From: a virus
DNA length: 64,000 bases
Strand: one strand, 5' to 3'
IMG/VR virus record: IMGVR_UViG_3300047281_000098
Location: 1 to 64,000 of that record
The notes below the pieces were generated by a model. That model did no database searches. It saw nothing but the letters and a program-made list of their open reading frames with translations, and was not told the DNA's origin. Shown one piece after another: positions 1 through 64,000 of this stretch. The stretch's first letter is position 1. Each line of letters opens with the position of its first letter. The position numbers and the translations under genes are program-made.

Positions 1-1
1 C

Positions 2-30
2 TTGATATGTTCAGTGTAACGTAGTATACT
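2..30 (+). promoter_or_regulatory. sigma70-type promoter of the cold-shock gene
   Basis: TTGATA at 2-7 and TATACT at 25-30 are separated by exactly 17 bases. The predicted transcription start is about 37, giving a leader of roughly 23 bases before the cold-shock gene. It differs from the later promoter family of this phage in having no conserved spacer sequence. Confidence 0.6.
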
Positions 31-59
31 AAGTTCTTTAACATGAAAGCGGTAATTAT

Positions 60-275
60 ATGTCAGCAGGAAAAAGTACAGGTCGGGTAAAATGGTTCAA
101 CGAAACTAAGGGTTTTGGATTTATTACTCCGGATAGCGGTGGAGTTGATTTGTTTGCCCATTACAGCGCAATTCAGACAAATGGTTTCAAAGTTTTGAAA
201 GAAAACCAAAGCGTTAGTTTTGATGTAGTCATGGGTGACAAAGGCGCACAAGCTGCGAATATCGCCCCTCTGTGA
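60..275 (+). CDS. CspA-family cold-shock protein
   Basis: A 71-residue single cold-shock domain, the usual family length. It shows the two nucleic-acid-binding motifs: RNP1 KGFGFI (residues 17-22) and RNP2 around DLFAHYSAI (30-38), after the typical GRVKWFN start. Such proteins bind single-stranded RNA/DNA and melt RNA structure. In a phage it may favour translation of phage messages or act as an antiterminator; that role is inference. It has its own promoter and lies 14 bases before smpB, so the two may be co-transcribed. No strong Shine-Dalgarno is visible before the ATG. Confidence 0.93.
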
Positions 276-289
276 TATAACGACTACCC

Positions 290-715
290 ATGTTCGAAAA
301 TAGAAAAGCCTTTTACGATTACGAAATACTCGAAGAGTACGAGTGTGGTATCATGCTCGAATCGTGGGAAGTAAAAGCCATTGCCAATAAAGTGTGCGCC
401 ATAGTAGGATCACACTGTAAGGTCCTGGACAGCGATGTATTTTTAATTGGAGCAAGTATGGGCTCATCCGAAAATGAGCAACAGCGTACTCGCAAGCTAT
501 TGCTACACCGTAAAGAAATCAATCGGCTCATTGGCAAAACAAGAGAAAAGGGCTTGACGCTGGTGCCTTTAAAGTTGTACAATAAGAATGGGAAGTTTAA
601 GTTATCAATTGGTGTTGCTCGTGGTAAGAAAGAATACGACAAGCGGGAAACTGATAAGAAGCGTGATATCGAATTAGAAACACGCAAGATTGTCAAAAGC
701 CAAAAGTTAGCATAA
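290..715 (+). CDS. smpB: SsrA-binding protein SmpB
   Basis: 141 residues, shorter than the roughly 160 of E. coli SmpB. The family signature is clear: GIMLESWEVKAI near residues 20-31, RKLLLHRKEINRLIGK near 68-83, and the basic tail KEYDKRETDKKRDIE near 115-130, which in known SmpB enters the empty mRNA channel. SmpB binds the tRNA-like domain of tmRNA and delivers it to stalled ribosomes. The partner RNA is encoded about 2.2 kb downstream (2896-3190). SmpB is normally a bacterial housekeeping gene, so its presence here with a tmRNA is notable. The first third is somewhat shorter than usual, but no key motif looks missing. Confidence 0.95.
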   Translation: MFENRKAFYDYEILEEYECGIMLESWEVKAIANKVCAIVGSHCKVLDSDVFLIGASMGSSENEQQRTRKLLLHRKEINRLIGKTREKGLTLVPLKLYNKNGKFKLSIGVARGKKEYDKRETDKKRDIELETRKIVKSQKLA

Positions 716-726
716 CGGAGAATATT

Positions 727-912
727 ATGGGAACTTGGGAATATAAAACTACGAGTGTACCAATTAGTACACAAATCATCGCCGGGCGTGAAGTCACGAT
801 TTTTTCGCTGCGCCAGGAAAAAGCCCGATATATACCAGATTGGAGACCAAATCCAATAACTAAGGTGTGGGAACAGGATCCGGACGATATTATGCCAGAA
901 AGTTTCGAATGA
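727..912 (+). CDS. hypothetical 61-residue protein
   Basis: A small protein rich in Trp, Pro and charged residues with no recognised domain. A GGAG Shine-Dalgarno sits 7 bases before the ATG (ACGGAGAATATTATG). Its TGA overlaps the ATG of the next gene in an ATGA junction, so the two are translationally coupled. Function unknown. Confidence 0.75.
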   Translation: MGTWEYKTTSVPISTQIIAGREVTIFSLRQEKARYIPDWRPNPITKVWEQDPDDIMPESFE

Positions 913-1109
913 ACGAACGAATTAAAGAACTTGCTGAACAGTGTCATTGGGAAACTTACGGAGTCAATGGTGAGTTGTTAGCGTCTGGATTCGATGAAGA
1001 AAAGTTCGCCATGCTGGTGATTCAAGACTACGAAAACGATAAACGAGAAAGTCGCCGTGAAATTAAATCAGAGTTAGGTTACAGTCGCATCGGAAGGAAC
1101 AATGTATGA
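909..1109 (+). CDS. MNERI-family small protein (divergent C-terminus)
   Basis: 66 residues starting MNERIKELAEQ, the N-terminal signature shared by at least eight genes in this window. The middle motif is degenerate (EEKFAMLVIQDY in place of EKFAELIVREC) and it lacks the usual HFGVEE ending. The start is chosen at the ATGA overlap with the previous stop; upstream in-frame starts would overlap the previous gene. No function is known for the family. Confidence 0.8.
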   Translation: MNERIKELAEQCHWETYGVNGELLASGFDEEKFAMLVIQDYENDKRESRREIKSELGYSRIGRNNV

Positions 1110-1369
1110 ACGAACGAATCCAAGAACTTGCCGAGACAGCTTACCGAGATGTAGTCTGTAATCATACAATAGGTGATACTGTATCCAGAGAAGTAGTAGA
1201 TCAAAAGTTTGCCGAGTTGATTGTTCGGGAATGCGTAGGCATTGTAAACAAGATCGTTCCTCCTGGATATGAAGATTATCCTGACTACAGAGACCAGATT
1301 GAACAGTCTTTTCGTAGTGAGTGTGTGGCAGAGATTAAACAACATTTTGGGTTAAATGATGTGGAATGA
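1106..1369 (+). CDS. MNERI-family small protein
   Basis: 87 residues with the three family blocks: MNERIQELAE at the start, QKFAELIVREC in the middle and IKQHFG near the end, followed by an unusual LNDVE tail. It overlaps the previous gene by 4 bases and the next by 14. The variable segments between the blocks carry Asp/Tyr-rich sequence. Function unknown. Confidence 0.85.
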   Translation: MNERIQELAETAYRDVVCNHTIGDTVSREVVDQKFAELIVRECVGIVNKIVPPGYEDYPDYRDQIEQSFRSECVAEIKQHFGLNDVE

Positions 1370-1586
1370 AGACATAACACAACAAGAACAGAATGATCAG
1401 TATCTACAACAAAACCCACATATTGCAGCTGGGCTATGGGCAGAGTGGGTACGTGTAGTGTGTGGGTGGGACAAGATTGCCCACCCTACTACTAAAGAGT
1501 GGACCAAGTTAAAGGCAAAGTACTATCACGGCAAAGCGCCAATACACTCTGTTGGCGAATTAAAAAACCTGAGGATAAAAGAATGA
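1356..1586 (+). CDS. hypothetical 76-residue Trp-rich protein
   Basis: Does not belong to the MNERI family although it sits between two members. It contains six Trp residues, a QxxQ-rich N-terminus and a basic C-terminal part. The start overlaps the previous gene by 14 bases, and the stop forms an ATGA junction with the next gene. No domain recognised. Confidence 0.7.
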   Translation: MMWNEDITQQEQNDQYLQQNPHIAAGLWAEWVRVVCGWDKIAHPTTKEWTKLKAKYYHGKAPIHSVGELKNLRIKE

Positions 1587-1864
1587 ACGAACGAATTAAA
1601 CAACTTGCCGCACAGGCCGGTGTGCTGGCGGATTTCGGCGAGGATATAAAAGTGGGTAGATGGGGTATTGGCGGGAGTTATCAGTCAATGGAAAAGTTCG
1701 CAGAGTTGATTGTGCAGGAATGTATGCGGCAGGTTGAAGAACAATACAAGCCTGTGCTGGAAGATACCGAAATGATGAAGGACACGCATTGGGATGGTTA
1801 TGTTCAGTGTGGTGTTGATAGCTATGTGGCCATTAGGGAACACTTTTTCGGAGAAGAAGAATGA
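1583..1864 (+). CDS. MNERI-family small protein
   Basis: 93 residues with MNERIKQLAAQAG at the start, EKFAELIVQEC in the middle and REHFFGEEE at the end. The start at the ATGA overlap is preferred to an in-frame upstream ATG at 1499 that lies inside the previous gene. The final codons read GGA GAA GAA GAA TGA, placing a GGAG ribosome-binding site before the next gene's ATG. Confidence 0.88.
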   Translation: MNERIKQLAAQAGVLADFGEDIKVGRWGIGGSYQSMEKFAELIVQECMRQVEEQYKPVLEDTEMMKDTHWDGYVQCGVDSYVAIREHFFGEEE

Positions 1865-2055
1865 CCGAAGAACATCCAACAGATGCTGCTGCTGAAACTA
1901 TATTTGAACTACAGCAAGAAAACATTCGCTTGCGTGGTCAAATAACATACCTGCAAGAAGAACTCTCTAGTGTAGAGGACGATTACGATAAAGCAGCAGA
2001 CATATACGAGAAGCGATTTGAAGAGCTTGAGCAATTAATCAGTAAAATTACATAA
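1861..2055 (+). CDS. small coiled-coil protein
   Basis: 64 residues, nearly all helical and acidic. A heptad-like pattern runs through ENIRLRGQITYLQEELSSVE and on to the C-terminus, which predicts a coiled coil. It is expressed from the GGAG in the end of the previous gene. The likely role is oligomerisation or partner binding, but no family is recognised. Confidence 0.7.
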   Translation: MTEEHPTDAAAETIFELQQENIRLRGQITYLQEELSSVEDDYDKAADIYEKRFEELEQLISKIT

Positions 2056-2061
2056 GGATTA

Positions 2062-2184
2062 ATGATGAAATTAGCCTGGCTTGTTTGGCGTGATGAAGAA
2101 ACAGAAACACCAGAGATTCACTTCTCTGAACCATACTATCACTTTAAGATAGTTGCTATTGTGTATGCGGAGATTGTACAATGA
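2062..2184 (+). CDS. hypothetical 40-residue protein
   Basis: A short ORF starting ATGATG (MMKLAWLVWRDEE) after an AAGGA Shine-Dalgarno at about 2053-2058. It ends in an ATGA overlap with the next MNERI gene. The coupling and good ribosome-binding site argue that it is real despite its size. No domain recognised. Confidence 0.6.
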   Translation: MMKLAWLVWRDEETETPEIHFSEPYYHFKIVAIVYAEIVQ

Positions 2185-2447
2185 ACGAACGAATTAAAGA
2201 ACTTGCGATAGAGGCTGAACTCTATGCTTGGGCAGAATATGAAAAATGGACTCCTACTGATGATTTTTCTGGAATTCCACATATCAGACACATCTGTAAC
2301 GAAAAGTTTGCCGAGTTGATTATTGCAGAATGTGCCAGTCTTTGCGAGGCACGAGCATGGGGGATGATTGAAAAAGGTTTCCCCGGGCACGAAGCTGTCG
2401 AAGAGTGTAGTGACATTATTAAACAGCATTTCGGAGTTGAAGAATGA
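2181..2447 (+). CDS. MNERI-family small protein
   Basis: 88 residues with all family blocks: MNERIKELAIEA, EKFAELIIAEC and IKQHFGVEE. The end is the typical GGAGTTGAAGAATGA, which joins the GVEE codons, a ribosome-binding site and the next ATG. Function unknown. Confidence 0.9.
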   Translation: MNERIKELAIEAELYAWAEYEKWTPTDDFSGIPHIRHICNEKFAELIIAECASLCEARAWGMIEKGFPGHEAVEECSDIIKQHFGVEE

Positions 2448-2662
2448 TATTAGAAGATGTAGGCCAGAACTTAAGGGAGTTGAAGATGAGCGTATTTAAG
2501 AATGAAACATTGGCAAAAATTGATGCCATGGTGCCAGCGCAAATGGGCAAGGTCAAGCAGGTCTTGTTGTTTACGCTGATTGATGAATTTATCAACGGTG
2601 GCTGCCAACACGAGGACGAGTTTATCAATAACCTGAAAGCATTTCTCGGAGTTGAAGAATGA
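2444..2662 (+). CDS. hypothetical protein with MILEDV start and LGVEE end
   Basis: 72 residues. The N-terminus MILEDV is repeated, at DNA level too, in the next gene, and the end LGVEE matches the MNERI family. It therefore looks like a mosaic: a different body carrying the shared 3' end that doubles as a ribosome-binding site. Function unknown. Confidence 0.78.
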   Translation: MILEDVGQNLRELKMSVFKNETLAKIDAMVPAQMGKVKQVLLFTLIDEFINGGCQHEDEFINNLKAFLGVEE

Positions 2663-2856
2663 TATTAGAAGATGTAGAGCATATTTTTAAACCGCAGATT
2701 GATGAAGGTACAGACAAATTATACTTTATGTTAATTGATGGTGAACACAAGATGATTGAACGCCACGACGCAAATGATCTGGCAACGCTGCTACCTATGT
2801 TAGATGCGTTTCAATATATTGACACAGTAGAACGTATACCAAGATTTAGTAAATAA
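2659..2856 (+). CDS. hypothetical protein with MILEDV start
   Basis: 65 residues, sharing its first six residues and about 19 bases of DNA with the preceding gene but then diverging. It is the last gene of this overlapping run; the tmRNA promoter begins 5 bases after its stop. No domain recognised. Confidence 0.75.
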   Translation: MILEDVEHIFKPQIDEGTDKLYFMLIDGEHKMIERHDANDLATLLPMLDAFQYIDTVERIPRFSK

Positions 2857-2860
2857 ACGC

Positions 2861-2889
2861 TTGACAAGCAAGAAGAATAAGTATATAAT
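2861..2889 (+). promoter_or_regulatory. consensus sigma70 promoter of the tmRNA gene
   Basis: A perfect TTGACA (2861-2866), 17-base spacer and perfect TATAAT (2884-2889). Predicted start is near 2896. This is the strongest possible match to the sigma70 consensus, fitting a stable RNA. Immediately downstream comes the ATACTTAAACAGC segment found after many early promoters of this phage. Confidence 0.9.
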
Positions 2890-2895
2890 AAATAC

Positions 2896-3190
2896 TTAAA
2901 CAGCGTAAAGTAGGGACTGAAAAATATTCAAGAACCCGGTTCGAATCCGGGCAGGTCCACCAGAAAGTATATCATTACATACGGTCTATATAATGACAGG
3001 TATACTTCCTAATGGGCCTGAACTGGTTCTCGATTGGGTATCAAGTATGTGTTCTATCGCTCGGCAATGTAGAAGCCGTTAGGATTGGGGTAACCCGGTC
3101 AAAGAAGCAAAACAAAAATAAATGCAAATGACGAAAGTTACGCATTAGCAGCCTAAAAACTGCTTAGGGTAGTTATACCTCGTAACAGAA
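2896..3190 (+). ncRNA. ssrA: two-piece (circularly permuted) tmRNA
   Basis: The 3' acceptor piece comes first. A T-arm (stem CCCGG/CCGGG, loop TTCGAAT, 2935-2951) is followed by CAGGTCC, discriminator A and an encoded CCA (2952-2962). After a spacer of about 51 bases the 5' piece begins GGGCCTG at 3014. It pairs with CAGGTCC over 7 bp with a G3-U70 wobble, the alanine identity element. TTGGGTA (3034-3040) can pair with TATTCAA (2925-2931) as helix P2. The resume codon GCA at 3124 opens the tag ANDESYALAA, ending at TAA 3154-3156, and a possible pseudoknot follows. The order acceptor piece, loop, coding piece is that of permuted tmRNAs of alpha- and beta-proteobacteria and cyanobacteria. The exact processed ends are not determined. 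Confidence 0.93.
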
Positions 3191-3198
3191 AATAACAT

Positions 3199-3224
3199 AA
3201 AAAGGGTAATTAATTACCCTTTTT
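3199..3224 (+). terminator. rho-independent terminator after tmRNA
   Basis: A 26-base perfect palindrome, AAAAAGGGTAAT paired with ATTACCCTTTTT, ending in a T run. It lies about 40 bases after the last likely tmRNA helix and just before the next promoter. Being symmetric it could work in both directions. Confidence 0.9.
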
Positions 3225-3226
3225 AT

Positions 3227-3255
3227 TTGACTATCATCAGACGATGATATATAAT
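3227..3255 (+). promoter_or_regulatory. sigma70-type promoter of the barrel protein gene
   Basis: TTGACT (3227-3232), 17 bases, TATAAT (3250-3255). Its -35 box directly abuts the tmRNA terminator. A short inverted repeat (ATCATCAGACGATGAT, about 3233-3248) fills the spacer and could be an operator. Confidence 0.85.
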
Positions 3256-3299
3256 AACTGAATGCTTGAGAAAGCATTTTTAACTAAAAGGAAAATAAT

Positions 3300-3743
3300 A
3301 TGAAAACTATCGTAATCGCATCGTTGATCGCATTGTCAGCAGTTACTGCCAGCGCAACTGAAATTGGTCTTACTACTACTCGTGACGGCGGGACATCCCG
3401 TGACGCATTTGGAGTTACAGTTGGACAAACATTCGGTAAGGTTGGCGTAACAGCTGGATTCGAACGCAATACCACTGGTGATGCTCAAGATCGCTACAGC
3501 GTAGTTGCCAGTACTGATCTTACTAAGTTTGGCCCAGTTACTGTGTCTGCTAAGACAGGCGCAGCATACTTGAACAACACCACTGGTGAAGATGGATATG
3601 CTCTTACTGTTGCTGTTGGAGCAAGTGTTCCAGTAACCAAGCAAGTTAGCTTTGTCGCCGAGTTGGGTCGTCAATACGGCCAAGCTCGTGTATCATCATT
3701 TGATGGTTCACGCATCACTGCTGGACTCAAGTACGCATTCTAA
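3300..3743 (+). CDS. exported outer-membrane beta-barrel-like protein
   Basis: 147 residues. The N-terminus MKTIVIASLIALSAVTASA is a signal peptide with a likely cleavage after ASA (residue 19). The rest is alternating polar/hydrophobic strands (for example VTVGQTFGKVGVTAGFER) and ends in LKYAF. A terminal Phe preceded by alternating hydrophobics is the usual outer-membrane assembly signal. The size fits an 8-strand barrel. It has its own promoter, an AAGGA-type ribosome-binding site and a strong terminator, so it is an independent, probably well-expressed unit. A role in surface change or superinfection exclusion is inference. Confidence 0.75.
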   Translation: MKTIVIASLIALSAVTASATEIGLTTTRDGGTSRDAFGVTVGQTFGKVGVTAGFERNTTGDAQDRYSVVASTDLTKFGPVTVSAKTGAAYLNNTTGEDGYALTVAVGASVPVTKQVSFVAELGRQYGQARVSSFDGSRITAGLKYAF

Positions 3744-3756
3744 ATTAATTTAGAGT

Positions 3757-3781
3757 AAAAAGGCTCTTCGGAGCCTTTTTT
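3757..3781 (+). terminator. rho-independent terminator with UUCG tetraloop
   Basis: AAAAAGGCTC, loop TTCG, GAGCCTTTTTT. The 10-bp stem, very stable UUCG loop and T tract make this a classic terminator after the barrel protein gene. Confidence 0.95.
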
Positions 3782-3789
3782 GCCGGCGA

Positions 3790-3818
3790 TTGACAATAAA
3801 TCCATTCTATGTTACAAT
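3790..3818 (+). promoter_or_regulatory. sigma70-type promoter giving a leaderless mRNA
   Basis: TTGACA (3790-3795), 17 bases, TACAAT (3813-3818). Counting from the -10 box, +1 falls on 3825, the A of the ATG of the next gene. No Shine-Dalgarno is possible in such a transcript. Confidence 0.85.
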
Positions 3819-3824
3819 ACAGAC

Positions 3825-4079
3825 ATGGAACTAAAAACTGCGACAGATTGGCAAAGCTTACATTCAGTATTGCGCAGCAAAATGAATGATGTAGGTTATA
3901 ACAGTGATTTACAGCGACTATTAAACAATATTACTGATATGGTGTCAGAGTTCAGTAAACTTGAAGTTGATGCCCGCAGAATACACAAAGATACTTCCCT
4001 AGTTGGCCCAAGAGAACAAATCAATCAAGCTATAAAACGCTTAGATCAGCTTTTGCTCATGGCCCTGTTGATGAAATGA
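3825..4079 (+). CDS. hypothetical helical protein, leaderless
   Basis: 84 residues (MELKTATDWQ...), predicted mostly helical with a Leu-rich C-terminus (KRLDQLLLMALLMK). The start is chosen because the upstream promoter puts +1 on this ATG; an in-frame start further upstream would lie inside the promoter. No family recognised. Confidence 0.75.
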   Translation: MELKTATDWQSLHSVLRSKMNDVGYNSDLQRLLNNITDMVSEFSKLEVDARRIHKDTSLVGPREQINQAIKRLDQLLLMALLMK

Positions 4080-4084
4080 TTTTC

Positions 4085-4113
4085 TTGACATTAAACCCAG
4101 AATCTGCTATAAT
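4085..4113 (+). promoter_or_regulatory. sigma70-type promoter giving a leaderless mRNA
   Basis: TTGACA (4085-4090), 17 bases, TATAAT (4108-4113). Predicted +1 is 4120, the A of the next ATG. The spacer begins TTAAA, like the main early promoter family. Confidence 0.88.
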
Positions 4114-4119
4114 ACATAC

Positions 4120-4551
4120 ATGGAACTAGAAATACACATCAAATCTAAAGCGCGTCATGCGTTTATTAATGTAGCTGCTGAAGTGTATATACGCAAACTT
4201 AAACTTACGTCAAGTAAACATAAAGTGATCATCTACTCAGTACCTAATCTTTTAAAAGAAGAGGGCATCAATGGATTTGTATATCCACACAGTGACAAAG
4301 AGATATTTTTGGGTCTTGAAAGCAGATTAAGCGTTCCGGACATTTGTCTTACGCTTGCTCACGAAATGGTCCATGTTAAGCAATACGCAAAGGGACAGTT
4401 AAAACAGCGACCAAAGCGTTCTGGTAAAGTAGAACACATATGGATGGGAAAAGTCAACAAAGAATCGTACTACGACTGTCCTTGGGAGCTTGAAGCATTC
4501 AGTCGTGAACGTGTGTTGGCCAATGAGATTGTAAAGATTTTAACAGCTTGA
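4120..4551 (+). CDS. putative zinc metalloprotease-like protein (HExxH)
   Basis: 143 residues. The zinc-binding motif HEMVH is at residues 81-85 inside a hydrophobic helix (DICLTLAHEMVHVKQYAKG), and a later YYDCPWELEAFSRE segment offers a possible third ligand. The arrangement is like small SprT-like or minigluzincin proteins. A leaderless transcript is predicted. What it cuts, or whether it is active, cannot be told from sequence. It stands beside a metallophosphoesterase gene in the early region. Confidence 0.7.
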   Translation: MELEIHIKSKARHAFINVAAEVYIRKLKLTSSKHKVIIYSVPNLLKEEGINGFVYPHSDKEIFLGLESRLSVPDICLTLAHEMVHVKQYAKGQLKQRPKRSGKVEHIWMGKVNKESYYDCPWELEAFSRERVLANEIVKILTA

Positions 4552-4570
4552 TATCTAAATATATAATATA

Positions 4571-5113
4571 ATGAGAAAATTTATCACTAGTGACTTACAT
4601 TTTGGTCACGCAAACATTATGAAGTTCTGTCCAGTGACCCGAGCAGGATTCACTGACATATCTGATATGGATGAAAAGATGATCCTTGAATGGAACAAAG
4701 AAGTGTCTGTTGAAGATGAAGTATTCATCCTAGGGGACGTGGCATTCTGTAACGCACAAAAAGCAACTGTAATCATGCGCCGCCTGAATGGCACTAAGAT
4801 TCTGATTGAGGGCAATCACGATGTGAAGAATTTGAACGACCCTGAATTTCGTGCTTGCTTCAAAGAGATTCACAAGTACCTGCGTTACAATCATAACGGT
4901 ACCATTGTATGTATGTTTCACTTTCCCATATGCGAGTGGGATCAAATGCACCGTGGCGCCGTTCATTTCTATGGTCACGTCCACGGAAACACGACCGGGC
5001 TAGAAAAGTATCGCGCCCGTGACGTGGCGTTTGATGCGACTGGGCGCGTAGTGTCTGATTTTGATGAAATGGTCAAAGACGCATTAACGGGCGAAATTAA
5101 AAGTCACCACTAA
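4571..5113 (+). CDS. calcineurin-like metallophosphoesterase
   Basis: 180 residues with the complete metal-binding set: DLHFGH (residues 8-13), GDVAF near 55, GNHD near 81, a His in FHFPI near 117, and YGHVHG near 137. These build the two-metal phosphoesterase site. The small single-domain form is typical of phage and bacterial enzymes acting on nucleotides or RNA/DNA ends; the substrate is unknown. The ATG follows an AT-rich stretch (CTAAATATATAATATA) that could be a late- or sigma70-like -10 element placed for a nearly leaderless message. Confidence 0.92.
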   Translation: MRKFITSDLHFGHANIMKFCPVTRAGFTDISDMDEKMILEWNKEVSVEDEVFILGDVAFCNAQKATVIMRRLNGTKILIEGNHDVKNLNDPEFRACFKEIHKYLRYNHNGTIVCMFHFPICEWDQMHRGAVHFYGHVHGNTTGLEKYRARDVAFDATGRVVSDFDEMVKDALTGEIKSHH

Positions 5114-5120
5114 GGAAAAT

Positions 5121-5270
5121 ATGAAATTACTTGAAGATGAATACAACGGCGTTTATGTATGGGTTGAGGAGCTGAATGAGAATATCGAACTCAGTCCTCA
5201 TTTTGATTATGAAGAAGATGCCATTCAATGGCGCGATACAATGAAAGCTAAACTGGCAAATTTCAGTTGA
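5121..5270 (+). CDS. hypothetical 49-residue acidic protein
   Basis: MKLLEDEYNGVYVWVEEL... then a DYEEDAIQWRDTM helix. An AAGGA Shine-Dalgarno lies 5 bases before the ATG. The TGA stop is inside the TTGACA -35 box of the following promoter. Its layout (short beta strand, then a D-A-x-x-W helix) resembles the next gene. Function unknown. Confidence 0.65.
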   Translation: MKLLEDEYNGVYVWVEELNENIELSPHFDYEEDAIQWRDTMKAKLANFS

Positions 5271-5295
5271 CATTTAATCCGAATTCTGCTATAAT
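5267..5295 (+). promoter_or_regulatory. sigma70-type promoter, -35 overlapping a stop codon
   Basis: TTGACA (5267-5272), 17 bases, TATAAT (5290-5295). The TGA of the upstream gene is bases 2-4 of the -35 box. The spacer starts TTTAATCC as in several other promoters here. Confidence 0.9.
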
Positions 5296-5325
5296 ATACA
5301 CATACAACAATAAATAGGACTTAGT

Positions 5326-5475
5326 ATGGTAACAGTAGAATATGACGATGAATCAAGAATGTGGCATGTGATTCAGTGGAATGATCGCCGTGGGCAGGTC
5401 CTTGCTAAATGTCATACTGAATCTATTGCCGAGCAGTTTGCTCAATCCTATCGCCTCAACGAAAGCCGCAAATGA
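5326..5475 (+). CDS. hypothetical 49-residue protein
   Basis: MVTVEYDDESRMWHVIQW... followed by a helix ESIAEQFAQSYR. The strand-strand-helix layout and size resemble small DUF-type phage proteins. It has its own promoter with a GGAC-containing leader and an ATGA overlap with the next gene. Function unknown. Confidence 0.65.
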   Translation: MVTVEYDDESRMWHVIQWNDRRGQVLAKCHTESIAEQFAQSYRLNESRK

Positions 5476-5675
5476 CAGAAATTGAAAAACTGGAGGCACG
5501 CATCGAGGCAGTAGATACAGCGATTGCCAATGTTAAAATGGCAATGGGTGTAGATCGTAAACTAAGTCACGACAAACATACTAATGGTCACTTTACAAAA
5601 GCACTAGACGAGCTAACAAGCATTCGTTTACAATTAAGCAGTCTCAAACTCAGAGTAGAAACAGTAGGTCGATAA
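5472..5675 (+). CDS. small coiled-coil protein
   Basis: 67 residues. The N-terminal helix EIEKLEARIEAVDTAIANV and the C-terminal helix ELTSIRLQLSSLKLRVE both have heptad spacing of Leu/Ile, so an antiparallel coiled-coil hairpin is likely. No family recognised. Confidence 0.68.
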   Translation: MTEIEKLEARIEAVDTAIANVKMAMGVDRKLSHDKHTNGHFTKALDELTSIRLQLSSLKLRVETVGR

Positions 5676-5676
5676 T

Positions 5677-5841
5677 ATGGACGAACGAATGAAAGAGCAA
5701 CTGTTAGCCCTTGCCTATGAACAGCAAGATGAGGTGTTTGGCTCCAGTGAGCGTGACGAGTTCGATTGTCTCATTGCCCTGATTGAAGACGGCACTATCA
5801 ACACCTTTGAAGAACTTGCTAAGTACGGAGTAGAAAAATGA
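5677..5841 (+). CDS. small acidic protein with MDERMK start and GVEK end
   Basis: 54 residues. The start (MDERMKEQLL) and end (YGVEK) resemble the MNERI...FGVEE family, but the FAELIV block is missing, so this may be a relative reduced to its ends. The codons GGA GTA GAA AAA TGA supply the ribosome-binding site for the next gene. Confidence 0.68.
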   Translation: MDERMKEQLLALAYEQQDEVFGSSERDEFDCLIALIEDGTINTFEELAKYGVEK

Positions 5842-6020
5842 ACGAACGAATTTGGGAAATTTACGGAGCATCCCTAGTGGGCACAGCCGATAATGGTGGT
5901 GATGTACTAGATCCTATAAAGTTCGCCGAGTTGATTGTGCGGGAATGTGCTGAGATAGCCGATCATGATCACGGTATGTCTGGTCAAGAACTATTGGAAC
6001 ATTTCGGAGTTGAAGAATGA
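5838..6020 (+). CDS. MNERI-family small protein
   Basis: 60 residues, the shortest full member: MNERIWEIYG, IKFAELIVRECAEIAD and LLEHFGVEE. It begins at an ATGA overlap and ends in GGAGTTGAAGAATGA, leading into the next gene. Function unknown. Confidence 0.88.
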   Translation: MNERIWEIYGASLVGTADNGGDVLDPIKFAELIVRECAEIADHDHGMSGQELLEHFGVEE

Positions 6021-6217
6021 ACGATGTAACTGGTAAATTGTTAGTAGTAGGTGACCAAATCGTCTTGATACCGCAGAACGGATACACGATGTCACTGTCA
6101 ATGGGTGTCATCATTGGGTTCACCCCAAAGAAAGTAAAGATCCAATTGACCGATAAGTGTTGGTCATATTCGGCAGATGAATGTTTGAAATTTCCAGAAC
6201 AGGTAGCAAAAGTATGA
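6017..6217 (+). CDS. hypothetical small beta-rich protein
   Basis: 66 residues with several predicted strands (GKLLVVGDQIVLIPQ, GVIIGFTPKKVKIQL), suggesting a small SH3/OB-like barrel; that fold is a guess from the strand pattern. Coupled to both neighbours by ATGA overlaps. Confidence 0.65.
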   Translation: MNDVTGKLLVVGDQIVLIPQNGYTMSLSMGVIIGFTPKKVKIQLTDKCWSYSADECLKFPEQVAKV

Positions 6218-6402
6218 TCGAACGAATTAAACTCATGCCTAAAGCCATGCCGTGGGGCGTGAAACTAGCTGTAATATTTTTGCTGATATGCTATATTGCA
6301 TTGTTATTTTTGTGGCCAGAGGCATGGCTGATCCTTACTTTCATTATTGGTCTCGGCGCTGCCATTGATAGAATCATAGAATACAATGAGAGTGGACGTT
6401 AA
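6214..6402 (+). CDS. small inner-membrane protein
   Basis: 62 residues with two hydrophobic segments, about residues 14-31 (VKLAVIFLLICYIALLFL) and 34-49. A short basic N-terminus (MIERIKLMPK) precedes them. The start is chosen at the ATGA overlap rather than at an upstream ATG within the previous gene. Function unknown; membrane location is inferred from hydrophobicity. Confidence 0.72.
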   Translation: MIERIKLMPKAMPWGVKLAVIFLLICYIALLFLWPEAWLILTFIIGLGAAIDRIIEYNESGR

Positions 6403-6403
6403 T

Positions 6404-6598
6404 ATGAACGAACGAATTAAAAAACTTGCTGACCAGGCTGGATACACAAAGGATATGTTTGGCATTGGGCATTGGGATATGCCAGAATGTCAAAAGTTCG
6501 CCGAGTTGATTGTAAGAGAATGTTTAGATATAGGTTACAAGCATAAGGCCTACGCATTGATGGGTGAGATTATGGAACATTTCGGAGTTGAAGAATGA
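6404..6598 (+). CDS. MNERI-family small protein
   Basis: 64 residues: MNERIKKLADQAGY, QKFAELIVREC, IMEHFGVEE. Its opening is close to that of the member at 8919, both reading LA-x-QAG. The standard GGAGTTGAAGAATGA end leads straight into the RNA ligase gene, so this small gene carries the ligase ribosome-binding site. Confidence 0.9.
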   Translation: MNERIKKLADQAGYTKDMFGIGHWDMPECQKFAELIVRECLDIGYKHKAYALMGEIMEHFGVEE

Positions 6599-7503
6599 AC
6601 AAAGATGAATTGAAAGAGTTTGTATTAGCTAACCCAAAGTTGGTGAACATGCGGTCGGCTGGCGAAGGCATCTATGTGCTAAAGTATTCCAAGCGTGTGT
6701 TCTACGATAACTTGTGGAATGACTACTTGGAAGAATGCCGCGGTACTATCGTGGACGCCGACTTCAATGTAGTGTCCCGTCCTTTCACTAAAATCTATAA
6801 CTACGGTGTGGAAGACAAGGCTCCTGTATTGTCTGACGACACTCCTGTAACTGCTTATCGTAAGGTAAACGGTTTCATGGTGGCAATGACATGGTACAAG
6901 GACGACATCCTGATCTCCACAACTGGCTCCACTGCTAACGACTATGTGGAGTATGCAAAAGAACTGATGGTAAAGCACCAGCCTTACGCTGATTGGCAAA
7001 TGGAACTGATTGCTACAAAAGGCATGACTCTGATGTTTGAATGCTGCCACCCAAGTGATCCACATATTGTACCAGAAGATGCAGGTATGTACTTCTTGGG
7101 TTACCGTGAAAACACTTGGGACTCCAAGGTAAAGATGTACGGTGTAAGTAAGTCCAAATGGGCACGTGACTATGCCATGAGCCACCTAAAGTGCGGATAT
7201 GGAGAATCTATCCAAACTACTGTTGGTGAGTTAGTAGCCGAGTCTAAGAAGGTTAAGCATGAAGGTTTTGTCTTCTACACAGAAGATGGCGTGTCTGCTA
7301 AGATCAAGAGCCCTTACTATCTCACTGCAAAGTGGGTGGCACGTAACCCACGTACCGACAAGCTGTTGACTAAAGAGTTCAAGGAACAAATTGACGAAGA
7401 GTACTACCCATTGCTGGAGCATATCCGTGCTAACATTGTCGAGTACACTGCAATGGATGAACAAGCTCGCCTTGCTTGGTGCAGAGAATTCTTCGCCAAA
7501 TAA
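6595..7503 (+). CDS. rnlA: T4 Rnl1-like RNA ligase
   Basis: 302 residues. Nucleotidyltransferase motif I is YRKVNG with the predicted adenylated Lys90; ECRG (residues 47-50) precedes it; motif IV-like HEGFVFY is near 224 and motif V-like SAKIKSP near 237. T4 Rnl1 (374 residues) seals tRNA broken by host anticodon nuclease, with polynucleotide kinase healing the ends; no kinase is seen in this window. Translation is coupled to the upstream MNERI gene by an ATGA overlap. In this region it fits an RNA-repair role beside tmRNA/SmpB. Assignment to the Rnl1-like group is by motif pattern. Confidence 0.88.
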   Translation: MNKDELKEFVLANPKLVNMRSAGEGIYVLKYSKRVFYDNLWNDYLEECRGTIVDADFNVVSRPFTKIYNYGVEDKAPVLSDDTPVTAYRKVNGFMVAMTWYKDDILISTTGSTANDYVEYAKELMVKHQPYADWQMELIATKGMTLMFECCHPSDPHIVPEDAGMYFLGYRENTWDSKVKMYGVSKSKWARDYAMSHLKCGYGESIQTTVGELVAESKKVKHEGFVFYTEDGVSAKIKSPYYLTAKWVARNPRTDKLLTKEFKEQIDEEYYPLLEHIRANIVEYTAMDEQARLAWCREFFAK

Positions 7504-7504
7504 A

Positions 7505-7533
7505 TTGACAACAATACAATTTAATTGTATAAT
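7505..7533 (+). promoter_or_regulatory. sigma70-type promoter
   Basis: TTGACA (7505-7510), 17 bases, TATAAT (7528-7533), two bases after the RNA ligase stop. Predicted start about 7540, leaving a short leader with the Shine-Dalgarno TAGGAG at 7554-7559. Confidence 0.9.
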
Positions 7534-7564
7534 TAACGCATCAAAAACTTAACTAGGAGTTAAA

Positions 7565-8614
7565 ATGAAGTTTTCAAAACTTTTGCCAGCTGTACTAATT
7601 TCCAGTACTTTCATGGTAGCACTACCCAGCGTAGAAGCTTCCAGTTTCGGACGGAGCAGTAGTTCGAGTTCCAGCGGATCGCGGTCATCGTCGTCATCAA
7701 GCAAATCAAGTTCGGCGCCAAGTCGCCCTAGTGCTCCAGCGGCTGCCCCGGCGCCAAGTCGTCCAGGTGGCATCGGCAGCACATCAGGTTCGATGGGTGT
7801 TCGCAAAAGTGAAGTTACTTCACCAGTAGCACAAAAAGTTGAACAAGGCCGGCCATCGACTACAAATCCAAGCCCAGGTAATTCGGGTAGTGCTGGTCCA
7901 ACATATGGCTCTGCTAATCAACCTAACTACGGGCAACCTCCTGTAGTAATGCAGGGAAATAGTGGTCCTGGATTTGGTACCATCTTCGGCGGCGCGCTGG
8001 CAGGTAGCGTAGTCGGTAATATGATTAACGGCGGTGGCAGTCACGGTGGTGGTACTACTGTTATTAACAACGGTACACCGGGTGGTGGCGGCGCAGTAAG
8101 TAGCAACGTAGCAGGCTCTGGCCCTGCTGGCGGATTTGATAATGGACCAGGTGGTTCAAGTTTTTCTCAACCTAAAAAGGAATATACCGTGTGGAGTTTT
8201 ATCGCTGATGTGTTTGGTTTCGTAATTGTAATTGCTCTGCTACTCGGTGTTGCATGGCTGTTCTATAAAGGATTTAAAATGGTAAATGTTTATGTTAAGC
8301 GCGAACGCGGAGTTGGTCCTAGCCAACCATTCAATCCAACACAGAAGTTTTGGGAAATTCAAAAGGCGTTTGCGGCTGCTGATGTTGATAAACTGACAGT
8401 ATTGCTGGGCCCAGACCTGGTCGACGAAGCAACTGCGAATATTGCCCCTAACACTATTACACTCAGTAAAGTCAGTCACGAAGTAGTGCTGTCTAACCCG
8501 CGCGAGTTTAGCATTCACTATACATTCGAAGACAATGGCGAAAAAGTTGATCAAGTGTTCCATTATGAACTACACGAAGGTGCATGGAAGCTCAACGGTA
8601 TCGAGACTGTATAA
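7565..8614 (+). CDS. exported/membrane protein with C-terminal Tim44-like domain
   Basis: 349 residues. A signal peptide (residues 1 to about 25, ending VEAS) is followed by a long Ser-, then Pro/Ala-, then Gly-rich low-complexity region. One transmembrane helix spans about 208-235 (FGFVIVIALLLGVAWLFY). The C-terminal 110 residues start FWEIQKAFAAADVDKL and include LLGPDLVDEA, matching bacterial Tim44-like domains. That domain in mitochondria tethers import motors; in bacteria its role is poorly known. It has its own promoter and a good AGGAG. The gene looks host-derived, with composition unlike its neighbours. Confidence 0.72.
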   Translation: MKFSKLLPAVLISSTFMVALPSVEASSFGRSSSSSSSGSRSSSSSSKSSSAPSRPSAPAAAPAPSRPGGIGSTSGSMGVRKSEVTSPVAQKVEQGRPSTTNPSPGNSGSAGPTYGSANQPNYGQPPVVMQGNSGPGFGTIFGGALAGSVVGNMINGGGSHGGGTTVINNGTPGGGGAVSSNVAGSGPAGGFDNGPGGSSFSQPKKEYTVWSFIADVFGFVIVIALLLGVAWLFYKGFKMVNVYVKRERGVGPSQPFNPTQKFWEIQKAFAAADVDKLTVLLGPDLVDEATANIAPNTITLSKVSHEVVLSNPREFSIHYTFEDNGEKVDQVFHYELHEGAWKLNGIETV

Positions 8615-8922
8615 TGAAAATGTATATCGCAATCAAAGAGTGGGTACCAACTGGACACGCCCTTAATGTTGCCGCCCACGCCGGTTTAATCGGATACCTA
8701 GCGTTCCAAGATCATGAATGGACTCAAGACTGGTTGAAGAATTCATTTAAGAAAGTTACCTGTATGGTAAGTGATGAAGAATTTGCTGAACTGAAGAAGG
8801 TTGACTACTGTAAAGTTATCACTGAAAGTAGACTTGATAATGATCAAGTGGGTATTGTATTTGCCCCGCGTAAGAAAGAAGATTGGCCCGAGATTATGTC
8901 AACACTACGGTTGTGGAAATGA
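8614..8922 (+). CDS. Pth2-like peptidyl-tRNA hydrolase family protein
   Basis: 102 residues from the ATG in the TAATG overlap. The layout matches the Pth2 fold: strand MYIAIKEWVPTGHALNVAAH with a conserved-looking AAHAG helix, strand KVTCMVSDEEFAELKK, then TESRLDNDQVGIVFAPRK. Family enzymes release peptidyl-tRNA dropped from ribosomes. Some expected glycine-rich residues (AGxTQ) are replaced by NDQVG, so activity is uncertain. It may belong with tmRNA/SmpB in recycling stalled translation. Confidence 0.6.
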   Translation: MKMYIAIKEWVPTGHALNVAAHAGLIGYLAFQDHEWTQDWLKNSFKKVTCMVSDEEFAELKKVDYCKVITESRLDNDQVGIVFAPRKKEDWPEIMSTLRLWK

Positions 8923-9146
8923 ACAAACGAATTAAAAAACTTGCTGAACAGGCTGGGATGAACGCATTTGAACCAACAATGGACTACGACAGAAAAGAAA
9001 CTCATTGGACTGGCTGGGATGCCAACTTAGAAAAGTTCGCCAAGTTGATTGTTCAGGAGTGTGTTGATTTTACTAATACGTATAATGTTAATGGTAAAAG
9101 CATAGTTGGACAAGTAATCAAAGAACACTTTGGAGTTGAAGAATGA
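8919..9146 (+). CDS. MNERI-family small protein (MNKRI variant)
   Basis: 75 residues: MNKRIKKLAEQAG, EKFAKLIVQEC, IKEHFGVEE. The Glu3-to-Lys change is the only one in the opening motif among the full copies. It begins at an ATGA overlap with the Pth2-like gene and ends with GGAGTTGAAGAATGA. Confidence 0.88.
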   Translation: MNKRIKKLAEQAGMNAFEPTMDYDRKETHWTGWDANLEKFAKLIVQECVDFTNTYNVNGKSIVGQVIKEHFGVEE

Positions 9147-9478
9147 AGTGCAACAAATGCGGATACGATGACAACGGCACAAGCGACTTTGCGCACTTTT
9201 GCGGGACATTAGACCTAAAGAACATGACTAGCGGCCAATTTAAGATGGGTGGATGCCCACAATGTGGAAAGCAAGATTGTATTGCCCTCAGTTGCACACA
9301 GTCTGAAAGTCACTTACCAGTAGCAGAACAAAGTCTAGTTTATCGTTTACGTAAGCGGGCAGAGATTCGCAGACAAATTAGTTCACGTAAAAGTGTCCAA
9401 GAGGGCAAGAATGACCGTATTGCTGACCTCTTAGAGGAAGCAGCAAATGAAATTGACCGCTTGAACGAGTTAAACTAG
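9143..9478 (+). CDS. putative zinc-binding protein
   Basis: 111 residues. CNKCG (3-7) and CPQCG (53-57), with extra Cys/His in HFC and DC, suggest a treble-clef or zinc ribbon. A basic/acidic C-terminal helix (RIADLLEEAANEIDRLNEL) follows. Expressed from the ribosome-binding site in the preceding FGVEE codons. Its 3' end overlaps by 9 bases the convergent - strand gene. Confidence 0.72.
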   Translation: MKCNKCGYDDNGTSDFAHFCGTLDLKNMTSGQFKMGGCPQCGKQDCIALSCTQSESHLPVAEQSLVYRLRKRAEIRRQISSRKSVQEGKNDRIADLLEEAANEIDRLNELN

Positions 9479-10606
9479 TTTTTCCCACGCAATATATTCA
9501 GGATTTTTCAGATTCTGAACTCGTGCTGTGGGATAGCAGGCAAACATACCATTGGCGTAACGCATATAGATATCAAGTTCGGCAACATTATCGGAATCAG
9601 GACGTCCAATTTCAGCAATGAATAATTGACTTGTTCCGTCAGGCGCACCATATCGCAGTCGTTTGATAATGAGGTCATCAACAGTATCGATAGCCGGTAC
9701 AAGATACAATCCGGTAGAGCTGGCGTAAAAGTATGGATCTTCCGCAAAGCGAAGCATACTAGATAATTTTCCACTCTCTCGCAAATGCTTCTCAATAATG
9801 CGCTCAAACTCAACAGCAATTTTAGAGAATAATGGCTTTGCGTACCCTTTCTTAGTTGCCCAATTGGCTTGAAACCAGTCACCAAAAACACGTTGCCATT
9901 TGGCACCTGTAGTGATACTAGCGAGTATTTTTTCACGAGACCAGTTAACTGTCTGTTTACCGGTACATTTAAATGTATTAGTCAGTGGTAAGTATGTTAT
10001 TGAATATGCTATATCCTTAGGAGCAATAGCCTGATCAGGTTGCGCTTCTGCCTCATCCAGTACATCAGCAAAAATTGCCTGCTTCATGTCATTAAACTCA
10101 ATGGTTGCGTATTTGGAAAAAGTATCAATACCACGCTCTGTTTCAAGTCCTAAACTCTTAGGAGTTAAGTTAGCGAGAGTGATGCCACCTTCGGCTTTGA
10201 TGCTCACTCCCGTGATGGAACAGCCGATAAAACTGATATCAACTGCCCCTGCATCACTCTTATTTGACCCACCGGCCCACCCGTATGCTGTTACAGTTGT
10301 GTCAGTCATATTGATAGGATCAATCATGGCAGCTTGATATCTAATTCCGATTGATGCCCATTTAGCAAATACAACTGGATCATAGTTAGGTGCTAATAGA
10401 TTTTTAATATCTTTATAGACTCTTTCGGGTTCATGTAACATATCAGGATCCATTGTTCTTTCTGGATTCTTAGGGTCGAAGGTTGACACATCAACTCCCA
10501 TAAACCCGGCTAACATCCCTACCTCACTATTATACCTGATTCCACTGGACTTTCCGCCCTCAGTGATAGGTTCAATGCTCTCGTTGGTAAATTCATAATA
10601 TCTCAT
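9470..10606 (-). CDS. late protein with T4-like capsid-targeting N-terminus
   Basis: 378 residues starting MRYYEFTNESIEPITE. The M-R-x-x-E-F start followed by I-T-E before Gly-Gly resembles T4 capsid-targeting sequences cut by the gp21 protease after (L/I)-x-E. That suggests an internal head protein packaged with DNA; this is inference. The body has no recognised domain. The start is set by a perfect late-type TATAAATA 4 bases upstream; longer in-frame extensions would run through that promoter. It is one of only three - strand genes. Confidence 0.75.
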   Translation of the reverse strand: MRYYEFTNESIEPITEGGKSSGIRYNSEVGMLAGFMGVDVSTFDPKNPERTMDPDMLHEPERVYKDIKNLLAPNYDPVVFAKWASIGIRYQAAMIDPINMTDTTVTAYGWAGGSNKSDAGAVDISFIGCSITGVSIKAEGGITLANLTPKSLGLETERGIDTFSKYATIEFNDMKQAIFADVLDEAEAQPDQAIAPKDIAYSITYLPLTNTFKCTGKQTVNWSREKILASITTGAKWQRVFGDWFQANWATKKGYAKPLFSKIAVEFERIIEKHLRESGKLSSMLRFAEDPYFYASSTGLYLVPAIDTVDDLIIKRLRYGAPDGTSQLFIAEIGRPDSDNVAELDIYMRYANGMFACYPTARVQNLKNPEYIAWEKLV

Positions 10607-10610
10607 CTTG

Positions 10611-10618
10611 TATTTATA
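10611..10618 (-). promoter_or_regulatory. T4-type late promoter (leaderless)
   Basis: TATAAATA on the - strand, a perfect match to the T4 late -10 consensus. Only CAAG separates it from the ATG at 10606, so the transcript would start at or next to the start codon. Confidence 0.8.
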
Positions 10619-10662
10619 CAATATTACACTAACAGTTAGTAACATGAACGGGCAATAAAAAG

Positions 10663-10691
10663 TTGACTTTTTAATCAATATGCTGTACAAT
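10663..10691 (+). promoter_or_regulatory. sigma70-type promoter of the methylase gene
   Basis: TTGACT (10663-10668), 17 bases, TACAAT (10686-10691). Start near 10698; an AGGAG at 10711-10715 serves the downstream ATG. It points away from the divergent late promoter about 45 bases to its left. Confidence 0.82.
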
Positions 10692-10720
10692 ATCACATTG
10701 ACATAGACACAGGAGAAAAT

Positions 10721-11599
10721 ATGTTCCCATATATCGGTGGAAAGGCCCATCACATTACTTGGATGGACCCGTTGTTCCCAAGCTCATTCTCAACTTTCGC
10801 AGAAGTCTTCGGCGGTGCTGGATGGACCAGCATTAAAAGTTCAAAGGTTGAAGTCGCAAAAACTAGAATCTACAATGACTTCAACCCACTATTGGCTAAT
10901 GTATATGAATGCTTTAGACAAGATCCAGCCAAGCTACTTGCTGGAATGGACGCTGTTGTAAAAAGTGACGCAGTGATTTATAAAGATTTCCAAAAGCAAT
11001 TGTTTGTTGATTTGGATTGGAATTCTATAATCGCCGGTGACTTTGATTTAGCAGTAAAATATCTCTATCTACAAACACAGGTGTTCGCTGGTACTCCACT
11101 AAGCGAAAAGAATGTATCATATTTTTGTGATGTAAAAAGTAACGGAAAATACAATAGTAAATACGACACCTTGAAGGGTAAGTTGAGTAACGATAAAATT
11201 GTAAAAAGACTTCAGGCAATTACTGCTGTGGAGAAATTAGACTGTATTGATCTGATCCACAAGTACGATAGTCCTGATACTTTTTTCTATGTGGACCCAC
11301 CGTACTTCAAAATGGAATTCTATTACAGTAAAGACTTCCCACGAGAAAAGCATAAAGAACTTGCTGATACACTGGCAAACATTCAAGGTAAGTTCGCCCT
11401 GAGCTATTATGACTTTGATGATTTGAAACTGTTTTACCCCGAAGACAAATTCAGATGGCATCGTCAGAGCGTGTACCGTAGTGCCGCAACTCGTAGCGCA
11501 AAATCAGCAGATTATGCGGAAAAAAGTAAAGGAACAGAGGTAATGATAATGAATTACAGTGATTACAGTGAATTCCCTGATAATTTTGTCGTAGAGTGA
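10721..11599 (+). CDS. dam: D12-class DNA adenine-N6 methyltransferase (Dam-like)
   Basis: 292 residues with PYIGGK at residues 3-8, the SAM-binding FGGAG (30-34), an NDFN element near 52-55 and the catalytic DPPY (192-195). The class methylates adenine, typically in GATC; T4 Dam is similar in size (259). It could protect phage DNA from restriction or regulate late events. AGGAG ribosome-binding site and own promoter. The C-terminal segment with SAATRS-type residues is intact. Confidence 0.92.
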   Translation: MFPYIGGKAHHITWMDPLFPSSFSTFAEVFGGAGWTSIKSSKVEVAKTRIYNDFNPLLANVYECFRQDPAKLLAGMDAVVKSDAVIYKDFQKQLFVDLDWNSIIAGDFDLAVKYLYLQTQVFAGTPLSEKNVSYFCDVKSNGKYNSKYDTLKGKLSNDKIVKRLQAITAVEKLDCIDLIHKYDSPDTFFYVDPPYFKMEFYYSKDFPREKHKELADTLANIQGKFALSYYDFDDLKLFYPEDKFRWHRQSVYRSAATRSAKSADYAEKSKGTEVMIMNYSDYSEFPDNFVVE

Positions 11600-11611
11600 C
11601 ACACAAATCGG

Positions 11612-11640
11612 TTGACATTAAATCATTTTGGTGATATAAT
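11612..11640 (+). promoter_or_regulatory. early promoter, conserved family member
   Basis: TTGACA (11612-11617), spacer TTAAATCATTTTGGTGA, TATAAT (11635-11640), then AGATACTTAAACAGCAACA. Spacer and start region are almost identical to the promoters at 37539, 38636 and 38990. Confidence 0.93.
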
Positions 11641-11669
11641 AGATACTTAAACAGCAACAAAGACTTACA

Positions 11670-11978
11670 ATGAAACAACAAATTGAACAGTATTTTGAAG
11701 TGATTCGCACAAGCTACAGCAACTTCGGCACTCCAAGCGCAATTCGTGATAAAATGATTGTGGAATTCAATGATAAGTTGCGTGTTGACGAAGGTAACAA
11801 ATTCATTAAAATCGTTTCCAATGGCTCAGTTCACTCTTTCATTGTCAAGGAAGACGGCCCTAAGTTTAAACGCGGTGACATTCTCAAAGCAGCTAGCTGG
11901 TCAGCTCCTGCTAAAAACTTCGCCCGTGGCAATCTTCTTACCGGTGACTTCAAGAATATTTCTTGGACAGGTGCTTAA
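11670..11978 (+). CDS. conserved phage hypothetical protein
   Basis: 102 residues. A helical N-terminus is followed by strands (KFIKIVSNGSVHSFIV) and a conserved-looking end, KFKRGDILKAASWSAPAKN, then ARGNLL. I recall similar proteins in marine T4-like phages but no function. Own early promoter with the conserved leader; single-gene unit. Confidence 0.78.
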   Translation: MKQQIEQYFEVIRTSYSNFGTPSAIRDKMIVEFNDKLRVDEGNKFIKIVSNGSVHSFIVKEDGPKFKRGDILKAASWSAPAKNFARGNLLTGDFKNISWTGA

Positions 11979-11995
11979 TTTATTTTCAAAATTAC

Positions 11996-12024
11996 TTGAC
12001 GATAAATCATTTTTCAGTTATAAT
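11996..12024 (+). promoter_or_regulatory. early promoter of the MoxR-like gene
   Basis: TTGACG (11996-12001), spacer starting ATAAATCATTTTTC, TATAAT (12019-12024). The -35 has G in place of the last A, as in the promoters at 13221 and 38412, which share the same spacer start. Confidence 0.9.
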
Positions 12025-12069
12025 AAGTTTCATTCAGCAAATCTCTCTTTTAATTAAATAGGAATCAAA

Positions 12070-13170
12070 ATGGCAGCAGTAATCAGCGACAACTTCACTA
12101 TCACTAGTGCGCAGGCTCGTAAATCAATTCTCAAAGCGTTTAAAATTAAACGCCCCGTGTTTCTCTGGGGCCCTCCCGGCATCGGCAAGTCTGAAGTAGT
12201 TGCTGAAATTGCCGAAGAACTCGGCGGCGCGATTATCGATTTGCGCATGGCGCAGATGGAACCCACTGATATTCGTGGCATCCCGTTCTTCAACAAAGAT
12301 ATCAACAAAATGGATTGGGCTCCCCCAGTTGACTTGCCCGATGAAGAATTCGCCAGCAAGTACCCCATTGTTGTGTTGTTTCTTGATGAAATGAATTCTG
12401 CGGCACCATCAGTTCAAGCCGCCGGCTATCAGTTGATTTTGAATCGCCGCGTTGGTAAGTATGTGCTGCCAGACAATGTTGTTATCGTTGCTGCTGGCAA
12501 TCGTGACTCTGACAAAGGCGTGACATATCGTATGCCAATGCCCCTAGCTAATCGTTTCATTCACTTGGAAATGCGCCCCGACTTTACTTCATGGCAAAAC
12601 TGGGCAGTGAACAAAGGCATCCATAAAGATGTCGTTGGCTACTTGTCTTTTGCTAAGCAAGATATCTATGACTTTGATTCTAAGTCTAGTTCACGTGCGT
12701 TTGCTACTCCGCGTAGCTGGTGCTTTGTGTCTGATCTGCTGAATGATGACGACACCGACATTGACACAATGTTTAGTTTGATCGCAGGCGCAGTTGGTGA
12801 AGGTCTTGCTGTGAAATTCGCAGCACACCGCAAGCTGTCAGGTAAGATGCCCGAGCCCGCAGATATTCTGTCCGGTAAAGTCAAGGACCTTGCTGTTAAG
12901 GAAATCAGCGCAATGTATGCTCTGACTGTGGCATTGTGCTATGAACTCAAAGACGCAGTGGCTGACAAGAAGGTGACAAGTAAGCAATTTCATGAAATGG
13001 CTGACAACTTCTTTGAATACATCATGAACAACTTTGAAACTGAATTGGTTGTGATGGGTGCTAAGGTAGCGTTGAAGACTTACAAGTTGCCAATCGAGCC
13101 AAGTCAGTTGAAGCACTTTGATGCGTTTCACAAGAAATTCGGCAAGTACATTGTAGAAGCAGGTAACTAA
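12070..13170 (+). CDS. MoxR-type AAA+ ATPase
   Basis: 366 residues. Walker A GPPGIGKS (34-41), Walker B VLFLDEMNSA with Asp106/Glu107, and sensor-1 Asn144 in AAGNRDS; ANRF near 160-163 fits the arginine-finger region. MoxR ATPases act as chaperones that remodel or load metal into partner proteins, usually with a VWA-domain partner. Such a partner follows at 13276. A GGAATC leader gives a moderate ribosome-binding site. Not a clamp-loader or terminase type. Confidence 0.88.
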   Translation: MAAVISDNFTITSAQARKSILKAFKIKRPVFLWGPPGIGKSEVVAEIAEELGGAIIDLRMAQMEPTDIRGIPFFNKDINKMDWAPPVDLPDEEFASKYPIVVLFLDEMNSAAPSVQAAGYQLILNRRVGKYVLPDNVVIVAAGNRDSDKGVTYRMPMPLANRFIHLEMRPDFTSWQNWAVNKGIHKDVVGYLSFAKQDIYDFDSKSSSRAFATPRSWCFVSDLLNDDDTDIDTMFSLIAGAVGEGLAVKFAAHRKLSGKMPEPADILSGKVKDLAVKEISAMYALTVALCYELKDAVADKKVTSKQFHEMADNFFEYIMNNFETELVVMGAKVALKTYKLPIEPSQLKHFDAFHKKFGKYIVEAGN

Positions 13171-13175
13171 AATGA

Positions 13176-13207
13176 ACAAGGTGAGCGTAGAAATATTCTC
13201 ACCTTGT
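13176..13207 (+). other. stem-loop between MoxR and VWA genes
   Basis: ACAAGGTGAG and CTCACCTTGT form a 10-bp perfect stem with a 12-base loop. There is no T tract, so it is more likely an mRNA-stabilising or weak attenuating hairpin than a full terminator. It begins 6 bases after the MoxR-like stop. Confidence 0.65.
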
Positions 13208-13220
13208 ATCATAATAATGA

Positions 13221-13249
13221 TTGACGATAAATCATTATTCTGTTATAAT
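13221..13249 (+). promoter_or_regulatory. early promoter of the VWA gene
   Basis: TTGACG (13221-13226), 17 bases, TATAAT (13244-13249), then AGATACTTAAACAG. Member of the conserved early promoter family, TTGACG subtype. Confidence 0.92.
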
Positions 13250-13275
13250 AGATACTTAAACAGAAAGACTTTAAA

Positions 13276-14571
13276 ATGACAACAGCAATCGCACCCAAAG
13301 CAGCTAAAAAAACAAAAAGTAAAAAGTACGAAAATCTAATCGGCCCCACTGATGCCAAGATTGACAATCAAGCACGTGAACGTTTGATCACTGCCCGAAT
13401 TGGACTGTTGCTTCGTCATTCCTTCTTTGGTAATCTTGCTACTCGCCTACAGCTTATCAATGCTGATAGCTGGTGTGGTACTGCTGCTACTGACGGCCAA
13501 AAGTTCTATTACAATTCACGCTTCATTATGCTTCTTAAAGTTAAGGAAGTAGAATTTCTCGTGGGCCACGAAGTGTTACACGTTGTGTATGATCACATGG
13601 GTCGAGTAGGTAATCGTGATCACCAGATGTGGAATATTGCTGATGACTATGCTGTCAATGCTGATTTGAAACGTCATAAAGTTGGACAGTTCATCACCAC
13701 AGTGCCTTGTTTGTACGAACAAAAATACGATGGCAAGCCCGCTGAAGAAATCTATGATGACTTGATGAAAAACGTACAGAAAATCAGTATTGATGATCTT
13801 CTGGACCAGATGATTGATGATCACATGGATGGTGAAGACGGTGAAGATGGTGACGGTGAAGATGGTGACGGCAAACCCGGACAAGGCAAAGGTCGTCCAC
13901 GTATGTCTGCTGAAGAAAAAGAACGTGTTCGCCAAGAAGTAAAGCAGGCAATTATTGCTGCTGCTCAAGGTGCTGAAGCTGGCACTATCCCTAAAGGCGT
14001 CGAGCGTTTGATTCGCAATACTACTGATCCGCAGATGCCATGGCGCGAACTGTTACAGGTAAATCTGACAAGTGCTATTCGTAATGACTATAGCTGGGGT
14101 CGCCCCAATCGTAGATCATGGCACATGGATGCTATCATGCCTGGCATGACTCCCGGTGAAGAAATTGATGTAACAGTTGCGATTGATATGTCAGGCAGTA
14201 TTAGCAATAAACAAGCATCAATGTTTCTAGGTGAGATTGCTGGAATGATGGGTTCATTCTCCGGCTACAAAGTTCATGTGTTTTGCTTTGATACCAAAAC
14301 TTACAATCCTGCTGACTTTACCAGCGAGAACATGGACCTCATTGACGAATACGAGCCAATGGGCGGTGGCGGTACTGACTTTGATTGTATTTTTGATTAT
14401 CTGAAAGAGAATGCCATTGATCCAAAGCGTCTGATTGTATTCACTGATGGATATCCATGTGGCTCTTGGGGTGATAAAGATTACTGCGACACTACTTGGA
14501 TCATTCACGGTGACAAGGATCCTCATCCCCCGTTTGGCACTTGGGCTATCTATGATGAACCGGCCAACTGA
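13276..14571 (+). CDS. VWA-domain protein with HExxH metallopeptidase-like domain
   Basis: 431 residues. An N-terminal domain carries HEVLH (98-102), as in DUF2201-type putative metallopeptidases. A very acidic Gly/Asp repeat linker is near 184-199, and a basic helix follows. The C-terminal VWA domain has the MIDAS motif DMSGS (304-308), with GGGGTD near 350 and FTDGYP near 380 as the other metal ligands. With the adjacent MoxR ATPase it forms a typical MoxR-VWA pair. The substrate is unknown; such pairs activate or assemble metal-dependent or membrane complexes in bacteria. Confidence 0.88.
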   Translation: MTTAIAPKAAKKTKSKKYENLIGPTDAKIDNQARERLITARIGLLLRHSFFGNLATRLQLINADSWCGTAATDGQKFYYNSRFIMLLKVKEVEFLVGHEVLHVVYDHMGRVGNRDHQMWNIADDYAVNADLKRHKVGQFITTVPCLYEQKYDGKPAEEIYDDLMKNVQKISIDDLLDQMIDDHMDGEDGEDGDGEDGDGKPGQGKGRPRMSAEEKERVRQEVKQAIIAAAQGAEAGTIPKGVERLIRNTTDPQMPWRELLQVNLTSAIRNDYSWGRPNRRSWHMDAIMPGMTPGEEIDVTVAIDMSGSISNKQASMFLGEIAGMMGSFSGYKVHVFCFDTKTYNPADFTSENMDLIDEYEPMGGGGTDFDCIFDYLKENAIDPKRLIVFTDGYPCGSWGDKDYCDTTWIIHGDKDPHPPFGTWAIYDEPAN

Positions 14572-14579
14572 TTGTAAAA

Positions 14580-14816
14580 ATGACTGACATATACGAATCA
14601 CCTGATAAGGGAGAAACCGTGTATGTTCGTCAATCTGGCTCAGTTGAACGCACATTACATAGTGTCAGTGAACGACAACATGATCTACACGCAAGTCTAG
14701 TGGAGTCACAGCTTTGGGGTCAAATACACCGGGCTGCGAAAACAAATGTGGCACTGGCTGATGCATTGGATAAGGTTAAAATGATTTATGCGCTCATCAA
14801 AAAAGAAAAAAACTAG
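14580..14816 (+). CDS. hypothetical 78-residue protein
   Basis: Begins MTDIYESPDKGETVYVR, then a helical body ending with a Lys-rich tail. It sits 8 bases after the VWA gene and overlaps the next gene by 29 bases if that gene uses its first ATG. No recognised domain. Confidence 0.68.
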   Translation: MTDIYESPDKGETVYVRQSGSVERTLHSVSERQHDLHASLVESQLWGQIHRAAKTNVALADALDKVKMIYALIKKEKN

Positions 14817-15159
14817 ATATCTTGCAATGTGGGATATGACCGGGCTTGAATGTCTAATCAATGTGTCTGTCATACAAGAGAAACATGAACAGTGGGAAAA
14901 AGAAAATATTTTTCGTATTCTTCAAGAGAAAGAATCGTCCCCTGCCCCCAAAATCGTGCCATTGAATCAACTGATTCTCAGGGCAAGATTCAATAGTCAT
15001 CGCCACTATGAGATTTACACTTTTGATTCAGCGTTGACTGAAGAAGATATTAAAGAAACATTTGCCGATGACCCGCAATTGATTGTTGATACCATTCGTA
15101 ATGCGGGTCACGAAATTTATAGCGACCGAGTATTAAAGAAAACACAGGTGATAACATGA
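14788..15159 (+). CDS. hypothetical 123-residue protein
   Basis: The ATG at 14788 gives a Lys-rich start (MRSSKKKKTR); a second ATG at 14827 (MWDMTG) would remove the overlap and may be the true start. C-terminal part SALTEEDIKETFADDPQ is helical and acidic. ATGA overlap with the next gene. No family recognised. Confidence 0.62.
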   Translation: MRSSKKKKTRYLAMWDMTGLECLINVSVIQEKHEQWEKENIFRILQEKESSPAPKIVPLNQLILRARFNSHRHYEIYTFDSALTEEDIKETFADDPQLIVDTIRNAGHEIYSDRVLKKTQVIT

Positions 15160-15572
15160 GAATGCTAATTGGAACAAGTTTGGGTGGATGCCTTCAATCT
15201 ATCATGAAGGGTGAAGTGTCCGAGGATGAAGTATTGCTACTAATTACCCGCACAATGTGTACTTCACAAGAGGGATTGATGGCGATTGTGGAAATGTATC
15301 ATAGTAACGGTAATTTCCTGGCATCACGTCCAGATCAATATAAAATGAGTGAGTTTCCTCTTGACGAGGTGAAGGCGCTTGCTATTAGATTGTACCAAGC
15401 TGGTAAAATTCATCAGCCTCGCAACTTTAATGAATATAGTGGGTTCATTCACCCCGGACTCGCACAAGGTGATGGATGCTGGATTGAAGTTAATCCGCTT
15501 GGTATTAATTCAAATCCAATAGTAGTAGATGCCTACGAAAAATATAAGATGCTGGATTCATTGACCAAATGA
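15156..15572 (+). CDS. hypothetical 138-residue protein
   Basis: Starts MRMLIGTSLGGCLQSIMKGE. A Gly/Cys-rich turn is followed by helices and an HPGLAQGDGCW segment that looks like a conserved core. Coupled by 4-base overlaps to both neighbours. Probably cytoplasmic; no function recognised. Confidence 0.72.
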   Translation: MRMLIGTSLGGCLQSIMKGEVSEDEVLLLITRTMCTSQEGLMAIVEMYHSNGNFLASRPDQYKMSEFPLDEVKALAIRLYQAGKIHQPRNFNEYSGFIHPGLAQGDGCWIEVNPLGINSNPIVVDAYEKYKMLDSLTK

Positions 15573-15835
15573 CAGAGTACACAATCAATCCACTAACATG
15601 GTTTGCTGGCCGAGAATCAACATTCACTCCTGAACACTTTACAGTGGCAAATGAGCCGCTTACCCCGCAATCTAAACAATGGATCATTGATAAATTGTCT
15701 GGTAGGTATTCTATTGTACAGTATATCGAATCAGAAACTGGGGTAACTATATTCCAGTCATATTCACGACTTTTCGGGCAACCTGCCTTCGAAGATCCTA
15801 AAGAAGCAGTACTTTATGAGCTTAGATGGTCATAA
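15569..15835 (+). CDS. hypothetical 88-residue protein
   Basis: Ends ...EDPKEAVLYELRWS. The last part (E-A-V-L-Y-E-L-R-W-S) closely resembles the F-x-L-R-W ends of the small proteins encoded at 44938-50874, though it lies 29 kb away. This makes it a possible solitary member of that family. ATGA overlap upstream; no function known. Confidence 0.72.
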   Translation: MTEYTINPLTWFAGRESTFTPEHFTVANEPLTPQSKQWIIDKLSGRYSIVQYIESETGVTIFQSYSRLFGQPAFEDPKEAVLYELRWS

Positions 15836-15843
15836 AGTAGTAT

Positions 15844-15851
15844 TATAAATA
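15844..15851 (+). promoter_or_regulatory. T4-type late promoter
   Basis: TATAAATA, a perfect match to the T4 late consensus. It lies in a short gap before the gene at 15910, which has an AAGGAG Shine-Dalgarno, so this late transcript has a normal leader of about 50 bases. Confidence 0.75.
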
Positions 15852-15909
15852 TTTCACACCAAATTACTCTTATTAAATAAGTTTATATCATATAACAAGG
15901 AGAACATAT

Positions 15910-16620
15910 ATGAGTTTTACACGACACGTTGGCAAACACGGCGACCGCAAAGTAGCAATCGTTTTTAGAGAAGTCCCAGGTGAGCCACACATGTGCCTGG
16001 TCACGTATACCGAACTTATCAATCAACACATTCATGATCCTTTGATCCAGTGTATTGATAGTGATATCGGCCAGAATAGTGAGAACTTAGCTGATGCGTT
16101 GAATCGCACCTATACTAAAGATGGTCGTCCGATTCTTCAAGTTCTACACACTGAAGGTCAGTTGAAGAAAGTTCAAACTGCCTTGATCGTTATGACACCT
16201 AACCCAAGCACACGCATTCGTCTTGATGAACTTAATGTCATGCTTGATGAAATGAAACAAGGTGAAGCTGCCGTTAAGAAAATGGCTGAAATGGACAAGA
16301 GCCGCGGTATGCAAGATCCAGCTGATGTTGTCCGCAGAATGCGTGGTCCAGTAACCGGAGAAGTAACTGCTCCCACTGGCGATGCGCTAGGTGATGCTAA
16401 TCTCGCAAAGCAACGAATTGAACAAGCGCAGCGCATGGAACGTGAAGCATCTGGTCTAATGGCTGAAGCAGCACGTTTGATGACTGAAGCAAAAGCACTT
16501 GACCCTGCGCTATCAACCCCAACTAAGATTACTAAAGTGAAAAAAGTGAAAGCTGTAGAAGCAATCGCACCCGTTGCGGCACCCCGCAAATACACTAAAA
16601 AAGTAACTAATGTCACCTGA
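15910..16620 (+). CDS. conserved late phage protein, unknown function
   Basis: 236 residues. A folded N-terminal half (MSFTRHVGKHGDRKVAIVF...) precedes a helical, partly coiled-coil segment (AKQRIEQAQRMEREASGLM) and a basic Ala/Pro/Lys tail. A strong AAGGAG ribosome-binding site and a late promoter suggest good late expression. The tail looks able to bind nucleic acid; that is inference. Confidence 0.75.
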   Translation: MSFTRHVGKHGDRKVAIVFREVPGEPHMCLVTYTELINQHIHDPLIQCIDSDIGQNSENLADALNRTYTKDGRPILQVLHTEGQLKKVQTALIVMTPNPSTRIRLDELNVMLDEMKQGEAAVKKMAEMDKSRGMQDPADVVRRMRGPVTGEVTAPTGDALGDANLAKQRIEQAQRMEREASGLMAEAARLMTEAKALDPALSTPTKITKVKKVKAVEAIAPVAAPRKYTKKVTNVT

Positions 16621-16906
16621 TTTTGTCAGTAAATGGGAACACATTCTTGAAGACGTAGAAAAGAATAATATACCTATCCAGTTCATAAAAAAATTGGTTA
16701 TTAAGTTGCAAGGTAAAAAGCAGCAAACAGTTAATATTATGAAACTACTTCAACAAGGATTAGACCCAGAGCAAATTGAAGAAGCACTAAGTAGAAAATT
16801 ACATGAACTTGATGAAACAGTTGTCAGCATTGATTTTATACTTAATGTACAATCAATTGCGGATACCGTTCAGCCTACTACCGACGAGTTGCTGAAGAAT
16901 CTATGA
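16610..16906 (+). CDS. conserved helical phage protein
   Basis: 98 residues, almost all helical (FVSKWEHILEDVEKNNIP, then FIKKLVIKLQGKKQQ). I recall similar small proteins in other T4-like phages without a known function. It overlaps the previous gene by 11 bases and the DHFR gene by 4. Confidence 0.72.
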   Translation: MSPDFVSKWEHILEDVEKNNIPIQFIKKLVIKLQGKKQQTVNIMKLLQQGLDPEQIEEALSRKLHELDETVVSIDFILNVQSIADTVQPTTDELLKNL

Positions 16907-17376
16907 AGTTAATTATAGCATGTACCCCTTCGGGTGGAATAGGCTATAAGAACAAATTGCCCTGGAGTAAAATCGAGGGCGATTTACCAAGATTTAATAA
17001 ATTAACAAATGGTAAAGTTGTTGTTATGGGTCGTAATACTTGGAATAGCTTGCCGAAGAAACCGTTACCTAATAGGACAAACTACATCATCACTTCTGAT
17101 CCTACAATTATTCCTTTCTATCCCGCGAGTGCCGGCACAGCCTTTGCTACTACTATGAGAACTCTCGACTATCTTAATGAAAATGCATGTATTATAGGCG
17201 GAGCAAAACTAATTGAAGGTGCCTGGGGGAGGATTACAGAAGTTCATTTAACAATAACTTTCGCCGAATACACTTGCGATACTTTCATTGATCTGTTAAA
17301 ATTATCTAAAGAATTCACCTGTAATCAATTGAGTGACTTCCCTGATCACTCATATCAAATTTGGAAAAGACGATGA
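16903..17376 (+). CDS. frd: dihydrofolate reductase
   Basis: 157 residues, typical DHFR length. The substrate site LPWSKIEGDLPRF includes the catalytic acid Asp27; VVMGRNTWNSLP and CIIGGAKLIEGA are the NADPH-binding elements. It reduces the dihydrofolate made by thymidylate synthase, whose gene follows with a 4-base overlap, as in the frd-td pair of T4. Confidence 0.95.
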   Translation: MKLIIACTPSGGIGYKNKLPWSKIEGDLPRFNKLTNGKVVVMGRNTWNSLPKKPLPNRTNYIITSDPTIIPFYPASAGTAFATTMRTLDYLNENACIIGGAKLIEGAWGRITEVHLTITFAEYTCDTFIDLLKLSKEFTCNQLSDFPDHSYQIWKRR

Positions 17377-18248
17377 AACAATACCTAGACCTACTACAAG
17401 ATATTTTAGATAACGGAGAAATGAAAGATGATAGAACTGGCACTGGCACTATTAGTGTGTTTGGACGTAGCCTTCGCTTTAATTTGCATAATTCCTTCCC
17501 GGCTGTTACCACAAAAAAGCTAGCTTGGAAAGCCTGTAAAGGTGAACTACTTTGGTTTCTTGAAGGATCAGGAGATGAACGTAGGCTCGCAGAGATTACG
17601 CACGGCACTGCTACTGGCAATGTTACCATTTGGACTGGCAATGCGCTATCTCCTTATTGGAAACCTAAAGCAAAGTTTGAAGGTGATTTAGGAAGAGTTT
17701 ACGGAGTACAATGGCGCCAGTGGAATCCACACGCTATTAAATGGACTAGTTCTAGTGAGTCAGAACCAGTGTATATCGATCAATTGGCGAATCTCATAGA
17801 AGGACTGAAACAAGATCCTAATGGGCGCAGGCACATCCTCAGTGCTTGGAACGTGGGCGAGTTAGATCAAATGGCATTGCCCCCTTGTCACGTTATGAGT
17901 CAATTCTATGTCAACAAAAATAAAGAACTCTCTTGTCATATGTATCAGCGCAGCGTGGATGTTTTTCTTGGTCTACCTTTTAATATTGCTAGCTATGCGT
18001 TACTCACTCATTTGATTGCGCAAGTGTGCGGATTGAAAGTTGGTGAGCTTGTCATTAGCACAGGTGATACTCACATTTATTCTAATCACGTCGAACAGGT
18101 TAGAGAACAGTTGGCCCGCGAACCGCTGGCAGCTCCTACACTTTGGCTTAACCCTGAAATTATTGATATCAATCAATTTAAAATGGAAGATATCAAATTA
18201 GAGAACTACACTTCATTGTCTTCTATCAAAGCAGAAATGGCAGTATAA
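17373..18248 (+). CDS. td: thymidylate synthase ThyA
   Basis: 291 residues from the ATGA overlap; a TTG at 17361 would only add four residues inside the DHFR gene. The catalytic Cys172 lies in ALPPCH; dUMP-binding RRHILSAWN (152-160) and the QRSVDVFLGLPFNIASYA region are intact. It makes dTMP for phage DNA. Unlike the T4 td gene there is no intron: the reading frame is continuous. Confidence 0.96.
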   Translation: MKQYLDLLQDILDNGEMKDDRTGTGTISVFGRSLRFNLHNSFPAVTTKKLAWKACKGELLWFLEGSGDERRLAEITHGTATGNVTIWTGNALSPYWKPKAKFEGDLGRVYGVQWRQWNPHAIKWTSSSESEPVYIDQLANLIEGLKQDPNGRRHILSAWNVGELDQMALPPCHVMSQFYVNKNKELSCHMYQRSVDVFLGLPFNIASYALLTHLIAQVCGLKVGELVISTGDTHIYSNHVEQVREQLAREPLAAPTLWLNPEIIDINQFKMEDIKLENYTSLSSIKAEMAV

Positions 18249-18997
18249 TGAATAAATTATTACTTACAAGTGGGTGTAGCTTTTCTAGACCAGGAACAAC
18301 AGAAGCAGAAGCAACTTGGGCTAATTGTTTAGAAAAAAAATTGGTCAACTATGATGCTGTTCATATAGGATTAGCCTCCCAAGGTAATGATTTAATCAGC
18401 AGAAAAACTATATACACACTTACGCAGCTACTAAAGAAAATGAATCCTCAGGATATATTAGTTGGTATAATGTGGTCAGGTACACCTAGACATGCTGTAT
18501 ATCTTTCTAATACAGTTGACAATTTTCCTAAGGTATTTCAAAATCAAGTAAACCCCACTTCAGTCGTGCCGAACAATGATAAATGGTATGTACTAATTCC
18601 AAAAAATCATCCTAATATGAAAGATAGAGAGTTTGATATCTATAGCAGAAGTTATTATGAATATCTATACGATCAAACTGGATCAGAAGTTGAAACTTGT
18701 GAACATATATTAAGAACACAGTGGTTCTTAGAAAAGAACAATATCAAGTACTTTATGAGTACATATATGAGTACAGTGCTACCTAGTAGTTTGAAAACAA
18801 ATATCGAAGTTGCCCATCTATATAATGAAATAAATTTTGATACTTTTTTGCCAGTTGATGGTGAATATGAGTGGTGCTTAAATAAATCAGGATTATCATT
18901 TCCTATACCAGGTGATCGTCATCCTAGTAACTTTCAACACGATAAATTTACAGACGATATCATCATTCCCTTTTTAAAAGAAAAACAATATATATGA
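18248..18997 (+). CDS. SGNH-hydrolase-like protein
   Basis: 249 residues. Block I SGCSFS (8-13) places the candidate nucleophile Ser near residue 8 or 11; NHIGLASQGND-like sequence near 41-49 gives Gly and Asn of blocks II/III, and DRHPSN near 226 gives the Asp-x-x-His-like block V. Family members are esterases or acyl/acetyl-transfer enzymes on sugars. TAATG overlap with ThyA upstream and 4-base overlap with the epimerase downstream suggest a sugar-modification operon. Confidence 0.7.
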   Translation: MNKLLLTSGCSFSRPGTTEAEATWANCLEKKLVNYDAVHIGLASQGNDLISRKTIYTLTQLLKKMNPQDILVGIMWSGTPRHAVYLSNTVDNFPKVFQNQVNPTSVVPNNDKWYVLIPKNHPNMKDREFDIYSRSYYEYLYDQTGSEVETCEHILRTQWFLEKNNIKYFMSTYMSTVLPSSLKTNIEVAHLYNEINFDTFLPVDGEYEWCLNKSGLSFPIPGDRHPSNFQHDKFTDDIIIPFLKEKQYI

Positions 18998-19953
18998 ACA
19001 TTTTAGTAACAGGAGGCTTGGGCCTCATCGGACATCATGTAGTGAAACGTCTACAGAATCAAGGTCACATTGTGTCTATTATGGATACACAAACAAACTA
19101 CGGTATCATCCCTCAAGATGAAATTGATTACCTAGTCGAAGAACGAACAAAGAATCTAGACTTGTCCGGTTATTATAAGTATGATATTTGTGATTCTGCT
19201 AAAGTTACCAAGGTGTTTAGTATAGAAACCCCTGATATTGTAATTCATATGGCCAGCTTTCCCAGACAAAAAGTAGTCAATGCGAATCCTGCATTGGGAA
19301 GTCGCGTTATGAGTGAAGGCCTTCTTAATTTACTAGAAGCTAGTAAACATTTTGAGGTACGAAAGTTCGTTTATATCAGTAGTTCAATGGTCTACGGTGA
19401 CTTTACTGATGATGTCACAGAAGAGTCTCCGTGTAATCCACAGGGACAATATGGCATTATGAAACTTGCCGGCGAATGGTTAGTTAAAGATTACTCACGC
19501 CGCGACAATATTGTTCATACTATCATTCGCCCTAGTGCAGTGTACGGTCCATTAGATGTCGAAGACCGTGTTATCGCAAAATTCATGCTTACGGCAATGC
19601 GAGGTGGCGCACTTAAAGTTAATGGCGCCGGAGAAACACTAGACTTCACTTATGTAGAAGACGCAGCAGCTGGCATAGTCGCAGCAGCACTAAGTGAAAA
19701 TACTACTAACAAGACCTATAACATTACCAAGAGTCATAGTCGTACTCTACTTGACGCAGCTAATCTAGCAGTTAAGATCGCAGGCAAAGGAACGATTGAG
19801 GTCCGAGCCAAGGATGCTGACTTTCCAAGTCGAGGCGCATTAAATATTGATGCCGCAAAAAGAGACTTTAGCTTTGATCCTAAAGTAGATGTAGAAGAAG
19901 GGTTCGAAAAGTATTACGAGTGGTTAAGTGAAAGCCCATACTTTAACAAATGA
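18994..19953 (+). CDS. NAD-dependent sugar-nucleotide epimerase/dehydratase
   Basis: 319 residues, extended short-chain dehydrogenase. Rossmann GGLGLIG (7-13), the Ser-Ser-Ser at VYISSSMVYG, catalytic Tyr and Lys in YGIMK, and RPSAVYGP are all present. Enzymes of this type make or interconvert UDP/dTDP sugars. The next gene is a sugar aminotransferase, so a modified amino sugar is a plausible product. Confidence 0.92.
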   Translation: MNILVTGGLGLIGHHVVKRLQNQGHIVSIMDTQTNYGIIPQDEIDYLVEERTKNLDLSGYYKYDICDSAKVTKVFSIETPDIVIHMASFPRQKVVNANPALGSRVMSEGLLNLLEASKHFEVRKFVYISSSMVYGDFTDDVTEESPCNPQGQYGIMKLAGEWLVKDYSRRDNIVHTIIRPSAVYGPLDVEDRVIAKFMLTAMRGGALKVNGAGETLDFTYVEDAAAGIVAAALSENTTNKTYNITKSHSRTLLDAANLAVKIAGKGTIEVRAKDADFPSRGALNIDAAKRDFSFDPKVDVEEGFEKYYEWLSESPYFNK

Positions 19954-21017
19954 ATATTAGACATTTTAGATTAGATAGACAATATGCTAATCTTAAAGAT
20001 GAATTACTAGATGCAAGTCACCGTGCTCTGAAAGACGGTGTTCTTGTTGGCGGAGAGCATACCCGCGCATTTGAAAAATGGTTAGCTGAACGCACCGGTG
20101 CAAAGTATGCCATAACAGTTCATAGTGGGACACAAGCATTAGAAATTATTGCCAGGTATAAAATAGAACAATGGCACATGAATGGTAATTTTAGTAGCAT
20201 CGTGCCTACTATCCATATACCTAATATTACATATCCAGCAACAATGAACGCATTCATAACAGCAGGATGGAACATAGAGTTGAATGACACTGATAGTAAT
20301 GGACTGCTGGTACCGTCAAGCTATACTCAAGTAGGGCATTATGAATGTGTAGTTGGACTATACGGCACCGGCCTGAACAAGATTCACTATGACTCTAGTT
20401 CAGTGGTTGATGGGGCGCAGCATTGGCTCGTTGCTGATGGTAACATTGGGTCAGGCATGGCTATCTCATTTGATCCTACTAAAAATCTGCCAGCATCCGG
20501 CAACGGCGGTGCCATTGTCACTAATGATAGATATCTATATGAGTATGCCATATTGTACAAGGACAACGGTAAAAATGCTTTCTCTTCGGTTGGTACTAAT
20601 AGTAAGATGAGTGAGCAAGATTGTGCTCAACTATTAGTACGAACTAAGTACATTGATTCTTGGCAGGATCGCAGAGAGTATATCAAAAATCATTGGTGTG
20701 ATGCTTTTAAAGAGTTACCGCTAAGATGTTTGAGTGCTGGAATAGAATATCACGCTAATCAAAAGTTCGTAGTATATACTTCTGATCGTGATGATTTACA
20801 TAAATATATGATGGATCACGGGATAGAAACAAGAATTCACTATCCATATGCCCTAAGTGAGTTGTCGGTTACATCATCATATAAAAAACCCGACCTCATC
20901 AGCACAAGCGTGATGCTAGTACGTGGTGTACTAAGTTTACCAATGTATCCTGAATTAACTGATGAAGAAGTTGAATATATAACACAAACTGTTATATCAT
21001 ACTTCAATCATAAATAA
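19950..21017 (+). CDS. DegT/DnrJ/EryC1-type sugar aminotransferase
   Basis: 355 residues, usual length for PLP-dependent sugar aminotransferases. HSGTQALE near 58 binds the cofactor phosphate, VVDGAQHW near 152 holds the Asp that contacts PLP, and SFDPTKNLPASGNGGAI near 171-187 contains the Schiff-base Lys. It probably aminates a keto sugar made by the adjacent epimerase/dehydratase. Its stop codon lies inside the late promoter for the spanin genes. Confidence 0.92.
   Translation: MNIRHFRLDRQYANLKDELLDASHRALKDGVLVGGEHTRAFEKWLAERTGAKYAITVHSGTQALEIIARYKIEQWHMNGNFSSIVPTIHIPNITYPATMNAFITAGWNIELNDTDSNGLLVPSSYTQVGHYECVVGLYGTGLNKIHYDSSSVVDGAQHWLVADGNIGSGMAISFDPTKNLPASGNGGAIVTNDRYLYEYAILYKDNGKNAFSSVGTNSKMSEQDCAQLLVRTKYIDSWQDRREYIKNHWCDAFKELPLRCLSAGIEYHANQKFVVYTSDRDDLHKYMMDHGIETRIHYPYALSELSVTSSYKKPDLISTSVMLVRGVLSLPMYPELTDEEVEYITQTVISYFNHK
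21010..21016 (+). promoter_or_regulatory. T4-type late promoter overlapping a stop codon (leaderless)
   Basis: ATAAATA followed by AGTAT and the ATG at 21022. The motif includes the Lys codon and stop of the aminotransferase gene (CAT AAA TAA). Predicted start is at or next to the ATG of the i-spanin gene, fitting late expression of lysis proteins. Confidence 0.68.
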
Positions 21018-21021
21018 GTAT

Positions 21022-21489
21022 ATGTGGATATTATCAGTGCTCCCCGATATTGTACTTCATTTAATTCTTGTTGTTGGAATTTTGGGTACCATAGCAGGAT
21101 TCGTGTTAGGAGGCATCCCCTTCATTAATGCGTACAAGCTACCTATACAAATTTGCAGCATATTGATATTGTCATTAGGATTATACTTGGAAGGTGGTCT
21201 TGCTGATAAACAAGTCTGGTTACTTAAAGTAAAAGAAGTCGAGGCTAAGTTAGCGAAAGCCGAAGCAAAGTCTCAGCTTGAGAATGTAAAGATAGTAACT
21301 CAGGTAGTTAAGAAGCTAGAGTTAGTCAGAACACGCGGAAATGATGTAGTTCAGTACATTGATCGTGAAGTAGTCAAATACGACAATATATGTCCTATTC
21401 CAATTGAAGTAATCAGGGCACATAATGCTGCCGCCGGAGACTTGCGTCTTAAAATGGAAATGTCACTAACACTGAAGGATCTAAAATGA
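21022..21489 (+). CDS. i-spanin (Rz-like) lysis protein
   Basis: 155 residues. Two hydrophobic segments (about 8-32 and 41-57) are followed by a long coiled coil (KVKEVEAKLAKAEAKSQ... to RTRGNDVVQYIDRE) and an IRAHNAAAG motif like that of Rz proteins. It would sit in the inner membrane with the coiled coil in the periplasm, pairing with the lipoprotein encoded next. The 4-base overlap is typical of spanin pairs. Called from layout rather than close similarity. Confidence 0.72.
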   Translation: MWILSVLPDIVLHLILVVGILGTIAGFVLGGIPFINAYKLPIQICSILILSLGLYLEGGLADKQVWLLKVKEVEAKLAKAEAKSQLENVKIVTQVVKKLELVRTRGNDVVQYIDREVVKYDNICPIPIEVIRAHNAAAGDLRLKMEMSLTLKDLK

Positions 21490-21755
21490 AACAGCTAGTT
21501 ATTATTGTGGCGTTACTGATAAGTGGGTGTAGTACACCTGTTCCTATATCTTCTAAATTTCCTGATGTGCCTCCACAACTAACGGAAAAATGCCCTCAAC
21601 TGAAATTAATTGAGGGCGATGCGGTAACATTGAGTAGTCTTACCAAGACTGTTACCGCAAATTACACTACGTATTACGAATGTGCTATCAAACTAGATAG
21701 TTGGATTGAATGGTATGGCGTTCAGAAAACTATATTCGAAAACGCCGGTAAATAA
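21486..21755 (+). CDS. o-spanin (Rz1-like) lipoprotein
   Basis: 89 residues. The signal sequence ends in a lipobox LISGC with the modified Cys15. The mature part is Pro-rich at first, then carries a conserved-looking TVTANYTTYYECA and DSWIEWYGVQK. Outer-membrane lipoproteins of this kind fuse membranes with the i-spanin at lysis. It directly follows the i-spanin and converges with the nuclease gene. Confidence 0.75.
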   Translation: MKQLVIIVALLISGCSTPVPISSKFPDVPPQLTEKCPQLKLIEGDAVTLSSLTKTVTANYTTYYECAIKLDSWIEWYGVQKTIFENAGK

Positions 21756-22574
21756 TTAATCGTTTGCTGCCGCACCGCATTTATTTCTTTTTGCTTGTGT
21801 AAGAGCACCAAAATCAACTGGCCATTCTTTTCCTGGATGTAATTCTTTAGCATTTTTAGGAAAGCTAAAGTTAACTTCTGCGACTCTTTCAATCTGTGAA
21901 ATAGATACACGGAACTTAGTTAGGTCATTGCCTAGATTAGGATAAGGAGCAACGTGCGGGAACACCCAGCCGGCTACCTCATTGGTTTGATTGTTAATCA
22001 CCATTTTATAAAAAGCATGTGGTACAATAACGCCTGTACCAATCTTCTTATCTTGCGCATTATACATTCCACCTACATAAACTGTATAACTTTGATTACG
22101 CTGAACAGCCCATCCACGTACTGAAGTTTCTAACAACTTCCATATACCACGATTGAGCGATGGAGCTTGTGGACTCATGTTTGTCATTAGAAATGATTCA
22201 AATTCAACTTGAGTATTCCACGATAAGTCGCCTGCAGGACTCATGTGACCTTTATCATATCCAGCAGCCGCGTAATCATCAGGTCGCGCACCACCAACGA
22301 TGCTTTGGTCTACTGCAAATGCGTTTGTTCGTGCCACACACCCTAATGCGTTGCCAGGTAATAGTTCGTATGTCACCCACTGTGGTAATTTAGCGGCGGA
22401 ATCATATCCTACTAGGTATGCCTGTCTACAAATTGGAGTAACTGCTCTAGCTCCTTGTGGGAAGCCGTATGGACTATGTACGTGGCATTGAGCAAGTTGA
22501 TTTGGAACACGTTGTGTCCATGCACTCGCAGTAATGGATATAAGCAACAATAAACTGACAATAATTTTCTTCAT
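21756..22574 (-). CDS. secreted DNA/RNA non-specific endonuclease (NUC1/EndA-like)
   Basis: 272 residues. The signal peptide MKKIIVSLLLLISITASA directs it to the periplasm. The beta-beta-alpha-metal core shows YDKGHMSPAGD with catalytic His110 (D-K-G-H variant of D-R-G-H), metal ligand candidates in TNMSPQAPSLNRGIW (130-144), and paired Cys residues. Its late - strand promoter and AGGAGT Shine-Dalgarno are present. Roles may include digestion of DNA released at lysis or of incoming competitor DNA; neither is shown by sequence. Confidence 0.9.
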   Translation of the reverse strand: MKKIIVSLLLLISITASAWTQRVPNQLAQCHVHSPYGFPQGARAVTPICRQAYLVGYDSAAKLPQWVTYELLPGNALGCVARTNAFAVDQSIVGGARPDDYAAAGYDKGHMSPAGDLSWNTQVEFESFLMTNMSPQAPSLNRGIWKLLETSVRGWAVQRNQSYTVYVGGMYNAQDKKIGTGVIVPHAFYKMVINNQTNEVAGWVFPHVAPYPNLGNDLTKFRVSISQIERVAEVNFSFPKNAKELHPGKEWPVDFGALTQAKRNKCGAAAND

Positions 22575-22592
22575 TCGTGGACTCCTGTTGTA

Positions 22593-22600
22593 TATTTATC
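22593..22600 (-). promoter_or_regulatory. T4-type late promoter of the nuclease gene
   Basis: GATAAATA on the - strand, followed by an AGGAGT ribosome-binding site (22581-22586) and ATG at 22574. It is divergent from the late promoter at 22625, only 24 bases away. Confidence 0.72.
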
Positions 22601-22624
22601 TTGTTTCTTAATCTAATATCAAAC

Positions 22625-22632
22625 GATAAATA
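22625..22632 (+). promoter_or_regulatory. T4-type late promoter (leaderless)
   Basis: GATAAATA, then CTTTAT and the ATG at 22639. No Shine-Dalgarno can be present in the transcript. Confidence 0.75.
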
Positions 22633-22638
22633 CTTTAT

Positions 22639-23172
22639 ATGGCACAAGAAATTATCAATATTGGTATATTACCGAATGACGGGAAGGGTGAGCCGATTCG
22701 CACGGCCTTGATTAAAATCGGTAATATGTTCACTGAATTGTATAAAAGCGATTTTTCAACTTCAACTGAATATACTACTGGAAATGTCCCGGGACAGCTA
22801 ATCTTTCAAACCCCAGCAGACTCTTTCACTCAAGCTAAATTACAGGTTAATTCTAGGAATCCACAAACAGACACTACGCAGAATATTACAATCGGGGCAT
22901 CTATCAATCATGATACGGCAACCGTGGGATTTTCAGCGTACGGTACTGTCTTTACTGGCGAGGCGCTGACACGTTATGACATGGATATATTCGAAGGGAA
23001 TGTGAGACTACTTAGTAACCCTCTTACCACTGATACTTTAGTTCACTTTACTTCTTGTCAAGTAACTTTCCCGGGCAAAGAACTGCCGGGTCTTGAGGTT
23101 GGGGTAGACGGATATCCTGTGGGCACATTAATGATTACCCAAGACGATCTTATACTTACAACAGAATCATAA
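22639..23172 (+). CDS. virion-associated protein (tail/baseplate type)
   Basis: 177 residues. It begins MAQEIINIGILPNDGKGEPI, a start I recall from structural tail proteins of marine T4-like phages, including fibre and baseplate parts. The rest is beta-rich. Expressed from a leaderless late promoter. Exact virion location unknown. Confidence 0.7.
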   Translation: MAQEIINIGILPNDGKGEPIRTALIKIGNMFTELYKSDFSTSTEYTTGNVPGQLIFQTPADSFTQAKLQVNSRNPQTDTTQNITIGASINHDTATVGFSAYGTVFTGEALTRYDMDIFEGNVRLLSNPLTTDTLVHFTSCQVTFPGKELPGLEVGVDGYPVGTLMITQDDLILTTES

Positions 23173-23174
23173 TC

Positions 23175-23561
23175 ATGAGAGCATATGAATTTATAACTGA
23201 AACGACAAGAGTACCTTTGTCAATAGATGTAGCCAGAGCATTACCCGGTACATATGCTATTCCTGAGTTGCCTAATTCAGATTTTTACAAACAATACAGA
23301 TTTGGTGTCGCAATGGCCGGCGCAAAAGGGGCCAAGCAGCGCGAAGCAGATAACATTCAGCCTTATTCAGGTGAAACTGAATGGGGTGAGAACATGATTG
23401 TATCATCGTATATGGATCCTACGGTAGGTGAAGATATAGACTATGCGTTAGCTCAACTTGGATTATCCGGCAAAAGAAAAATCAGCACTACTAAAAGTGA
23501 AGAAGCCACTGATGTAACTAAGAAAAGTCCAGTCAACTCTTTTAAAGGATACCCAAAATGA
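23175..23561 (+). CDS. internal head protein candidate with capsid-targeting start
   Basis: 128 residues. MRAYEFITE matches the T4 capsid-targeting form (M-[KR]-x-x-x-E-F-I-x-E), with possible gp21-type cleavage after I-T-E. The C-terminus SPVNSFKGYPK parallels the end of the next gene (VVQPFKGYKKK), and YRFGVAMAGAKG parallels its YELNRIMMATACADG, so the two are paralogs. Function in the head is inference. Confidence 0.72.
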   Translation: MRAYEFITETTRVPLSIDVARALPGTYAIPELPNSDFYKQYRFGVAMAGAKGAKQREADNIQPYSGETEWGENMIVSSYMDPTVGEDIDYALAQLGLSGKRKISTTKSEEATDVTKKSPVNSFKGYPK

Positions 23562-23935
23562 GAGCAAGTGAATTTATAAGCGAAGCCCGTAAAATAGGAA
23601 AACTGTCTAAAAGACAACAAATGTCTACCCGCGGCGCGACAAAGTTTAGAGATCCGGGCGGATATGATCGTACATATGAACTCAATCGTATTATGATGGC
23701 TACGGCGTGTGCGGATGGTACGACTCCGTTGGATATCAATGCTGAGAGTTGGGCCGGAAGATACAATACTGCCCACCCATACACTGACATTGAGCAGAAA
23801 ATGTTAGTACAAGCTCTGAAAGCAGTTGGCAGCGATTATGAAGACTTAAATAGCGGAGACAATCGAAGCCAAGAATTGGAAACTACGAACAAAGCAAGTG
23901 TAGTACAGCCATTTAAGGGTTACAAGAAAAAATAA
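23558..23935 (+). CDS. internal head protein candidate with capsid-targeting start
   Basis: 125 residues starting MRASEFISEARKIGKLSKRQ. I-S-E before Ala fits the gp21 cleavage consensus exactly. I recall closely similar proteins in cyanophages, with RQQxSTRG and THPYT segments, but no function. The protein is basic at both ends, as expected for a DNA-associated head protein. Overlaps its paralog by 4 bases. Confidence 0.75.
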   Translation: MRASEFISEARKIGKLSKRQQMSTRGATKFRDPGGYDRTYELNRIMMATACADGTTPLDINAESWAGRYNTAHPYTDIEQKMLVQALKAVGSDYEDLNSGDNRSQELETTNKASVVQPFKGYKKK

Positions 23936-23979
23936 GATAGTCAGTTCAATGAATAAGTACTGTATCAACAAAATACAGG

Positions 23980-24678
23980 ATGAACATGATTGATATCAAC
24001 CAAACTCTAGACCTAATCAAATTAAAATTCTACAACGAACATTTATATGTGGCACATATTTATGATGAAGGTGACAGTCAGTTTCACAAAGACTTGACGA
24101 CACAAGTTGTTAAGCAATACATTGATCCGCTAAATCTACCCAAAGATGCTAAAATTCTAGATTTGGGATGCGGCCCGGGCTACTTTCTTGACGAGATGAA
24201 GGAACGTGAATACACTGATGTAGTTGGTGTTACACTAAGCCCCGGCGACATTGCTTTGTGCGAGAGTAAAGGACACTCAATCAAGAAATATGATTTGACC
24301 TTTCTACCACAGAAAGATGGCTACTACGATGAAAGTGTAGACTTTATCTTTTTGCGGCATGCGCTAGAACACAGTCCGTATCCAATGTTCAGCTTGATGG
24401 AGTACAATCGTATTCTAAAACAAGGAAGCAAGATTTACATTGAAGTTCCCCAGCCTAACTGTGATCGTAAGCACGAGTTCAATTTAAATCACTATAGTAT
24501 ACTAGGTGAACAACAGTTAGCGGCATTGCTACACCGCGCTGGATTTGACATCAATACATTCAATAACTTTGAATTTGACTTACAAGTTGGGGTAAATGAA
24601 GATAATACTCCGGTTCTTGCCCGAGAAAAATACTACTGTATCGTGGCTACAAAAGCCAGACCACTTGATATAAAATAA
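23980..24678 (+). CDS. class I SAM-dependent methyltransferase
   Basis: 232 residues. Motif I ILDLGCGPGYF near 57-67 binds SAM; an acidic residue follows in VVGVTLSPGD, and FLRHALEHSP near 122 is the post-II/IV region seen in small-molecule methyltransferases. A second ATG at 23986 has better spacing from the AGGA. The substrate is unknown; it might belong with the sugar-modifying genes. A terminator follows. Confidence 0.88.
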   Translation: MNMIDINQTLDLIKLKFYNEHLYVAHIYDEGDSQFHKDLTTQVVKQYIDPLNLPKDAKILDLGCGPGYFLDEMKEREYTDVVGVTLSPGDIALCESKGHSIKKYDLTFLPQKDGYYDESVDFIFLRHALEHSPYPMFSLMEYNRILKQGSKIYIEVPQPNCDRKHEFNLNHYSILGEQQLAALLHRAGFDINTFNNFEFDLQVGVNEDNTPVLAREKYYCIVATKARPLDIK

Positions 24679-24688
24679 TTTTAAGTTT

Positions 24689-24720
24689 GATAAATACTCT
24701 CTATACGAGAGTATTTTTTT
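24689..24720 (+). terminator. terminator with an embedded late promoter
   Basis: AAATACTCTC (24692-24701), loop TATAC, GAGAGTATTT (24707-24716), then T run: a 10-bp stem terminator for the methyltransferase gene. The late element GATAAATA (24689-24696) overlaps its left arm. A late start near 24702-24703 would fall in the loop, so late transcripts lack half of the stem and escape termination. Confidence 0.8.
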
Positions 24721-24758
24721 GTCTGGTGAAAAGACAAAGCAAACTAAGGTAAACAATC

Positions 24759-25058
24759 ATGTCAGTATTAACATTAAGAAGCGGTGCTTTCGTTCCGGGC
24801 ACTACACAGAATTTAACATCAACTGGTACCACGCAACAAAGTGCGGCGGTTAGCAGTGTAGCCAGCATCATCCGAATCGCCTGTCAGCAGGATACTTATA
24901 TTACGATAGGTGCTAATCCAGTAGCTGATGCGTCCAGCATGATGATTGTAGGCGGTGGCTCAGAATTTCTAGCAGTAGTTCCAGGTGTCACTAAAGTAGC
25001 AGTCAAGCAGATATCAACTGCTGGCTTAGTAAGCATCACAGAATTAACCGGATACTAA
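24759..25058 (+). CDS. small virion protein candidate
   Basis: 99 residues, Ser/Thr/Ala-rich and beta-like, with no charged clusters (IIRIACQQDTYITIGANP). This composition is typical of decoration or spike subunits. It follows a late promoter and precedes a fibre gene. No family assigned. Confidence 0.68.
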   Translation: MSVLTLRSGAFVPGTTQNLTSTGTTQQSAAVSSVASIIRIACQQDTYITIGANPVADASSMMIVGGGSEFLAVVPGVTKVAVKQISTAGLVSITELTGY

Positions 25059-25059
25059 A

Positions 25060-25236
25060 ATGCCCGGCAAAGTTGGACTTAATGGATTAGGAAGATTAGG
25101 CTGGGGAGTGGGCTCAATTAAGCCCGGTCACGCAAGTACCTCTCCCCCTCCATTAATAGAATACGGTGTCATTCTAGAAAATGAAACTGGTTTTATATTA
25201 TTAGAAGACGGCACGCCCGTTGTAACGGAATCATAA
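25060..25236 (+). CDS. small Gly-rich protein
   Basis: 58 residues: MPGKVGLNGLGRLGWGVGS, a Pro patch, then two copies of a short ILENETGF / LLEDGTP unit. It has TAAAATG spacing with the previous gene and ends one base before the fibre gene. Virion role likely from context only. Confidence 0.6.
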   Translation: MPGKVGLNGLGRLGWGVGSIKPGHASTSPPPLIEYGVILENETGFILLEDGTPVVTES

Positions 25237-25237
25237 A

Positions 25238-28200
25238 ATGGCAAATACAAAAGTCAGTCAATTACCAAGTCTAAATATAGTAGATTCTACTACTATATTC
25301 CTTACTAGTAGCAATACATCAGGCACAGAGACAAGCTATCAAGCATCAATCGGAAATGTCTCTAAGGCAATTCTTAGCAATTTGACTATCAGTGATCAGA
25401 CGATTACTGGTACTACAGCGAACGCGAACATTATACTTACTCCCAACGGTACTGGATATGTATCAGTTCCTAGACTGGCGCTACCAGTGGGTTCTTTAGT
25501 AGAAGAAACTATTCCAATCATCCCAATCATTGCGAATGTTATTCTAAATCAACTATTAGAGTTCTCTACTAGTAATGTAGGCCTTGTTCCTCCGGCATAC
25601 GGTATCACAATTGGTATCCCGGCTCCTTGGGCTGTGCTTGAACTAACCGCCGATCCTAGTCCTGTATTACAAATCAACGATGTGCTATCAGGACCCGGAA
25701 TTCCTGTCCCCTCTGCTGCTACATTCATTGGATCAGGTGGATATTCTAATGTGGTTATTACTAACAAGACATTTGATGGGTTACCTCTGCCTCTGCCCGG
25801 TTATGGCACTGACATTGCCATTACACGAGAAGTGACACTGGCAAGCCTTGCGATGTCTACTATTGCCAACACCAATGTAGCACTGACTCCAGGTCTTGGC
25901 GGTGTCGTGGTAGTAGACGGCAGCATATTACCTTATGTTGATAATCTCTACACTCTTGGTTCACCTGAAAAACGATTTAGCAGAGCATATTTTGGTCCTG
26001 GCACCATTTATCTATTAGATGATATTCTAGGGGTTGACCTGACTTTGGCAGCATCCAATGGTAACTTAGTAGTAGGTGGCGGGTCAGGACTTAGTGTAGG
26101 TAAATTCAACTTATTCGGTAATACAATAACACTGGACAGCCCAACGGAAGACTTCTTTATTGGTAATGTCGGATCAACTGGTAATCTAACCGTCAACAGA
26201 CGATTCAATGTTGAGAATTCAACTGGTGCTTGGAAATTGTTTGATATTAACCAGTCGACTGGTAGTACCACATTAATTTCTAATGTAGTCTCTGATGCGA
26301 CCAAGGCAGCTTTTGAAATTATAGGTAGCACTTCACGCGATATTAATCCTCCTAATAATTTCGGAGTGTTACTACATACATCAGGAACAAGTAACTATCC
26401 GTCTCGTATTTACAATGACAGCTACGGCGATGGCACTACCAAGTATTCTGCTTATATTGGTCGACATGCCAGAGGAAATGCGCTTGCGCCCACTCAAACA
26501 CTAACCGGCGATATCATTAGTCGCATTGGATCTAACCCGGCGGATAGTTCAAACAGCTTTGCTCCTATCTCTACTACTCGCATTGATTTTGTTAATTCAG
26601 AAGATCAAACTCCAACGGCACGCGGTGGTCAGATTCAATTTTGGGCTACTCCAATCGGCAGTGATGTCATTGGTAAAGTAGTTACAGTGACGGATACTGA
26701 TTTAGTATTCAAACCATCAGCTAATAGAGGTATCACCTTCGCTGACAATACTCGTCAGACCACAGCATTCAATGCTTCTGCTGCTGTAACATACATCACG
26801 GCAGGATCAGGTCTGTCAGGTGGAGGAACAGGCAATGTTGCGCTGAACGCAACTGGTGTTCAGAATGTATTCTCTTACTCTAATAATCAGATTATCATCA
26901 CTGATGCTGGTTCAAAGAATCTAACACTAAGTCTACCGCAAGACATTAATATAAATTCATCAGTTACATTCTCAAATGTTACTGTGACTGGTAATTTGAA
27001 TGTAGAAGGCAATACGATTACAGCTAACAATCTGGTCATTCTAGACAAAGTTATATATCTTGCTAATACAGCAACAAGTAACACTGCTATCAATCAAGGC
27101 GGCATTGTACTTGGCAATGTGTCTGAACCGTGGTCACGAAGTATTCTATATGATTTGAGCAATGACCGTTGGGATACAGATGGTGCCGGATTAAAGACAC
27201 TGGCTCTTACCGCCGGTGATGTGTATGTAGCTAATCTATTTGCTAATGGCGTTGCTCACTTCGGTGAAGCTGTCGCAACAATAGATTATCCTAATGCCAC
27301 AATCCAAGCTGATAGTGATATTAATTCGTACAGTCAAATTGTTGCTGTAAATCATAGCTCAGGAACTGATGCTAGTACAGACTTTGTTGCGGTAAATAAT
27401 ATCGGAAATGACGGTAACAATTACATAGATTTGGGTATTAATTCTAGCAATTATTCAAATGTTGATTACGGACTGACTGGACCAAATGATGGGTATCTAT
27501 TCATCAACGGAGGTAACTTAGCTGTAGGCACGCAAACTGCTGGTAAAGTTATTGATTTCTTTACAGGTGGAACTGCGAATACTACATTCATTCGTGCTAA
27601 CATCACTGATATTGGTCTTAACGTGTTTGGTAATGTGTCAGCACAAAACGCTAATCTTGGCAACGCAACAACGTCTAATTACTTTATTGGTAACGGATAT
27701 TATCTAACTGGTATTCGCGGAGCGAATGTAACCGGAGCAGTAGCTTACGCAACTACTGCTAACTCAGTAGCAGGTGCTAATGTATCCGGTGCCGTTAACC
27801 TATCTACTTACGCAACTACAGCAAATGCGGTAGCAGGCGCTAATGTATCAGGTGCTGTTAATCTGGCAACATATGCGACACAAGCAAACGCCGTAGCAGG
27901 TGCTAATGTCTCTGGTACAGTAGCTAATGCGACATACGCAATAAGTTCCGGCTCAGTAACCAATGCGTTGACAGTTAACAACAGTGGTACAGGCGCCGCA
28001 TCAGGAGCTACATTCAATGGCGGCAGTGCTGTTACTATCTCTTACAATACAGTTGGAGCACCAAAAGCTGACGGTACAGGGGCATCTGGCACTTGGGGTA
28101 TCAGTATCTCAGGAAGTTCAGCTTCGTCTAACTCAGTAGCAGGTGCTAATGTCTCAGGTGCTGTGGCATACGCAACTACTGCTAACTCAGTAGCAGGTGC

Positions 28201-28969
28201 CAATGTCTCCGGTACTGTTGCTAACGCTAACTACGCTGCTTACGCAGGTAATGTTACTATTGCCGGCCAAGCTAACATCACTTCAGTTGGAACTCTAACA
28301 AGTCTGACAATAGGTGCTGGTAATCTAACTACTAATCCAATCACACTAACCTCAGGATCACTACAAACATCTACTTCAGCGGGAGATTTTGAATACGATG
28401 GTAAAGTCGCATACTTCACTCCATCTGATGCGCAACGTGGTATCATCCCTGCGATTCAAGTATTCATTCCAAATGCCAATGTTGCGTATTCCAATACGAC
28501 TGCGTTACAATCTATGTTTGGTCTGACAAATGGAGTAGGTGTCACCGCTAACACTAAGTATTTGTACAGAATATGTGGCACCGTTCGCAAATCTAGTACA
28601 GCAACCGCGTCAATGCAATACGCAATGGAGGTGAACGGCGGCGCGACTATTCAACGACATTATTATCTAGTTAATCCATGTGGTGGCGCCGCACAGACAA
28701 CAGTGACTACAGCAACTATGATGAGTAATTATTTAACTAGTGGGTTTGGCACTGCGGTAACAGTAACAAATACCATATCATCTTCTGCTGGGTTTTACAA
28801 TTTCATTATTGACGGCGAGATAGAAATATTAACATCCGGCCAGATTAATCCACAAGTTGGATTTACTGGTACGCTCGGAACATCATCTTACATCGAAGCC
28901 GGATCGTCATTTCAAATATGGCCAGTTGGTAACATCACCGGCAATACTACAGTAGGTAACTGGTCGTAA
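25238..28969 (+). CDS. long tail fibre/adhesin-type virion protein
   Basis: 1243 residues, Asn/Thr/Gly/Ala/Val-rich, with beta-helix-like short repeats throughout. Starts MANTKVSQLPSLN, an N-terminus seen on phage fibre proteins. A repeat block near residues 828-1005 has units based on ANSVAGANVSGAV. The C-terminal 170 residues are less repetitive (MFGLTNGVG..., YYLVNPCGG...) and may be the receptor-binding tip. No intramolecular chaperone domain is evident. Confidence 0.85.
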   Translation: MANTKVSQLPSLNIVDSTTIFLTSSNTSGTETSYQASIGNVSKAILSNLTISDQTITGTTANANIILTPNGTGYVSVPRLALPVGSLVEETIPIIPIIANVILNQLLEFSTSNVGLVPPAYGITIGIPAPWAVLELTADPSPVLQINDVLSGPGIPVPSAATFIGSGGYSNVVITNKTFDGLPLPLPGYGTDIAITREVTLASLAMSTIANTNVALTPGLGGVVVVDGSILPYVDNLYTLGSPEKRFSRAYFGPGTIYLLDDILGVDLTLAASNGNLVVGGGSGLSVGKFNLFGNTITLDSPTEDFFIGNVGSTGNLTVNRRFNVENSTGAWKLFDINQSTGSTTLISNVVSDATKAAFEIIGSTSRDINPPNNFGVLLHTSGTSNYPSRIYNDSYGDGTTKYSAYIGRHARGNALAPTQTLTGDIISRIGSNPADSSNSFAPISTTRIDFVNSEDQTPTARGGQIQFWATPIGSDVIGKVVTVTDTDLVFKPSANRGITFADNTRQTTAFNASAAVTYITAGSGLSGGGTGNVALNATGVQNVFSYSNNQIIITDAGSKNLTLSLPQDININSSVTFSNVTVTGNLNVEGNTITANNLVILDKVIYLANTATSNTAINQGGIVLGNVSEPWSRSILYDLSNDRWDTDGAGLKTLALTAGDVYVANLFANGVAHFGEAVATIDYPNATIQADSDINSYSQIVAVNHSSGTDASTDFVAVNNIGNDGNNYIDLGINSSNYSNVDYGLTGPNDGYLFINGGNLAVGTQTAGKVIDFFTGGTANTTFIRANITDIGLNVFGNVSAQNANLGNATTSNYFIGNGYYLTGIRGANVTGAVAYATTANSVAGANVSGAVNLSTYATTANAVAGANVSGAVNLATYATQANAVAGANVSGTVANATYAISSGSVTNALTVNNSGTGAASGATFNGGSAVTISYNTVGAPKADGTGASGTWGISISGSSASSNSVAGANVSGAVAYATTANSVAGANVSGTVANANYAAYAGNVTIAGQANITSVGTLTSLTIGAGNLTTNPITLTSGSLQTSTSAGDFEYDGKVAYFTPSDAQRGIIPAIQVFIPNANVAYSNTTALQSMFGLTNGVGVTANTKYLYRICGTVRKSSTATASMQYAMEVNGGATIQRHYYLVNPCGGAAQTTVTTATMMSNYLTSGFGTAVTVTNTISSSAGFYNFIIDGEIEILTSGQINPQVGFTGTLGTSSYIEAGSSFQIWPVGNITGNTTVGNWS
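27720..28250 (+). repeat. in-gene repeats of the fibre
   Basis: A unit of about 60 bases encoding A-x-x-ATTANSVAGANVSGAV is repeated at least six times, in two groups separated by a non-repeated stretch at about 27950-28125. The copies differ mainly at third codon positions. Such repeats lengthen or shorten fibres by recombination. Confidence 0.8.
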
Positions 28970-28975
28970 TAAGTG

Positions 28976-29000
28976 TGCGGGCTAACTACCCGCATAAATA
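28976..29000 (+). promoter_or_regulatory. stem-loop and leaderless T4-type late promoter
   Basis: TGCGGG / CCCGCA form a 6-bp stem right after the fibre stop, without a T tract. Its right arm runs into CATAAATA (28993-29000). CTTATT then separates the late element from the ATG at 29007, so the transcript should start about the ATG. Confidence 0.7.
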
Positions 29001-29006
29001 CTTATT

Positions 29007-29285
29007 ATGAGTACATTTGATCCTTTTAATCAGGCAAGGTTACAAAACGGACTGTCAAAGGTCCGTTCTGCCCAGTTGCCTGAACAAGATATGTCATTGG
29101 ATGAATTGAAGAGATTAAGTGGAGTTGATAAAATTAATTCTGAATCTACTAATCAAATTACCAATGAACAGAAACATCAGTTTATGCGAGAGAACAATAT
29201 TAGACCCGGTGACCAAGCCTGGTTTAAACTTTGGCATGCCAAGCCGCATTTAACCGGTGAAGATCCGTTTGGAAAGAGTAAATGA
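29007..29285 (+). CDS. hypothetical protein upstream of terminase (possible small subunit)
   Basis: 92 residues, helical, with Asn/Gln and charged residues (MSLDELKRLSGVDKINSE...). Its 4-base overlap with the large terminase gene is where T4-like phages carry gp16, but it is shorter than known gp16 proteins and no helix-turn-helix is obvious. Small terminase is a guess from position. Confidence 0.65.
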   Translation: MSTFDPFNQARLQNGLSKVRSAQLPEQDMSLDELKRLSGVDKINSESTNQITNEQKHQFMRENNIRPGDQAWFKLWHAKPHLTGEDPFGKSK

Positions 29286-30850
29286 GTAAAAATGATATCA
29301 AGGCCCCCAGCCTAATTAAGAATCCGTATGTAAAAACGCAGTTTAATACAGAGAAAGAGTTACAAGACTTCATACGATGCTGTGACCCTGATACAGGTTA
29401 TCTATACTTCATGGATAACTTCTTTATGATTCAACATCCCACACAAGGTGCGATTCAGTATCACCCGTATGAATATCAAAAGCGTCTGATAAACACATAT
29501 CATAACTATCGCTTTAGTATATCATTGATGCCACGCCAAACTGGTAAGTCAACTAGTGCTGCTGGATATCTGCTTTGGTATGCCATGTTTGTACCAGACT
29601 CAACTATTCTTATTGCGGCGCACAAGTATACAGGTGCTCAGGAAATCATGCAACGTATCAGATACGCATATGAAAACTGCCCCGATCACATTAAAGCAGG
29701 CGTCACTACATACAACAAAGGCAATTTAGACTTTGAAAATGGTAGTCGTATTGTATCAGCAACAACGACTGGTAATACAGGGCGTGGTATGTCTATTACA
29801 CTGTTATATCTGGATGAGTTCGCATTCGTGCGCCCATCAATTGCTAAAGAATTCTGGACTTCTATCACACCAACGCTATCAACTGGTGGTAAAGCTATTA
29901 TCACAAGTACGCCAAACTCGGACGAAGATCAATTTGCTCTTATTTGGAAGCAAGCTAATAAGACTGAAGATTCATACGGTAACAAAACTGAGCTAGGCAT
30001 CAACGGATTCAGAGCATATCGTTCATTCTGGGATGAGCATCCAGATCGTGATCAAAAGTACGCAGATGAAATGAAAGCACAGTTGGGCGAAGATAAGTTT
30101 AAACGAGAAATTGAATGTCAATTCTTAATTGCGGATGAAACTCTTATCAATCCTAATACACTGATTATGATGGAGGGCATTGAGCCGATTCTTCGTCAAG
30201 GTCAGATCAGATGGTACAAGACCCCGACTAAAGGCAAGGTGTATGTAATTGCGCTTGATCCTAGCATTGGAACGGGCGGTGACCCTGCTGCCATTCAAAT
30301 ATTTGAAGCGAATACAACTACTCAGGTTGGTGAGTGGAAGCACAATAAGACTGACATTCCAGCACAAATCAGGTTGTTGGCGCAGATCAGCAAGTACATA
30401 GTAGAATGTACTGGTGAACCCAATAACATCTACTACTCTGTTGAAAACAATAGCATTGGTGAAGCCTCGTTGGTGTCACTGAATGAATACGGCGAATCTA
30501 ATATCCCCGGCGTGTTTATCAGTGAACCCGGTAAGCAACGCAAAGGCTTTAACACCAGCAATAAGTCTAAATTAGCAGCGTGTGCCAAGTTCAAAACTCT
30601 GCTTGAGAGTAAAAAGCTCACTGTCAATAGCTTTGGCCTTATCTCTGAATTGAAATCGTTTGTGGCTCACGGTGGAAGTTATGCTGCTAAACAAGGTGAT
30701 ACTGACGATTTAGTCATGTCTACGCTGTTAGCAGTCAGAATTATTCAACAATTAGGTGATCACTATACAGGTATTGAATCGCAGATTCGTGATTATGATG
30801 AAACTTACATTGCCCCGTTTCCTTTCTTTGCTGTATTGCGCGGTGGATAA
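29282..30850 (+). CDS. 17: terminase large subunit (gp17-like)
   Basis: 522 residues. ATPase: Walker A PRQTGKST (84-91), Walker B LLYLDEF with Asp178/Glu179, coupling motif near TSTPNS. Nuclease: first Asp in VIALDPSIGTGGD near 320-332, further acids in YYSVENNSIG and DTDDLVMS. It packages DNA into proheads and cuts concatemers. T4 gp17 is 610 residues, so this is a compact member. Confidence 0.96.
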   Translation: MSKNDIKAPSLIKNPYVKTQFNTEKELQDFIRCCDPDTGYLYFMDNFFMIQHPTQGAIQYHPYEYQKRLINTYHNYRFSISLMPRQTGKSTSAAGYLLWYAMFVPDSTILIAAHKYTGAQEIMQRIRYAYENCPDHIKAGVTTYNKGNLDFENGSRIVSATTTGNTGRGMSITLLYLDEFAFVRPSIAKEFWTSITPTLSTGGKAIITSTPNSDEDQFALIWKQANKTEDSYGNKTELGINGFRAYRSFWDEHPDRDQKYADEMKAQLGEDKFKREIECQFLIADETLINPNTLIMMEGIEPILRQGQIRWYKTPTKGKVYVIALDPSIGTGGDPAAIQIFEANTTTQVGEWKHNKTDIPAQIRLLAQISKYIVECTGEPNNIYYSVENNSIGEASLVSLNEYGESNIPGVFISEPGKQRKGFNTSNKSKLAACAKFKTLLESKKLTVNSFGLISELKSFVAHGGSYAAKQGDTDDLVMSTLLAVRIIQQLGDHYTGIESQIRDYDETYIAPFPFFAVLRGG

Positions 30851-30858
30851 GATAAATA
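30851..30858 (+). promoter_or_regulatory. T4-type late promoter
   Basis: GATAAATA immediately after the terminase stop, followed by CTTAAATAGAAAAAG and the ATG at 30882. The downstream CTTAAATAG is close to the CTTAAACAG that follows the early promoters. Confidence 0.7.
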
Positions 30859-30881
30859 CTTAAATAGAAAAAGTCATTCAA

Positions 30882-32531
30882 ATGCCAAAAAATCAAGAAA
30901 CCCTTAATCGTAAATTATACAACACATTGCTTCGATATGAACCAGATACTCTGGATTCTGATGGCAAAATAACACCTGTACCAGAAGATGCTGAAGTATT
31001 TCAGTTCAAATTCCCTAGTCAGGAAGATGCTTCTGCGGAAAATGAAGGCGGAACTGTTGCTGTATCCATTGAAGGTTCTAGCAAACTAGTAATTTACTTT
31101 GATGACTCAGTGACTGAAGTACCAGGTTGGTCACAACTATTAATAAGTTTGAAGAATTGGGCACAAGGTAAACAGCTTGGCTTCCAACCAAAGAACAGAA
31201 ACCATCTAAACCCAGATATGGCTAAAAGGAAATATATGACAAACAAAGAAAAAGTAGCAGAAGGCTATTATGCCACCGGTAAGAAATCAAGCTACAGCGA
31301 TGCCGTTCCTGCTGTAAAGATCATTCTTCAACACAATCGTCAACTTGAAGAAGGCGAAGCGCGTTATCGTTCAATTGCGAAAATCTTTGTTGAAAATGCT
31401 GATGGAGAGCGTTTCTTGTTACCAACAAACAAGCCAGGTATTGCTCGTGTATTCGCACGCCACATTGCTGAAGGCGGTACTCCGTATGATGACGCAGGTA
31501 AGCACATCAATTCGTTAGTAGAAGAATATACAAAGATGGCTGGATTCGTTCGTGCCACTCGTAACAATCAGTTTAATGAATCCACTCAATCATTAGTAAA
31601 TGAAGGCATACAGCACTATCAATCATTGCGTGAAACTCTTCATAAAATGTCCGGTCGTAAAGGATATCAGTCATACTTTGAAAGCTGGTCACCTACTCTA
31701 ACTGAAGATGCTGACGATACAACCGATCTAAGCGAAATGTTTTCAAGTAACTCATTAGACCCACGCATTGAAAGTGTTATGCCTATTCTGCGTAAGTTGA
31801 ACAAGAGTATCAGCGAAATGACAGAGACAACTGAATTATCAAACTGGGCCGATGATCTTGTTGCTGAATCAATGGGTGATGATTTAGAAGAAGATGTGAC
31901 GGAAGCAGGCCTGAAATTCAACGGTGGCACTCCTGATGTAGATCATATGCGTGGTGCAGTTATGCGTGGTGGCGAAGGCAAGAGTAAAGTATGCCCTCAT
32001 TGTAACGGCAATCGTTATGTATGGACAAATTCAGAACAGGGCAAGACACCAAATCACCCATGGATTAATCCTAATACTGCTACACTAAAGTCTAAACAAA
32101 TTCCTTGCCCAACATGTGATGGTGGTAAGAAGAAAGGTGTGACGGAGGCTGAAAAGAATCCACACACAAGCGCACTAGGTAAAGCATTGTATCGTGACCT
32201 AAGCAAAGAGAAGAAGGCAAGTCCTGAACAAGTAGAAAAGAACAAAGCAAACTGGGCGAAGAACCCGCACAACCCTGCTAATAAACAGCAAGGTGTGGCG
32301 GAAGACCTAGACGCAAATCAAAAGCGTGTTGGTCAACTTGGACCACAAGAGAAAGCTGAAACAATTAGCCCGGTACTAGGTAGCAATCCAAAGCAACATC
32401 CTTTCAAAGGTAAGTTAGTTGGTGCGGATGAAAGCATTGAAGAAGCAACTGACTTGCTAAGCATTCCTGAATGTGATAAAGAAGAAGATCCACTTGATCG
32501 TATCAGAGCAATTATGAATCATCGTAGATAA
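30882..32531 (+). CDS. late structural/head-associated protein with zinc-finger insert
   Basis: 549 residues. The N-terminal half is folded and helical. A DnaJ-like Cys-rich pair CPHCNGN (about 365) and CPTCDGG (about 409) should bind zinc. The C-terminal third is charged and repetitive, with VTEAG, GVTEAE and GVAED modules and NPHTSALGK / NPHNPANKQ. Similar low-complexity tails occur in marine T4-like virion proteins (from memory). Its place beside the terminase and the late promoter suggests a head role. Confidence 0.7.
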   Translation: MPKNQETLNRKLYNTLLRYEPDTLDSDGKITPVPEDAEVFQFKFPSQEDASAENEGGTVAVSIEGSSKLVIYFDDSVTEVPGWSQLLISLKNWAQGKQLGFQPKNRNHLNPDMAKRKYMTNKEKVAEGYYATGKKSSYSDAVPAVKIILQHNRQLEEGEARYRSIAKIFVENADGERFLLPTNKPGIARVFARHIAEGGTPYDDAGKHINSLVEEYTKMAGFVRATRNNQFNESTQSLVNEGIQHYQSLRETLHKMSGRKGYQSYFESWSPTLTEDADDTTDLSEMFSSNSLDPRIESVMPILRKLNKSISEMTETTELSNWADDLVAESMGDDLEEDVTEAGLKFNGGTPDVDHMRGAVMRGGEGKSKVCPHCNGNRYVWTNSEQGKTPNHPWINPNTATLKSKQIPCPTCDGGKKKGVTEAEKNPHTSALGKALYRDLSKEKKASPEQVEKNKANWAKNPHNPANKQQGVAEDLDANQKRVGQLGPQEKAETISPVLGSNPKQHPFKGKLVGADESIEEATDLLSIPECDKEEDPLDRIRAIMNHRR

Positions 32532-32532
32532 T

Positions 32533-33159
32533 ATGGCTAATTATTCTACCCTGGCGTACAAAGCATATCACTGGCTTGCTGACATTCCAAGTAAAATATC
32601 TTGGAGTAAAAAGCACGCCTTTACTGAAGTTGATAAAGAACAATTGGCTGAGCTACTTGCCTCTGGTTACTATGTAATATTAACAGGTAATCGTAGCCAT
32701 CTAAGCAGCGTGTTAGTATGTTTCTTATCTTGGGTAAAAACAGGAGTATGGGCACAGTACAGTCATGCTCTGATGAATTGTGATAACATCACTGACCCAA
32801 GTGATCGTAGTAGCTTTAAGTTTGTTGAGGCAACTTCAGTGGGAGTACATCATTCTACATTTGATGAAATTACTGAATGTGATACTCTATGTGTTCTTAC
32901 ACCAAAGAATATATCCAATGTAGAATGGACAGCAATTATTGACGCACTGGTCAAACAAGAAGGTACACCTTACGATGACTTGTTTGATTTGTCTGACACC
33001 ACTCACATAAGTTGTGTGGAATCGGTCCTTGATGCGTTGAAGGCTGCTGATTATGCTGATGATTTTGCTAATCTGGCAGCTATGATAGCTGATACGGGAA
33101 ATCTAGTTCCGCAGATGTACCGAAACTGTACTGACTTTACAGTAACTTTTGAAAAGTAA
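32533..33159 (+). CDS. permuted papain-fold (NlpC/P60-like) protein
   Basis: 208 residues. The order His first, Cys later (WAQYSHALMN near 79 and HISCVESVLDAL near 158) is that of the permuted YiiX/YaeF-type papain fold. GYYVILTGNR near the start fits the strand before the His. Members are amidases or acyltransferases on peptidoglycan, lipids or proteins. Located directly after a structural gene, it could act on the cell wall or lipids; the substrate is unknown. Confidence 0.65.
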   Translation: MANYSTLAYKAYHWLADIPSKISWSKKHAFTEVDKEQLAELLASGYYVILTGNRSHLSSVLVCFLSWVKTGVWAQYSHALMNCDNITDPSDRSSFKFVEATSVGVHHSTFDEITECDTLCVLTPKNISNVEWTAIIDALVKQEGTPYDDLFDLSDTTHISCVESVLDALKAADYADDFANLAAMIADTGNLVPQMYRNCTDFTVTFEK

Positions 33160-33205
33160 ACGGGTAATAAAAAATTATTTAATTTGCCAGATGGACTAAA
33201 TACAG

Positions 33206-33268
33206 TTGACATTCAGAGTTTATTTCTATATAATAGACTCTAAGTGCTAGTTATCTCATTCCGAGATA
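33206..33268 (+). promoter_or_regulatory. sigma70 promoter and leader hairpin of the gp32 gene
   Basis: TTGACA (33206-33211), 17 bases, TATAAT (33229-33234). The leader of about 69 bases contains a stem TATCTC/GAGATA (33252-33268). T4 gene 32 is controlled by its own protein binding a structured leader, so this hairpin could play a like role. A CTAAATAC just upstream (33196-33203) may add a late start. Confidence 0.8.
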
Positions 33269-33309
33269 GCGACATTAAACGAAGACCAACTTAAATTTAG
33301 GAAACTATC

Positions 33310-34353
33310 ATGGCAACATCTCTCGCAGACATCCGCGCTCGTATCGCAGCGCAAGAAAACAAATCAGCACCAAAAGCATCAGCAGGTGACAACGCAATTT
33401 ATCCGCATTGGAACATGGAAGAAGGCACTATTGCCGGTCTTCGCTTTTTGCCTGACGCAAATACAATCAACCCTTACTTCTGGGTTGAGCGTAATATCAT
33501 CAAACTTCCATTCAACGGAGTCAAAGGTGACTCAAACAGCAAACGACTTGAAGTACAAGTTCCTTGTGTGGAAATGTACGGACCAGAATATGTTTGTCCT
33601 ATTCTAGCAGAAGTGCGTCCTTGGTACAAGGATGAGTCATTGAAAGAAATGGCTAACAAATACTGGAAAAAGCGTTCGTATTTGTTCCAAGGCTTTGTTC
33701 GTGCTAATCCAATTGGTGAAGACAAAGCACCAGCAAATCCTATTCGTCGCTTTATCATCAGTCCACAAATCTTTACAATCATCAAGTCTAGCTTGATGGA
33801 TCCTGAAATGGAAGAATTGCCAACTGACTACCTTAAAGGTCTTGATTTGAACATCAAGAAATCTTCTAAAGGTGGATACGCTGATTACTCTACTTCAACT
33901 TGGGCACGCAAAGAATCCGCGTTGACTGAAGCAGAAGCAGCAGCAATTGAAACTCATGGATTGTTTGATCTGGCCAGCTTCTTGCCTAAGAAGCCAGGTG
34001 AAGCTGAGTTGCGTATCATCAAGGAAATGTTTGAAGCATCAGTTGATGGTCAACCATATGACTTGGAACGTTGGGGTGCTTACTATCGTCCATGGGGTCT
34101 TGAGGCTCCAGCTGGTGCAGCTAACACTGGTTCACGACCAGCCCCAGCAGCACAGCCTGCTACTATCGCCCGTGCTCCGGCAGCAGCTCCAGTAGCTGAA
34201 TCAGCCCCGCAGGCTCAAGCATGGGAAGACGATGTTAAAGCTGCTGAAGAATCATTCAGCGCCCCAATTGCTGCCCCAGCTAAAGCTGCTGGTAGCGATA
34301 AAGCTACTGACATCCTAGCAATGATCCGCGCACGCCAGACAAAATCTGTCTAA
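33310..34353 (+). CDS. 32: single-stranded DNA-binding protein (gp32-like)
   Basis: 347 residues. An N-terminal cooperativity segment (SLADIRARIAAQ) precedes the OB core, with aromatic and basic residues (NPYFWVERN, YWKKRSYLFQGFV); the Cys pair of the zinc site is at least partly visible (VPCVEMYGPEYVCP). The C-terminus is Ala/Pro-rich, then acidic. It coats replication and recombination intermediates and works with UvsX/UvsY encoded nearby. Highly expressed unit with its own promoter and a downstream hairpin. Confidence 0.92.
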   Translation: MATSLADIRARIAAQENKSAPKASAGDNAIYPHWNMEEGTIAGLRFLPDANTINPYFWVERNIIKLPFNGVKGDSNSKRLEVQVPCVEMYGPEYVCPILAEVRPWYKDESLKEMANKYWKKRSYLFQGFVRANPIGEDKAPANPIRRFIISPQIFTIIKSSLMDPEMEELPTDYLKGLDLNIKKSSKGGYADYSTSTWARKESALTEAEAAAIETHGLFDLASFLPKKPGEAELRIIKEMFEASVDGQPYDLERWGAYYRPWGLEAPAGAANTGSRPAPAAQPATIARAPAAAPVAESAPQAQAWEDDVKAAEESFSAPIAAPAKAAGSDKATDILAMIRARQTKSV

Positions 34354-34360
34354 AGTAACC

Positions 34361-34380
34361 AAGGGGACGCAAGTCCCCTT
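34361..34380 (+). terminator. stem-loop after the gp32 gene
   Basis: AAGGGGAC, loop GCAA, GTCCCCTT: an 8-bp GC-rich stem with a GNRA tetraloop, but only a short T-containing tail. It may be a weak terminator or protect the 3' end of gp32 mRNA. Confidence 0.75.
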
Positions 34381-34398
34381 GTCTTACGGAGAAGTAAT

Positions 34399-34626
34399 AT
34401 GACATTACCTGATGAACGCTATCGTGCCATCAAGCAAGGTAGAAGACTCTTAGAAGAATTGTGTGACCCTGGCAAGACACCTCGTGTTCCTAGCTTGGTT
34501 AGAGACCGAGCAAGAGCCGCACTTAGACATTACCCCAATGACGGGGAATTAGAAAATATCGCTGTAAGCTGTCCGGAGTTACTTGACACGCAACCATTCA
34601 GTGTGTATAATTTCACTAACAAATAA
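34399..34626 (+). CDS. BPSL0761-like small protein
   Basis: 75 residues: MTLPDERYRAIKQGRRLLEEL, then TPRVPSLVRDRARAALRHYP. From memory this matches the BPSL0761 family, short proteins of Burkholderia and relatives with the PDER...A...LRHYP pattern. Function unknown. It has a CGGAG ribosome-binding site. Its presence hints at a beta-proteobacterial host. Confidence 0.75.
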   Translation: MTLPDERYRAIKQGRRLLEELCDPGKTPRVPSLVRDRARAALRHYPNDGELENIAVSCPELLDTQPFSVYNFTNK

Positions 34627-34638
34627 GAAAGAATATAT

Positions 34639-35715
34639 ATGGCAAAACCATTTGACTTATCAAAGTTTCGCAAAGGCGTAACAAAAAGTATTGAAGGTCT
34701 CTCTATTGGATTCAACGATCCAACTGACTGGATCAGCACAGGAAACTATGCGCTCAACTATTTAATCAGCGGTAACTTCAATCACGGTGTACCACTTGGT
34801 AAGGTAACTGTATTCGCAGGCGAATCAGGTGCCGGCAAGTCTTACATCTGTTCCGGTAACTTGATTAAGAACGCACAAGATCAAGGCATCTATGTTATTC
34901 TGATTGACTCAGAAAACGCATTGGATGAGGCTTGGTTACACGCATTGGGTGTCAAGACCACAGACGATAAAATGTTGAAACTCAATATGGCTATGATTGA
35001 TGACGTGGCTCGTGTTATCAGTGACTTTGTTAAAGAATACAAAACTCTGCCAGCCGATGATCGTCCAAAGGTCATGTTCGTTATTGACTCACTTGGCATG
35101 TTGCTTACTCCTACTGATGTGAATCAGTTTGAAGCAGGTGAAATGAAGGGTGACATGGGTCGTAAGCCTAAGGCATTGACCTCTCTTGTTCGTAACTGTG
35201 TGAATATGTTCGGTAGTTTGAACATTGGTATGGTGTGTACTAATCACTCATACGCATCACAAGACCCGTACAATCCTGATGACAAAATCTCGGGCGGCGC
35301 TGGATTCATCTACGCAAGTTCTATCGTTGTAGCTATGAAGAAACTCAAGCTGAAAGAAGACGAAGATGGTTCTAAGGTATCAGAAGTTCTTGGTATTCGT
35401 GCTGGTTGTAAAATCATGAAGACTCGCTACGCAAAGCCCTTTGAAGATATTCAACTTCATATTCCATACTCAACTGGTATGAGCCCATACAGTGGATTCT
35501 TTGATCTGCTTGAGAAAAAGGGAATGATTGCCAAAGAAGGTAACCGTTACACTTACATTGATCTGAATGGTGTTGTTCATAAGTACTTCCGTAAGGAATG
35601 GAACAAGAACGCCAATGGCATTTTTGATCTGGTAATGCTGGAGTATGAAGAAAAGAATAAATCAGTAACTGCGTTGGCTACTGAGGATGAGGAAGAAGAA
35701 GGAGTAACTGAATGA
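34639..35715 (+). CDS. uvsX: UvsX recombinase (RecA-like)
   Basis: 358 residues. Walker A GESGAGKS (61-68), Walker B VMFVIDSLGML, and DNA-binding loop regions around GDMGRKPKALTS and CTNHSYASQDPYNPDDKISGG. The acidic C-terminus is typical. It catalyses strand exchange that starts recombination-dependent replication; partners gp32, UvsY and UvsW are all within 8 kb. Confidence 0.96.
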   Translation: MAKPFDLSKFRKGVTKSIEGLSIGFNDPTDWISTGNYALNYLISGNFNHGVPLGKVTVFAGESGAGKSYICSGNLIKNAQDQGIYVILIDSENALDEAWLHALGVKTTDDKMLKLNMAMIDDVARVISDFVKEYKTLPADDRPKVMFVIDSLGMLLTPTDVNQFEAGEMKGDMGRKPKALTSLVRNCVNMFGSLNIGMVCTNHSYASQDPYNPDDKISGGAGFIYASSIVVAMKKLKLKEDEDGSKVSEVLGIRAGCKIMKTRYAKPFEDIQLHIPYSTGMSPYSGFFDLLEKKGMIAKEGNRYTYIDLNGVVHKYFRKEWNKNANGIFDLVMLEYEEKNKSVTALATEDEEEEGVTE

Positions 35716-35966
35716 GTTTAGACATGATTTCTGAAGTGTGGGAAACATTGCGTTCTCACATTGATGCTAATGATCGTAAAGATGCCGCCGATTCGTTGAT
35801 CAATTTATTGATTGACCACAACTACGAAACAAGTGATATTAAATCTGAATTCAAGGGTGATAAAGATGTCATGGCCGCGCTGAAGTATTATGCTGAACAA
35901 CATGAAGTTGAAGAAGAATACGAAGATGACGGCGACGACGATGAAGACAACAGCGACGACTATTAA
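35712..35966 (+). CDS. small very acidic protein downstream of UvsX
   Basis: 84 residues. Helical N-terminal two-thirds and an Asp/Glu-only tail (from about residue 66: EVEEEYEDDGDDDEDN). Coupled to uvsX by a 4-base overlap. Possibly binds a basic partner or mimics DNA; this is inference. Confidence 0.78.
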   Translation: MSLDMISEVWETLRSHIDANDRKDAADSLINLLIDHNYETSDIKSEFKGDKDVMAALKYYAEQHEVEEEYEDDGDDDEDNSDDY

Positions 35967-36425
35967 ATGAATTGGTATACGCAAATATCATCTGACCTCA
36001 GTGTGATACCTGATTTTATATCTCACCACGATGCGCAGTTATATGCTGCTAAGGTAGATGTAAAAATCTCAGGGAACATTGAGAGAAATATTGCTGCGTT
36101 ACCGGGTATCACTGAACGCCTCTTCAACCAACTACAGGAAGTTGAAGCGGTGCTTGAATTTTTAAATCTACAGCTACGAAAACTACGCCGTAAGCATTTT
36201 CAAAAGTATCTGGAAGCGTACAACCGAGCATTGACAAGTCGTGATGCTGAACGATACACAGATGGTGAAGAGGAAGTAGTTGACTTTGAAACACTAATCA
36301 ATTCAGTTGCTTTTTTACGCAATCAGTATCTTGGAGTCATCAAGGGTTTGGAGAGTAAAAACTTTATGCTAGGGCATATTGTTCGTCTCAGGGCTGCTGG
36401 TATGGAAGATATCTCACTTAATTAA
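35967..36425 (+). CDS. uvsY: UvsY-like recombination mediator
   Basis: 152 residues, mostly helical; T4 UvsY has 137. The basic middle (LRKLRRKHFQKYLEAYNR) and the C-terminal NQYLGVIKGLESKNFMLGHI resemble the UvsY pattern ending in ...K-x-x-x-F-x-I-x-H-I-x-x-x-R. UvsY loads UvsX on gp32-coated DNA. Position near uvsX supports the call. Confidence 0.75.
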   Translation: MNWYTQISSDLSVIPDFISHHDAQLYAAKVDVKISGNIERNIAALPGITERLFNQLQEVEAVLEFLNLQLRKLRRKHFQKYLEAYNRALTSRDAERYTDGEEEVVDFETLINSVAFLRNQYLGVIKGLESKNFMLGHIVRLRAAGMEDISLN

Positions 36426-36432
36426 ATCGGGT

Positions 36433-36471
36433 AAACCTCATATTGACAAGATATGAGGTTTCCGCTATAAT
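36433..36471 (+). promoter_or_regulatory. sigma70 promoter inside an 11-bp palindrome
   Basis: AAACCTCATAT / ATATGAGGTTT (36433-36461) is a perfect 11-bp inverted repeat with a 7-base centre. The -35 TTGACA (36443-36448) lies at its centre and the -10 TATAAT is at 36466-36471. It may act as the uvsY terminator when transcribed through, or as an operator. Confidence 0.85.
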
Positions 36472-36496
36472 AGTCGTATCTTAACACAGGTACCAT

Positions 36497-37246
36497 ATGG
36501 CATACTCTCCCCCTAATCTCTCATCCATCAATACTGTTTGGGAAGACCTCTCACTGATAAGGTCTAATCCAGTAATAGACAATCCGTGGGTTCATTCAGG
36601 TCTTAGAAAAGTAGAATCATTTCAATCTACTGAAGATTTACTGGCACTCGCGGTAACTTGGAAACGATTGCGAGACAACAATATCACACACAATGTCAGC
36701 AGCTTAAAAGATGATGAATTATTTAAGTTCGTCATTGAAGAAGACCGCATTCTTGCTAATACAATCAGGGATTATTACAGCAAGAAATTAATGTTGACGG
36801 TTCTGAAGGAAATACCTCTTACTAAATTCAGAAAAGACCTGAACACCTTTATTCATGGGTCTGGGTTAGAGTTCACCGAATCAACTATTCCTCTGGTTTA
36901 CCGTCTACCTGAATTTTATGAATACGATACCGCAATGGATGTATTACGAAGAGACTTGGTCAGCATTCCCTCAACGCAAAGCTTTAGTAAAGGATCCGAC
37001 TCACTTATCCCAGTAAAGTATTTTAAGAGAAAACTAGCAGGTAAAGTGCGACATGAATATTGGCTCAAGACAGCCAAGAATCACAGTGCTATGATTTTAA
37101 TTGATGATGTCAATCCACTTCAGCATATGTGGGACCGTGAATTTGCCAAGGACCATATTGACATTGCTGCCAATTATATAATTACCAAGCGTGATGACTT
37201 TTCCTTTTATACATTGAAGAAATGGCAATTAGTAGTGGTTGACTGA
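36497..37246 (+). CDS. conserved phage hypothetical protein
   Basis: 249 residues, mixed alpha/beta, with a basic patch FKRKLAGKVRHEYW and a central YYSKKLMLTVLKE helix. No motif recognised. Expressed from the palindromic promoter; located between recombination genes and the tiny early genes. Its TGA touches the next -35 box. Confidence 0.78.
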   Translation: MAYSPPNLSSINTVWEDLSLIRSNPVIDNPWVHSGLRKVESFQSTEDLLALAVTWKRLRDNNITHNVSSLKDDELFKFVIEEDRILANTIRDYYSKKLMLTVLKEIPLTKFRKDLNTFIHGSGLEFTESTIPLVYRLPEFYEYDTAMDVLRRDLVSIPSTQSFSKGSDSLIPVKYFKRKLAGKVRHEYWLKTAKNHSAMILIDDVNPLQHMWDREFAKDHIDIAANYIITKRDDFSFYTLKKWQLVVVD

Positions 37247-37267
37247 TAATCCAAAAGGTGTTATAAT
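37239..37267 (+). promoter_or_regulatory. early promoter, conserved family member
   Basis: TTGACT (37239-37244), 17 bases, TATAAT (37262-37267), then AGATACTTAAACAGCAACAAGG. The -35 overlaps the end of the upstream gene. Confidence 0.88.
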
Positions 37268-37294
37268 AGATACTTAAACAGCAACAAGGTCACT

Positions 37295-37531
37295 ATGAAA
37301 TCACTGAAACAGTCACAAAAAGTTCGCATTATCGTATCCGGTGTTGCGATTTACACGACAGTGAAACAGCTTCGCTTTGGTCTGTTTGGGTTCGCAAACC
37401 AAAATCTTGCTGCTAATCAAGCCTTGGATGCTCTTGAATCCATGCGTAATAGCAAGGGTTCAGCGGCTGACAGCACCGTCGGTCTTGCTGGAACTTGGTC
37501 ACAGCTTCAAATTCAATTGGATATTCTTTAA
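37295..37531 (+). CDS. hypothetical 78-residue early protein
   Basis: MKSLKQSQKVRIIVSGVAIY... followed by a helix with AANQALDALESM and a Gln/Leu C-terminus. Basic at the start, otherwise neutral. Single-gene early unit with the conserved leader. Function unknown. Confidence 0.68.
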   Translation: MKSLKQSQKVRIIVSGVAIYTTVKQLRFGLFGFANQNLAANQALDALESMRNSKGSAADSTVGLAGTWSQLQIQLDIL

Positions 37532-37538
37532 ATTTCGG

Positions 37539-37567
37539 TTGACATTAAATCATTTTGGTGATATAAT
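37539..37567 (+). promoter_or_regulatory. early promoter, conserved family member
   Basis: TTGACA (37539-37544), spacer TTAAATCATTTTGGTGA, TATAAT (37562-37567), then AGACTCATAGACAGCGACA, a variant of the shared leader. Confidence 0.92.
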
Positions 37568-37599
37568 AGACTCATAGACAGCGACAAACAGGACTTAAA

Positions 37600-37845
37600 A
37601 TGAACGAACGCATTAAAGAACTCATTAATCTGAGCGGCATTGAAATTCGGAGAAACTATGATGAAAATGGGTCTACCCCTGCTGAATTACAAAAGTTCGC
37701 CGAGTTGATCGTGAGAGCGTGCGCCGATGCCGCAGACATGGCGTATGATGCCCGGTGTAGTGACGTAGGCGACTATGTTGGAGAGCAGCTTGGTTATGGT
37801 GAAGAACACGGCATCACTGCGTGGCGGCACAGAACCGAAGAATGA
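37600..37845 (+). CDS. MNERI-family small protein, stand-alone
   Basis: 81 residues: MNERIKELINLSG, QKFAELIVRACADAAD, but the end is WRHRTEE instead of HFGVEE. It is about 28 kb from the other members and, unlike them, has its own early promoter and a leader GGACTT. Not followed by a coupled gene, and correspondingly lacks the GGAG in its last codons. Confidence 0.85.
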   Translation: MNERIKELINLSGIEIRRNYDENGSTPAELQKFAELIVRACADAADMAYDARCSDVGDYVGEQLGYGEEHGITAWRHRTEE

Positions 37846-37863
37846 ATTGTTGGCAAATTTCGG

Positions 37864-37892
37864 TTGACATTTAATCCGAAATCTGATATAAT
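37864..37892 (+). promoter_or_regulatory. early promoter, conserved family member
   Basis: TTGACA (37864-37869), spacer TTTAATCCGAAATCTGA, TATAAT (37887-37892), then AGATACTTAGACAGCAACA. Confidence 0.92.
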
Positions 37893-37924
37893 AGATACTT
37901 AGACAGCAACAAACAGGACTTAAA

Positions 37925-38155
37925 ATGAACATTGGCACTATCATCAAATCGTTTGACTTCCCCGGTAATTTGAACTGCTACATGGTTGGTACAGTGACTA
38001 AAGTAGAAGGTGACTTTATCACTTGTGATACAATCAAGCAAGTATTCGACGGTAAAGCATTGCCCAATGAACAATTCAACAAAGAATTCCGTACAGTAGC
38101 ACAAGGCTCTGGAATGTTTGATGCTACATTTCAACGCATCGTTGAACTGGCATAA
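37925..38155 (+). CDS. hypothetical 76-residue early protein
   Basis: Beta-rich N-terminal half (TVTKVEGDFITCDTIKQVF) and a short C-terminal helix. Own early promoter and an AGGAC leader. No recognised domain. Confidence 0.7.
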   Translation: MNIGTIIKSFDFPGNLNCYMVGTVTKVEGDFITCDTIKQVFDGKALPNEQFNKEFRTVAQGSGMFDATFQRIVELA

Positions 38156-38156
38156 T

Positions 38157-38270
38157 ATGTTTCGCAAATTACTTTCAATCCAGTGCGTTGAATGTCAGGA
38201 AGTTCGCGTTTGGTTCTGGCAACGACAATGTTCTTTTTGCGATCCTGGCGAAGGCAAAGTATCGACTTGA
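38157..38270 (+). CDS. 37-residue zinc-ribbon-like microprotein
   Basis: MFRKLLSIQCVECQEVRVWFWQ and then CSFCDPGEG: two C-x-x-C pairs, enough for one zinc site. It follows the previous gene by one base, and its stop TGA lies within the next -35 box. Small Cys-rich phage proteins often bind host enzymes, but no role is known here. Confidence 0.6.
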   Translation: MFRKLLSIQCVECQEVRVWFWQRQCSFCDPGEGKVST

Positions 38271-38295
38271 CATTAAATCACTTTTCTGCTATAAT
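38267..38295 (+). promoter_or_regulatory. early promoter, -35 overlapping a stop codon
   Basis: TTGACA (38267-38272), spacer TTAAATCACTTTTCTGC, TATAAT (38290-38295), then AGACTCTTAAC. The upstream TGA is inside the -35 hexamer. Confidence 0.92.
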
Positions 38296-38327
38296 AGACT
38301 CTTAACTTACTTACTCTGAGAAATAAA

Positions 38328-38408
38328 ATGAATCAAACTACTAAACAATCTTCTACTGGTGGCGTTATCACTTACACAAAGACCGGATTGATTCACAAAC
38401 AAAAATAA
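38328..38408 (+). CDS. 26-residue microprotein
   Basis: MNQTTKQSSTGGVITYTKTG and six further residues, basic and Thr-rich. It is the only ORF between two early promoters, so the first promoter either serves this peptide or a small RNA. No Shine-Dalgarno better than GAG (CTGAGAAATAAAATG). Confidence 0.42.
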   Translation: MNQTTKQSSTGGVITYTKTGLIHKQK

Positions 38409-38411
38409 AGA

Positions 38412-38440
38412 TTGACGATAAATCATTTTTCTGATATAAT
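38412..38440 (+). promoter_or_regulatory. early promoter, TTGACG subtype
   Basis: TTGACG (38412-38417), spacer ATAAATCATTTTTCTGA, TATAAT (38435-38440), then AGATACTTAACAACAAGG. Spacer nearly identical to those at 11996 and 13221. Confidence 0.92.
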
Positions 38441-38465
38441 AGATACTTAACAACAAGGAATCAAC

Positions 38466-38639
38466 ATGAGTAAAATGAGCGAATTGGATCTGACTATTAC
38501 TGAATACCTGGAAGAAGGTGATAATGTTTATCGTATTGCGTCAGTGCTGAATGTTCCGCTGGAGCAGGTTCAAGAAATTGAAGCACGATTGTTCTCACTT
38601 GAAAATGTGCCATACGAAACTTATATTCATTACGGTTGA
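38466..38639 (+). CDS. small helical early protein
   Basis: 57 residues. EYLEEGDNVYRIASVLNVPL followed by EQVQEIEARL reads like a small winged-helix or helix-turn-helix unit of the type that senses a sequence, but this is weak. Shine-Dalgarno AAGGA at 38456-38460. TGA stop inside the next -35 box. Confidence 0.62.
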   Translation: MSKMSELDLTITEYLEEGDNVYRIASVLNVPLEQVQEIEARLFSLENVPYETYIHYG

Positions 38640-38664
38640 CATTAAATCATTTTGGTGATATAAT
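38636..38664 (+). promoter_or_regulatory. early promoter, -35 overlapping a stop codon
   Basis: TTGACA (38636-38641), spacer TTAAATCATTTTGGTGA, TATAAT (38659-38664), then AGATACTTAAACAGCAACAC. Identical core to 11612 and nearly so to 38990. Confidence 0.94.
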
Positions 38665-38699
38665 AGATACTTAAACAGCAACACATAGAAAGATATAGC

Positions 38700-38972
38700 A
38701 TGAAAATGTCACTCACTGAAATCAATACTTTGATGGTTCAGGGTAATACTATTGTTTCTGAGTTACCAACTAGTGAGGGCCAAGTCTCTCGTGTTATTTT
38801 TGGCAAGAACTTTCAGGGCCTACGCATCCCAGTATTGCGTAAAGCACCATATATGGGACCAGCAAGCATCATGTGTGGTACTAAACTGTATTTTGTCGTG
38901 AAAACTAGTGACAAGTCTTATGAGATTCACAAATCTAAAACTGCTTACATGCGTTTTCAAAAACAAAAGTAA
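38700..38972 (+). CDS. hypothetical 90-residue early protein
   Basis: Beta-rich with a basic C-terminus (SDKSYEIHKSKTAYMRFQKQ). Own early promoter; the leader has AGAAAG as a weak ribosome-binding site, shared with the next gene. No recognised domain. Confidence 0.7.
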   Translation: MKMSLTEINTLMVQGNTIVSELPTSEGQVSRVIFGKNFQGLRIPVLRKAPYMGPASIMCGTKLYFVVKTSDKSYEIHKSKTAYMRFQKQK

Positions 38973-38989
38973 AATAAAGTGCCCAAAAC

Positions 38990-39018
38990 TTGACATTAAA
39001 TCATTTCGGTGATATAAT
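38990..39018 (+). promoter_or_regulatory. early promoter, conserved family member
   Basis: TTGACA (38990-38995), spacer TTAAATCATTTCGGTGA, TATAAT (39013-39018), then AGATACTTAAACAGCAACAC. One spacer base differs from the copy at 38636, and the leaders match up to the ATG region. Confidence 0.94.
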
Positions 39019-39052
39019 AGATACTTAAACAGCAACACATAGAAAGTTATAA

Positions 39053-40063
39053 ATGGCAACAGTTCGCATTCTCTCTGGCACGTATCGTAATCAGGCAGTT
39101 ATTGACAAAAGCTTTACACTTGTAAAGGGATTTCAGACTTCTAAAACTGGCAGTTATGTGACAGTTCAGAATGATGGACAGTTTGCGATTGATATCGCAG
39201 TTGTTAAAGTTAAAGTAGACAGCATTGAACAAATTGAATTTATTGATGGGGCTCCCGAGTTGACAACTAATATTAAAACAGTTACAGAGACTGATGTAGA
39301 AGCAATGGACCGTATTGCTAGTCGTTTTTCAGTTCTTGATGAAATGTCCAGCGCATGTATCGCAGGTAACATTCGTGCGATGATTGTTACTGGTCCTCCG
39401 GGCGTAGGTAAATCTCACGGTGTTACTTTACAAATGGAAAAAGCATCTATGTTTGACAAAATTTCTGGCAAGCGTCCTCGCTTTCAGATTGTCAAAGGTG
39501 CTATGTCAGGCATTGGTCTGTTCGCAACATTGTACAAATACTCTGATGCTAAAAATGTGCTGGTGTTTGATGACTGTGATGTTTGGGAAGATCAAGACGC
39601 ATTGAACGTGTTGAAAGGTGCTCTTGATTCTGGTAAGACTCGTAGAATTTCTTGGAATAAAGATTCTCGTCTGTTGCGCGAAGAAGGTGTGCCGAATACT
39701 TTCAACTTCAATGGCTCTATCATCTTTATTACCAATCTCAACTTCAATGATCGTCGGTCCAAAAAGATTCAAGCTCACTTGGATGCGCTTCAATCTCGTT
39801 GTCACTATCTTGATCTGACTATCAATACTGAACGCGATAAAATTCTGCGTATCAAACAAGTACACCGCGATGCTGATGGTGGTCTGTTTGCTAGCTATGA
39901 TTTTGATAACAACGAAGGTGATATGATCGTTGAATTCATGGAGCAGAATAAAGATAAATTGCGCGAAGTGTCGATGCGTATGGGACTGAAGATTGCTGAC
40001 TTAGTAAAAATTAGCCCACACAATTGGAAGGTACTTACCCAAGCAACTTGTATGAGAGCATAA
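39053..40063 (+). CDS. AAA-family ATPase
   Basis: 336 residues. An N-terminal beta-rich domain of about 80 residues precedes Walker A GPPGVGKS (114-121), Walker B VFDDCD (171-176) and sensor-1 Asn in FITNLNF near 223. The small AAA module with a FDDCD box resembles phage ATPases of unknown role rather than clamp loaders. Own early promoter, terminator after the gene. Confidence 0.85.
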   Translation: MATVRILSGTYRNQAVIDKSFTLVKGFQTSKTGSYVTVQNDGQFAIDIAVVKVKVDSIEQIEFIDGAPELTTNIKTVTETDVEAMDRIASRFSVLDEMSSACIAGNIRAMIVTGPPGVGKSHGVTLQMEKASMFDKISGKRPRFQIVKGAMSGIGLFATLYKYSDAKNVLVFDDCDVWEDQDALNVLKGALDSGKTRRISWNKDSRLLREEGVPNTFNFNGSIIFITNLNFNDRRSKKIQAHLDALQSRCHYLDLTINTERDKILRIKQVHRDADGGLFASYDFDNNEGDMIVEFMEQNKDKLREVSMRMGLKIADLVKISPHNWKVLTQATCMRA

Positions 40064-40081
40064 CAATTTCTGTCACACATT

Positions 40082-40107
40082 AAAGGGACTAAGGTCCCTT
40101 TCTTTTC
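40082..40107 (+). terminator. rho-independent terminator
   Basis: AAAGGGAC, loop TAAG, GTCCCTTT (40082-40101), then CTTTTCC. An 8-bp stem with a T-rich tail after the ATPase gene. Confidence 0.85.
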
Positions 40108-40115
40108 CTTTATAC

Positions 40116-40144
40116 TTGTATTATTTTTTAGAGTCTGTTATAAT
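40116..40144 (+). promoter_or_regulatory. sigma70-type promoter giving a leaderless mRNA
   Basis: TTGTAT (40116-40121), 17 bases, TATAAT (40139-40144). Predicted +1 is 40151, the A of the next ATG. The -35 is weak. Confidence 0.75.
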
Positions 40145-40150
40145 CATAGT

Positions 40151-41170
40151 ATGGAATTACAAACATCAGAACATCTAATATATTTTATGAAGCATAATCT
40201 ACGCCTGAGTAGATATGATCAGAGATTCTTAGAAAATTTAGAAATACTAATTCTTCATGAAAATAGAGTTACCACCAATCAAGTAACGCTATTACATAAA
40301 ATAGTCAATACGTATCATAGACAGTTTATTAAATATGACATGTTTATTGAAGCATTAGTAAAGCTTCCGTGGAACGTGCCTCTTGTAACTAGCTCTCCTG
40401 AATATGTTGATACATACATCACAATTGAGGCTGCCGGCGAGGTGATAACGTGTAAAACTCCTTATCATAGAGCCTTTATACAAACTTTTAGTAAATCAAC
40501 TGAGCATTCATTTAAATGGGACAATGATGCGAAAATTTACAGCACATCGTTCAGCACTGGTAATCTAAAATTCATTGTTGATACAACTAAAAAACACTTT
40601 AACAATATACACCTCTGCCCAATAACTACACATCTTCTAGCTGAACTATGCGAATTTGAAGATGTTAAATACTGGACACCCACGCTGGTGTATTCAAATG
40701 GGCTATTGTTTATTGCGGCAATCAATGAAGCATTGTATAATGCGTTATCACATATTGAGTTAGCAGTTGATCCGATAACACTGTCTGAGCTAGTACGGTA
40801 CGGTATCACCATAGATAAATCTGCGTTGGAAAGATGTACTGATGTCATAGCATCTTTCGCCTCACTCTATAGCCCAGTAGTTGAACTAAGTGAGGTACAA
40901 GACATTGTTCCATGGCTACAACAATTAAAATGTGATTGTGTTTATTTCTCCGGCGGCCCTATATTGACAACAGGTAAAGCAGCACTACGTAAGTTGCTAC
41001 ATAGCGTAGATATAGCGTGTCATGAAGTTGGTGACCCAAAGACTGCTGTTGGATCATACTTCTTTCCAGTTATACTGAGATTTAGGGCAGTGTCCGATTT
41101 GTCATATGAGCCATACAAAGTGGCTAAAGTAATTAAATTAGTGGACTCACGTCCTATAACAATAAGGTAA
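40151..41170 (+). CDS. conserved hypothetical protein upstream of UvsW
   Basis: 339 residues. No clear motif; the segment HSFKWDNDAKIYSTSF near 113-128 resembles sequence seen in HARP-like domains of annealing helicases, which would suit the next gene, but the match is slight. Leaderless transcription is predicted. It is 2 bases from uvsW, so the two are one operon. Confidence 0.72.
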   Translation: MELQTSEHLIYFMKHNLRLSRYDQRFLENLEILILHENRVTTNQVTLLHKIVNTYHRQFIKYDMFIEALVKLPWNVPLVTSSPEYVDTYITIEAAGEVITCKTPYHRAFIQTFSKSTEHSFKWDNDAKIYSTSFSTGNLKFIVDTTKKHFNNIHLCPITTHLLAELCEFEDVKYWTPTLVYSNGLLFIAAINEALYNALSHIELAVDPITLSELVRYGITIDKSALERCTDVIASFASLYSPVVELSEVQDIVPWLQQLKCDCVYFSGGPILTTGKAALRKLLHSVDIACHEVGDPKTAVGSYFFPVILRFRAVSDLSYEPYKVAKVIKLVDSRPITIR

Positions 41171-41172
41171 TA

Positions 41173-42630
41173 ATGAAGAAATGTACGATACATATATCTG
41201 ATGAAGTCAATTGTAAGATTTCAGGATTAGAATTAAGTGAACGCAAGGCACTTATGAAATTATTTGAATATGAAATCCCCGGGGCACGATTCTTGCCTGC
41301 GGTCCGTCTAGGTAGATGGAACGGTAAGATGAGTTATTTTAGCCTTGGGGGAAGTACTTTCGTAAATCTCCTGGAAGAAATTATCCCTGTACTTGATCGT
41401 ATTGGATATGACATTGAGTTGGATGATACCAGAGAGTATCGCACTAACTTTGAGTTCTCTCCTTGTACCGAAGACACATTCAAGCACAAGACTTGGCCCG
41501 TTGGTCATCCAGTCGCTGGTACACCTATCGTATTGCGTGATTATCAAATTGAACTAATCAATAACTTTTTAAGTAACCCAGCGTGTCTACAAGAGATTGC
41601 GACAGGCGCCGGTAAGACAATTATGACTGCGGCACTTAGTTACAATATTGAGCCATATGGACGTAGTATTATCATTGTCCCTAACACCAGCTTAGTAACA
41701 CAGACCGAGAAAGATTATATCAACTTGGGGCTTGACGTAGGTGTATACTATGGTGGACGCAAAGAGATTGGCAAGACTCATACAATTTGTACTTGGCAGA
41801 GTTTGAATGTGATGTTGAAGAATACTAAGTCAGGTGAAGCAGAAGTTAGTATTCAAGACTTCTTGGAAGGTGTTGTATGCGTTATTGTTGATGAAGTTCA
41901 CCAAGCAAAAGCAGACGCCCTGAAAACATTGCTGACTACGGTAATGGCTCAGGTTCCTATTCGTTGGGGATTGACAGGTACTATTCCTAAAGCAAAGATG
42001 GAAAGTCAAGCTCTATTCGTTAGTCTTGGTCCAGTTATCAACAAGCTATCAGCAAGCACTTTACAAGAACAAGGTGTACTGGCAAACTGTCATGTCAATG
42101 TTGTACAATTACAAGATAAAGTTGAGTTCCCTAATTATCAAACAGAGTTAAAGCATCTGCTGGAAGACTCTGTTCGTTTAGATACAGTAGCAGGTCTTAT
42201 CAACAAACTGAAAGAAAGCGGCAATACACTGGTTCTAGTTGACCGTGTGAATGCTGGAACTGAATTAGTCAATCGTATCCCTGATGCTGTGTTTATCAGC
42301 GGTGGTACCAAGGCACAAGTAAGACAAGAAGAATATGACAAAGTGTCCGTGGAGTCTGGATTAGTGCTTGTGGCGACATACGGGGTGGCAGCAGTTGGTA
42401 TTAATATTCCTCGCATTTTCAACGTGGTTCTTATTGAACCCGGTAAGTCATTCGTGCGTGTCATTCAAAGTATTGGTCGAGGCATTCGTAAAGCAGAAGA
42501 TAAGGACCATGTTGAAATTTACGACATTACTTCAAGCTGTAAGTTTGCCAAGCGACATTTGACCAAGCGTAAAGAATTCTATAAAGAGGCCAATTACCCG
42601 TTCTCTATACAGAAACTAAATTACAAATAA
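41173..42630 (+). CDS. uvsW: UvsW helicase
   Basis: 485 residues, close to T4 UvsW (503). Motif I ATGAGKT (143-149), motif II DEVH (240-243), motif III near LTGTIP, and motif VI QSIGRGIRKA near 446. The N-terminal domain (residues 1-110, with RLGRWNGKMSYF) is the UvsW type. It unwinds R-loops and recombination forks, switching from origin- to recombination-dependent replication. Confidence 0.96.
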   Translation: MKKCTIHISDEVNCKISGLELSERKALMKLFEYEIPGARFLPAVRLGRWNGKMSYFSLGGSTFVNLLEEIIPVLDRIGYDIELDDTREYRTNFEFSPCTEDTFKHKTWPVGHPVAGTPIVLRDYQIELINNFLSNPACLQEIATGAGKTIMTAALSYNIEPYGRSIIIVPNTSLVTQTEKDYINLGLDVGVYYGGRKEIGKTHTICTWQSLNVMLKNTKSGEAEVSIQDFLEGVVCVIVDEVHQAKADALKTLLTTVMAQVPIRWGLTGTIPKAKMESQALFVSLGPVINKLSASTLQEQGVLANCHVNVVQLQDKVEFPNYQTELKHLLEDSVRLDTVAGLINKLKESGNTLVLVDRVNAGTELVNRIPDAVFISGGTKAQVRQEEYDKVSVESGLVLVATYGVAAVGINIPRIFNVVLIEPGKSFVRVIQSIGRGIRKAEDKDHVEIYDITSSCKFAKRHLTKRKEFYKEANYPFSIQKLNYK

Positions 42631-42633
42631 AGC

Positions 42634-42662
42634 TTGACATTCCCACAGATATAGACTATAAT
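42634..42662 (+). promoter_or_regulatory. sigma70-type promoter
   Basis: TTGACA (42634-42639), 17 bases, TATAAT (42657-42662). Predicted start about 42669, giving a leader of roughly 15 bases before a GTG start. Confidence 0.88.
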
Positions 42663-42683
42663 ACATTAACTGAAAGACATCCC

Positions 42684-43184
42684 GTGCGTATATTAACCCT
42701 TGACAACACCTTCTATGATTTAGAAACTCTGCCCGAAGAGATTGATGATTTGCGATTCGCAATCCTAGATAATAGCAATCCACTTAATGTAGACTATCAT
42801 TACATTCCGCTGATCTTTCTTGAATCATTTAACTCGCCGGCACTTGTTTTGAAGATTGGTAAGCATACGATTAAAATGCCAGTTGATTGGCAGATTGTAA
42901 TCGGTGAGAAAGAACACGGTGATCTGGAGACATTACCACTGACAAGTATTAATGATCGTGGATTCAATGCGTTTGAATTCAATCCACTATCATCATTCAG
43001 TCCATCATTTCTTCCCATTGAAATCGTTGATATCTACAATGATGTTACTTGGTTCGCCCCACGACTGAAGAACGGTCAATTTCTGTGTGTACCGATTGAA
43101 GATGGATTGAAACCCAAGTGTGTTTACTTTGTTAAAGAAGTAAGCCGTAATTGTGAAATTGTAGACTACTCCCAAGCTTTTTAA
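42684..43184 (+). CDS. conserved phage hypothetical protein, GTG start
   Basis: 166 residues. The GTG at 42684 (V/M-R-I-L-T-L-D-N) is the first start after the promoter. Mixed alpha/beta, with PALVLKIGKHTIKMPVDWQI and a C-terminal half resembling a second strand-rich unit (DVTWFAPRLKNGQFLCVPIE). I recall similar proteins in T4-like phages next to replication genes, without a function. Confidence 0.75.
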   Translation: MRILTLDNTFYDLETLPEEIDDLRFAILDNSNPLNVDYHYIPLIFLESFNSPALVLKIGKHTIKMPVDWQIVIGEKEHGDLETLPLTSINDRGFNAFEFNPLSSFSPSFLPIEIVDIYNDVTWFAPRLKNGQFLCVPIEDGLKPKCVYFVKEVSRNCEIVDYSQAF

Positions 43185-43185
43185 T

Positions 43186-43617
43186 ATGAACGAAACATTT
43201 TTATTCTTTTCTTATGGTATGCTGACTAACAATGATGTTATGCCTCAGGGTGCTGAAAGACTTGGCCCAGCTGCCTTGCCCGGATTCGAATGGGAAATGT
43301 TATGCTATGCCAATGTGTATGACAAGCCCGGCAACATGGTATTGGGTGTACTTTGGGAAATTGATTACGACATCCTGGATGATCTAGATCACCGAGAAGG
43401 GTACCCCTCATTCTACGGACGAGTATATGCGGATATTATCCATGAAGGCATTCCTAAGCAAGCTTGGGTTTATGTCATGACAGAAGATTATCGCAAAATT
43501 CTTCGTGATACGCCACCGTCGGCTTCGTATGTCAGAACTGTTATCGAAGGATTCGCAACAGATGGCATTACCATGCCAAATTTAAATGTAGCTGAACTTG
43601 GCTACGAAGCATACTAG
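43186..43617 (+). CDS. gamma-glutamylcyclotransferase-like (AIG2) protein
   Basis: 143 residues. FSYGMLTN (8-15) is the phosphate-binding-like loop, LGVLWEIDYDILDDLDHREG near 52-71 has the catalytic-region Glu/Asp, and YPSFYGR follows, as in GGCT-like folds. Family enzymes cleave gamma-glutamyl peptides or act on amines. Phage role unknown. One base after the previous stop. Confidence 0.82.
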   Translation: MNETFLFFSYGMLTNNDVMPQGAERLGPAALPGFEWEMLCYANVYDKPGNMVLGVLWEIDYDILDDLDHREGYPSFYGRVYADIIHEGIPKQAWVYVMTEDYRKILRDTPPSASYVRTVIEGFATDGITMPNLNVAELGYEAY

Positions 43618-43618
43618 T

Positions 43619-44227
43619 ATGGCAACCAAAGTAACTAAAGTAACTAAATCTAAAACTCCAGCTGATGAAAAATTCGGAAATCAAGATTTTGATTTATTCG
43701 AATCGCTGGCAGCAATGGATAAAAAAGACTATGGATATCTTGAACGCCTGACTGAAGAACAACAAAAAAAGTTTGTTCCATTTATGATGACTCATTGGAT
43801 GAGCGCGGTATCAGGTAGCGGTGATGTAGCTGGATACTATGTTCGCAGTGTGGATCATTATGCGAATACTCATTTGTTCAATGAAGTAGTACAAAAACAT
43901 CCTAAGCTTCAATGGTTGATGCTGTGCGCTTCAAGTCCTAACTTAGGTAAGCAATTTCACAAATGGATTCCCCACCTTAGTGGTAAAGTAAGTTTGTTAA
44001 AAGAGCCAGCAAAGACTAAAGATGTCAAAGAGTACTTTAATAAGATTTATCCCAAGACAAGCGAAGATGCCATCGATGGCGCAGCTAAAGCGTTTGTATC
44101 CGATCATAAACGCAAGTGTCATTTAGCTGAACTATTCCCTAATTTAAAGCAAGCTGATATCGAAACTCTTAATCAACTTATTACAGATGCCGACATTGCT
44201 CAATATGATAAAGACCGCGGAAACTAA
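43619..44227 (+). CDS. hypothetical protein, possible clamp-loader small subunit (gp62-like)
   Basis: 202 residues from the ATG after TACTAGT. Helical throughout; LCASSPNLGKQFHKWI resembles the VPRGKRYGKW segment of T4 gp62 in spacing, and the location among replication genes fits. The match is too weak for a firm call and no gp44 or gp45 is visible in this window. Confidence 0.65.
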   Translation: MATKVTKVTKSKTPADEKFGNQDFDLFESLAAMDKKDYGYLERLTEEQQKKFVPFMMTHWMSAVSGSGDVAGYYVRSVDHYANTHLFNEVVQKHPKLQWLMLCASSPNLGKQFHKWIPHLSGKVSLLKEPAKTKDVKEYFNKIYPKTSEDAIDGAAKAFVSDHKRKCHLAELFPNLKQADIETLNQLITDADIAQYDKDRGN

Positions 44228-44906
44228 TCCAGTAAAATATGAATGTGAATTTTGTAAGAGAGAATTCGCAAAGGAAGCCACGGTATTCAAACATATATGC
44301 CAATACAAACATCGTTGGGTTGAACGCGACAAGAAGGGCAATCGTATTGGATTTCAAGCTTGGCTACAATTCTATACTCGCAACAGCACAAGTAAAAAGA
44401 ATAGGACCGTTGAAGAATTTATCAAAAGTCCGTACTACAACGCATTTGTAAAATTTGGCAATTACTGTGCGGAAATTAATGCGATAAGCGTCAGTAGATT
44501 CATTGATTGGTTACTGAAAGAACAGATAAAAATTGACACCTGGTGTCAAGACAGTGTTTATACAAAGTTTCTGATTGCTTATACCAGAATCGAAGATCCA
44601 ATGGACGCGATTGTTCGCAGCATTGAAACAACTATTAAATTAGCTGAAACAGAATCAATTCAATCACATGATTGTCTACGATATGGAAATGTAAATCGAA
44701 TTTGTTATGCCATTACCGCAGGGAAGATAAGTCCATGGTTGTTGTATCAAAGCGACAGCGGAACAACATTTCTGTCTAATCTAACTTCTGATAATGTTTC
44801 AATGATTCTTGATTATATCAACCCAGAGCAATGGGCTATTAAGTTCAAAAGATACCCAGAAATTGCTGCTGAAGTCAAAGCATTGTTACGAGCAGGTGGC
44901 TATTGA
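44205..44906 (+). CDS. zinc-finger protein of unknown function
   Basis: 233 residues from the ATG at 44205; another at 44187 would lengthen the overlap with the previous gene. The N-terminus has a C2H2 finger: CEFCKREFAKEATVFKHICQ, then YKH. The rest is helical. It may bind nucleic acid. Its TGA stop lies inside the -35 box of the promoter that opens the FxLRW array. Confidence 0.72.
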   Translation: MIKTAETNPVKYECEFCKREFAKEATVFKHICQYKHRWVERDKKGNRIGFQAWLQFYTRNSTSKKNRTVEEFIKSPYYNAFVKFGNYCAEINAISVSRFIDWLLKEQIKIDTWCQDSVYTKFLIAYTRIEDPMDAIVRSIETTIKLAETESIQSHDCLRYGNVNRICYAITAGKISPWLLYQSDSGTTFLSNLTSDNVSMILDYINPEQWAIKFKRYPEIAAEVKALLRAGGY

Positions 44907-44931
44907 CATTTAATCCATAATCTGTTATAAT
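44903..44931 (+). promoter_or_regulatory. sigma70-type promoter of the FxLRW array (leaderless)
   Basis: TTGACA (44903-44908), spacer TTTAATCCATAATCTGT, TATAAT (44926-44931). Predicted +1 is 44938, exactly the ATG of the first array gene. No other clear promoter is seen until after 50874, so this one probably drives the whole array. Confidence 0.9.
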
Positions 44932-44937
44932 ACAGAT

Positions 44938-45273
44938 ATGAAGACATTATACGACCTTGAAAGTACGGGCTTACATAGTTTTAAGCGAGGTGAACTAACA
45001 TTGTTCACTGCTTATAGGCAGTCTGGCAAAAGTATGCTTAATCAATTGTACGGGACAATTATGACAAAAGGAAACTTTGAGATAACAGATCAGGCCCCAG
45101 TAGATGGAGAGACTTGGTATACTGTTGCGTGTGTCAGTGTCGTATGCGAATGGATGCGTGAGCAACCCAAAGAATTGTGGCACGAACACATTGACCTTAG
45201 GTGGATTCATTATTCAAACAAGTTTGACATACATGAAAAACTCTATACCGTGTTAGCACTGCGATGGAGCTAG
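44938..45273 (+). CDS. FxLRW-array protein 1
   Basis: 111 residues, ending LALRWS. The leaderless first gene; N-terminus MKTLYDLESTGLHSFKRG. WMREQPKELWHEH may replace the usual WC helix. The next ATG lies within its Arg-Trp codons (CGATGGAGC). Confidence 0.78.
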   Translation: MKTLYDLESTGLHSFKRGELTLFTAYRQSGKSMLNQLYGTIMTKGNFEITDQAPVDGETWYTVACVSVVCEWMREQPKELWHEHIDLRWIHYSNKFDIHEKLYTVLALRWS

Positions 45274-45500
45274 AACTAAGTGAAGGTGGAATACACGGTG
45301 CCAGGTATTATATAGTCAGACCCTGGCCATGGGACTCGCACATCACCTGGCTCACAATGGAAGCATGGGCTATTGGAACATTCGGACCAGACGGTGGCTC
45401 TATTTGGAATAATCTTAACTCACGCTGGTATATGAATAATAGCAAATTCTGGTTTCGCACTGAAGCGGATCGTACTTTTTTTATATTAAGATGGCAATGA
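45264..45500 (+). CDS. FxLRW-array protein 2
   Basis: 78 residues, ending EADRTFFILRWQ. The start ATG is embedded in the RW codons of protein 1, a 10-base overlap. Trp-rich middle (WPWDSHITWLTMEAWAIG, then FGPDGGSIW) fits the helix-glycine-tryptophan element of the family. Confidence 0.78.
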   Translation: MELELSEGGIHGARYYIVRPWPWDSHITWLTMEAWAIGTFGPDGGSIWNNLNSRWYMNNSKFWFRTEADRTFFILRWQ

Positions 45501-45697
45501 GAATTCAAAAAGTGTCCAGCAGTGACAACATACATGCTCCTGGCGAATATATGTATAAAATTCATGACCACTGTAAAGATAGCGACACCCTGAGGGGGTG
45601 GAGAGACGAAATCAAGTTGGATTGTCTCATTTACTCCAATGTTGCTTATTTCAATACCGAAACAGATGCTATGTTTTTCATACTGAGATGGCAATGA
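45497..45697 (+). CDS. FxLRW-array protein 3
   Basis: 66 residues, ending TDAMFFILRWQ. The ATGA overlap is chosen; an ATG six bases upstream (inside AGATGG) is also possible. Acidic, with LRGWRDEIKLDC as the likely helix element. Confidence 0.76.
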   Translation: MRIQKVSSSDNIHAPGEYMYKIHDHCKDSDTLRGWRDEIKLDCLIYSNVAYFNTETDAMFFILRWQ

Positions 45698-45858
45698 CTA
45701 CCAATTACAGTTGGCAGTACAATGGTGCTGCCCCGTTCATAGATATCATGCAATGGTGCGTTGATACTTTTGAAAATGCTAACTGGTCTGCCAACTGGGA
45801 AACTTTTAGTTTCAATAATGAAAAAGATTATGTTTGGTTTGTATTGAGGTGGCAATGA
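45694..45858 (+). CDS. FxLRW-array protein 4
   Basis: 54 residues, the shortest and clearest member: MQWCVDTFENANWSANWETF, then NEKDYVWFVLRWQ. It shows the core of the family with little else: helix with WC, Trp pair, and the E-x-D ending. Confidence 0.82.
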   Translation: MTTNYSWQYNGAAPFIDIMQWCVDTFENANWSANWETFSFNNEKDYVWFVLRWQ

Positions 45859-46097
45859 GAAAACTAATTCCAAATAATATAACTGTTACTGAACAGATTG
45901 CGATCCATCGTCAGTTTTTTAATATGGTTGGAAAATGGCGTCGTAGTCAGCAGCCTGTTTTAAGAAAGGATGAATACTTGCAGTGTTTGGAAGAGGACAG
46001 CGGTGTTCGGTGCCAATATAGTAGCGGTGGTCAGTTGACAGGATTCGAAGTTATTGATGAAAAGACTTATACCTGGTTTGTGTTGAAATGGACATGA
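45855..46097 (+). CDS. FxLRW-array protein 5
   Basis: 80 residues ending KTYTWFVLKWT, with Lys for Arg. N-terminal helix and basic patch KWRRSQQPVLRK. The Shine-Dalgarno GAGGTGG comes from the codons of protein 4. Confidence 0.78.
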   Translation: MRKLIPNNITVTEQIAIHRQFFNMVGKWRRSQQPVLRKDEYLQCLEEDSGVRCQYSSGGQLTGFEVIDEKTYTWFVLKWT

Positions 46098-46330
46098 ACG
46101 ATACTACAAGTTGGATTACCTTTGGTAAAGACCATTATCATTTAAACAGGGTAATGGAGCAGTGGTGTCACGAACATATCGGGCAAGGTGGATGGGCACA
46201 CGAAACACCAAAGGCTTGGGGATGTATGATGGGCGATAAGATTTGGGTAATGCATAGTATGTTTGGTAACACAACTTTTTGCTTTAAAGAAGAAAAAGAC
46301 TTTATGTGGTTTAAGTTGAGGTGGGCATGA
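46094..46330 (+). CDS. FxLRW-array protein 6
   Basis: 78 residues. RVMEQWCHEHIGQGGWAHE is a textbook copy of the W-C-x-x-x-x-G-x-G-G-W element, and EEKDFMWFKLRWA the end. ATGA start chosen over ATG at 46088. The upstream junction here reads TTGAAATGGACATGA, a weaker ribosome-binding site. Confidence 0.8.
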   Translation: MNDTTSWITFGKDHYHLNRVMEQWCHEHIGQGGWAHETPKAWGCMMGDKIWVMHSMFGNTTFCFKEEKDFMWFKLRWA

Positions 46331-46554
46331 GTTTTATAACAGTTTCGCGTAATTTGAACGCTGATGAGTTAAGAGATTGGTTAGTCACCAATGTTGGAAA
46401 AGAGATCGGCAAGGGAGCTTATGCTAGAAAATGTGGCGACGGATGGGACTTGGATACGACCATTGGTTACAGGGAAATTCCCGCTGTCTTAAAATGGGGC
46501 ATAACCATTGATGACGAAGCATTAGCAGTATTTTTTAAATTGAGGTGGGCATGA
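46327..46554 (+). CDS. FxLRW-array protein 7
   Basis: 75 residues. LRDWLVTNVGKEIGKGAYAR holds the helix element and DDEALAVFFKLRWA the end. Uses GAGGTGGGCATGA at its start. Confidence 0.82.
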   Translation: MSFITVSRNLNADELRDWLVTNVGKEIGKGAYARKCGDGWDLDTTIGYREIPAVLKWGITIDDEALAVFFKLRWA

Positions 46555-46865
46555 ATAATAAAACAATTGAAGATTTTGTAATCCGTTACGGTGCCAAAGT
46601 AAATTACGAACAAAGACGCGACTATAATACTTATAATACTATGGGTAGGGCAATGGATTACTATTCATTGGATTACTATGGCAATGGTAACAGCATAGTA
46701 GGCATTGAACTACCTTTAAAGGCATTTGAGCACTTAGTCAACTCGGATAATCAAGCTGATGTAGACTATCAAGCTGGTAAGGAAGAGGCTCGCATTCGTG
46801 CTCGGTATCCATCAGTAGCAGAAGCGTATGCTCAATATAAAATGTTACTTGAACTATGCAGATAA
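46551..46865 (+). CDS. array-embedded protein without the FxLRW end
   Basis: 104 residues, ending MLLELCR. Tyr/Asn-rich middle and a helical C-terminus (ARIRARYPSVAEAYAQYKML). It lacks the family ending but uses the family ribosome-binding site of protein 7, so it is probably an insertion of an unrelated gene. Confidence 0.72.
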   Translation: MNNKTIEDFVIRYGAKVNYEQRRDYNTYNTMGRAMDYYSLDYYGNGNSIVGIELPLKAFEHLVNSDNQADVDYQAGKEEARIRARYPSVAEAYAQYKMLLELCR

Positions 46866-47251
46866 TTGAATATATTAAAGACAAGTATCTAACTTGGCGT
46901 ACTGGCCAAGATAAGCAAACACGCGATTGGAATAAGTGGTTGTATGAAACTGTTCTATTTCGTGCTGACACGATTGAAAATATGTTTGTGAACTTTAAAT
47001 ACATACTACCAGTGTCCGTAGAGATATTTGATCTTGAAGAACCGTTTGGATGGGCACTGGGCGATGACATTCGACAGTATATGTATCCTAACCGAGCATT
47101 AGGTGACTGTGCGGTTCATTACTTTGCGCGTGGGTTTCGCCATCAATGGGATGGTCGCTTTCACCTTAATGAAATTAGCGGTGGTGATCAAGTGTTTATA
47201 GCAACTAACAACAGCAAGGATGCTATGATGATAGCATTGAAGTATTCATGA
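46856..47251 (+). CDS. FxLRW-array-related protein 9
   Basis: 131 residues ending SKDAMMIALKYS, a divergent form of the DAxxFxLRWS end. FGWALGDDIRQYMYPN occupies the middle. It begins within the last codons of the previous gene (CTATGCAGATAA). Confidence 0.72.
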   Translation: MQIIEYIKDKYLTWRTGQDKQTRDWNKWLYETVLFRADTIENMFVNFKYILPVSVEIFDLEEPFGWALGDDIRQYMYPNRALGDCAVHYFARGFRHQWDGRFHLNEISGGDQVFIATNNSKDAMMIALKYS

Positions 47252-47580
47252 ACGATTTACAAATAGAAATACACAAGCGCACTATGAAGCTGCTATCTAC
47301 TGTAATGGCACAATCTATTATAGGGGTGCAACCTATGCCAAATACTGGTATCTTCAATGTAAGGTTTAGTAAATCTAAATATAAATTCAACCGTGCTAAA
47401 TGGTATGTAGCAGTGTATAACTACAACTATTATTACGAAGTAGTTGAATGGTGTGCTGAACAGTTCGGCCCACATCCCGAGCAACCAGATGCTTGGAGTC
47501 GTTGGGTACACAAATACGAAGATACGATTCACTTCCGTGATGAAAAAGATTATATTTGGTTTACATTGAGGTGGTCATGA
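47248..47580 (+). CDS. FxLRW-array protein 10
   Basis: 110 residues. A longer N-terminal beta region precedes VVEWCAEQFGPHPEQPDAW and DEKDYIWFTLRWS. Clear member, ending in TTGAGGTGGTCATGA. Confidence 0.82.
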   Translation: MNDLQIEIHKRTMKLLSTVMAQSIIGVQPMPNTGIFNVRFSKSKYKFNRAKWYVAVYNYNYYYEVVEWCAEQFGPHPEQPDAWSRWVHKYEDTIHFRDEKDYIWFTLRWS

Positions 47581-47765
47581 AATTACTGGAAGACTACTCA
47601 GTATCATTGAGCGCAGACAGATGGATCAAAATAAAAGAACAATTAACAAAAGTTGAATCTAATTCATTGGTGTCTATTACTTGGACAGGTCCGTTTGAAA
47701 GAACCAGAATATTACGATTTAAATCTGAGAATGATGCATTGATATTTGTATTGAGGTGGAGCTAA
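47577..47765 (+). CDS. FxLRW-array protein 11
   Basis: 62 residues ending SENDALIFVLRWS. The helix is WIKIKEQLTKVES with no Cys. ATGA start from the previous TTGAGGTGGTC. Confidence 0.8.
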   Translation: MKLLEDYSVSLSADRWIKIKEQLTKVESNSLVSITWTGPFERTRILRFKSENDALIFVLRWS

Positions 47766-48016
47766 TGATTACATATAAAGTACTGTGGACCGAGTTACCA
47801 CATATTAAAGTACCGGTATTACACACGGTAATGTATGCTCACAGTACAGATGGAGTAGACGCAAAATATCAACGAAGTTATAAGGATCATTTAGTAGATG
47901 AGTGGTTAAAAGCAAACTGTCGGGCGCCTTACTATCACTCTACCTATCATACAGAAAAGTTTATACAATTTGAAGATGATGAAGATGCTATGTGGTTTTC
48001 TTTGAGGTGGTCATGA
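47765..48016 (+). CDS. FxLRW-array protein 12
   Basis: 83 residues: VDEWLKANCRAPYYH and DDEDAMWFSLRWS. ATG in a TAATG overlap is preferred to an in-frame GTG at 47756 within GAGGTGG. Confidence 0.8.
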   Translation: MITYKVLWTELPHIKVPVLHTVMYAHSTDGVDAKYQRSYKDHLVDEWLKANCRAPYYHSTYHTEKFIQFEDDEDAMWFSLRWS

Positions 48017-48273
48017 TATATAACGAAATAGAACAAGACATTATAAACAGAGCAGGCAAGGAACTATCCAGTGAAATTGACTTCCATGTACTTGCTGATT
48101 TATACTCACAAGACGGCTGGACTGAAGTTAATTTGCCGAGACAGCCCAGAGAAACAGTAGTTGAGATTCTATCCTGGTGTGCGAGTCATAATATTAAGTG
48201 CTATGGCAGAGGGCAACGATGGGTGTTTGAGAAGAAGCAAGACGCCTTGTTCTTTAGTTTGAGGTGGGCATGA
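48013..48273 (+). CDS. FxLRW-array protein 13
   Basis: 86 residues: long acidic N-terminal helix, then VVEILSWCASHNIKCYGRG and KKQDALFFSLRWA. Confidence 0.8.
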   Translation: MIYNEIEQDIINRAGKELSSEIDFHVLADLYSQDGWTEVNLPRQPRETVVEILSWCASHNIKCYGRGQRWVFEKKQDALFFSLRWA

Positions 48274-48449
48274 TTGTTACATTACCATATGATCCAGCAT
48301 GGAAAGCATTAGAATGGGCTAAAGACCATTGTCCTGATTATGTTACTAATGAAGTACACCCCCACAAAGCATGGATTCGCCCGATTCAGATTGACTACTT
48401 CTTTTCGTCCGAGCGAGATGCTGTATTTTTTAGTTTGAGGTGGGTATGA
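48270..48449 (+). CDS. FxLRW-array protein 14
   Basis: 59 residues: WKALEWAKDHCPDYV and SERDAVFFSLRWV. The compact size again defines the minimal fold. Confidence 0.8.
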   Translation: MIVTLPYDPAWKALEWAKDHCPDYVTNEVHPHKAWIRPIQIDYFFSSERDAVFFSLRWV

Positions 48450-48691
48450 AATACTTTAGCAGTAGCGGAGGCAACAATAAACCATACTTTGCCCATCGTA
48501 TTAAATTACCCAAAGTGGTTAGTGAAGCATATGACTGGTGCTTAGAGTACCCAGATCAAGATAGACCCTTTAGAAGATTCCATGTAGAATGGGATCATTA
48601 TCCAGAGGGAAAATACGGGCATAAAGGTTATGAAATTATTCAATTTGAGTGGGAAGAAGCCGCCATTATGTTTACATTGAGGTGGTTATGA
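48446..48691 (+). CDS. FxLRW-array protein 15
   Basis: 81 residues: VSEAYDWCLEYPDQDRPF and EWEEAAIMFTLRWL. His/Tyr-rich loop between. Confidence 0.8.
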   Translation: MKYFSSSGGNNKPYFAHRIKLPKVVSEAYDWCLEYPDQDRPFRRFHVEWDHYPEGKYGHKGYEIIQFEWEEAAIMFTLRWL

Positions 48692-48957
48692 GAGTAGAGT
48701 TTAGACAAGGTGTGCCTGACGGATGTGCCCGGTGGCTACGTGAGAATGTTGGACTGGGTAATATTGAGGAAGACAGCAACAACAAGAGAACACGGCAGGG
48801 GATGATTGACATGCCTGAGTATGCTTGGTTCTATGAGCGGGTAGCAATTATACCCGACGATGCCTTGAGTCTGCTTTACGAGTCCATTCATTATGTTCCT
48901 ACTATCACAGTTAAAGATCCCGAGTTGGCTACATTTTTTAGTTTGAGGTGGTTATAA
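48688..48957 (+). CDS. FxLRW-array protein 16
   Basis: 89 residues: CARWLRENVGLGNIEED and DPELATFFSLRWL. An extra 35-residue insertion lies between the two elements. Confidence 0.8.
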   Translation: MRVEFRQGVPDGCARWLRENVGLGNIEEDSNNKRTRQGMIDMPEYAWFYERVAIIPDDALSLLYESIHYVPTITVKDPELATFFSLRWL

Positions 48958-49172
48958 TGGTAGACTGGCTTAATGACAGCTCTGACGAAGTTTATTGCGC
49001 TGATTCAGAAGCGTTTGAAAACTTTTTTCATGACTTCTGCCTAAATGGAAAAGCCAAAGGAGCAGAATGGGGTCCTGACTATTGGGAACAACATGGCATT
49101 AAGGTTGTGAACAGTAGAGTAGAATATGATACCCCTGCACATCGCACTATGTTTTTATTGAGGTGGTTATGA
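48957..49172 (+). CDS. FxLRW-array protein 17
   Basis: 71 residues: FENFFHDFCLNGKAKGAEWG and TPAHRTMFLLRWL. TAATG overlap instead of ATGA. Confidence 0.78.
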   Translation: MVDWLNDSSDEVYCADSEAFENFFHDFCLNGKAKGAEWGPDYWEQHGIKVVNSRVEYDTPAHRTMFLLRWL

Positions 49173-49432
49173 AGAAACCTAAACCAAAGAAGCCAAAAGC
49201 TAAAATACCCAAAGGTGCATTGATAGTTGACTACGGCTTGTATCGTGTAATCCTACCTTATAAACACCCGATTGACTTGTATAATAACAAAGAATTAGAT
49301 ATAATATGTGAATGGTGCGATAGAACATTTCCAAAAGATGATTGGAGATGTAGCAGAAGTAGCTGGCCAGGTCATGTCTACTTTTTAAAAGAAAGCTATC
49401 TGACAATGTTTTTATTGATGTGGGCAAAATAA
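49169..49432 (+). CDS. FxLRW-array protein 18
   Basis: 87 residues. Basic Pro/Lys start (MKKPKPKKPKAKIPKG), then CEWCDRTFPKDDWRC and YLTMFLLMWAK. The Arg of the motif is Met, so the next gene loses the GAGG and is not overlapping. Confidence 0.76.
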   Translation: MKKPKPKKPKAKIPKGALIVDYGLYRVILPYKHPIDLYNNKELDIICEWCDRTFPKDDWRCSRSSWPGHVYFLKESYLTMFLLMWAK

Positions 49433-49433
49433 T

Positions 49434-49874
49434 ATGGTTCAGCTAACTAGACCTGTACCGCCAAAACCAAGCATGATACCGTGGCCATATAAGTTGCCTC
49501 GCAATAAATTAGAAAGACAAGAAGATATGGCTAAATGGGAAATACATAAACGAGCAGGCAATCTAGTAGAAGCTGCTTGGTGGCACTGGATGCCAGGGGT
49601 AACAATTAATGTTAAATGGCCTGTTGGTTTAGTATTTGTGCTTGATGAAAAAGATCGTCGGTGGGATTGGACCATGGGAACAACCAAGCAATCATTTGAC
49701 TCGGCGGACCCTAACGACCATTATAGACCTTGGCTTGAAAAGAATGTTGGCAAGCAGGGATGGGATTGGCAATGGGGACTTAGAGATAACAACGCAGCAG
49801 AGAATAGACTTACTATTAAAGTTAGAACTAAACATGCCAAGTGGGCAACAGTCGCCTCACTTCTGTGGGGATAA
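49434..49874 (+). CDS. FxLRW-array-related protein 19
   Basis: 146 residues, the longest in the array. Very Trp-rich, with YRPWLEKNVGKQGWDWQW as a good helix element and the divergent end VASLLWG. Probably an expanded member. Confidence 0.75.
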   Translation: MVQLTRPVPPKPSMIPWPYKLPRNKLERQEDMAKWEIHKRAGNLVEAAWWHWMPGVTINVKWPVGLVFVLDEKDRRWDWTMGTTKQSFDSADPNDHYRPWLEKNVGKQGWDWQWGLRDNNAAENRLTIKVRTKHAKWATVASLLWG

Positions 49875-49877
49875 GTA

Positions 49878-50099
49878 ATGGATTTTGACTTCAACAAGGA
49901 AAAGCGATTTATCCTTGTCCCTGCTAATCTTGAGTTTTCAAAACTCATGGTCATACTAACTGATATGGACTATTGGAACACACATTACGAAGCACTCAAA
50001 GACTGGTGCGATCTACAACTAGGAACTAATCAAGTTGGGATGACGGTTGAGTTCGACAGTGAGCAGGACCTGATGTTGTTTATATTAAGATGGAGCTAG
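49878..50099 (+). CDS. FxLRW-array protein 20
   Basis: 73 residues: ALKDWCDLQLGTNQVG and SEQDLMLFILRWS. Separated from protein 19 by 3 bases; GGGG before the start may serve as ribosome-binding site. Confidence 0.8.
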   Translation: MDFDFNKEKRFILVPANLEFSKLMVILTDMDYWNTHYEALKDWCDLQLGTNQVGMTVEFDSEQDLMLFILRWS

Positions 50100-50100
50100 A

Positions 50101-50367
50101 GTGAAACACATATTCAGAAATTTAATTCGCAAAGAGAAATGGACTCTTGTGGAAATTAAGCCGACCAAGGACACAATGTGGTCTTCTGGTGGGGAAGATT
50201 TAAATCGGCAAGACTATATTAAAATGCGGAATTGGTGCGAACAAACTTTTCACAAAGAAGTATTCGCCACTTCATTACAATCAGTACACGGAGTTAGTCC
50301 TGGATTGAAACGATTCATATTCAACAATCCCGCAGATGCCACGATGTTCAGATTGCGTTGGGAATGA
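50101..50367 (+). CDS. FxLRW-array protein 21, GTG start
   Basis: 88 residues: KMRNWCEQTFHKEVFA and NPADATMFRLRWE. Starts at GTG one base after the previous stop. Confidence 0.76.
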   Translation: MKHIFRNLIRKEKWTLVEIKPTKDTMWSSGGEDLNRQDYIKMRNWCEQTFHKEVFATSLQSVHGVSPGLKRFIFNNPADATMFRLRWE

Positions 50368-50597
50368 CTAAGACCTCTGTTACAGTTTACGGTGCGTATG
50401 CTCCAATGCTAAAATGGCTAAGTGACAACATAGGCGCGGAGCTTCACAGTATGCCAATTGTTTTTTGGTACGGAAAAGGTTGGTTCATGAAACGCACATC
50501 TGATATTAGAGAAGAAAGAGTTGGACTCAGGGCTGGCTGGTCAGTTGATTTTGATGATGATCAGAATGCGACATGGTTCGCATTAATATGGGGATAA
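50364..50597 (+). CDS. FxLRW-array protein 22
   Basis: 77 residues: MLKWLSDNIGAELHS and DDQNATWFALIWG. The last codons GGG ATA ATT give no AGG, matching the lost overlap with the next gene. Confidence 0.78.
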   Translation: MTKTSVTVYGAYAPMLKWLSDNIGAELHSMPIVFWYGKGWFMKRTSDIREERVGLRAGWSVDFDDDQNATWFALIWG

Positions 50598-50598
50598 T

Positions 50599-50874
50599 AT
50601 GGCAATTTTAAATACACACGCACATGGATACTTTAGAGCAGTTGAATACGAGACAATAGAAGTAATAGACATGCCTCGCACCTACGGCGCCAAGAAAGTA
50701 TACACGTATGATTGTAGGGCAAAGTCAGAAGATCCAAGCATTATTGTAAAATGGTGCAGAAGAAACTTTGGGCAGCGAGGTGATGGTTGGGACTTTACTT
50801 TTCACTCAGACCGTGTTACAATAGAGATTACAAAAGACGAGTTTAAGACAATGTACGAAATGTGGAAACTATAA
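50599..50874 (+). CDS. FxLRW-array protein 23, divergent end
   Basis: 91 residues: IIVKWCRRNFGQRGDGWDF is an excellent helix element, but the end is FKTMYEMWKL. TAATG overlap with the exonuclease gene. Confidence 0.78.
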   Translation: MAILNTHAHGYFRAVEYETIEVIDMPRTYGAKKVYTYDCRAKSEDPSIIVKWCRRNFGQRGDGWDFTFHSDRVTIEITKDEFKTMYEMWKL

Positions 50875-51419
50875 TGGCAAATAATGTAATGATAGATTTG
50901 GAAACGCTGGACACAAGTCCATTCTGCGTTATCCTCACGATTGGAGCAGTAGTATTCGACCCTAAGGGCAACGGTATCGTTGACAAGATTGATCTGCGAC
51001 CTTCAATTGAAGAACAACTTGATATGGGCAGAGTTATCAACGATGAAACTGTTAAGTGGTGGGGCAATCAAAGTGAGGCGGCGCAACATGAAGCACTAGG
51101 TGATCATGACCGAATTCCCTTCAAGGAAGCAATGGAGAAACTTCATAAATTCTGTTGGAACAAAGGTAACCCCTGGAGTCACGGCGCAGCGTTTGACATT
51201 GTAGCAGTGGAAACATCTTGGGCCAGCTTTAAGATGCAACCACCATGGGACTTTTACAAAGTACGAGACACACGAACATTGTTTGATGTTACTGGAGTGA
51301 ATCTTAAAGACGGTGGTTATGTGACAACTCACAAGGCTTCCGAAGATGCGGCACGTCAGGCATTCATTGTACAGAAGGCGTATAAGATTCTCATTGCCGC
51401 CGGAGTAACCCCTCCGTGA
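50874..51419 (+). CDS. DnaQ-like 3'-5' exonuclease
   Basis: 181 residues. ExoI motif DLE with Asp8 and Glu10 (VMIDLETLDTSPFCVI), ExoII Asp in HGAAFDIVAVE near 108, and ExoIII Asp in KASEDAARQA near 160. Similar to T4 DexA-type and DUF5051 exonucleases. It degrades single-stranded DNA from the 3' end, for nucleotide salvage or proofreading. It lies 5 bases before the last small gene of the array family and close to the Pol III alpha-like gene. Confidence 0.88.
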   Translation: MANNVMIDLETLDTSPFCVILTIGAVVFDPKGNGIVDKIDLRPSIEEQLDMGRVINDETVKWWGNQSEAAQHEALGDHDRIPFKEAMEKLHKFCWNKGNPWSHGAAFDIVAVETSWASFKMQPPWDFYKVRDTRTLFDVTGVNLKDGGYVTTHKASEDAARQAFIVQKAYKILIAAGVTPP

Positions 51420-51423
51420 AATT

Positions 51424-51678
51424 ATGAAGATTAATCCTAAACTTAAACCAGACGAGTTAGCTCTTTTATCAGTAGATTCTGCTAGGAGATATTTTCTATT
51501 AAACGTTAATACCACTAAACTAGCACCGGACGAAGATTCTATACAGCATGAGTTTGCACTGTGGTTAGAAACAGAATACTCCTGTAAAATGTGGCGCCCG
51601 TATAAAGGAGCAACAAGACGGTTGAAATTTAATGATATGGCTAAATTAGTTTGGTTTAAACTCAAATATGAAATTTAA
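51424..51678 (+). CDS. FxLRW-family protein 24, separated from the array
   Basis: 84 residues: FALWLETEYSCKMWRPYKG and NDMAKLVWFKLKYEI, a divergent F-x-L-K-Y end. It lies just beyond the exonuclease, showing that the exonuclease gene is inserted near the edge of the array. Overlaps the next gene by 11 bases. Confidence 0.72.
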   Translation: MKINPKLKPDELALLSVDSARRYFLLNVNTTKLAPDEDSIQHEFALWLETEYSCKMWRPYKGATRRLKFNDMAKLVWFKLKYEI

Positions 51679-52267
51679 CGGTGACGTTGACATTGATCTA
51701 GGAAACAGGGACTTACTGTTGGAACACATTAAGCATATTCCTGCGGCTATGCGTAATATAACACCTATAAGAAAGCACTCCACTGGAATTCATATCACTG
51801 ATATTCCATATGATCCTATCAATAATATCGCGTCAATTGACTATGCCGCTGCTGAATCGCGCGGGTATTTTAAGCTGGACTTGCTGAATGTTCATGTATA
51901 TGCTAATGTACGTGATGAGTCACATTTAGTAGAATTAATGCGCGAGCCAGATTGGAATCTACTGAATGACAGAGAATTTGTAAGTACGCTTATACATTTA
52001 GGTAATCATTATCAAAGTATACAGCGTATGATTGAGCCTATCAATAGTATTCCCAGACTGGCTATGTTTCTGGCAATGATCAGACCTGCAAAAAAGCATC
52101 TGATAGGCTTGCCATGGAGTGAGGTTGCGAAGACTATTTGGGAGAAAGATAGTGACGGCGGGTATAGCTTTAAGAGAAGTCACGCAGTTGCGTATTCACA
52201 GTTAGTCACTGTACATATGAATCTGTTACAGGAAATGCCTGTTACGAAATTCTTTTCACAAGAGTAA
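51668..52267 (+). CDS. miniature DNA polymerase III alpha-like protein
   Basis: 199 residues against more than 1100 for DnaE. Segments resemble DnaE in order: DVDIDLGNRD (catalytic Asp region), STGIHITDIPYDP, RGYFKLDLLNVHVY (like GLLKxDxLGL) and SFKRSHAVAYSQLV (like the DnaE FxKSHAxAYA motif). Palm and fingers appear cut to remnants, so synthesis is unlikely; a binding or decoy role is possible. I recall similar short proteins in marine T4-like phages labelled Pol III alpha. Confidence 0.75.
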   Translation: MKFNGDVDIDLGNRDLLLEHIKHIPAAMRNITPIRKHSTGIHITDIPYDPINNIASIDYAAAESRGYFKLDLLNVHVYANVRDESHLVELMREPDWNLLNDREFVSTLIHLGNHYQSIQRMIEPINSIPRLAMFLAMIRPAKKHLIGLPWSEVAKTIWEKDSDGGYSFKRSHAVAYSQLVTVHMNLLQEMPVTKFFSQE

Positions 52268-52622
52268 TGGATCTTCTTTTTGATCGACGCTTGCTTAGGT
52301 CTGACATACTACATACGGGGCCGTGTAGTATTACTAAGCTTTTGTTATTGAATGTTCTGATATATGGTCTGAAGATTGCCCAATCTTCTTTTAAAAACAA
52401 GTTGATAGGGATAAGTCTGTTGCTTTCCCACCACCATATATCACCTAATTCTAGAAATTTCTCTTTAACTGCTAAGTCCTGTATAGCACCATAATCATAT
52501 ATAGTGGTAACGACATCATCACGATTCTGAACAATTCCCACGTAGTCTTGGCTGGCGTATGAACAGATTGTGATGAAAGGGTGATTCTCGCTTAGGCGTT
52601 TAAAGAATTCGTTAGGTATCAT
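52242..52622 (-). CDS. conserved hypothetical late protein
   Basis: 126 residues starting MIPNEFFKRLSENHPF, with DYVGIVQNRDD and LELGDIWWWESNRLIPINLF. From memory, similar proteins occur in T4-like marine phages. It is convergent with the Pol III alpha-like gene, overlapping 26 bases at the 3' ends. The very basic last 20 residues (SKRRSKRRS) lie partly in the overlap. Late - strand promoter upstream. Confidence 0.75.
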   Translation of the reverse strand: MIPNEFFKRLSENHPFITICSYASQDYVGIVQNRDDVVTTIYDYGAIQDLAVKEKFLELGDIWWWESNRLIPINLFLKEDWAIFRPYIRTFNNKSLVILHGPVCSMSDLSKRRSKRRSITLVKRIS

Positions 52623-52641
52623 TGATAATGTGTATTAAGTT

Positions 52642-52649
52642 TATTTATC
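52642..52649 (-). promoter_or_regulatory. T4-type late promoter on the - strand
   Basis: GATAAATA on the - strand, 19 bases upstream of the ATG at 52622. The leader would be about 13 bases with no Shine-Dalgarno. Confidence 0.62.
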
Positions 52650-52727
52650 TGCGGAAAGAATTCGGGTATTATTCCTGAATGACTAAATATAAGATATGCT
52701 AAATATAACATTAGAAGCGAATAACAA

Positions 52728-53501
52728 ATGTATGCAACCTCAGTTTTCTCCTATATCCCTCGGCAAATTGTCGTTGTCTTATCCGGCAACTCGGTAAGGA
52801 AATATATGCCCGTTTATGCTAAACCACTCACATTACACAAAGGTGTCGACAACCAGCTGCAGTTTCAGTTCCTTAATCAAGAGCAGAAACCTGTTAATAT
52901 CACTGGTGCGGAGATCACATGCCGTATTTTAAACTATCAAGGTAATACTGTGCTTCTTCAGAAAGCACTGACCCTACAATTAGCAGCCACAGGTATTGCT
53001 GCTCTTCAACTAAACGCAGCAGACATTGAGGGTATTGATCCACAAAAATGCTATTACACATTAGAAATTCCAGTTGGTAGTTTCAATTACCCAGTATTCG
53101 TGGATCAGAACGCAGGTGGTCGCGGTGATCTAAACATCGTTAATTCTATTCTACCAAGCTTTGTGCCGTCACAAAGTGTGTCTATTCCTACTGGGCAATT
53201 GTTCCCGAATAACAATTCAAGCGCAAATGCCAATTCAAACGCACTAACATATTTTACCAGTGTTTGGTCAACTGATGATAATCCAATTTCAACTATTCAA
53301 GCAGAATACACTGGGTTTTATGGTAACGTTCAGATTCAAGGTTCCACAATAGTAGACGGTGATTGGTATAACATTGGAAACACGTATGTCTATTCAAACG
53401 TATCCGATACCATTGGATATTCCTTTACTGGATATCATCCATACATCCAAGTACAATTCATCAGTAATATTGGTGATGTTACTAACATTTTAAGAAGATA
53501 G
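52728..53501 (+). CDS. conserved virion protein of marine T4-like type
   Basis: 257 residues. YMPVYAKPLTLHKGVDN then QFQFLNQEQKPVNITGAEIT is an Ig-like/beta-sandwich start that I recall from many marine myovirus genomes; the C-terminal half is a second beta domain (IQAEYTGFYGNVQIQGS). A start at 52806 (MPVYAK) is also possible. Two CTAAATATA elements upstream could be late promoters. Confidence 0.72.
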   Translation: MYATSVFSYIPRQIVVVLSGNSVRKYMPVYAKPLTLHKGVDNQLQFQFLNQEQKPVNITGAEITCRILNYQGNTVLLQKALTLQLAATGIAALQLNAADIEGIDPQKCYYTLEIPVGSFNYPVFVDQNAGGRGDLNIVNSILPSFVPSQSVSIPTGQLFPNNNSSANANSNALTYFTSVWSTDDNPISTIQAEYTGFYGNVQIQGSTIVDGDWYNIGNTYVYSNVSDTIGYSFTGYHPYIQVQFISNIGDVTNILRR

Positions 53502-53514
53502 ATCACCGTATCTA

Positions 53515-53543
53515 TTGTATTTTCGTGTTCACTATGTTATAAT
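53515..53543 (+). promoter_or_regulatory. sigma70-type promoter, near-leaderless
   Basis: TTGTAT (53515-53520), 17 bases, TATAAT (53538-53543). Predicted +1 is 53550, two bases before the ATG at 53552 and after the ATG at 53546, which decides the start codon. Confidence 0.78.
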
Positions 53544-53551
53544 AGATGAAC

Positions 53552-54532
53552 ATGTTTGATATTCTATCTATATTACCTGGCAAGAAAAAAACAACGAGTA
53601 GCGGCTGGACAAGTTTCAACGCTGTTTGTTGTAGCCATCTTGGACACAAGTCCGATCGCCGTATGCGCGGCGGTATTAAGTTTGACGGTCAATCCAAATG
53701 GACCATGAACTGTTTCAATTGTAGATACTCATGTAATTTTGTATTAGGCAAATCAATAAGCCCAAAAACTAGACAGCTTCTTATTTGGTGCGGTATTGAC
53801 AGTGAACAGATTCAACGATGGAGTCTGGAGAGTTTACAACATAAAGACTTACTGGACTTTTCAGGTGACGTTCTACCTCGTAAAAAAGTAAAATTCAAAG
53901 AGCAGGAATTGCCAACTGATGCTGAATTAATAAACGTAAACAACCCTGATCATAAGATATACACTGACTATTTGATCAAACGACATATTGATCCTAATGA
54001 ATATCCGTTTATGGTAACTCCGCATATTCAGGGTAGAAATAACAATCGCATAATTGTACCGTATACTTATAAAAATAAGATCGTTGGACATACTAGTAGA
54101 TACCTAGATAATAAATTACCAAAGTATATCAATTCTCAACAGCACGGATATGTATTCGGATTTGACTTTCAAAAACCTGAATGGAATATATGTCTGGTAG
54201 TTGAGGGTATATTTGATGCGCTGAGTTTGAATGCGTGCGCTACAATGCATAACACAATCAATGACGATCAAGCACAGGTATTAGCACAGTTAAACAAACA
54301 GATAATAGTAGTACCGGATAGAGACCGTGCCGGATTAGAAATATGTAGTCGTGCGTTAGAGTTAGGATATAGTATTAGCTTACCAAATTGGCACGTTGAT
54401 GTAAAGGATGTTAACGATGCGATAATCCGTTACGGAAAGCTTCCAACGCTAATGAGTATATTACAAGCAGCCACGATGTCTAAAATTAAAATCGAAATGC
54501 AAAGGAAAAAAATTGAAAAAACAAGAATCTAA
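53552..54532 (+). CDS. 61: DNA primase (gp61-like)
   Basis: 326 residues. N-terminal zinc-binding Cys residues (VCCSHLGHK and NCFNC near 53-57), then TOPRIM motifs VVEGIFDAL near 216 and VPDRDRAG near 253. It makes RNA primers on the lagging strand with the gp41 helicase, encoded by the overlapping next gene. The start at 53552 is set by the promoter. Confidence 0.92.
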   Translation: MFDILSILPGKKKTTSSGWTSFNAVCCSHLGHKSDRRMRGGIKFDGQSKWTMNCFNCRYSCNFVLGKSISPKTRQLLIWCGIDSEQIQRWSLESLQHKDLLDFSGDVLPRKKVKFKEQELPTDAELINVNNPDHKIYTDYLIKRHIDPNEYPFMVTPHIQGRNNNRIIVPYTYKNKIVGHTSRYLDNKLPKYINSQQHGYVFGFDFQKPEWNICLVVEGIFDALSLNACATMHNTINDDQAQVLAQLNKQIIVVPDRDRAGLEICSRALELGYSISLPNWHVDVKDVNDAIIRYGKLPTLMSILQAATMSKIKIEMQRKKIEKTRI

Positions 54533-55952
54533 GAAACAACTTGAATATACTCCTGATGTTCAGAAATTATTTTTGCGAATGATGATAACTAACTCGGAGT
54601 TATACACCCGTGTTATGAACATTATGAACAGCGAGAATTTTGACAGATCGCTGCGCCCAGTGGCAGAAATGTTTAAAGAACATACTGACAAGTATAAGAT
54701 TTTACCTGATGCCACTCAGATTAAAGCAACAACCGGGATTGATATTGAACCGGTGCCTGAATTAAGTGACGGACATTTTGAATGGTTCTTTGATGAGTTT
54801 GAAGCATTCACTAAGCGACAGGAACTTGAGCGTGCGATTCTTAAAGCAGCAGACTTGCTTGAGAAGGGTGATTTTTCTCCTGTGGAAAAGCTAATCAAGG
54901 ACGCAGTTCAAATTAGCCTACAGAAAGACATGGGGACTGACTACTTTGCTGACCCCGCACATCGTATCAATAAGTATTTTAACTCAGGTGGTCAAGTATC
55001 AACTGGCTGGCCACAGATGGATCGTATTTTGTACGGTGGCATGAGTCGCGGCGAACTTAATATCTTTGCAGGTGGCTCTGGTTCTGGTAAGTCACTGGTC
55101 ATGATGAATTTGGCATTGAATTGGCTACAAGTTGGATTGAGCGGAGTTTATATTACACTAGAACTTTCAGAAGAACTAACCTCACTGCGTACTGATGCGA
55201 TGTTAACCAGTATGGGAACTAAAGATATTCGTAAGGATATTGACAATACTGCTTTAAAGGTAGCATTGATAGGGAAGAAGTCTGGTAAGTATCGTGTCAA
55301 GGGACTACCTGCGCAAAGTAATGTCAATGATATTCGTGCTTATCTGAAAGAAGTTCAAATTCAAACTGGTATCAAGATCGACTTTGTTATGGTCGATTAT
55401 CTTGACTTGGTTATGCCAGTATCTGTTAAAGTTAACCCCAACGACCAGTTTATTAAAGACAAATATGTAGCTGAAGAATTGCGAAATTTAAGCAAAGAAT
55501 TAGGCGTGTTGTTAGTTACAGCATCACAGTTGAATCGTTCAGCAGTTGATGAAATTGAGTTTGATCATAGTCACATTGCAGGTGGTATCTCTAAGATTAA
55601 TACAGCGGATAACGTGTTCGGTATCTTCACAAGCCGTAGTATGCGTGAACGTGGTAAGTATCAGATTCAATGTATGAAGTCGCGTAGTTCAACAGGTGTT
55701 GGTATGAAAGTTGATTTGGAATACAACATTGAAACGATGCGTATTACTGACGATGACCCTGAGGGATATGCGGATCAGCAAGCAAAATATACTCCTAAAC
55801 CTAGTCCTAATGATTTAATGACTAGGATGAAGCCTACTCCATACACTGATATTTCTCAACTATCAGATAATTCAGAACCACTGACCAAGAAAATAGTGGC
55901 AAATGTTCAGGGTAGTAAACTAAATGCGCTACTGAATAGTTTAAAGAAATAA
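54513..55952 (+). CDS. 41: replicative DNA helicase (gp41-like)
   Basis: 479 residues, close to T4 gp41 (475). Walker A GGSGSGKS (187-194), Walker B in FVMVDYLDLV, and the DnaB-type TASQLNRSA segment. It starts at TTG with AAGGA seven bases upstream and overlaps the primase gene by 20 bases in another frame; the first in-frame ATG would remove 23 residues. It unwinds the fork 5'-3' on the lagging strand. Confidence 0.95.
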   Translation: MKKQESKKQLEYTPDVQKLFLRMMITNSELYTRVMNIMNSENFDRSLRPVAEMFKEHTDKYKILPDATQIKATTGIDIEPVPELSDGHFEWFFDEFEAFTKRQELERAILKAADLLEKGDFSPVEKLIKDAVQISLQKDMGTDYFADPAHRINKYFNSGGQVSTGWPQMDRILYGGMSRGELNIFAGGSGSGKSLVMMNLALNWLQVGLSGVYITLELSEELTSLRTDAMLTSMGTKDIRKDIDNTALKVALIGKKSGKYRVKGLPAQSNVNDIRAYLKEVQIQTGIKIDFVMVDYLDLVMPVSVKVNPNDQFIKDKYVAEELRNLSKELGVLLVTASQLNRSAVDEIEFDHSHIAGGISKINTADNVFGIFTSRSMRERGKYQIQCMKSRSSTGVGMKVDLEYNIETMRITDDDPEGYADQQAKYTPKPSPNDLMTRMKPTPYTDISQLSDNSEPLTKKIVANVQGSKLNALLNSLKK

Positions 55953-55963
55953 ACAAAGCAAAG

Positions 55964-55971
55964 CATAAATA
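55964..55971 (+). promoter_or_regulatory. T4-type late promoter (leaderless)
   Basis: CATAAATA, then CTTG and the ATG at 55976. The close spacing leaves no leader. Confidence 0.72.
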
Positions 55972-55975
55972 CTTG

Positions 55976-56224
55976 ATGCAAACAAATACTCGCAGCCTTC
56001 TGGAAGAATTAGAGTCTATTAGTCATAATCGTGATACAACTCACATTATAGAAAGTAGAGCTAATAATATTATTACCAGTGCTATTAATTTATTAGAATT
56101 AATGAATAAGCACTATACGGAAGAGCAATGTCAAATCCTGGAAAGAAAACTACTAGGTGCTATAAAAAGCAGAGACCAAAGTAGATTTGCAAAATCTTTA
56201 AGGAAAAATAGTGAAACTGAATGA
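55976..56224 (+). CDS. small helical late protein
   Basis: 82 residues, helical (SLLEELESISHNRDTTHI..., LLELMNKHYTEEQCQIL). ATG chosen over a TTG 3 bases upstream because of the promoter. It overlaps the next gene by 14 bases and carries its AAGGA ribosome-binding site. Confidence 0.75.
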   Translation: MQTNTRSLLEELESISHNRDTTHIIESRANNIITSAINLLELMNKHYTEEQCQILERKLLGAIKSRDQSRFAKSLRKNSETE

Positions 56225-57467
56225 ACTAAAACACCCTAGCGCACTAAATGAAGACCTTAGTGATTGGATAGGAACTCACGGAGCAGCGGCTGTAAAAGGC
56301 GGAATAGATAAATTTAAAGGTAATGCTGAAGGTAGCTTGAGTACTGTTGACCGAATGGCAAGAGATGGATTCATTAAAGATTTCATCGGGCGCGCATCTG
56401 CTAACATCAAAAGTGCAATTGCTAGCGGAATAGTTATCCCCCCAGTAGCAGGTCAATCTGCGCCTGTGGCAGGTCAAACAGCAACAGCAGCCCCAGAGAC
56501 TCCTGAACAAAAACGTATTAGATTACAAAAGACGCAACAGCAAACGCTTGATAAGTCCAGTGGTCAATTCAGTAAGCTGCCAAACCCTGTCTCGGCACAA
56601 GCCGAGACTCCTGAACAAAAACGTATTAGATTACAAAAGACGCAACAGCAATCACAAGCTGGTGCCAGTGGACAATTCAGTAAGTTACCGGCAAATCAAG
56701 TAGCAACGCAATCCGCTAATATCAGGACAGCAAAACAATTAGCCGCAGCTCCACAAACAACTGTAAAGCCAGTTGCTGTACCCGTACAAACCCCCGGTGA
56801 GAAAAGAGCAGCAAGACTGGCCACTGCTACAGCCGCATTAAGGGAATCATCAACATATAGCAAATTAAATGTTGTGTTTGAATCAATGATGGAAGCAGGC
56901 AACGCCACTAGCAGTGTTAGCAGCTACTTACAAAAAATGTTTACTCAGTACATGCACGGAGTTGATACATCATCACAATCTGCGAAAATCAAAGAATTGA
57001 GTGATGCTGTTGAACAATCATATTCAATGACAGACGGTGGAAAAGCAGCTATTGCTCCTCTTACACAACTAGCAAACTTAGGATTTGCGCTATCGCATAG
57101 CAACAAAGGCAGAGATGCAGCCGCTGCCCCGGCCACTGCGGCAGAACAGCCTGGTTTTTTGAGTGGACTAACACAGGGTGCTAGTTCAGCACAGGGTATA
57201 GCACCCGTAGCTGACGGCACCGCATATGCTAAAGCAAAAGCAGCAGTGACTGTTCTTGATAAAAAAGGTAAACAGCGAATAGGATCGTTAATACAGAAAT
57301 CTCTTGCGACTCCTAATGCGGCATTGGCGCCAGCAGCAGACCGGGCTAGTGCTGAAGCTGCTATGCGTGCTAGACGGGCACCGGTTGTACCGCAGTCTCC
57401 CGCGCAGCGTCGAGGCGGTATGCAGGTCGCCGAACAAAAAATAGTGAAAAAATGGGGCGAAGAATAA
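56211..57467 (+). CDS. Ala/Gln-rich late protein, head-associated candidate
   Basis: 418 residues from a GTG start with AAGGA upstream. N-terminus (M)KLNELKHPSALNE has an L-N-E that could be a gp21-type cleavage site. Two copies of ETPEQKRIRLQKTQQQ lie near 98-113 and 132-147, and basic/Ala-rich segments follow. The low-complexity, basic nature suits a DNA-associated head protein; this is inference. Confidence 0.7.
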   Translation: MKLNELKHPSALNEDLSDWIGTHGAAAVKGGIDKFKGNAEGSLSTVDRMARDGFIKDFIGRASANIKSAIASGIVIPPVAGQSAPVAGQTATAAPETPEQKRIRLQKTQQQTLDKSSGQFSKLPNPVSAQAETPEQKRIRLQKTQQQSQAGASGQFSKLPANQVATQSANIRTAKQLAAAPQTTVKPVAVPVQTPGEKRAARLATATAALRESSTYSKLNVVFESMMEAGNATSSVSSYLQKMFTQYMHGVDTSSQSAKIKELSDAVEQSYSMTDGGKAAIAPLTQLANLGFALSHSNKGRDAAAAPATAAEQPGFLSGLTQGASSAQGIAPVADGTAYAKAKAAVTVLDKKGKQRIGSLIQKSLATPNAALAPAADRASAEAAMRARRAPVVPQSPAQRRGGMQVAEQKIVKKWGEE

Positions 57468-57468
57468 C

Positions 57469-58620
57469 ATGATTGATTCACTATCAACACTTACTAAGAA
57501 ACTTGATAACATTGCGTCTATTATAGTAGAAGCAAAAGGCCATCTAGACCACCCAGAAGATTTGATTTTCTTGGGAGGGGGCGCTGGGGCCACTCAAGCA
57601 CTTAATGCTATTATAGCAACAGCAAAAAATCCTAATACAGTTACTATCAAGTGGGATGGTTATCCCGCACTAATATTTGGTCGTGATTTCAACGGCAAGT
57701 TTAGTATTATGGACAAGCACATGTTCAATAAGAAAGACGGCTCTGGAAGAGCCGTCTATAGCCCTGAACAATTTAGACAGTATGATATAGCCAGAGGTGT
57801 TGATCGCAGTGATTTACATCGTTTAATCAATGAGATTTGGCCCGGATTAGAAAAAGCATCAAGTTCTGCCAAGGGATACTATTGGGGCGACTTATTATTC
57901 AGTCAACCACTAGTGGATAAGAACGGTGTGTTCACTTTTAAAGCAAATCCTAATGGTATTACTTATACAGTAGACACAAGCAGTGATGTAGGTAAGTTAA
58001 TGTCCGGAAAGACTGCCGGAATAGCAGTTCACCAACAACTTGCCCCTGAATCAGCAAGTACCGACTTTGCCACTACACTGAACGGGACAATAGGTAATTT
58101 AAAGAATAATTCTGATGTGGCAATTGTTCCTAGCGCAATGCCTAATACTCCAAAGATTAAATTAGATGCTGGATTAGTAAAGAATGTAAAAAGTGCTATT
58201 GCAAAATACGGAGCCGATGTTGATCAGTTGATAAATTCAGCTCCACAAGCAAAGAATACCTTTAATCAGCTATTCACTGTGTATATTAATAAGAAAATTG
58301 TATCAGGTAACTTAGAGAATCTAGTCGAAGACTTCATGGGATTCTTTAAAACTAGACCTATGTCAGATGATATGGCATACAAGCTATCTGAGCACTTTCA
58401 CATTAATCAAAAAGGCATCATTGGGGCATTTACTATCTGGATAGCATTATATCAGCTAAAGATGAGTATTGTTAATCAGTTGAATGAAGCTGCTAAGGCA
58501 TCCCCTGTCAAAGGATATCTACAAGATGGATCTGAAACACATGAGGGTTTCGTGTCTAATGGTCTGAAATTCGTAGATAGGATGGGATTTAGTCGTCAAA
58601 ATTTAGCCGGTAGGGCATAG
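57469..58620 (+). CDS. KxDG nucleotidyltransferase/ligase-like late protein
   Basis: 383 residues. TIKWDGYPALIFGRD near 52-67 contains K-x-D-G, motif I of covalent nucleotidyltransferases (ligases), where the Lys takes AMP; later YYWGDLLFS and GFVSNGLKFVDR resemble motifs III and IV/V. It matches a family I recall as DUF6267 in marine phages. It starts 1 base after the previous late gene, so it may be packaged or act at assembly. Ligase activity is not proven. Confidence 0.75.
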   Translation: MIDSLSTLTKKLDNIASIIVEAKGHLDHPEDLIFLGGGAGATQALNAIIATAKNPNTVTIKWDGYPALIFGRDFNGKFSIMDKHMFNKKDGSGRAVYSPEQFRQYDIARGVDRSDLHRLINEIWPGLEKASSSAKGYYWGDLLFSQPLVDKNGVFTFKANPNGITYTVDTSSDVGKLMSGKTAGIAVHQQLAPESASTDFATTLNGTIGNLKNNSDVAIVPSAMPNTPKIKLDAGLVKNVKSAIAKYGADVDQLINSAPQAKNTFNQLFTVYINKKIVSGNLENLVEDFMGFFKTRPMSDDMAYKLSEHFHINQKGIIGAFTIWIALYQLKMSIVNQLNEAAKASPVKGYLQDGSETHEGFVSNGLKFVDRMGFSRQNLAGRA

Positions 58621-58645
58621 ATAATCCACAATTTTTTGTTCCTGG

Positions 58646-58653
58646 CATAAATA
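58646..58653 (+). promoter_or_regulatory. T4-type late promoter
   Basis: CATAAATA, then CATTTAG, with a leader of about 55 bases carrying AAAGGAAAT before the ATG at 58714. This is the conventional, leadered type of late unit. Confidence 0.75.
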
Positions 58654-58713
58654 CATTTAGAGCAACACATTATTCATAGTGAATAATAGCTCACATACTA
58701 AAGGAAATATATT

Positions 58714-59193
58714 ATGTCAGGATTTACACGTACACACGGCGATTCACAACCAGTATTCGCTATCGACACATTGAACGGCCCAGTTGCTTCAACTGCTTCT
58801 GCTGACGGTACAACTACAAACTTCATCGGTCCAGCAATGGACTTCTTCAGCTTTGATCTAGGTGCTGCTCCAACTGCTCAGTTAGGCGTATCTGGTGCTA
58901 TTGCTGCTGTTCTACAAAGCTTAGAGCAATTGTCAACTGTTATGATCTATTCAGTATCAGCTACTGCTAATACTACTAACATGTCAGTTGGTCTATATCC
59001 AGTTGGCGCATACGGCGAAACAGCTTTAGGTACTGCTGCGTTCAACATCCAAACAGCAATTCGTGCTTTGGGTACTGTTAACACATACAGCTTAGCTGGA
59101 GCAGTTTGTTCAGGCGCTGCTACTACTGCTACTGCTCAAGACGGTTCAAACGCTGGTTTCAGATTAGCTTCTACTGTTACTTCAGCTTCTTAA
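58714..59193 (+). CDS. abundant virion protein candidate
   Basis: 159 residues, Ala/Thr/Ser/Gly-rich, with MSGFTRTHGDSQPVFAIDT at the start and FNIQTAIRALGTVNTYSL near 116. Single-gene unit with late promoter, good ribosome-binding site and strong terminator, as for high-level structural proteins. Similar sequences occur in marine T4-like phages (from memory). Exact role unknown. Confidence 0.75.
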   Translation: MSGFTRTHGDSQPVFAIDTLNGPVASTASADGTTTNFIGPAMDFFSFDLGAAPTAQLGVSGAIAAVLQSLEQLSTVMIYSVSATANTTNMSVGLYPVGAYGETALGTAAFNIQTAIRALGTVNTYSLAGAVCSGAATTATAQDGSNAGFRLASTVTSAS

Positions 59194-59209
59194 TCAATTA
59201 CTGATTAGC

Positions 59210-59241
59210 AAAAGCCCTAAGATTTTTCTTGGGGCTTTTTT
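59210..59241 (+). terminator. rho-independent terminator
   Basis: AAAAGCCCTAAGA, loop TTTT, TCTTGGGGCTTTT, then T: a 13-bp stem with one T-G pair and a T tract. Closes the abundant virion protein unit. Confidence 0.95.
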
Positions 59242-59246
59242 ACGGC

Positions 59247-59254
59247 TCTAAATA
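59247..59254 (+). promoter_or_regulatory. T4-type late promoter variant (leaderless)
   Basis: TCTAAATA followed by GAGT and the ATG at 59259. It has C for A at one position relative to the usual TATAAATA. Confidence 0.6.
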
Positions 59255-59258
59255 GAGT

Positions 59259-59717
59259 ATGAGCTTTACTATTACATGTTACACGCTGTTTGATATCACC
59301 CCGACAGGAGTAATCAATAGACAGCGACCAGGCCCTGATCAGGATATGAATATGTGGCTTCATAAAAGAAACACACAATGTAATTTTGATACAGTGATCC
59401 AATCAGTTTCTCTTAGGTCTCAACCTGAAGTCACTCGTCTTCCAGAAAAAATACAAATACGATTTGATGAGTTTGATAAGTTTGGATTTTTGTTTGAACA
59501 ACAAGAAGATGAATTGTACAATTGTTGGTCATTTGATTTTGAGATACAACATCCAAGTGTGTTCGACAATGGAATCACTGAATTAGGAGCATTATATAGT
59601 GATTGCGATAATGTTCCAATGATCAAATGTAGTACTACATGGGATAAGTTACCCTCATTTCTAGATACATCTGATGAGTTGCGTAATATATATTTTAAGG
59701 TATCAAAGTATGAATAA
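59259..59717 (+). CDS. conserved late phage protein
   Basis: 152 residues starting MSFTITCYTLFDITPTG, with NRQRPGPDQDMNMWLHKRNT, and a WSFDFEIQHPSVF segment. I recall this type in T4-like marine phages with no function. Leaderless late gene; overlaps the next gene by 8 bases. Confidence 0.75.
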   Translation: MSFTITCYTLFDITPTGVINRQRPGPDQDMNMWLHKRNTQCNFDTVIQSVSLRSQPEVTRLPEKIQIRFDEFDKFGFLFEQQEDELYNCWSFDFEIQHPSVFDNGITELGALYSDCDNVPMIKCSTTWDKLPSFLDTSDELRNIYFKVSKYE

Positions 59718-60216
59718 CAAAAAAATGGCAGTCGTCGAGAAAGCCATAAAACACGGCATGCTCTCTGATATGAGAAATATCATCATTTATCAAGAGCCAG
59801 ACGGTACTTATCAACTTTTCAATAAGTACACCATACTCAGAATAGCTTCTGGTGAGTTCGTTGTCGGAAGTAATACTGTTACTAAACATACAACATTTTA
59901 TAATCTACAAAACGCAGCTGCCTGGTGTATTTTTGATGTGCAGGATAAAGTGCGTGAATCATCACGAATAGCTGAGTTAGATTACAGACTAAGTAGCATT
60001 GACATTGATATAGCAATTCATAACAAACTATTCAAAAAGAGCAAGAATACAGAAGAAAAATTGATATATATTGCTAAGCTTGATGATGATAGATTGAAGA
60101 AGACATTGATCACCGATGAACTTCATATGTATTTGACTGATTCAAAAAGATGGCAAACAAAGCGATTTGATCAAAAACCAGACAATAATATAAGAAAGAT
60201 AAATACTACATACTAG
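59710..60216 (+). CDS. conserved late phage protein
   Basis: 168 residues: helical start MNNKKMAVVEKAIKHGMLSD, a central domain with NLQNAAAWCIFDVQDKVRE and a basic C-terminus with Lys/Arg runs. A late promoter overlaps its last codons. Function unknown. Confidence 0.74.
   Translation: MNNKKMAVVEKAIKHGMLSDMRNIIIYQEPDGTYQLFNKYTILRIASGEFVVGSNTVTKHTTFYNLQNAAAWCIFDVQDKVRESSRIAELDYRLSSIDIDIAIHNKLFKKSKNTEEKLIYIAKLDDDRLKKTLITDELHMYLTDSKRWQTKRFDQKPDNNIRKINTTY
60198..60205 (+). promoter_or_regulatory. T4-type late promoter within a gene end
   Basis: GATAAATA inside the 3' end of the upstream gene (AAG ATA AAT ACT). The leader to the ATG at 60231 is about 18 bases. Confidence 0.68.
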
Positions 60217-60230
60217 TTTTGGAACACACT

Positions 60231-60935
60231 ATGAAATTAACTGAATTTAACAACACCACTCTTGCTACTGCTAAAAAAGCATTAACAGAAAATTACAACT
60301 TACCATTTAATGTAGGTAATCTCTCACCTTCAGCTACTAATGCCATGCTACAAAAAGTTCGTGGTTTAATATCTGAGACCAGAGAATCGTCTGACTTCTA
60401 TTCAAGTCAGAACAATCCTGCATACATGAAACTTATGTTCATGAGTCAGGCATTGACTAATCAGATGAACGAATTCAGATCACGGGCATCTACTCGTATT
60501 GTAGTAGAAAACGAAGAAGTTGAGAAATCACAAGTAGTTTTAGCTGCTCAGGATATGGTAGATAGCATTCAAAAAATGCTTGAACAAGTAAGCGATATGT
60601 TAGTAAAAGAAATGCCTGCACTAGTTGATAGCATTCAAAGTGAAATTGGTGTTAATGAAAGTGAACAGTTTAGTTCTCAAGCTGGTGAAGCATTGACTTC
60701 ATTAACTGCTGCTCTAACTCAATCAAAGACCGGGCTTCAAGGCGCATTAGGTGTTGTCACTGGACAAGGCGGCATGGAATCTCCAGCGGCATTTGGTGAT
60801 GAAGATATGGGCGATGCTGAAATGGCCCCTCCTGAAGAAGACATCGAAGACTCGTTCCCACCTGAAGAAGAAGACCTAGCTCCTGAAGAAGAACTTGGTG
60901 CTCCCGTTGCTGATGTTGGTCGCGCAAGAAGATAA
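60231..60935 (+). CDS. conserved head/core-associated protein candidate
   Basis: 234 residues. Starts MKLTEFNNTTLATAKKALTE, similar to capsid-targeting or prohead-core N-termini. Long helical middle (VEKSQVVLAAQDMVDSIQKM...) and an acidic Pro/Glu tail (PPEEEDLAPEEEL), ending in GRARR. The helical-acidic composition is that of T4 prohead core proteins, but no specific one is matched. From memory, a conserved gene in marine T4-like phages. Confidence 0.7.
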   Translation: MKLTEFNNTTLATAKKALTENYNLPFNVGNLSPSATNAMLQKVRGLISETRESSDFYSSQNNPAYMKLMFMSQALTNQMNEFRSRASTRIVVENEEVEKSQVVLAAQDMVDSIQKMLEQVSDMLVKEMPALVDSIQSEIGVNESEQFSSQAGEALTSLTAALTQSKTGLQGALGVVTGQGGMESPAAFGDEDMGDAEMAPPEEDIEDSFPPEEEDLAPEEELGAPVADVGRARR

Positions 60936-60937
60936 CA

Positions 60938-61261
60938 ATGTTACTTCACGAGTTTACTGGTCCAAATGATGTAGCCGTTCAATTAGTCGGGGCTATGAGC
61001 CAACTAAAAAGTAGTATTGATGACGGACAAGCAAAAAATGATTGGACAGTTGATGAGTTACTCAGTTACCTTAAGGGAAATGATATACACATTGACAAGT
61101 CTGACTTGTTTAATATGATTAAAAAGCCACCTCTTCAAAATATGATTTCCAATATCCAAGGTGAAGAGGTTGTCTTTAAGGGACAAGAGACAATTGCTGC
61201 TCCTGACCAAGATCAAAACAAGAAAATTGTCAAAGCAATGGCACACAGTGCAGCAAAATGA
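60938..61261 (+). CDS. conserved small late protein
   Basis: 107 residues starting MLLHEFTGPNDVAVQL; helical body (VDELLSYLKGNDIHIDKSDL) and a C-terminal helix. Two bases after the previous gene and 4-base overlap with the IscA-like gene. The L-H-E-F start again resembles the targeting motif. Function unknown. Confidence 0.72.
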   Translation: MLLHEFTGPNDVAVQLVGAMSQLKSSIDDGQAKNDWTVDELLSYLKGNDIHIDKSDLFNMIKKPPLQNMISNIQGEEVVFKGQETIAAPDQDQNKKIVKAMAHSAAK

Positions 61262-61578
61262 TAACTATCACTGATAAAGCAGCAGCGAAAGTAAAACAAA
61301 CAATCGCTAAGCGAGGCAAAGGATTAGGACTCAAAGTTGGAGTCAGGACGACCGGATGTTCCGGTCTTGCCTATGTGCTTGAATTTGTTGATGTCACACT
61401 ACCAGATGATATAGTAGTTGACTGTAGCGGATGTAATTTATACATTGACCCCAAAAGTTGTGCTTATGTTCAGGGTATGGTAATAGATTATGTTCGAAAC
61501 GGACTCAATGAAGGGTTTGAGTTCAGCAACCCAAATGAGCGTGATCGCTGCGGTTGCGGAGAGAGTTTTAGAGTATAG
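61258..61578 (+). CDS. A-type Fe-S carrier (IscA/HesB family)
   Basis: 106 residues, standard length. The three ligand Cys are present: Cys34 in TTGCSGLAY and Cys98/Cys100 in RCGCGES. These proteins carry [2Fe-2S]/[4Fe-4S] clusters to targets. It may supply a phage Fe-S enzyme; the nearby RecB-like nuclease family sometimes holds a cluster, but no Cys set for it is seen here. A host-derived auxiliary metabolic gene by appearance. Confidence 0.94.
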   Translation: MITITDKAAAKVKQTIAKRGKGLGLKVGVRTTGCSGLAYVLEFVDVTLPDDIVVDCSGCNLYIDPKSCAYVQGMVIDYVRNGLNEGFEFSNPNERDRCGCGESFRV

Positions 61579-61591
61579 TTATCCGAATTAA

Positions 61592-61620
61592 TTGACAGTT
61601 ATACTATAATCAACTATAAT
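61592..61620 (+). promoter_or_regulatory. sigma70-type promoter, near-leaderless
   Basis: TTGACA (61592-61597), 17 bases, TATAAT (61615-61620). Predicted +1 is 61627, 2 bases before the ATG. The stretch repeats ACTATAAT three times (61603-61630), giving alternative -10 boxes. Confidence 0.82.
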
Positions 61621-61628
61621 TGACTATA

Positions 61629-62318
61629 ATGTATATTCCAAATAAATTCAACTATGTTGCGCTTCCTCGCGAAACTATCGCAGACGGTACACGTAAATAT
61701 GCTACCCCTGACGGCGAGAAGCTTCCTAGTGTTACTACAATTCTCGGCGCAACTACGCCTGAAGAAAAGAAATTGGTGCTACAGAACTGGCGTAAGAGAG
61801 TAGGTGCTGCGAAGGCACAAGAGATTACTACTGAAGCTGCCGGGCGCGGCACCCGGATGCACAAGTATCTTGAAGACTATATTAAAACAGGCGTACTGTC
61901 TGCTCCCGGTAGTAACCCTTATAGTATTCAAAGTAATTCAATGGCAAAGACTATCATTGACCAAGGGCTTGTAAATTGTAATGAATATTGGGGGACAGAA
62001 ATTCCAGTATATTTTCCTAAAATTTACGCAGGAATGACCGACTTAGCAGGAGTTCATTCCAATGGTGAATCAATTATGGATCATAAGCAAACGAATAAGC
62101 CAAAGAAGAGAGAATGGATCGATGATTATTTCATTCAGCTTTGTGCTTATGCCGCTGCCCATAATGAATTACATGGAACAAAGATTCGCAAAGGAGTTAT
62201 CTTTATGTGCGATCCTACATGCGCCTATCAAGAATTTATTATAGAGGGTGCTGAATTTGACAAGTACTCGGACATGTGGTGGAAACGAGTTGAAGAATAC
62301 TATACAAAGTTTCTATAG
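61629..62318 (+). CDS. PD-(D/E)XK exonuclease (RecB/Cas4-like)
   Basis: 229 residues. RGTRMHKYLED has the early His78; Glu124 in GTEIPVYF, Asp138 in AGMTDLAG and Asp151-x-Lys153 in IMDHKQT form the nuclease core, with QLCAYAAAHNE as the Gln-Tyr motif. No Fe-S Cys cluster is present. ATG chosen over an upstream TTG at 61620 that lies in the -10 box. Likely acts in recombination or DNA processing. Confidence 0.88.
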   Translation: MYIPNKFNYVALPRETIADGTRKYATPDGEKLPSVTTILGATTPEEKKLVLQNWRKRVGAAKAQEITTEAAGRGTRMHKYLEDYIKTGVLSAPGSNPYSIQSNSMAKTIIDQGLVNCNEYWGTEIPVYFPKIYAGMTDLAGVHSNGESIMDHKQTNKPKKREWIDDYFIQLCAYAAAHNELHGTKIRKGVIFMCDPTCAYQEFIIEGAEFDKYSDMWWKRVEEYYTKFL

Positions 62319-62336
62319 CCCAAAGTTTCTGTAACA

Positions 62337-62363
62337 GATAAATAAGTATGAGGAATCATACTT
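62337..62363 (+). promoter_or_regulatory. T4-type late promoter followed by a perfect inverted repeat
   Basis: GATAAATA (62337-62344). AAGTATGA, GGAA, TCATACTT (62344-62363) is an 8-bp perfect inverted repeat whose right arm ends exactly at the ATG (62364); GGAA lies in its loop. A start near 62350 would remove most of the left arm. Confidence 0.68.
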
Positions 62364-64000
62364 ATGGCAATTATCCAAATTTCAAAATTACAACAGCGTT
62401 CAGGCAATCTAGTAGACTTACCACAATTAGATGACGCTGAATTTGGGTGGGCATCTGATTCCAAACGACTGTTCATCGGTAAATCTACCCCTAATGAAAA
62501 TATTGAGGTTCTAACTTCATACTCAAATATTAGCTTTAGTCAAATAAATGGTAGTATTGGTAATTTAAATATAACTGCTGCTTCAGCCGGGCAAGTACTA
62601 AGTTATGATGGTACTAATTGGATCAATTATACTGGCACAGGCTTAGCTGGATCAGGTAATTTACAGTTAGGTAATGTCTCGAATGTTCGGATAGCAGGCG
62701 GTGCTATTGGGTATGTATTACAAACAGACGGGCAAGGTAATTTATCTTGGACACCTAAAACTACAGTTACTGCTACTATAAAGGGATTAAGTGCTGCCAC
62801 TCCGGTTGTTATGACTGTTGACGCCAACACTCCGTATACTAACGCAACACAAGTAACTATTTCAGGAGCTACTGGAGCCGGCAATACCATTGTTAATGGA
62901 TTAAGCTTTTATGTTAAAGTAGCTACAAATTTCCCAACTACTGGCAATGTATCACTTTACACTGATGCTACTCTGCTGACTGCCCTAGTAGGCACCGGTA
63001 TTGTGTACACAGCAAATTCTGGTATCGCAGTGTCAACTATTAGCGGATCAGGTACTAGTGCTGCCGGCGGCGCATCAACATCAATTCAATATAATAATGG
63101 TGGTATCATCACAGGTTCAGCAAACTTAACGTTTGATTTTACCACTAATTTATTTACTGTATCTGGTAATGCTAATGCGGGGAATATTAACACCTCAGGA
63201 GTTGTTACCTCAAGTAGAGTTATCTCAAATATAGCAACCGGTACAGCGCCACTAACTATAACAAGTTCAACTCTTGTGCCTAACTTATATGTTGCACGAG
63301 CGAATGTAGCTGATTTCGAAGTTGTTACTACCCGAACAACCGGTACATTTTACCCAACTTTTGTCAGCGGAAATACTACTGCGAATTATTCGCAATCATC
63401 TAATGCTAATTTATCTTTCAATGTAGCCACTGGCGCACTAGCTGCTACTCTATTGACAGGTACATTAACAACAGTAGCACAGCCAAACATTACAAGCGTA
63501 GGTACTTTGACATCAGTAGATGTTACTGGTATTGCTACAGTAGGAGATATTCAAAAGACTGGTACAGCCGGTGACACACTGAGTATTTTTGGCGCAGGAA
63601 ATACAAATGTTAACGGGGCAGGTGGCATCATTCAAGTTTTTGCGGGTGATGGTAACGGTACAGGAACGGGCGGTGCTCTATCACTGAACGCCGGTACAGC
63701 AAATTCTAGTGGTAACGCAGCAGGTGGTATGACCGAACTTAGGGCAGGAGAAGGATATGGTCAAGGTCAAGGCGGTACGGTAGGTATCTATTCAGGTGCG
63801 TCTGCTAATACATATGGTGCTACAGGTGGTAATATCACAATTACTGGTGGTACATATGACGGCGCCGGTGGTGATATGTCTATCACTGGCGGGCAGGCTG
63901 CTGGACTAAATCATATTGGTGGTGACATTACTGTTATAGCGGGCGCATCTACTGGTACTGGCACTTCAGGAAAAATAGTATTTCAGACATCAACAGTAGG
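62364..64000 (+). CDS. tail fibre-type virion protein, partial
   Basis: Open to the end of the window (545 codons seen, no stop). Starts MAIIQISKLQQRSGNLVDLP and FGWASDSKRLFIGK, a typical N-terminal fibre or baseplate-attachment head. It then becomes Gly/Thr/Asn/Ala-rich: STSIQYNNGGIITGSANLTF, and later Gly-rich repeats of GGNITITGGTYDG type. The C-terminus is outside the window. It differs from the fibre at 25238 in its start and repeat type. Confidence 0.85.
   Translation, partial: MAIIQISKLQQRSGNLVDLPQLDDAEFGWASDSKRLFIGKSTPNENIEVLTSYSNISFSQINGSIGNLNITAASAGQVLSYDGTNWINYTGTGLAGSGNLQLGNVSNVRIAGGAIGYVLQTDGQGNLSWTPKTTVTATIKGLSAATPVVMTVDANTPYTNATQVTISGATGAGNTIVNGLSFYVKVATNFPTTGNVSLYTDATLLTALVGTGIVYTANSGIAVSTISGSGTSAAGGASTSIQYNNGGIITGSANLTFDFTTNLFTVSGNANAGNINTSGVVTSSRVISNIATGTAPLTITSSTLVPNLYVARANVADFEVVTTRTTGTFYPTFVSGNTTANYSQSSNANLSFNVATGALAATLLTGTLTTVAQPNITSVGTLTSVDVTGIATVGDIQKTGTAGDTLSIFGAGNTNVNGAGGIIQVFAGDGNGTGTGGALSLNAGTANSSGNAAGGMTELRAGEGYGQGQGGTVGIYSGASANTYGATGGNITITGGTYDGAGGDMSITGGQAAGLNHIGGDITVIAGASTGTGTSGKIVFQTSTV

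Follow-up and report, generated by a model that had tools for sequence, protein, structure and literature searches.

A permuted two-piece tmRNA gene and a linked smpB gene in a lineage of large phages

Introduction

Trans-translation requires two dedicated parts, and the tmRNAs of phages have usually been described alone, with the SmpB protein of the host assumed as partner. SmpB and tmRNA have both been reported from huge phages, and the available text of that report does not state that the two are linked (Al-Shayeb 2020, PMC7162821). The two-piece form of tmRNA is likewise on record from phages: the accessible part of one paper describes it in OM43 phage Melnitz and reports that, across 18,146 surveyed phage genomes, 53 of 133 unique tmRNAs were called two-piece, 50 of the 53 being marine or aquatic (PMC9004378). 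The initial annotation of the locus described here had been unsure how often phages carry a permuted tmRNA, and to that extent the accessible text of the same paper had already supplied examples.

The locus lies in a window of 64 kb, the first part of a 105,264-base IMG/VR virus record, which also encodes a terminase large subunit, an ssDNA-binding protein, a UvsX-like recombinase, a DnaB-like helicase and a thymidylate synthase. The terminase groups with those of jumbo phages; the closest isolate in this protein is Sinorhizobium phage Phosso (469 kb), at about 50% identity, the terminase of the PA5oct group (about 287 kb) is 48% identical, and contigs of 264 and 525 kb are among the relatives at 78-82% identity. 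Because of these phage genes and this kinship, and because no tyrosine integrase was found in the record, the record appears to be part of a jumbo-phage genome and not the edge of a prophage.

The permuted tmRNA gene

A single RNA gene was called in the window by ARAGORN, a permuted tmRNA at 2870-3247 on the + strand with the tag ANDESYALAA. The Rfam covariance search, which the initial annotation had named beforehand as the refuting test, returned strong matches over the full length of two models, RF01850 (beta_tmRNA) at 2847-3225 (95.8 bits, E 8.5e-28) and RF04321 (tmRNA_permuted) at 2902-3156 (94.7 bits, E 4.6e-17), both above the gathering cut-offs of 84 and 47 bits, respectively. Together with the ARAGORN call, these matches bear out the proposal of a phage-borne, permuted, two-piece tmRNA. 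The parts of the gene, which extends from promoter to terminator over about 2861-3226, are as follows:

2847..3225, + strand: whole permuted tmRNA (ssrA) gene, from the RF01850 match (model positions 1-331 of 331)
2861..2889, + strand: sigma-70 consensus promoter of the tmRNA gene, TTGACA-17-TATAAT (12/12 matches)
2902..2962, + strand: acceptor piece (5' strand of the P2 region, T arm, acceptor 3' strand CAGGTCC-A-CCA), from the RF04321 and RF01850 alignments and the sequence
2963..3013, + strand: hairpin-forming spacer of 51 nt, presumably removed on maturation, from the sequence and fold
3014..3196, + strand: coding piece (acceptor 5' strand, D-like region, P2, mRNA-like part), from the Rfam alignments and ARAGORN
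3124..3156, + strand: tag reading frame ANDESYALAA-stop (GCA...GCC TAA), from ARAGORN, with the same tag in relative L007
3197..3226, + strand: intrinsic terminator hairpin of the tmRNA gene (A-tract, stem, T-tract), from the sequence and fold

The order along the + strand is thus promoter, acceptor piece, spacer, coding piece with tag frame, and terminator, and it is the position of the acceptor piece upstream of the coding piece, with a spacer between them, that constitutes the permuted arrangement. The structural elements noted in the initial annotation are all present in the sequence. In the acceptor piece, a T stem (CCCGG/CCGGG) encloses TTCGAAT, and the acceptor 3' strand CAGGTCC (2952-2958) is followed by the discriminator A73 (2959) and an encoded CCA (2960-2962). 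The acceptor 5' strand GGGCCTG (3014-3020) pairs with CAGGTCC at seven of seven positions, including the G3-U70 alanine identity pair, and RNase P would be expected to cut the precursor directly before G3014. The tag frame, which also reads as first proposed, has a resume codon and a degradation-type ALAA end according to ARAGORN. Given the Rfam E-values and the absence from 2000 shuffles of the pattern formed by a T arm, CCA and a complementary strand further downstream, which occurs once in the window, chance structure is rejected as the source of the signal; the folding z-score against shuffled sequences is -4.7.

The claim that the gene has its own consensus promoter stands with one qualification. 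The match at 2861-2889 is perfect, but it is not special to the tmRNA gene, since exact TTGACA-N17-TATAAT promoters occur 16 times in the window, always on the + strand, against 0.01 expected by chance. The promoter of the tmRNA gene thus reflects a general use of host-type promoters by the phage, which weakens it as evidence particular to this gene. These perfect promoters lie at 2861, 4085, 5267, 7505, 11612, 33206 ... 61592 of the window, and several of the 16 have near-identical spacers (TTAAATCATTTTGGTGA).

The smpB gene and its surroundings

The window also contains an intact smpB gene, which was absent from the initial annotation:

290..715, + strand: smpB, encoding an SmpB tmRNA-binding protein of 141 aa with DKR motif and C-terminal tail, from PF01668, structures, and clade alignment and tree

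The protein matches PF01668 above cut-off (149 bits, E 1.2e-43, profile positions 2-142 of 143) and solved SmpB structures by phmmer (E 4e-32). Residues D117, K118 and R119 are invariant in the SmpB alignment and a basic C-terminal tail is present, both of which are features of SmpB.

In the window, 2.1 kb separates smpB from the tmRNA gene, and the interval (900-2860) is occupied by a small family of duplicated genes, seen as short ORFs whose starts are repeated (GAATGAACGAACGAATTAAAGAACTTGC, four copies). A cold-shock-domain protein is encoded just upstream of smpB (60-275), and a small secreted, outer-membrane-like protein directly after the tmRNA gene (3300-3743), its match to YfaZ being weak and below cut-off. 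A homologue of the latter follows the tmRNA gene directly in L103/L104 (39%); L009 also has one (58%), at another position. A T4-type RNA ligase 1 is encoded at 6595-7503 and also near the tmRNA gene in L009/L010 (64%), a placement that could possibly set RNA repair beside ribosome rescue.

The pair in related viruses

Four viral contigs (L007-L010) encode an SmpB that is 84-96% identical to that of the window, and each has a permuted tmRNA, lying straight downstream of smpB in L007, L009 and L010 and one ORF further in L008. A near-identical promoter precedes the tmRNA gene in L008, L009 and L010; L007 does not have this promoter, and there the tmRNA gene directly follows smpB. A wider scan added four records with SmpB at 65-70% identity (L103-L106), all with a permuted tmRNA in the same record. 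In L103-L105 smpB adjoins the tmRNA gene; in G023 about 15 kb separates the two. The tmRNA match is strong in the 369-kb record L105/G022 and the 385-kb record L106/G023. The tmRNAs of L103 and L104 fall below the Rfam cut-off but are structurally complete, with G3-U70 and CCA. In total, smpB and a permuted tmRNA occur together, and usually adjacent, in nine of nine records of the SmpB clade, or in seven distinct cases including the window once the near duplicates L009/L010 and L103/L104 are merged. In another two records (G025 and G026), a permuted tmRNA is accompanied by an SmpB from a different viral clade, and thus the combination probably has more than one origin.

The tmRNA is more widespread than the pair. 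A permuted tmRNA above cut-off was found in 11 of 19 searched records (five from the SmpB scan and 14 terminase relatives), and SmpB was absent from all 14 terminase relatives searched, whose records are partial. These counts suggest, as far as partial records allow, that the lineage has had the tmRNA for longer than SmpB, which occurs only in some of its branches. Since no SmpB was seen in the partial records of most terminase relatives that have the permuted tmRNA, host SmpB is presumably an adequate partner for the phage tmRNA.

The tag is identical (ANDESYALAA) in L007 and varies among the other relatives. Unusually long tags are predicted for the tmRNAs of L103 (9125-9595) and L261 (ANANVTSGVKMTVAKGFRFGGSKVAATEAAFA; ANNVSTEFASFDLSAFADAEVAFA). 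The tmRNA spacer of G009 seems to contain a second tRNA-like stretch (L296), and a freshwater-2 candidate RNA motif was found in L004 at 1333-1411 (record positions 65333-65411; 64.5 bits). Two tRNAs with anticodon CTA, in L105 (16403-16477) and L002 (3608-3683), would read TAG stops, and the terminase of the 385-kb record G023 has one in-frame TGA; stop-codon reassignment is a possible explanation of both.

Evolution and selection

In a 55-row tree a single clade (support 100/99), separate from the sampled bacterial SmpBs, unites the seven distinct phage proteins, all of which have lost about 7 residues from one loop. Neither the tmRNA nor SmpB identified the host: among the matches listed, the nearest bacterial SmpBs are 43-48% identical to the window protein and are spread over Betaproteobacteria and other phyla, and many sampled Betaproteobacteria have no permuted tmRNA above cut-off.

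Synonymous changes far exceed amino-acid changes between closely related phage SmpBs, with dN/dS of about 0.06 for the window and L007, 0.08 for the window and L009, 0.09 for L008 and L009, and 0.05, at a dS near saturation, for the window and L008. This excess indicates strong purifying selection on these proteins. Comparison of the tmRNAs likewise indicates that their helices are kept by compensatory change: at each of the acceptor pairs 4-7 the relatives use two or three different base pairs without any loss of complementarity, and there is no variation at pairs 1-3, among them G3-U70; the spacer ranges from 25 to 198 nt. The proposal that the gene is a full expression unit and not a remnant is supported by these changes and by the strong covariance matches; the gene is complete and likely expressed.

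Proposed function and alternatives

We consider it likely, judging from gene content and conservation, that the phage encodes a working trans-translation pair, consisting of a two-piece tmRNA and its own SmpB. The adjacency of smpB and the tmRNA gene in relatives suggests that these viruses supply the means of ribosome rescue themselves. Following established knowledge of tmRNA for the steps that would depend on the host, the gene would be transcribed by host RNA polymerase from the consensus promoter, and RNase P and other host nucleases would excise the spacer, so that the mature RNA would consist of two chains, the acceptor piece and the coding piece, joined through the acceptor stem and P2. 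The phage tmRNA would be charged by host alanyl-tRNA synthetase through G3-U70, and phage (or host) SmpB together with EF-Tu would bring it to ribosomes stalled on cleaved mRNA. Such a ribosome would then switch to the ANDESYALAA frame, stop and be recycled, and host proteases reading the LAA end would degrade the tagged fragment. The likely benefit would be that ribosomes are kept available while mRNA is heavily broken in infection, whether by host mRNA breakdown or by RNA-cutting defences. A stronger version, which we regard as possible but doubtful, is that the phage SmpB, with its shortened loop, and the phage tmRNA are matched to each other and form a self-contained rescue system, partly independent of the host and acting as a counter-defence against RNA-cutting host defences.

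A function mainly in tag delivery or competition, steering host proteins or ribosomes or outcompeting host tmRNA instead of rescuing the phage's own translation, has precedents: phage DS6A is reported to have a tmRNA-like RNA that lacks a tag and inhibits the tmRNA of the host (PMC11915505), and the accessible text of Buchholz et al. proposes selective degradation of host proteins (PMC9004378). The variation of tags among relatives fits such a role, but the window's tag frame is intact with an ALAA end as in bacterial tags, and the carriage of SmpB points to the full reaction, so that we judge this function improbable. It is far less probable still that smpB and ssrA are unselected passengers picked up from a host by chance, for example at a prophage attachment site in ssrA. 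Such an origin would draw on the common use of ssrA as an integration site and on the frequency with which prophage records begin with host smpB; a prophage boundary carrying host ssrA is nevertheless rejected in view of the missing tyrosine integrase, the completeness of the gene and the separate SmpB clade, and neither the compensatory changes, nor dN/dS below 0.1 between close relatives, nor the occurrence of the pair within phage contigs of 369 and 385 kb is what passengers would leave. That bacterial sequence was misbinned or misassembled into the viral record is barely credible: smpB and the tmRNA do sit at one end of the record, but the best bacterial SmpBs among the matches listed are only about 48% identical, and independent viral contigs have the same tmRNA beside an smpB whose product is 84-96% identical.

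The retention of smpB and a permuted tmRNA gene as linked neighbours in a lineage of very large phages suggests that the phage must guarantee ribosome rescue itself, and the two genes offer a clean pair for testing in a laboratory host.

Comparison with known systems

The two-piece tmRNA of Betaproteobacteria (RF01850/RF04321) shares with the window tmRNA its gene order, an acceptor stem with G3-U70, P2 and a tag of the form ANDE...ALAA, and is matched over its full length. The window tmRNA differs in being carried by a phage, in its spacer and 3' part, and in its tag, ANDESYALAA, as compared to ANDERFALAA in Thauera and Cupriavidus.

Melnitz and the other surveyed phages, mostly aquatic, likewise carry a permuted tmRNA on a phage. 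The Melnitz tmRNA is, however, of the alphaproteobacterial kind and is accompanied by a glutamine riboswitch, which Rfam did not find here, and the accessible text names smpB as a general partner and not as a Melnitz gene (PMC9004378). Among isolated phages, Sinorhizobium phage Phosso and Synechococcus phage BUCT-ZZ01 have a permuted tmRNA, and neither is among the best 40 of 66 SmpB-bearing phage records; the tmRNA of BUCT-ZZ01 (L002, 4730-5148; tag ANDETFSMALAA) is unannotated in its record. Conversely, three SmpB-bearing huge-phage records that were tested (LR756501, LR756502 and LR745206) gave no tmRNA above cut-off, LR756501 having a weak match of 344 nt that ARAGORN does not call.

Two-piece tmRNAs in phages, and SmpB and tmRNA each in huge phages, were therefore already known. 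A literature search, mostly of open-access papers, found no description of a phage lineage in which smpB is linked to a permuted tmRNA gene, and what is new by that search is the occurrence of the two as a linked, conserved module in a lineage of phages.
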